Positions 1 through 20,794 of a DNA stretch of 20,794 nt are shown here, piece by piece. Numbering within the stretch: the stretch's first letter is position 1; each line of letters opens with the position of its first letter. Location of the stretch: IMG/VR virus record IMGVR_UViG_3300025640_000075, positions 1 to 20,794 of that record; one strand, 5' to 3'. Below the pieces are notes generated by a model. It saw only the letters and a list, made by a program, of their open reading frames with translations. It ran no database searches and was not told the origin of the DNA. Source of the DNA: a virus. A program made the position numbers and the translations under genes.

Positions 1-3000
1 TAGTACCCTTTTTGAGGTCAAAGAATCCAGAGTAGCCTGTAAGGTCTGCTATGTTTCCGTTAGCTGGTGCACTAAACGTAAATGCAGGTAGACGCGAAGA
101 AAGAGTAAAACCATCATCTCCATCATCTCCGTTGTCTCCAGCTTCTCCTTGCAAACTAAACTCTACATCTTTAATGTAAAGAGCGTTAGTAGCTGAGCCG
201 GCCGTCACACCATCGCCGCCCATTCCTGACCATCTCAAAAACTGTAGACTTGCTACAACTGCATCAGTAGGTACGGTATATACAAATGTTCTAACCTGCC
301 ACTCTGTAGATACTGCAGCATTGCTAAGTACACTACCGTTTAAGAAACCTGGTACCGCTGAAGAAGTATTGGTTACGTCTTTAACTCCTGTCTCGTGAAA
401 GCCTCCACTAGCTACCGCAGTATTTCCTGAAGATAAAACGTTAGTGTCTGCATTGATTCGTGCGTAGAATCCAGCCGAGGCAGCTGAATCTGCTTTGTAT
501 GCGAAACTTACATCGTACTTCTGTCCAGCAATAACAGTTTTAGCCGGCAATACCATGGCTATCTCATTATCAATACCACCTGCGTCTACTAATTTAACAG
601 CATTATTAATTGTACTAAACGTAATGTCACCTACTGCAGCACTTCTAGATCTCATGAACCTATCTACTAGTTGTGCGGAGACAGCACCATCTTCACCGTC
701 TTCACCGTCTGCTACAACTCGTGTTCCGTAGAACTCTAGAGTTGCTTCTGCGGTGTACTCTGTAGTTCCTACCGTATCGGTCATCACACATCGTATAATT
801 TTTGGCAGCCCAGATAAATTAGTTGGAAGAGTAAACGCCTGAGTAGCATTATTGCCTGCGCTAGGTACTGCGCTGAAAGTTCCACCTGGCACTGCTACCG
901 TCCATACGTAGCTTTGAGTCCCTGCAACATTTCCTGGTACAGCTGTTAATGTAACTGCGTTAGGGTTTGGATTTATCGAGTCTACATCGTACTGTATAAA
1001 GTTACCCGACTGCCCGTTGGCACCTGAAAATATAGTAAGAGTTCTTGGACTTCCCGCAGGTTGGTTTGTTCCTACAACCCCGCCGGTAGCACTGGTAGGG
1101 TGGAAAGGCGAGAACGATTCTTTTATTTTTACTGCGCCCGTACCTGCTTCTTGAACACGCACTGCGTAGCGCACCCAGTAGTATCTATCTACAGAGGTTG
1201 CAGAACTAAGTATTGTATCTGTGTACTCTACTTCGTCGCCTAATGTAGCTATCTTTTTGGCAACGAAAAACAAAAGTACGGTTTCGTCTACTATCTCTAC
1301 CGGTGCAGATAGGGTTATAGTGGTGCCGTTTATGGCCTGAACCACTAAATTAGTAGGAGAGTTTCTGTACTTAACTAGCTGTCCTACAGCAATTCCAGTA
1401 TTACTACTAACTACTACGTCAGTGTAAGCTGCGTTACTGTTAGGAGCAGAGTTAGCTGTTATAGCTTGAGAAATAGATCTACTATTAGTATCACTTCTCC
1501 ACACTTCTAGAAAGTGGGTAGTAGGTCTATAAGACGCACTATGTACCCAAGTCAGACCAATACCGCCAGCACTAGGTGCAGATGTAGCTAGTGCAGTAGG
1601 GGAGTCTGGTATAGGTTTTATTGCGATACCGCCAGGTGTAAAGAGTGTGTCTACGCTTTCCTGAGTACTGTCTACCACGTAAGCATCATTATTATGCTCG
1701 TCCGCAGTTATAGTAGCTAGACAATCTGGAGAGTAGGTTATGCTGGTTATACGGAAAGACTTAGTAGCCCACCCAAATCTAGGGTAGGTTATGCGTATAA
1801 TTTCCCCAGGCAACAACGCGTGTCCTTGTGGACCTATTTTAAAGTTTACAGTTAAGCCGTATCTAGACTCTTTTAGTTTCTGTACTATGTTGAAGCGAGC
1901 ATTAAAATAGTTAGTTATGCCCCTACATTGGTAAGAGAGATTCTTGGGTAGACCCTTGTCTTCTTTCAAAAACTTTGAGTCAAAAAATGAAATATCTCTA
2001 TTCTCAAACTTATTCTGAGGGTCAGGAAATGACAAGTTAGCAGAGTTAAAAGTTTTCTTACTGCCAGAATCAGTAATCTTTAAGTCACCAATTATATCTC
2101 CTGCATCTATATCTTCTATTGCATCAAAAGTAGAAGGAGCTTTAGACTTAATCTTCAGTTGGTACTTGCCCAGTGAATAACGTAACATGCCGTTAAACTG
2201 ATCCAGCATCTTATTTACATTAGTAAAAAGAGGTTGAGAAGTATTAATAGATTGGTTCATTTGGTGACGAGTAGCATGTCTTTGTGTGTTATCGTCCCAC
2301 CCGATATATTTCCAATACTTTATATCATCAGCATCATATAATGAGTACCCTGATCCACTAAAAGTATCAAAGTTAGTAGTATATTTTTTAACTACAGGGT
2401 TATTATTTCCTGCTTTGAACGTTGTAACGTCTAGTGCTATTGTTCCTGGTGAGCCACTGCCATATACTTTAGTAAGGCTCAAAGACGTTTGAGTCGAACC
2501 CGTGAAGCTACTCTGTTGACCAGCTGTTGCCTTTTTTAGTACTCCGTCGGCAGGGTTCCAGATAAGCTCCTCTGTTACCCAAATACTATACTTATTCCAT
2601 TTTTTGGCTAACTTTCCTAATACATTTGTAAAAGTTATCTCTGTGTAGGGGTTCCCCCCTACAGTACGTTGTACAGAACTTTCTACTGTACCTCGAAAAT
2701 AACCAGAGACACTCCCCGCAGTACCATAGCGGTATTGAGCTCCGTTTGCAACAGTAACACTTCCGTTAGCTACTACTGTAACTGTACTTTGCTGATCGCA
2801 GGCTGCTGCTGCAGATTTAAACGTAGGTAAATCTATATCTGATTCTTTTAGACCTTTACCGTACCTCTCTGAAGTAAGATAATCTAAGAGTTGCATAGCA
2901 GGGTTAGTACTTGGTCTTTCGTCAATACCTGTAAACAGCGTAAATGTATCTGTTTCTCCTGTTTCTAAACCGAAACCAGGCATATATCCTGTATCCCAAG

Positions 3001-5614
3001 GAACATCTACTATAGCTACTCTAGAAGCATGGTAGTCTGTGATTTTTCTTGTTTGCACATACGTAGTACCATCTACCAAAGTTCTTGTTAGCTCAATTGT
3101 TAGGCCCACGTACATATTTGGAGTAGTACTTGCTCCTGAGTGCAGTTGTATACCATTACTTACTATAACTGTAGTGATACTACTGCTGCCAACGTTACTC
3201 CAGTTTGAAGTACCTAGATTAGAGATTATGTTTGATCCGGCAGTATATAGAAATCCAGCGAAGTTACCCGAAGCAAAAGATGGATTAGCGTTAGAAACTA
3301 AACTAACCGTAGGATTGTTTAAAGACAACGCAGCTTCTACAGGAGAAGACCCTGATATAGTTAATTGTTTGTTTCCTCGTGCACTTACGGTGTTGCTCAA
3401 AGGAGCAGGTACAGCTGTGTCTTTTGCTACATAGGCGTCATGAGTTGCCATATACCATCTGTGAGAACCATATCCCATGTAAAAGTGCGTATTTTCAGGT
3501 ATATTTGGGTAGTCACCCGTACTGTCCTGTACTTTAAATCTATACTCGGGCAAGCCGTCCGCCCCATAAACAAACCACTTATCCGTAATTGTAAAGTTGC
3601 CTGATATAAGCGGGTCGCCGTTGCTAGTCTTCTTTAGGTTGACAGTGTGGCCTACCTCAAAGTTAAGTGGGTCTGCGCTTCCAAATCCAGCTCTCTTATC
3701 TTTGGCGTAAGAATTATCATAGTTGTAGCATTTTACCGCCACACCTCTAACTACCATCTTAAATTTAGGTAAGTCTGTTTCGCCTTCGTCTATTTTGAAT
3801 TTGGCGTGTATATAAGAAGTATCCAGTACCCTGTGATTAGGCCCCCAGTACATCTCTTTACCTTCGTAGTAGTCTTTTTGTACCTTGAAGTTTTTAAGTA
3901 CTCCACCTGCTGTAGTGGCAGTAGTTTGGGCAATAGAGACTAGATCGTTATCTGCTTTTTGGTACCCACCACCATTATGGAACGTCAAGTCTGTTTTTAA
4001 CGGGTTGTCAAAAGAATATGATAGCCCATGTAGTATACCTGTATTACCTACAGGCGCGCTCAGTAAAGTATAATTAGGTACACTATATGACTCTGTTAAA
4101 GGGACTACGCCTGCATTACTTTGTACCTTAAACCAATCGGTTTCGCCTACGTTACTAGTTGTAACTAAGACAGGTTGATTTTCAACGGCATTATACCCTC
4201 TTAACGTATTGCCACGATTTTGATAGCCTTTACATAAGAAATCCGTTCTTCCATCAGAGTCAGAAGCGGCTACATTTGTGCCTCGAACATCAAAATCAGA
4301 TTCATCGGTACAAATAGAACTGTTCCCGTTAAGATGTATATCATACAGGCCTGTTATAGGGCCTTCCGCTATCGCGTAGCATGAGTGTACTTCCGTAGAC
4401 TCGTGGTTTCTAGTATCTACGAAGAAGGGTATAGTATCTACTCTCTGTACTCCATATACTACAGGTAGATATTTGGCTTGCAAGTTGAACTTAAGATCTA
4501 GTTCGGTAGGTACATCGTACTCTACTTCTTTAGTATCTACGTCGCTAACCCCTCCATACCAGTTTTTATCTACGTCAACCTCTACTCGAGTTTCAGTTTT
4601 CTGGTATACTGCTGTAAGATTTACTGACGTGGTTGCGTGTGCAAAACCTAAATCGTCTGCATAAGCTTCCCGTATGGCAGCTTCCCTGTCTGGCAAACCG
4701 TCAGCGTTTACAGCTCTATGTGATGTATCTTCCGTTCTTCGTCCTTGTACTCTATTAAAGTCCGCCCAATGACTGGCTGCCGTCCACGTAATAGTAGAGG
4801 ACCCAGGTCCATCGGTTAGAGCAGCTTTAGATATGATCCCTCGAAAAGTTAATATACCGCCCTGAACACTACCGGGACTATTATTTGCTCCTCCGATTAT
4901 ACTTCCTGCTGAAATAGTGTCGCCATTAGATAAAGTAGTAAACTCTGTAGCAATAAATACTTTATGTACGTAAACTTCTCGATTAATATAGCTAGTATAC
5001 GAGGTAGCTTCTTTGGCTGTTGTAAGGGCGGTTAGCTCTTCGGAAGCAAGATCAATACTGGCAAAAATAAAATTCGTTATAGTGGGAATTGTATCTAACG
5101 CTGTATAAGTAAATCCTAGGCCATTGTTTGTGAAAGTATTAATACGAACAGATATATCATTATACGCAGAATTAGCAGACTTAAATGTTACTTTGTCCCC
5201 TTCTCGAAAACCCGCCTCTACAAAGTCCCCGTTAGTAGTAACTATAGCGCCATCACTACCTGCAGTAGTATTTCCACCGTTAGTATAGGGAAGCGTCACT
5301 GTAGAGTCCAAAGTAGAGGAATCGAGTACTATATTAATACTCGATGCTTTCGCCTTTATAGTCTCGTTTACAGAACCAGCTTTAACAAGCTTGTTTGCTC
5401 TATATACTTGAGGTCCATTACCATCGCCATCATCAAACACGATATCATAAGGTGCGTCTGTTATATAAGTATAGTTTTTAGAGTCTGTAGAAGCTACTCC
5501 CAAATATTGAGATACTTTTGTAGGTCGCTCAAACTTTAATAAGTGAGCATATGTAAAAGGCACATTATCAATAAGTGCCTGTTTTAGTGTTGCATTAATT
5601 TCTCTAAGTGCCAT
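1..5614 (-). CDS. Central tail hub / tip attachment protein (J-like), C-terminus beyond left edge
   Basis: The minus-strand frame from the ATG at 5614-5612 has no stop for 1871 codons and runs off the left edge; I read it codon by codon. The ATG overlaps the stop of the distal tail gene (TAATG), with a GGAGG about 10 bases upstream. The N-terminus (MALREINATLKQ) and a segment near residues 895-940 (DERPSTNPAMQLLDYLTSER) look like hub proteins of the T5 pb3 / lambda J kind, which cap the tube at the tip and carry receptor-binding parts. A fibronectin-III-like stretch lies near residues 1336-1475 and a PKD-like stretch near 1520-1630. Collagen-like GXY linkers at 1637-1643 and 1823-1835 flank a probable beta-sandwich. 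It is longer than T5 pb3 (about 950 aa) or lambda J (about 1130 aa). Hub identity is likely; domain names beyond that are inference. Confidence 0.85.
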   Translation of the reverse strand, partial: MALREINATLKQALIDNVPFTYAHLLKFERPTKVSQYLGVASTDSKNYTYITDAPYDIVFDDGDGNGPQVYRANKLVKAGSVNETIKAKASSINIVLDSSTLDSTVTLPYTNGGNTTAGSDGAIVTTNGDFVEAGFREGDKVTFKSANSAYNDISVRINTFTNNGLGFTYTALDTIPTITNFIFASIDLASEELTALTTAKEATSYTSYINREVYVHKVFIATEFTTLSNGDTISAGSIIGGANNSPGSVQGGILTFRGIISKAALTDGPGSSTITWTAASHWADFNRVQGRRTEDTSHRAVNADGLPDREAAIREAYADDLGFAHATTSVNLTAVYQKTETRVEVDVDKNWYGGVSDVDTKEVEYDVPTELDLKFNLQAKYLPVVYGVQRVDTIPFFVDTRNHESTEVHSCYAIAEGPITGLYDIHLNGNSSICTDESDFDVRGTNVAASDSDGRTDFLCKGYQNRGNTLRGYNAVENQPVLVTTSNVGETDWFKVQSNAGVVPLTESYSVPNYTLLSAPVGNTGILHGLSYSFDNPLKTDLTFHNGGGYQKADNDLVSIAQTTATTAGGVLKNFKVQKDYYEGKEMYWGPNHRVLDTSYIHAKFKIDEGETDLPKFKMVVRGVAVKCYNYDNSYAKDKRAGFGSADPLNFEVGHTVNLKKTSNGDPLISGNFTITDKWFVYGADGLPEYRFKVQDSTGDYPNIPENTHFYMGYGSHRWYMATHDAYVAKDTAVPAPLSNTVSARGNKQLTISGSSPVEAALSLNNPTVSLVSNANPSFASGNFAGFLYTAGSNIISNLGTSNWSNVGSSSITTVIVSNGIQLHSGASTTPNMYVGLTIELTRTLVDGTTYVQTRKITDYHASRVAIVDVPWDTGYMPGFGLETGETDTFTLFTGIDERPSTNPAMQLLDYLTSERYGKGLKESDIDLPTFKSAAAACDQQSTVTVVANGSVTVANGAQYRYGTAGSVSGYFRGTVESSVQRTVGGNPYTEITFTNVLGKLAKKWNKYSIWVTEELIWNPADGVLKKATAGQQSSFTGSTQTSLSLTKVYGSGSPGTIALDVTTFKAGNNNPVVKKYTTNFDTFSGSGYSLYDADDIKYWKYIGWDDNTQRHATRHQMNQSINTSQPLFTNVNKMLDQFNGMLRYSLGKYQLKIKSKAPSTFDAIEDIDAGDIIGDLKITDSGSKKTFNSANLSFPDPQNKFENRDISFFDSKFLKEDKGLPKNLSYQCRGITNYFNARFNIVQKLKESRYGLTVNFKIGPQGHALLPGEIIRITYPRFGWATKSFRITSITYSPDCLATITADEHNNDAYVVDSTQESVDTLFTPGGIAIKPIPDSPTALATSAPSAGGIGLTWVHSASYRPTTHFLEVWRSDTNSRSISQAITANSAPNSNAAYTDVVVSSNTGIAVGQLVKYRNSPTNLVVQAINGTTITLSAPVEIVDETVLLFFVAKKIATLGDEVEYTDTILSSATSVDRYYWVRYAVRVQEAGTGAVKIKESFSPFHPTSATGGVVGTNQPAGSPRTLTIFSGANGQSGNFIQYDVDSINPNPNAVTLTAVPGNVAGTQSYVWTVAVPGGTFSAVPSAGNNATQAFTLPTNLSGLPKIIRCVMTDTVGTTEYTAEATLEFYGTRVVADGEDGEDGAVSAQLVDRFMRSRSAAVGDITFSTINNAVKLVDAGGIDNEIAMVLPAKTVIAGQKYDVSFAYKADSAASAGFYARINADTNVLSSGNTAVASGGFHETGVKDVTNTSSAVPGFLNGSVLSNAAVSTEWQVRTFVYTVPTDAVVASLQFLRWSGMGGDGVTAGSATNALYIKDVEFSLQGEAGDNGDDGDDGFTLSSRLPAFTFSAPANGNIADLTGYSGFFDLKKGT
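110..148 (-). repeat. Collagen-like GXY linker in the hub protein
   Basis: Codons at hub residues 1823-1835 read GEAGDNGDDGDDG: four consecutive G-X-Y triplets and a final glycine, with acidic X and Y positions. Short collagen-like runs in phage tail fibres act as rigid trimeric linkers between domains. The DNA shows a near-tandem catcatctc unit. A shorter similar run lies at 686-706. Confidence 0.75.
686..706 (-). repeat. Short collagen-like GXY run in the hub protein
   Basis: Hub residues 1637-1643 read GEDGEDG, two G-X-Y triplets and a glycine. It lies about 180 residues before the longer run at 110-148, so the two runs bracket one probable globular domain. Confidence 0.6.
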
Positions 5615-6354
5615 TACGGTTGGGCCTCCTCTAGACTGAGTGATAGTTTGTATAAGTTATTAACGTCTAAGTTGTACCCTATATCCTTTTGTTTATTGAT
5701 TACTCGGAACTTTACATCTGTAAAATCCACAGTGGTGGTCGATGATTGTACAGATCTCTGCAAAGGCGGAGTAAAGCTAATTTTAAGCTCATTTATAGTA
5801 GGCTGAGGATTTGTCGAATAATCGTCATTGTGTTCTACTCTAGTAATCATATATACTTTTACATGATTGGTATCGTTAGTATCTGTTATAGTAAAAATGT
5901 CTCCTGGAGAAGGAGTTTTGTGGGTGTCAAGAACAAACGTAGTACCAGACTTAGTATCTAACATGAATGAATCTTTACCCGCCGCTACATTAGCAGTAGG
6001 CTTCAAAGCGCTAGTAGCTAGGTAAGTAGCAAAAGTAGCGTTTTGTGGGGCAATGTATTGAGGCAGCGACACAAAGAACGCAGAGGTAGCACCTTTCTTT
6101 TGAAGAAGAAAAGCGTGCATAGGCTCAAACTCGGCACGAGTAAGTGGGTTGTAGCTTATGCTTATTTCCCACTTATGTCCTGCTATATTACGAACAATTG
6201 CTCGCCCAGAGTTAGTTCTAGTAGTCATACTAGGTAGCTGAGATTTTAGAGAGACGGAAGCATACCCAGGTCCATTGACAGGAAGCGTTCCAGTGCTAGC
6301 CCCCGCGGGGGTTATTGGATTATTCGGATCCGGTAGTACATGTGTAAATGCCAT
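5614..6354 (-). CDS. Distal tail protein-like minor tail protein
   Basis: This 246-aa protein sits between the tape measure and the hub, where siphoviruses encode the distal tail (Dit-like) protein that joins the last tube ring to the hub. Residues about 25-110 hold a conserved-looking block: SLKSQLPSM, then HKWEISISY, then RAEFEPMHAFLLQKKG, then FFVSLPQY. I associate this pattern with minor tail proteins that form a ring at the tube end. The C-terminal half is beta-rich and ends in a repeating hydrophobic strand pattern. No signal peptide or membrane segment is visible. The ATG overlaps the tape-measure stop (TAATG), with an AGGAG 11 bases upstream, and its own stop overlaps the hub start in the same way, so translation of the three is probably coupled. 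The assignment rests mainly on gene order. Confidence 0.65.
   Translation of the reverse strand: MAFTHVLPDPNNPITPAGASTGTLPVNGPGYASVSLKSQLPSMTTRTNSGRAIVRNIAGHKWEISISYNPLTRAEFEPMHAFLLQKKGATSAFFVSLPQYIAPQNATFATYLATSALKPTANVAAGKDSFMLDTKSGTTFVLDTHKTPSPGDIFTITDTNDTNHVKVYMITRVEHNDDYSTNPQPTINELKISFTPPLQRSVQSSTTTVDFTDVKFRVINKQKDIGYNLDVNNLYKLSLSLEEAQP
6300..6311. other. 12-bp perfect GC palindrome inside the distal tail gene
   Basis: CCCCCGCGGGGG is a perfect palindrome about 15 codons after the start of the distal tail gene, in otherwise AT-leaning sequence. In mRNA it could form a short stem with a CGCG loop. It encodes the T-P-A-G-A stretch, so it may simply reflect coding. Confidence 0.5.
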
Positions 6355-9300
6355 TAGATTGTTGCTCCTTCACTCGCAGTATCCACGTTCTCTAGGAATG
6401 TGTCTCCTACTTGGTTTGCTGATTCTCTTATCATTGCTATTATATTTGCTCTCTGTCTTATTAATACATCTTCTACACCTGCTGAATCCATCGCTGAGAT
6501 ATTAAAACTTACGTTAGACCCCGCCCCGCCTGCTGCTGCAGTATCTCCTGCAGGTACAATTGTTCCTGGTGTGTCAGGCATAAATAGTTCAGGTCCTTGC
6601 TCTCCTACCATGAACCCTGTACTACCTCCGGCTGCTCTGTAACGAGCTCCAGTAAATGCAGGCTTAAAGTTGTTAGCATTTCCTAAACCTTCTCGACCGC
6701 GAGCATATCCTAATTCACCTACAGCACTCTGCGACTTCGATAGATCTACTGAATTTGATCTTTCTCCTTGAGAGACAGAGCTTGGACTTGAAGCTGCTCC
6801 TCCGGCAGATGCGGCACTACCACCGCCTTCGTACGAGGTTGACTTAATAGCGGCCAACTGTGCCAAACCCATAGCTAAGTTAATTGCTACCATTGGCATA
6901 CCTAAAGTCGCAGGGCTTGCGGCGATAGAACCTGCTACTGCTTGAGCAGTAGATATAATTACAGAAGCCATCTTCATCTTCTTCTCTTTCTCAAAAGCTT
7001 TCTTTTTAATAGACTCTTTTTTCTTTTCTAGAGCCGCTATTTTTGCTAGACTTTGTTTTGATTTTCCGTCACGCTTTCTTTCTGCAGCAATTTCTTTATC
7101 TACACTTGCTACCTTAGCTTTTGCCTGCGCTGCAAATATACCCGACATTGCGGTAACTGCTGTAGCAGCTACTGATAGCCCTTCTTGCATACTAATTTTT
7201 CCGCCTTCCATTGCGGTTTGCATGGTTTCGCCTAAAGTAAGGAAGCCGCTTATAGCGCTGCTCATAAACTCTCCCTCTGGACCCATTTTGGCTAACTCTT
7301 CATTCATAGGGCTTACGAAATCTGCTACCTGAGAAAAGGTTTCCATTTCTACTTTCTTGTCCTTACCTTCTCCGGTACTTTCCATGCCGCCCAATACTGC
7401 GGTAGTCTGCGCTGCAGCTCCTGACAAAGCTCCTTCGGTACTCTTTATTTTTTCTATTTCGGCTAACTTGGTTTTTATAGCTAACTCTTCTCTCAGGTTT
7501 ATTAGCTCTTGTTGCTTGACAGGATCTTTTTCGGCAGTAATCTTTGCTTCTAATATCTTTTGATCTAGTAAGGTTTGAGATAAAGTAATCTGTGCACTGA
7601 CTATTTTATTTCTCTCCGCCCCTAAAAAGCCTGCAATATTGTTTGACATATTGAGTGCCTTCTGTGCAGCTTCAATTGCTATTAAGTCATTTATGTATTC
7701 CTTGGTATTTACATTCTCTCCTAACGCTTCACTGAACTTACTTAGTGCTTCAGAGGCGAAAGCAGAGTCTGGGCCAAGAGCTTTACCTGCTGCTACTGCT
7801 ACACCATTAGCTTCTGTCTCTAGCGCCTGTAAAGAGACTCGAGCTTTCATTAGATCGCCAGAACCAATATTTTGCCTAATGTTAGAGATAGAATCATCTA
7901 GTGCTCTCATTCCGCTTGTTGCAGCTTGAGAAGCTAGCTCTAATCTTTGGACTTCTGAGGTGTCTCCACTCTTTAAGGCGTCCCCTACTTTCGAGCTTAC
8001 CTTGCCTACTTGAGAGAACTTAGACTGAACAGCCGCCATCTTTGTAGGGTCGCCACCTGCAGAGGCCATAGCGTCTCCTATTCCTAGGCTACCTATGGCG
8101 TTGAGAGCAACTGATTCTCTGTTTAAACCATTCTTTGTTTTTAGCTTTCCTATGATACTATCTAGATCTTCTTTCATCACATCTAATGTCTCATTAAATG
8201 CTTCTTGTTCTTCTTTTGCCACTCTTGTAGCTGTTGCAGTATCTTCCATGTTCTTTAAGAAACCGCCTATCGAGGACTTCTCAAAAGAACCAGATAGATC
8301 GGATACCATTTGAATACCGTCTTCCATGCTTTTTGGAAGCAAGAATTTAGGTATAGAACTAACTATCTTATTGAAACCGGCTATAACCCCGTTGATGATA
8401 AAATCAATACCGCTTAGTATCTTTTTGACCAAAGTAAATGGAGCTTCCATTATCTTTTGCCCTATTTCCCACACCATCATAAGTGCACCGATAATACCTG
8501 CCATTTTCATAGCTTTGCCTACCATCTTACCAGTGAATTGAGCTGTCCTACCTATGGCGCGTAGTGCTCCCGTTCCTGCTCTTTTTGTCTGTAGCCACAT
8601 TTTCTTTACTACTAAACCTGTGCGCTTGAACTGTTTCTGTATAGAGAAGTTCGTTTTCTTAGAGTACCGAACTTGCTGCTTTAAAGCTCTTCGCATGATT
8701 TGTATATCTTTCATACTTGTTTTTTTGAGAATTTTAGACTTAATCTCTCCATGCTTCTTAAAGTCATCTTCCGCGCGCTTAAGCATCGCACGAGTCTGCC
8801 CTATCTGAGCTTTGGACATTTTGTCCCCACCAGCAAGCTTACCTATTAAACCACCTTTAATGCCGGTTCTTTTAGCGGCATTTCTGGCAATCTTATTGGC
8901 TCTTTTCTGTTGATCACCTGTCTTCTTTATCTCTCTGGTGACATTGGCGAGATTTGCTTTTGTACTATCCAACGCTGCTTGTTGCCCTTCATCGAATTCT
9001 TTAAACTTATTTTTAACCCCGTCCAGAGGTACCATCATTTTGAATATACCAATACCTAAAGCACCGAAAACGGTGACAGCAGCTACTGCGTTACTAGAGA
9101 TTATATTGGCCATGCCCTCGAAAAGAGGTAGAACCATTTGAGTACCTGTTTTTGCCAAATCCTCAAAGGTTTTTGACAGGCGTATGAAGGCGTTTGTTTG
9201 TGCGGGGACTTTACCAAACAGTTGATCTGCTTGTTTCATTGTCTCTAAATAAATGGCTTGTGAGCGTTGTGTATCTGTCAAAGAATCTGCAGTAGTATTT

Positions 9301-9956
9301 AAAGAAGCCGCATAGCTCTCCGTAGCTGTTTTGAGTCTTAAAGTAATACCCAATTCATCTAGTAATTCTGGTTCCGCTTTAGATACACCTCTTAGTAGTC
9401 TATCGAAAGAATCCCCAAAATCTCTACCAAGAGCAGTAGATGCTTTGCGAGCGGCTACAGCTAAGTTATCTAACTGTTTAGGAGAGAAACCTTTGGCTAA
9501 GCCAATACCTGCAGCTTGAGCAGCTTCTTTAAACCCTAGCATGCCGTCACTGGCATTGCGAAGCCTATCGGTTACACTTCCTAGTGCTACACCTGTATTT
9601 GCTGCATAAGATATTTGAGACTTCTCTAGGTTAGATACGTCTGCTGCGTTTTTAAAGAAATTAAATGCGGCGCTAAGGGCGAACACGTTAGCGGCAAGAG
9701 TTGCGTATGCACCTACTAAAGAGGAGCTGCCCCCATTGATAGTCTGTGCTTGTTTGGCGAATCCCTTAGTAGAATTACTAGTAGCTCCCGAGACACCTTT
9801 TTCTTGTTTGTGGTAGCCTCTTCGTTTCTTACTAAGTTTTTCGGTGGAAGTGGCGAGCTTATCTGTTGCCTTGGAAGCTTTTTTAGCTTCACCGGATATA
9901 ACAGATAAGTCCCCATTATCATCAATCTTTATGCGTATTTTTACTTCGCTTCCCAC
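6354..9956 (-). CDS. Tape measure protein
   Basis: This is a 1200-aa protein that sets tail length and passes through the tube lumen. Evidence is its size, its place after two chaperone-like genes, an alanine- and lysine-rich helical composition, and hydrophobic segments near residues 79-101, 272-309 and 480-540. Residues 105-270 show a tape-measure-like block (FKEAAQAAGIGLAKGFSPKQ and following). Near residue 1115 lies the motif GFMVGEQGPELFMP, which recurs near tape-measure C-termini. Taking about 0.15 nm per residue, the tail would be near 180 nm long. The start is GTG at 9956-9954, one base after the previous stop; only a weak AAGAGA-type ribosome site is visible. A glycine/serine/alanine-rich linker precedes the C-terminal motif. 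No peptidase motif (such as a transglycosylase or M23 site) was recognised. Confidence 0.93.
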   Translation of the reverse strand: MGSEVKIRIKIDDNGDLSVISGEAKKASKATDKLATSTEKLSKKRRGYHKQEKGVSGATSNSTKGFAKQAQTINGGSSSLVGAYATLAANVFALSAAFNFFKNAADVSNLEKSQISYAANTGVALGSVTDRLRNASDGMLGFKEAAQAAGIGLAKGFSPKQLDNLAVAARKASTALGRDFGDSFDRLLRGVSKAEPELLDELGITLRLKTATESYAASLNTTADSLTDTQRSQAIYLETMKQADQLFGKVPAQTNAFIRLSKTFEDLAKTGTQMVLPLFEGMANIISSNAVAAVTVFGALGIGIFKMMVPLDGVKNKFKEFDEGQQAALDSTKANLANVTREIKKTGDQQKRANKIARNAAKRTGIKGGLIGKLAGGDKMSKAQIGQTRAMLKRAEDDFKKHGEIKSKILKKTSMKDIQIMRRALKQQVRYSKKTNFSIQKQFKRTGLVVKKMWLQTKRAGTGALRAIGRTAQFTGKMVGKAMKMAGIIGALMMVWEIGQKIMEAPFTLVKKILSGIDFIINGVIAGFNKIVSSIPKFLLPKSMEDGIQMVSDLSGSFEKSSIGGFLKNMEDTATATRVAKEEQEAFNETLDVMKEDLDSIIGKLKTKNGLNRESVALNAIGSLGIGDAMASAGGDPTKMAAVQSKFSQVGKVSSKVGDALKSGDTSEVQRLELASQAATSGMRALDDSISNIRQNIGSGDLMKARVSLQALETEANGVAVAAGKALGPDSAFASEALSKFSEALGENVNTKEYINDLIAIEAAQKALNMSNNIAGFLGAERNKIVSAQITLSQTLLDQKILEAKITAEKDPVKQQELINLREELAIKTKLAEIEKIKSTEGALSGAAAQTTAVLGGMESTGEGKDKKVEMETFSQVADFVSPMNEELAKMGPEGEFMSSAISGFLTLGETMQTAMEGGKISMQEGLSVAATAVTAMSGIFAAQAKAKVASVDKEIAAERKRDGKSKQSLAKIAALEKKKESIKKKAFEKEKKMKMASVIISTAQAVAGSIAASPATLGMPMVAINLAMGLAQLAAIKSTSYEGGGSAASAGGAASSPSSVSQGERSNSVDLSKSQSAVGELGYARGREGLGNANNFKPAFTGARYRAAGGSTGFMVGEQGPELFMPDTPGTIVPAGDTAAAGGAGSNVSFNISAMDSAGVEDVLIRQRANIIAMIRESANQVGDTFLENVDTASEGATI

Positions 9957-9957
9957 G

Positions 9958-10320
9958 TTATTTTCTCTTTAGCTTATCCCTTTCACGCTTCATATACTCT
10001 GCGGATTGGTTTATAGCTCTTGAGTCTAACCAGTTTATAAGTTCCAGGAAGAGCTCAGTATCTTCTATTTCGTACGCTTTAATCAATTCTGTTAGGTTGG
10101 AGTAGTCCTTCCCTAGATACCCTATATCAGCTACGAGCCTGTCCCCTAACATATTGAATATGCTTATGCTTATCTGCACTATGTTAGGTAGATCTTTCCA
10201 CTCTACGGGTATTTTTTGAGGGTCGGGCTCCGTACCCATTTGTTCGCAGATCTCAAAGTATTTATCTGCTGTTACTTTTGCTTCGGCGTTGTTAAAGAAC
10301 TTAGTCAGCCGTTCCCACAA
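9958..10320 (-). CDS. Second tail assembly chaperone-like protein
   Basis: This 120-aa, mostly helical and charged protein lies directly before the tape measure, where siphoviruses encode the downstream half of the tail-assembly chaperone pair (lambda G/GT-like). The first codon of the frame after its upstream stop that suits initiation is TTG at 10320-10318, overlapping the previous gene by 20 bases. A purine run (GGAGAAGGAGGAG) precedes it. One GGAG is spaced 9 bases away, and the better GGAGG match only 2 bases away. The frame is +1 relative to the upstream gene, so it may be made alone from TTG or as an extension by +1 (or -2) frameshifting. The first internal methionine is at residue 28. 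The sequence itself was not recognised; the function is inferred from position. Confidence 0.6.
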   Translation of the reverse strand: MWERLTKFFNNAEAKVTADKYFEICEQMGTEPDPQKIPVEWKDLPNIVQISISIFNMLGDRLVADIGYLGKDYSNLTELIKAYEIEDTELFLELINWLDSRAINQSAEYMKRERDKLKRK

Positions 10321-10735
10321 CTCCTCCTTCTCCGACTGTACGAAAGTTGTCTAAATCAAAGACTACCTCGTTGAGCCATCCATCAAATTCCGCTGATTGA
10401 CTTACTAAGATTTCTGCATTTTCTACAGAGAAATCTAACTCTTGTGATAAATCTACTCCCTCGGTTTCGATAAGAATCAAAGTCTCTAGATGCTCTAGTG
10501 TGAGACCTTTCCAGTTCTTGATAACTGCTTGAGTGAAGTACTGTACAAACTTCTCTTCATCAAGTACTTCTTCCATTTGACGAGTTTTACGGTCGAGCTT
10601 TTGGCTAACACATCTCTTACGTAAGTTTTGAAGTTCTTTACGAGAAAGATTAACTACTTCTACTTCGAATCCTGTTAGTCCTGGGAATTCTACCCATGCT
10701 GATTTGCTGTCTATGATTAAATTTTTCAGTTGCAT
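10301..10735 (-). CDS. First tail assembly chaperone-like protein
   Basis: This 144-aa acidic, helical protein lies between the tube genes and the tape measure, the usual place of the lambda gpG-type chaperone that coats the tape measure before the tube polymerises. The N-terminus (MQLKNLIIDSKSAWVEFPGL) starts with a beta-type segment, then turns helical and charged, as in this family. The start is ATG at 10735, with a strong TAAGGAGG site that includes the stop of the preceding gene. The C-terminal 20 bases overlap the next gene, and its last codons (GEGGVVGTAD) contain the GGAGAAGGAGGAG purine run. No lambda-type -1 slippery heptamer is visible. The assignment is by position and general composition. 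Confidence 0.65.
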   Translation of the reverse strand: MQLKNLIIDSKSAWVEFPGLTGFEVEVVNLSRKELQNLRKRCVSQKLDRKTRQMEEVLDEEKFVQYFTQAVIKNWKGLTLEHLETLILIETEGVDLSQELDFSVENAEILVSQSAEFDGWLNEVVFDLDNFRTVGEGGVVGTAD

Positions 10736-10747
10736 TTAAAAGCCTCC

Positions 10748-11770
10748 TTAGGCTGTTGTGTATGTTAAGTAATTGGTAAAAGTGTCTGCATTACTTGCCA
10801 GTCTCCAGTCATATTGATTTGTCACAACAGAACCTGGAGAAACTCTGCTTGTGAAGTTAATTGGTGCTTCTAGTTTTATGCCGTAGTTCGCGGAACCTAT
10901 TCTACTATATAATATAACTTGTAGTGTGGCACCTTGTGAGTAAGTAAGAACAGGTGCTGTAGCGTAGTAGGTCACACTCCCTGCGATATTTCTATTACTA
11001 AGGGAGAACCCAGAAGGGTATTGAACATTGGTGCCGGGCTCTACGGCATCTACTTCTGTTAATGCTTTATGCACTGTCTGATAGCCTGTCCAACTTACAG
11101 CGTTCTGTAGTTCCATGTTTATAGATGCAGCATGCTCACTTCTATCGTGTCCTGTAGCGCTATAGCTAGTTCCAAAGTAATGATCAGTAAGCGGAAGAAA
11201 ACTTCTAGTAGCGGATCGAGCAACTACATTGGCAGTAGTAAAAGTGGGTATAGTCGAAAGCGCACTAAAGGCTGCACTTATATTACCTAGACTGTCTACT
11301 ATCTTGCCTCCGTTTATGGAGGTTGTGCTCGCCAGATTGTTTATAGAAAGTTTTGTTCCTTGACCACTTAACTCTAAAGATATAGGTGCGCTATTTGATG
11401 CAGTAAAGTTACCGCTAGTAAGTACACAATCTTCTATGGAATATACTACTGCGTCAATTATAAAAAATAAGTTGAAAGTATTTAAGGTATGCTCTGTATT
11501 TAAGTCTACTAATAAATTGAATACTACATCAAAGTCAGATTCTTTAAGTAATGGTATAGTAAAACCAAAATCAGCTGGGTTTGCCTTGGAGATAGAGCCC
11601 GCCTGTACAAGGCTAGAAAGACTATGTAGTGTCTTTTGTTTGTATGTGTGTTCGGTAAAGGTCTGAGAGAAAGATATCCCATCAGGAGTTATATCTAACT
11701 TATACGTATCAGTTCCCACAGTAGGCTGCAAGTAAACATCTGCATTCTCTAAAAACTGATAAATATCCAC
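10748..11770 (-). CDS. Third tail-tube paralogue, divergent short form
   Basis: This 340-aa protein shares several tube signatures with the 1264-aa protein before it. Residues 11-36 (DVYL, then ISFSQ) match KVYL/PSFSQ there and KLYV/YSFSQ in the major tail protein. Residues 96-141 (LNTFNLFF, then C-L-S, then LELSGQGTKL) match LDTFNLYF, then C-L-S, then INWSGYGTHL. Residues 255-270 (FSLSNRNIAGSVTYY) fit the G-S-V-S-G-S strand. It lacks the propeller insertions. It may form a special ring at one tube end or a minor tube subunit. The start is GTG at 11770-11768 with GGAG five bases upstream, and the gene has its own upstream promoter at 11819-11847. It ends at a TAA that is part of the next ribosome site. 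Homology to the neighbours is visible by eye; the exact role is unknown. Confidence 0.7.
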   Translation of the reverse strand: MDIYQFLENADVYLQPTVGTDTYKLDITPDGISFSQTFTEHTYKQKTLHSLSSLVQAGSISKANPADFGFTIPLLKESDFDVVFNLLVDLNTEHTLNTFNLFFIIDAVVYSIEDCVLTSGNFTASNSAPISLELSGQGTKLSINNLASTTSINGGKIVDSLGNISAAFSALSTIPTFTTANVVARSATRSFLPLTDHYFGTSYSATGHDRSEHAASINMELQNAVSWTGYQTVHKALTEVDAVEPGTNVQYPSGFSLSNRNIAGSVTYYATAPVLTYSQGATLQVILYSRIGSANYGIKLEAPINFTSRVSPGSVVTNQYDWRLASNADTFTNYLTYTTA

Positions 11771-11818
11771 ACTGACTCCAGATCCCGGCCTAGGGCCTGT
11801 TCATAATTTCTTCTGTAT

Positions 11819-11847
11819 AGTATATGATAAACAACCTATCATGTCAA
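11819..11847 (-). promoter_or_regulatory. Near-consensus sigma-70 promoter with an internal dyad
   Basis: On the minus strand a perfect -35 TTGACA (11847-11842) and a -10 TATACT (11824-11819) are separated by exactly 17 bases. Transcription would start near 11812, about 40 bases before the GTG of the third tube paralogue. The spacer edges form a 6-bp inverted repeat (ATGATA, seven bases, TATCAT) that could be an operator. It lies in the only sizeable gap that lacks a terminator hairpin. Confidence 0.75.
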
Positions 11848-11863
11848 GATTTATTTTTAGGTA

Positions 11864-14800
11864 CTAGGTTATCGATGATGATCTATACGTTAATTTTACG
11901 ATGTCAGTGTCGTTGGATAAAAGTGGCTGAGTATCTTCTGCAGAGAAGGATACAGAAAAGGATGCTATATCTCCGCCTGATATTTCGGGATTGACTAGAG
12001 TGACCTTAGGCATCTCGAACTTCAGTCTATTTGTACTAGGTGCGAATCCTCCCATATCAATGGTCAACGGAAGAATCTCTATGGTATCATCAAACAAAGA
12101 AGAGATAAACTCTTTAGTGTCTAAACCATTGTCGTCCATTATGTAGCCAGAGAAACTTCCGGATACTTGTAGAGACCCCGAAGTGAAACCGATAGGGCGA
12201 TCTTTCTCTTTTAGCAAAGGATAAGTTATAGGCATTAACCCGTTGTTTATGCTAACACTTGCTGCAGTAATAGGGAAGTTTACGCCAGTTCTGAATGTAG
12301 CTACATATCCATGATCATTTCCCGCTAATCCCGGTACTTCACCACGTCTAGCTCCACCTGCAATATGTCCATTGCTTACTGCTAATGAGTGTGCAAAAGT
12401 ATCGGTATCGGCCAACCTGGAAGGGTGAAACGTACGTCCTTCAGACCAAGATTTTCCGTAATCAGTAGAGTTCCAAATGTACCCGATGCCTGCAGCATTT
12501 ATTCCGTTGGTGTCGAACGTATGACCGCCTGCCACAATAGTAACATTCTTACCGTTCTCAGACGTGTCCATATCTACAGGCAGTCCGAAATAATCATTAA
12601 CCTCTAAATCAGCAAAGTCTACAGTTAGTGGAAGCAGAGTAGTTACATGATTAAATACGCCTAATGTCGGAGTAGTATTATAGACAAATACACCCCCTGT
12701 ATTACTTAAGCCATTCAGTACATCTAGCCCGTGCTCTCCAATGATCATGGTACCTTCTGCAAGCTTGACTTGGCGATTCCCTGTTGATGCTCCGGTAGGC
12801 AAGTATTTTCTCTCTGCTAGCGACCAGTCTTTTCCATTATTTGTGGACTTGAAGGAGTAGTAAGTACCGGCACCTTCTCCAGAAGCACATACTATAGCCA
12901 CTCCGTCATATATAGCTACTCCTCTACCGAAATAATCGTGTGCTGCACTGGTGCCGCCATGATCTGACCCAACTAAATGCTCTCTCTTAGTCCACAACGC
13001 TCCTTCTCTTCTATAAATAGCGGCGCTGCCTGCTTTGTCGTTGCCTGTAGAAGTATTATCTAGCCAGCAACCTACAATAAGCATGTTGTGATATAAAGAC
13101 ACGTACCTGCCAAATTCTAGGTACGTATCACCGGTAGCGGTGCCTGTAGGGTCTATAATTGCTTCTTGCTGCCACAGGTCTGCTTTTAAGGAGAAGATAT
13201 TTACACGGCCTGTAGTATTTGTACCTCTGCCTTGTTCTCCTATTGCTACCTGCCTACCGCAAGGTGAGATAGAAATTGGACTACCATCATGGGGTCCTCC
13301 AAATTGTGCACTTCCTTCAGGTGAGAAGGAAAATAAAGTCTGTTTAAATACCCAAGCGTTAGTAGCTTCATCAAATTTAAAAACTTGTACTGAGCCTGCA
13401 TCTCCTGTGGCAGTATCATCTCCATATGCGGATACCATCAACCAAGGGTACTGCATGTCCATTGCCGCTCCAAAATAATCATACGATGTAGGCGAATCAG
13501 GAAGCATGCCACCACGATAAAGAACTTCTTTACTTTCTTGCAGACCAAATTCCATGCTACTAAGTTTATTTACTATGTAGTTATCTGTTAGCGCTAACCC
13601 CGTTTTGTTCTCACACATTGAAGGGTGGAAGGCAGCCTTAAAGAAGTGCCAAGAGTGTATATTCTCGCCTTCAAAAACTAAACTATCATTTACAGATAGA
13701 CCTAAAGTAGTACAGTCTATTCGCCCTCTACCCTCCTGGTTCATAACCCAGTTCGTACTAAGACCTACAGCGTGGTTGACCCCGGCTGGAGATAACAAAA
13801 TAGCAAAATACCTTTGTCCGTTGATAACCACAGAATCGTAGCTTCTAGGATTGTAGCGGGCATTTAGTGTTATGTAGTCTGCTGTAATGCTGGTCACAGT
13901 TCGGGTAGTAGTAGCTACGCTTAATCCTGTTCGGTTTTCTAGACATCTAGTTAATATATTGCCATTACTCAATGTGAAGCTATAGTTAGTACGACCCATT
14001 GCACCGCCTAAAGATAATGCTTTTGCAGTATCTAACGTATGGGATAACTCCCAAGTTGTTTCGTTTAAGTTGTATTGGTATAGCTTGCCTCTACCGTAAT
14101 TCGTATCGGTAGAGCCCCAACGTGAGTAATCGTCTGAGCCTGCGACTAATAGTGTAGTTCCATCAAAGTCTATGTGGCGTCCGAAATAATGTTGCGTTGC
14201 TGCAAGAGGAGACGCTATAGTTTGTGTAAGGGACCAAGCTGTTCCATTATGTGTAATTACCAGCACTGCACCGCTATCAAAAAAGCCGGACTGTGAGTCT
14301 ATGTAGGCCATGCCAAGCATGACGGTACCGTAAGTTCCGCCCTGGCGGTTATATTTACATATTTCGTTCTGTGCTGCTATTGGTTTACCGACGGCCCAGA
14401 TAAATAAAGTCTGCTCTAGTGACCAAGTTTCTCCCGCGTCTGATGTAGTGTAAAAATAAAGATTTTGTCTGCTCGGAATAACAATTCTGTCTCCATCTAT
14501 CTGCACACTTCTTCCGTATTGCTGGTCCGTTCCATCTGTGTTATATAATATAGCCTTTTGCACCCATGCGTTGTTTACAAGCTTCCATACAACTGCTGCA
14601 CCAATATCATCGTTTAAACTATCTCCGGAATCGTGCCCAGATACACCTGTTACTAAATAGTCTCCACTCATTGCTACTGATTGACCTAGTCTATCATCAT
14701 CATAGTCCCCTGAGACTCCGTCATCGTCACCATTATCCTCGTCAAAGTCAGGACTAGAATAAGCCGCTACAAGAGTCCAAACTCCTGCAGATCTAGTAAA

Positions 14801-15658
14801 GTAGTAGAATCCTCCGTCTCCGCCCAGGCGATTGACTGCACCTATAACAAGTTTATCCCCTTCGAGAGCCATAGAGACCCCGAAGTACTCATGGGATCCC
14901 GTCTCAGTAGGTCGTAAAGTCTGTTGAAACTCCCACGTACACCCACCATCATTTGTTACATACACATGAGCAGCACCATCGTAGTTATTTGTATCAGGGG
15001 CGTTTTCCCATGAGTGTGCAAATATTGCAGTATTGCCTTCCATTGCAGCCATTTTTCCACTGTCAATGTTGCCGCTTCTATGTTGTGGCGAGTTATCTGC
15101 AGACTGTACTAAATCCTGTGGGTCGAACTTTTCTAGATGCGTTCCGTACCCGCTCCAGTTGATTGTTGCCATAGAATCTATAGCTACGCTGGCATTTGCG
15201 CTATTTAGCTTGCAACCTCTTAGTTTATACCCAGTCTTATTTTCAAATACAAAGTACAAATTAAAGGTATCTAGTAGCTCGTCTCTTGACATCGTTACTA
15301 CTTGTGATGCTGCTGATACTGTAGAAGGGGAATTAGCATATGAAGTGGCGGAACCCTTGGAAACTAGCTCCCACAGTACATCTTCCACTGCTCGCTCCTT
15401 AGATCCTTGTGTAAAAGGTCTAACGAAAGTCGAGAAAGAGAAGTTTGCAGGAGCATAGCTAGCTTTTATCTTTTTATTAAATCTATTTAAGGAGTTTCTT
15501 GTTGTACCTCCCCCCACTAAAGTAGGAGTAGCTAACTCTACTGATTCAGATCCCTGTGAGAACGAAGGGGTGCCTGTAACAATAATCTGCCACAAGTGGC
15601 CATCCTTGCTCTCAAGGTATACCTTAGTTTCATTACCATAATAAAAGTCATTAGCCAT
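11864..15658 (-). CDS. Giant tail-tube paralogue carrying two FG-GAP-like beta-propellers
   Basis: This 1264-aa protein starts and ends like the 370-aa major tail protein. N-terminal matches are FSFSTFVRPF (73-82), AVEDVLWELV (90-99) and MATINWSGYGT (163-173). C-terminal matches are DRPIGFTSGSLQVSGS (1153-1168) and the RLKFEMP strand (1211). Two insertions interrupt the tube fold. The first, about residues 195-570, has seven repeats with YFG/LGQS/YGRS-type turns near 203, 258, 323, 381, 443, 491 and 554, each paired with a W-x-x-x-x-T/A-hydrophobic strand. The second, about 712-1125, has seven near 728, 786, 849, 909, 960, 1023 and 1088. A tube-like fragment (TDNYIVNKLSSM, 691-702) lies between them. 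FG-GAP propellers usually bind ligands or cells, so a surface decoration is inferred. The ATG has only a weak ribosome site and follows a terminator. The frame is intact throughout. Confidence 0.85.
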   Translation of the reverse strand: MANDFYYGNETKVYLESKDGHLWQIIVTGTPSFSQGSESVELATPTLVGGGTTRNSLNRFNKKIKASYAPANFSFSTFVRPFTQGSKERAVEDVLWELVSKGSATSYANSPSTVSAASQVVTMSRDELLDTFNLYFVFENKTGYKLRGCKLNSANASVAIDSMATINWSGYGTHLEKFDPQDLVQSADNSPQHRSGNIDSGKMAAMEGNTAIFAHSWENAPDTNNYDGAAHVYVTNDGGCTWEFQQTLRPTETGSHEYFGVSMALEGDKLVIGAVNRLGGDGGFYYFTRSAGVWTLVAAYSSPDFDEDNGDDDGVSGDYDDDRLGQSVAMSGDYLVTGVSGHDSGDSLNDDIGAAVVWKLVNNAWVQKAILYNTDGTDQQYGRSVQIDGDRIVIPSRQNLYFYTTSDAGETWSLEQTLFIWAVGKPIAAQNEICKYNRQGGTYGTVMLGMAYIDSQSGFFDSGAVLVITHNGTAWSLTQTIASPLAATQHYFGRHIDFDGTTLLVAGSDDYSRWGSTDTNYGRGKLYQYNLNETTWELSHTLDTAKALSLGGAMGRTNYSFTLSNGNILTRCLENRTGLSVATTTRTVTSITADYITLNARYNPRSYDSVVINGQRYFAILLSPAGVNHAVGLSTNWVMNQEGRGRIDCTTLGLSVNDSLVFEGENIHSWHFFKAAFHPSMCENKTGLALTDNYIVNKLSSMEFGLQESKEVLYRGGMLPDSPTSYDYFGAAMDMQYPWLMVSAYGDDTATGDAGSVQVFKFDEATNAWVFKQTLFSFSPEGSAQFGGPHDGSPISISPCGRQVAIGEQGRGTNTTGRVNIFSLKADLWQQEAIIDPTGTATGDTYLEFGRYVSLYHNMLIVGCWLDNTSTGNDKAGSAAIYRREGALWTKREHLVGSDHGGTSAAHDYFGRGVAIYDGVAIVCASGEGAGTYYSFKSTNNGKDWSLAERKYLPTGASTGNRQVKLAEGTMIIGEHGLDVLNGLSNTGGVFVYNTTPTLGVFNHVTTLLPLTVDFADLEVNDYFGLPVDMDTSENGKNVTIVAGGHTFDTNGINAAGIGYIWNSTDYGKSWSEGRTFHPSRLADTDTFAHSLAVSNGHIAGGARRGEVPGLAGNDHGYVATFRTGVNFPITAASVSINNGLMPITYPLLKEKDRPIGFTSGSLQVSGSFSGYIMDDNGLDTKEFISSLFDDTIEILPLTIDMGGFAPSTNRLKFEMPKVTLVNPEISGGDIASFSVSFSAEDTQPLLSNDTDIVKLTYRSSSIT
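12284..13525 (-). other. Second beta-propeller insertion (seven FG-GAP-like repeats)
   Basis: This region encodes residues about 712-1125 of the 1264-aa protein. Repeat marks are DYFGAAMDM, QFGGPHDG, FGRYVSL, YFGRGVAI, NRQVKLAEG, YFGLPVDM and FAHSLAVSN. Each sits 50-65 residues from the next and is followed by a V-I-G/C-A/G turn and, in most repeats, a tryptophan strand. The spacing and count fit one seven-bladed propeller. It occupies the loop where the major tail protein has only about 20 residues. Confidence 0.7.
13589..13948 (-). other. Linker between the two propellers with ENxTGL repeats
   Basis: Residues 571-690 of the 1264-aa protein do not fit the FG-GAP pattern. They contain LENRTGLSV near the start and CENKTGLAL near the end. 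A related FENKTGYKL occurs in the N-terminal tube part at 138-146. The middle is beta-rich with a DSVVINGQRYFAIL stretch. I do not recognise the fold. Confidence 0.5.
13949..15076 (-). other. First beta-propeller insertion (seven FG-GAP-like repeats)
   Basis: This region encodes residues about 195-570 of the 1264-aa protein. Repeat marks are KMAAMEGNT, EYFGVSMAL, RLGQSVAMS, YGRSVQIDG, TYGTVMLGM, YFGRHIDFD and MGRTNYSFT. Tryptophan strands sit at WEFQQTL, WTLVAAY, WVQKAIL, WSLEQTL, WSLTQTI and WELSHTL. The count fits one seven-bladed propeller. An aspartate-rich loop at residues 304-322 could bind calcium, as FG-GAP loops often do. Confidence 0.7.
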
Positions 15659-15670
15659 ATTCTATATTCC

Positions 15671-15693
15671 AAAGAAAGGGGCCGAAGCCCCTT
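15671..15693 (-). terminator. Intrinsic terminator after the major tail protein gene
   Basis: On the minus strand AAGGGGC, a UUCG loop and GCCCCUU form a 7-bp stem (arms at 15693-15687 and 15682-15676). The tail is U-rich (UCUUU). C(UUCG)G is an exceptionally stable tetraloop. It lies in the 53-base gap between the major tail protein stop and the next start, so it should limit expression of the giant paralogue. Confidence 0.85.
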
Positions 15694-15711
15694 GCTGTTA
15701 CTACTTAGTTA

Positions 15712-16824
15712 TTAAGCGAAGTAAGCGATTGAACACTCGTCGGTGCCGTCAATGAACTGAGGAAGTGCATCAAAGGTAGCCTCTACAGATACAACATCGT
15801 CGAAACTATGTTGTGGAATCTGGAAGTGTGAGTGATTACACTGAAAACGCAATCTAGGAGTAGCTGAAGTTGTGCCACCGATATTAACAGTTAAGTCAAA
15901 CTCATTGGTAATCTTACCTGTTGAAAGAGTTAAATCTTCAAACAAGTCTGCAGATCCAGCCGCAGCATCGTCCAAGTAACAAGTTAAAGAACCTGAAACA
16001 CTTCGAGTTCCTGTAACATGGCCAATAGGCTTATTAACAACGCCTAACTCTTCTGGAGTTAAGAAAGTAAGGTTATTAGAAACTGTAATGTTTCCGCCGG
16101 TTAAGACCAAGTTGTAAGAACCTAAGATTGATTCACTTGCAGATGCAGTTAGAGCCAAAGTACTTAGTCTGTTTTGGATAAAGTTGCTTGTGCTTGTAAT
16201 CTTCTCATCTATAGTTGTTGTTGGAGCAGACCCTTCAGTAATAGTAGTGCCCATGCCCGACCAGTTAATTGTTGCAATGCCTTCGATATCAAAATCAATA
16301 CTTGCTTCGTTGAAAGCAGCACCGTTGATTTCATAAGCCATAGAGCCAGAACCTGATTCATTAGGGATTACAAACGTTAATACAACTCCAGAAGCCAAGG
16401 TTGGTACATTAGACTGAGTAAACTCAATGTTCAAGTCGGTACCATCTGAAGTAGAAACTACAGATGAGCCACGTTTCATATCACCGGCTGTCCAAGTGTC
16501 TGCACCTAGCAACAAGCCCCAAAGAATTTCTTCTACGGCGTGGATATCGTTGTCTGTATCACCAGCTGGTTTAGCGTAAGCTGCAGTACCTTTAAAAGGT
16601 CTAGCATAAGTCGAAAAAGAGAACTCTACAGGGGCTAAAGAGTTATTAAACATCTTTCTGCCTCGGCGACTAACTCCAGTTGCACCAGTTGCTTCTGATA
16701 AAGTAACTTCTGCTGTGTTTGTTGATTGAGAGAACGAATAGCCCTCTAATACTGGGATTTCCCAAACTTCGCTGCTGATCCCGGAAACGTATAGTTTTAC
16801 GTCTCTACTCATAAAAATTGACAT
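15712..16824 (-). CDS. Major tail (tube) protein, T5-like
   Basis: This 370-aa protein would stack in rings to form the tail tube. Tube signatures are KLYV then YSFSQ (residues 10-33), VEFSFSTYARPF (66-77), AVEEILWGLL (96-105), GIATINWSGMGT (182-193), NFIQNRLSTL (214-223) and NKPIGHVTGTRSVSGSL (264-280). The last two, with the N-terminal set, recur in the 1264-aa neighbour. It is shorter than T5 pb6 (464 aa), and no separate Ig-like domain is obvious. The ATG at 16824 has a good AGGAG site 8 bases upstream. A second in-frame ATG lies four codons later but is worse placed. It follows the tail terminator gene after a 63-base leader and is followed by a stable terminator hairpin, as expected for a very abundant protein. 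Assignment as the main tube subunit rests on homology pattern, position and expression signals. Confidence 0.85.
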   Translation of the reverse strand: MSIFMSRDVKLYVSGISSEVWEIPVLEGYSFSQSTNTAEVTLSEATGATGVSRRGRKMFNNSLAPVEFSFSTYARPFKGTAAYAKPAGDTDNDIHAVEEILWGLLLGADTWTAGDMKRGSSVVSTSDGTDLNIEFTQSNVPTLASGVVLTFVIPNESGSGSMAYEINGAAFNEASIDFDIEGIATINWSGMGTTITEGSAPTTTIDEKITSTSNFIQNRLSTLALTASASESILGSYNLVLTGGNITVSNNLTFLTPEELGVVNKPIGHVTGTRSVSGSLTCYLDDAAAGSADLFEDLTLSTGKITNEFDLTVNIGGTTSATPRLRFQCNHSHFQIPQHSFDDVVSVEATFDALPQFIDGTDECSIAYFA

Positions 16825-16862
16825 AGTTATTCTCCTATGGAACTCTTGAAAGAACTAAGCGT

Positions 16863-16874
16863 GAACATCTGTTC
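16863..16874. promoter_or_regulatory. Dyad in the leader of the major tail protein gene
   Basis: The 63-base gap before the tube gene holds GAACAnnTGTTC, two perfect 5-bp half-sites separated by two bases, about 38 bases upstream of the ATG. It could be a repressor half-site pair or a small RNA stem. It resembles the Gram-positive SOS box in form, but nothing else here suggests LexA control. No promoter was recognised beside it. Confidence 0.3.
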
Positions 16875-16887
16875 GTGTTAGTAGTTT

Positions 16888-17340
16888 CTAATATCGAACC
16901 TCTATTTGTAGTTCTCCTACTCCTAGTGGCTCTAGTACGCCCTCGTCAGTATCTATACTAAGGAGAGAGATTTGGTGTGTGTAATGTGTACTGCCTTGAG
17001 CGTCCGTATATAGTAGTCTAGAATTATTCTCTACTACTGTCTCTACATCTTCCATAACTGCAGCTAGCGCATCTTGCGCGTTTTCTTCGTCTACGTAGCA
17101 TCTAACAGTTATGGTTAGAAATCTATCTTTGTATCCACCGCCTTGGTATTCTCTGGTTTCTTGTCCTGCGTTTAGGTGGACCGCAGGAAAGTCAGTAACT
17201 TCATCCCAAAACAATAGTCTAGGACTTACGTTATCGAATAGATTGGTCAAGAAAGTCCCTGTACCATCTATAGCTTTTAATTGTTCTGCTAGAGCAGTTA
17301 CTATGGCGCTTCTTCTAGTTGTATAAGTTCTTGTAGTCAT
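16888..17340 (-). CDS. Tail terminator / tail completion protein
   Basis: This 150-aa alpha/beta protein sits directly before the tube gene, the usual place of the terminator that caps the finished tube and docks it to the head. The pattern fits the gpU-type family: an N-terminal helix (RRSAIVTALAEQLKAI), a central LLFWDEVTDFPAVHLN block, strands around RFLTITVRCYVDEEN, a helix DALAAVMEDVETVVEN, and a final strand GELQIEVRY. The length is typical. The ATG overlaps the stop of the preceding gene (TAATG), and AGGAGA lies eight bases upstream. No catalytic motif is expected in this structural role. An alternative is a neck protein of the same fold. Confidence 0.75.
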   Translation of the reverse strand: MTTRTYTTRRSAIVTALAEQLKAIDGTGTFLTNLFDNVSPRLLFWDEVTDFPAVHLNAGQETREYQGGGYKDRFLTITVRCYVDEENAQDALAAVMEDVETVVENNSRLLYTDAQGSTHYTHQISLLSIDTDEGVLEPLGVGELQIEVRY

Positions 17341-18641
17341 TATGTTCTCCTAGTAAAGAATCTGCCAATTGCAAGTTTTGATGCTATGTCTCTTATAGAC
17401 TTATCTATTAACTTTCTCGGGTCTCGGTCTGAATCTGCAAACCTGGAACCGCTACTAGCCTCGAATACCTCATAGGGGTCTCTGCGGTACGTGTATCCTA
17501 TGCTTGGCAACCCCGTTTTTGTGGTTGCTATGTCAGTAACTTTGACGCTGTTTGAAAATCTACCTGTGCGATTCTGTAGGGCAGGCTCATTCATGTTCTC
17601 TCTAATTTTCTCTGGCAATGCTTTATTTAAAGAAGCAATTAGCTGTAAAGGGGTTGAAGATACGCCTTGATTCTTTTTGGCTTTTTTCAGTCTTTTACGT
17701 TTTAAAGCAGCAGAAGTTACAGCACCTTTTCCAGCGCTATTCATCTTTGCAACTGTTGTAGAGTGCTTAACCTCTTCTAGTTTAGAAACTTTATGGTTCT
17801 TTTTCCCTTTAAAAGATTTTAATACTGCATTTTTTGCTTGTTTTTCTTTTATCTGTTTAAAAGAGTCTGAGCCTTTTAACTCTGTAAAGTATCCACCATC
17901 TGCTAACTCTTGTATTGCCTTATTTAAAGTCTTTTTGAGATCCGCCTTTCTATTCTTTGAGATACCGCCCTCTTGTTTATTATCTACGGCAGAACCTATG
18001 AAAACGTTCATCTGATCTGTTTTGGTATCTCGTACAACTTTAAGGTCTATCTTTCGTTTCTTAAAGAACTTTATTATAACAGACTTAGATCGTTGACTAT
18101 CCTCAAGTACGGAGTTGTCTATTGCGTCTCGTACTTGCGACTCTACAATACCTTCTAAGTGTCCATGCTCTAGGTTGAATATGTCACCTGCCTGCATTTC
18201 TGTCTTTTTGCCTAATACTATTTTTACCGACTTAGAAAAATGCGAAGCAATTATCTTAATCTGTTGCTTATATGTGCTATATATCTTTGCATATCGGCTA
18301 GTTGTCTTAGCATCAAAGGAGGCAACAACCTTAGCGGCCGTAAAAGTATGCAATCGAACACTAGGGTCTTTGCCCGCTATTCTTTTAATCTCCGTACCAA
18401 TATGTTTTATCAGCTTTCGAACATCTGGTTCAAGCAATGTCAGTATAGTATCTACATCAGGCTTACTTATATCGGTGAACTGGTTTTGTAGTACCAGAGT
18501 TAAAGCCCGTCTAAGACCTTTTCTAGTTACTGTGAAAGAGTGAGCCTGATAATTGGCTGTATTCTTTCGGTATTCAGTAGAACTACGGGACAACTCTTTA
18601 TTCAGCTTTTCAAGAAACTTTTGCTGACTAGCTCTACTCAC
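17340..18641 (-). CDS. Basic virion protein with a neck/tail-completion-like C-terminus
   Basis: This 433-aa, strongly lysine-rich protein lies between the head-tail connector and the tail terminator. The C-terminal 100 residues have a pattern like HK97 gp10-type neck proteins: LQNRTGRFSNSVKV, then GYTYRRDPYEVFE, then DPRKLIDKSIRDIASKLAIG. The first 330 residues are largely helical and polybasic (KRKRLKKAKK near 310) with no recognised domain. That is far longer than a usual gp10-like protein of 110-180 aa. The basic part may contact packaged DNA or the portal exit; this is inference. The start is GTG at 18641-18639, overlapping the previous TAG (TAGTG), with AGGA eight bases upstream. The stop overlaps the tail terminator start. 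A minor head or head-closure protein is the main alternative. Confidence 0.6.
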   Translation of the reverse strand: MSRASQQKFLEKLNKELSRSSTEYRKNTANYQAHSFTVTRKGLRRALTLVLQNQFTDISKPDVDTILTLLEPDVRKLIKHIGTEIKRIAGKDPSVRLHTFTAAKVVASFDAKTTSRYAKIYSTYKQQIKIIASHFSKSVKIVLGKKTEMQAGDIFNLEHGHLEGIVESQVRDAIDNSVLEDSQRSKSVIIKFFKKRKIDLKVVRDTKTDQMNVFIGSAVDNKQEGGISKNRKADLKKTLNKAIQELADGGYFTELKGSDSFKQIKEKQAKNAVLKSFKGKKNHKVSKLEEVKHSTTVAKMNSAGKGAVTSAALKRKRLKKAKKNQGVSSTPLQLIASLNKALPEKIRENMNEPALQNRTGRFSNSVKVTDIATTKTGLPSIGYTYRRDPYEVFEASSGSRFADSDRDPRKLIDKSIRDIASKLAIGRFFTRRT

Positions 18642-19213
18642 TAGTACGTCCTATAAAGGTCGAGTACTCTTTTAATGTGGTCTGGAAAAGATATATCGCT
18701 GCGAGCATTCTGTATAGTAGCGCCTTTAATAGTCTTGCGCTCTTTGTGCTCACCTTTAAGATAATAAGTTACTGTATCTGCTACTGCCAGTAACAAATCT
18801 GCAGGGGTTGAGTTATATCCTGCAGCGTAAGTAACTTTAACGGAGTTAATGCCTTGTTCCCAGTTTTGATAATGACCGCCAGAAACTCTATACAATGTGT
18901 CTGTAGCAGCGTCTAACTCTACATCATCAGTATTAGATAAAGTAGTATAAGCGCCTCCAATTTCGGTACGCTCCTGTACAGTTACAATTGTAACAATTGG
19001 GCTTTCCGTTAACTGAATTGCGTGTGTACCGTAGTTTATAGAAAGGGTCTCTACCTTATTGGCACCGCTATAATGATCTATAATACTGTTTCCACAATAA
19101 GTTTTTATTAATTGACTCACAGACGAGATAATAACTTCCGTGCGAGCGTCATGCTGAGTATTTGAAATGCCCTCAAGCTCTTTATATTCGGTTAGTGTTA
19201 TTAAATTTGCCAT
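18641..19213 (-). CDS. Head-tail connector, gp6-like
   Basis: This 190-aa protein has the form of the HK97 gp6 / SPP1 gp15 connector family that forms a ring under the portal. An N-terminal helical part (LITLTEYKELEGI, then IISSVSQLIKTYCG) is followed by a beta-rich middle (HAIQLTESPIVTIVTVQE) and the typical VKVTYAAGYNSTPADLLLAV segment. A C-terminal helix follows, with HIKRVLDLYRTY at the end. It follows the capsid gene after a 67-base gap that holds a terminator. Its ATG at 19213 has only a weak ribosome site. Its stop overlaps the GTG of the next gene. Length and order match the family. Confidence 0.85.
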   Translation of the reverse strand: MANLITLTEYKELEGISNTQHDARTEVIISSVSQLIKTYCGNSIIDHYSGANKVETLSINYGTHAIQLTESPIVTIVTVQERTEIGGAYTTLSNTDDVELDAATDTLYRVSGGHYQNWEQGINSVKVTYAAGYNSTPADLLLAVADTVTYYLKGEHKERKTIKGATIQNARSDISFPDHIKRVLDLYRTY

Positions 19214-19230
19214 ATTATAAGTCCATTAAT

Positions 19231-19263
19231 AAAAACTTGGGGGCGGCGAACCACCCCGAAGTT
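19231..19263 (-). terminator. Intrinsic terminator after the major capsid gene
   Basis: On the minus strand a 13-position stem (arms 19263-19251 and 19246-19234), with one C-C mismatch and one G-U pair, closes a UUCG loop and is followed by UUU. It fills the gap between the capsid stop and the connector start, so most transcripts should end after the capsid gene. Confidence 0.85.
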
Positions 19264-19280
19264 TAATTAGTATACTACTA

Positions 19281-20678
19281 TTATGCGTCAGCAGTAAACT
19301 GTACAGCCACTGCACCAAGAGCTGATTGGATTCGTGAGAAGCCAATAGCCTGAGTTGCAACAATTGCATTTCGTTGGTTAGCTACTTCGTAGTCTGTTTC
19401 AATCTTAACGCCTCTTAATCGACCGATTAAGAATGCATCAACATTTACAGCAACACATGCAGTACCAGCAGAAGCCGGTGCAAGAACGTCACTTACGATT
19501 ACTGGAGAACCGTATGCTTGACCAACTTGACCCGTAAGGATAGTTGCACGATCATTACCAATCTGATCAACAGTTTGGAAATCCGCATCTTCTAGTAACT
19601 TATAGTAAGCAGGTAGAGATACAATGTATGCAATCTTAGTTGGATTAACACCAAATTTACCCATTTTTCCACGTGCAGCAATCAAGTCTGCACCAGAGAA
19701 CGCAGGAGCGCCATCTAACTGAGCTAATGTTGTTAGCGGAGTGGCTAAAAGGCCAGTGCCTTTATCGGTACTATCACCACCAGCCAGACCAAGCGTGTTG
19801 TTAGCAGTACCATAAAGCAATGCTTTATCGATTGCGCGACCATGTGCAACAGCTAAAGCTGAAGTGATCATAGGCAAGAAGCTAATCAAAGACTCTTCGT
19901 CAGTATCATTGTCGATAAAAGTACCAGCAATAACACGCTCAGTGTTGATGATTCGCTTACCAATGTCGAATTGACCTTCAGTACCACCGTTCTGTAAACG
20001 ATTAGTATTAGTGCTAAGACCGCCAGCACCACCAAATACCGCTTCGTCTGCTTCTGCAGCGAAAGGAATGATAGTAGCTTGTGAATTTACTGGAATCTCA
20101 CGGAATAAACCGGCAACATTAGTTGATAAAGAAACTTCTTCTTCAAATGCTTGAGTAACAGAAAGATCGATATTACCGTCTGTAGCTACTGGAGTTGGAG
20201 TACCGAATAAAGTATTTTTCTGCATAAGATCTTTAGCAAAGTTAGTTCCCATGCCTTTACCAGTGATTGCACCTAAAACGCTAGCATGTAAGAATTCTTT
20301 AGAGAAATCAGACTGACCAGATTTTGCTGCAAACTCCATTTTGCTGTTACGCATAGCTTCTAATTCTGCAGATTTCTCGGCAACATCAGCTTCATACTTC
20401 TTAACAACGTCAGCCATTTCACTGTCTTTTGCCTTAGCAAAGTCAGCTTCCATGTCAGCTTTTAATTTTTCTGCGCCAGTTTCGATACCAGTGCGGATTA
20501 CTGTTTTAACTTGCTCGTCTTGAGCAGCTTTTGCTTCTGCAGCGTCAGCTGCGATTTTTGCTTGCGCTTCGTCAGCGGCTTTTGTTTCGGCTTGTTTCAT
20601 TGCAATTTTAGCAGCAGTTTCTTCAGCTACTTTCTTAGCAAATGCTTCCAAGTCGATTCCGGATTCATTAGTATCCAT
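19281..20678 (-). CDS. Major capsid protein, HK97 fold, with N-terminal delta/scaffold domain
   Basis: This 465-aa protein forms the head shell. Residues 8-115 are an alanine, lysine and glutamate-rich coiled coil, as in the delta domain that acts as internal scaffold and is cut off by the prohead protease. From about residue 120 the HK97-type shell domain follows, with strands such as LFREIPVNSQATIIPFA, the ERVIAGTFIDND segment, the GRAIDKALLYG helix and the C-terminal RLRGVKIETDYEVANQRNAI. The size is close to T5 pb8 (458 aa). The ATG at 20678 has a strong AGGAG seven bases upstream. The frame, however, is open further upstream to the window edge (residues QEIK directly before the M), so the protein may also be made as a fusion. 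A terminator follows at 19231-19263. Confidence 0.92.
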   Translation of the reverse strand: MDTNESGIDLEAFAKKVAEETAAKIAMKQAETKAADEAQAKIAADAAEAKAAQDEQVKTVIRTGIETGAEKLKADMEADFAKAKDSEMADVVKKYEADVAEKSAELEAMRNSKMEFAAKSGQSDFSKEFLHASVLGAITGKGMGTNFAKDLMQKNTLFGTPTPVATDGNIDLSVTQAFEEEVSLSTNVAGLFREIPVNSQATIIPFAAEADEAVFGGAGGLSTNTNRLQNGGTEGQFDIGKRIINTERVIAGTFIDNDTDEESLISFLPMITSALAVAHGRAIDKALLYGTANNTLGLAGGDSTDKGTGLLATPLTTLAQLDGAPAFSGADLIAARGKMGKFGVNPTKIAYIVSLPAYYKLLEDADFQTVDQIGNDRATILTGQVGQAYGSPVIVSDVLAPASAGTACVAVNVDAFLIGRLRGVKIETDYEVANQRNAIVATQAIGFSRIQSALGAVAVQFTADA

Positions 20679-20794
20679 TTTGATCTCCTGTTTTTCCGAT
20701 TTCTCGGAGCTTGTAGGTGCATCACTAACCAGGTTGGATGATATTTCATCTTCTTTGGTCAGAGACTGACCTGTTAGATCTACACGATTGGTGA
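20679..20794 (-). CDS. C-terminus of the upstream gene, in frame with the capsid (probable prohead protease)
   Basis: The 38 codons before the capsid ATG are open, begin TNRVDLTGQSLTKEDEISS and continue into the capsid frame without a stop. The two other minus-strand frames stop early (TAG within 15 bases of the edge; TGA within about 50). The stretch is hydrophilic and unstructured, as expected for a protease C-terminal tail or a linker. A prohead protease before the capsid gene is the usual order, but no catalytic residue is in the window. If the capsid ATG is used separately, this is one end of a protein that reads through into the capsid, an overlap like lambda C/Nu3. Confidence 0.55.
20685..20690 (-). 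promoter_or_regulatory. Internal ribosome site for the capsid ATG
   Basis: CAGGAG on the minus strand ends seven bases before the capsid ATG (20678-20676). It lies inside an open reading frame, so it decides the case for a separate capsid start as against a pure fusion. Confidence 0.7.

Follow-up and report, generated by a model that had tools for sequence, protein, structure and literature searches.

We analyzed the tail region of an uncultured T5-like phage in a window that comprises the entire 20,794-bp virus record. The tail genes are encoded on the minus strand, where a gene for the major tail (tube) protein (15712-16824) is followed by one for a giant tail-tube protein of 1264 aa with FG-GAP repeats (11864-15658) and by a third tube homologue (10748-11770), a baseplate tail-tube (T5 p140-like) gene with a GTG start. 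The third homologue matches the T5 baseplate-tube family weakly, and its orthologue in a related contig (L048:6591-7520) matches the base plate tail tube protein family of PHROG. Further downstream lie two tail assembly chaperone genes (10301-10735 and 9958-10320) and the genes for the tape measure protein (6354-9956) and a distal tail protein similar to pb9 (5614-6354). A promoter-like site is situated in the 93-bp gap between the giant tube gene and the baseplate-tube gene, the gene context that a preliminary description of this DNA had given. The giant tube homologue is inserted between the major tail protein and the baseplate tube; it is kept in the related contigs L002-L005 and also in L007 and L008, where it is cut by the contig end. 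Another relative (L052:9502-14887) encodes three successive tube homologues and has a promoter of the same type after each of the first two.

The sequence TTGACATGATAGGTTGTTTATCATATACT at 11847-11819 on the minus strand consists of a -35 element TTGACA (11842-11847), a spacer of 17 bp (11825-11841) and a -10 element TATACT (11819-11824). It matches the consensus at 11 of 12 positions, has a spacing within the 16-18 bp of sigma70-type promoters and lacks the TG of an extended -10. Sites with 9 of 12 matches are common in the window and not more frequent than in shuffled sequences. TTGACA-N17-TATACT is the top-scoring sigma70-like site of the window, and shuffles gave a chance expectation of 0.05 per window for its hexamer pattern class, confirming the near-consensus promoter proposed previously. 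Upstream of the -35 element we found an AAAAATA block (11852-11858, positions -46 to -40) that resembles the proximal part of an UP element and has its A tract at about -46 to -42, in register with the hexamers as in T5-type promoters. The minus strand from 11858 to 11819 reads AAAAATAAATC-TTGACA-TGATAGGTTGTTTATCA-TATACT, an exact match to the composite pattern AAAAAWA-N4-TTGAC-N18-TATAMT, which has no other match in the window even when three mismatches are allowed. Transcripts would start near 11812, about 7 nt past the -10 element, with a predicted 5' leader (11771-11812) that contains a GGCC-CTA-GGCC hairpin without a T-run and then a TGGAG Shine-Dalgarno sequence.

Relatives were collected from IMG/VR with the baseplate-tube protein and the tail terminator protein as queries. 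The promoter is kept at the same place in dozens of distinct sequences, the outcome of a conservation check that the preliminary description had suggested. A baseplate-tube homologue was recognisable in 24 loci, a set that ranges to weakly similar proteins and includes a few overlapping copies of one contig, and in all of them a promoter with 10-12 of 12 consensus matches and a spacing of exactly 17 bp stands just upstream of that gene. At the 60%-identical loci L003-L005 it is the same base for base except for two changes in the spacer. In 44 distinct sequences the promoter lies 9-75 nt past the stop codon that ends the last main tube gene, and its spacer is always 17 bp long. It follows the giant gene in loci with this insertion, the window among them, and precedes a tail chaperone gene in loci in which no baseplate-tube gene follows. 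Essentially every related IMG/VR locus whose contig extends beyond the last main tube gene has it, most of the apparent exceptions being contigs that end at the junction and L045 being a true one. Searches of INPHARED with the DNA or the baseplate-tube protein found no cultured relatives, and the major tail protein matched those of T5-like and Vibrio phages with less than 60% identity. As in L045, the junction is without a promoter in T5, where the major tail and baseplate-tube genes are a few bases apart, and in Vibrio phage D254, which carries TTGACA-17-TATACT within its tail terminator gene. The site therefore characterizes one large clade and is not general among T5-like phages.

Another conserved promoter, built in the same way and termed P1, lies outside the window, between terL and a small gene preceding the portal gene. 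It is present in about 34 distinct sequences, among them L006:3083-3111 (plus strand), L007:3083 and L029:3072, which combine a 12/12 consensus with the A5 block. We compared P1 with the promoters at the tube-gene junction (P2), which in the relatives had been picked by their hexamer pattern; neither set was selected for the A5 block. When aligned on the hexamers, AAAAA at -46 to -42 is invariant in 46/46 P2 and 34/34 P1 promoters, while the bases just upstream of this block and most spacer positions vary. All 46 P2 sites also have TTGAC in the -35 element and TATA[C/A]T as the -10 element. The window spacer has AGGT at -25 to -22, a weakly conserved W-[GG/CC]-T position that P1 and P2 have in common; as it is weak in the other promoters built in this way, we do not claim a functional spacer element. 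Up to 13 copies of the composite pattern were counted in a single contig (of 69 kb), and a reversed-pattern control gave 0 matches. Scanning IMG/VR with the composite DNA motif alone yielded at least 120 matches, and among the matches listed 84 of 120 directly follow a tail-tube gene.

The A block lies at the position of the proximal UP-element subsite. In E. coli, this subsite is an A-rich block directly upstream of the -35 element where the alpha-CTD binds, and the block seen here may likewise be contacted by the alpha-CTD; it is UP-like by sequence and differs in that the P1 and P2 promoters usually have T at -41. Subsites of this kind are described in the UP-element literature (Estrem et al. 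1999, as cited in PMC4390567). The T5 promoters annotated in AY543070 show the same A block. Judged by sequence, the closest experimentally known relative of the window promoter is T5 PJ5 (AY543070, 99910-99984), which shares AAAAA at -46 to -42, TTGACA, the 17-bp spacer, an identical TATACT hexamer, GG at -24/-23 and a location within the late tail region. PJ5 differs in its exact position, inside gene T5.146 before the major tail gene, whereas the window promoter comes after the tube genes. T5 P-G25 (92013-92087) is a late promoter in the tail-gene region that likewise has an A block, followed by TTTC before the -35 element, and an adjacent terminator; it differs in its hexamers, TTGATA and TATAAT, and lies downstream of the tape-measure gene D18-19 and before T5.139. 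Transcripts from PJ5 and PG25 appear late in T5-infected cells (PMC7472727), and in Cupriavidus, outside its host, PJ5 acts as a strong, constitutive promoter (PMC8570001). The ATATT discriminator that marks T5 early promoters (PMC7472727) is present in none of the P1 and P2 promoters; the window promoter, without this discriminator and preceding virion genes, has these two features of a T5-type late promoter. This kind of promoter is already known, and its placement at the junction of the tube and baseplate-tube genes is new to us.

We conclude that the window site is very probably a strong late promoter of the T5 type, with an UP element, TTGACA, a 17-bp spacer and TATACT, which serves the distal-tail genes beside P1. 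It would be read late in infection by the host RNA polymerase with the housekeeping sigma factor, and the transcript from 11812 would run into the baseplate-tube gene and then into the chaperone, tape measure and tail-tip genes. Transcription of the head genes and the tube gene would fall to P1, on the terL/portal side. The message for the distal tail would thereby be supplied separately from that for the head and tube, and in the relatives terminator and promoter together could set the two levels apart. The position of the site and its sequence conservation, which extends to distant relatives, support the earlier suggestion that the baseplate-tube, chaperone, tape measure and tip genes may be transcribed apart from the upstream genes. 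Conservation alone suggests that in a large group of uncultured T5-like phages the late genes fall into two units, head/tube and distal tail, each with a strong promoter of its own. Since the contigs contain further promoters built in this way at other places, some of which may precede early genes, we infer late timing from the gene content and from T5.

The promoter is ordinary in kind; the arrangement of terminators beside it in the relatives is unusual and testable. Among the relatives, an intrinsic terminator stands before the promoter in 22 cases, after it in 19, on both sides in 0 and on neither side in 5, the last group comprising L002 (representing the window), L003, L004, L010 and the first promoter of L052. 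In L048, L015, L017, L071, L043 and others, a strong promoter and then an intrinsic terminator occur within about 100 nt past the stop codon of the tube gene. On the tube-protein tree, the terminator-before and terminator-after states are interspersed, and supported branches force at least 4 changes. Having the terminator before or after the same promoter, these relatives provide a natural set of variants on which the control of late transcription can be tested. The exactly one terminator in nearly all of them raises the idea, compatible with a late promoter and adding to it, that promoter and terminator form one device, in which the terminator ends the abundant message for the tube protein and the promoter begins a new transcript for the low-copy tail-tip proteins, at a level of its own. 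T5 P-G25, annotated with a terminator just upstream, fits this arrangement. The window clade can be aligned with the promoter-then-terminator relatives; at the corresponding place it carries a GGCC-NNA-GGCC hairpin without a T-run, which we read as a putative decayed terminator. Because of this decay, read-through and new starts would add up in the window clade. The window leader folds no more stably than shuffled sequences (z = +1.0), which speaks against the device reading, and an Rfam search of the leader gave sub-threshold noise only. A terminator placed after the promoter should, moreover, halt the promoter's own transcripts too. On balance, we give the combined device about even chances.

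The 19 sequences with the terminator after the promoter (type II) could also be read in another way. Their terminator stem begins at about +3 to +14, and a terminator just past the start would give an RNA of about 40 nt unless it is read through. The Q-dependent late promoter pR' of lambda is a strong promoter that is likewise followed at once by a terminator, tR', although the terminator of the type-II relatives is much closer to the start. A switch like pR'-tR' would have the polymerase start early and halt near +40 until resistance to the terminator is conferred by a phage factor or by the sequence of the start region itself, with the window as a simplified descendant. Besides the position of the stem, the ATGNAATAGAAAA-like initial sequence of most type-II relatives and the similar spacer position -25 to -22 of P1 and P2 are in line with such a switch. 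In about half of the family, however, the terminator comes before the promoter, and the state has changed repeatedly on the tube-protein tree; no antiterminator was identified, we know of no Q homologue for the type-II relatives, and the window itself lacks an intrinsic terminator in its early transcribed region. We therefore consider a lambda-like switch unlikely. Similarly doubtful is the broader proposal that the promoter family is the late switch of a large uncultured T5-like clade, in which phage factors or conserved initial and spacer sequences overcome a promoter-proximal terminator in about half of the members, the window being a derived version that lacks the terminator. Promoter-linked terminator resistance and a phage antiterminator are both possibilities for the relatives with the terminator after the promoter. 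If true, the broader proposal would explain by antitermination how T5-like phages switch from early to late expression, a step that is still unexplained in T5 (PMC7472727).

Control by a repressor is very unlikely. The preliminary description had noted an inverted repeat, ATGATA-N7-TATCAT, said to span the spacer edge and the -10 element, and had proposed it as an operator whose repressor, bound over the spacer, would hold back distal-tail expression or keep it silent in a prophage. The dyad is present at 11824-11842, but it extends from the last base of the -35 element to the first base of the -10 element and hence covers the spacer, not the -10. It is a perfect 6+6 repeat centred in the spacer, and for the given promoter the chance of a repeat in this exact frame is about 0.0009, in keeping with an operator. 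The outer A-T pair is already supplied by the two hexamers, 2.5% of random spacers are expected to create an inverted repeat with 6-bp arms within the 29 bp (given the promoter), and such repeats occur at 3.5 per kb in the window. Any 6-bp-arm repeat within the 29 bp was found in 3/46 P2 and 1/34 P1 promoters, near this expectation. All six pairs in frame occur in the window/L002 context alone (1/46 P2 and 0/34 P1). The dyad is limited to the window and a 98%-identical relative and is broken in the 60%-identical relatives; L003-L005 have ATTCTA as the left arm, other relatives have different sequences there, and the G and A at -28/-27 that form this arm in the window replace TT, the family norm. 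The same dyad was to be sought elsewhere, near a repressor gene, but five related contigs contained no second copy. Searches of ten related contigs (20-69 kb) detected neither an integrase nor an HTH_3 repressor gene; all of these contigs are fragments, so that the repressor search is partial. As the dyad is neither conserved nor repeated and these searches for an integrase and an HTH_3 repressor were negative, the operator and prophage readings are not supported, and the dyad is probably a chance feature of one lineage rather than a conserved control site.

That the promoter itself is a chance look-alike in AT-rich DNA has a negligible probability, being contradicted by the conserved position, spacing and A5 block in dozens of relatives whose spacer bases differ.

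Elsewhere in the window, a strong terminator-like hairpin, GGGGTGGTTCGCCGCCCC followed by a T-rich stretch, lies at 19257-19240 on the minus strand, directly after the gene at 19281-20678. By position, this gene corresponds to a capsid/protease gene of L006 (4980-7061), whose 693-aa product is matched at the same N-terminal residues by profiles of both the head maturation protease and the major head protein.
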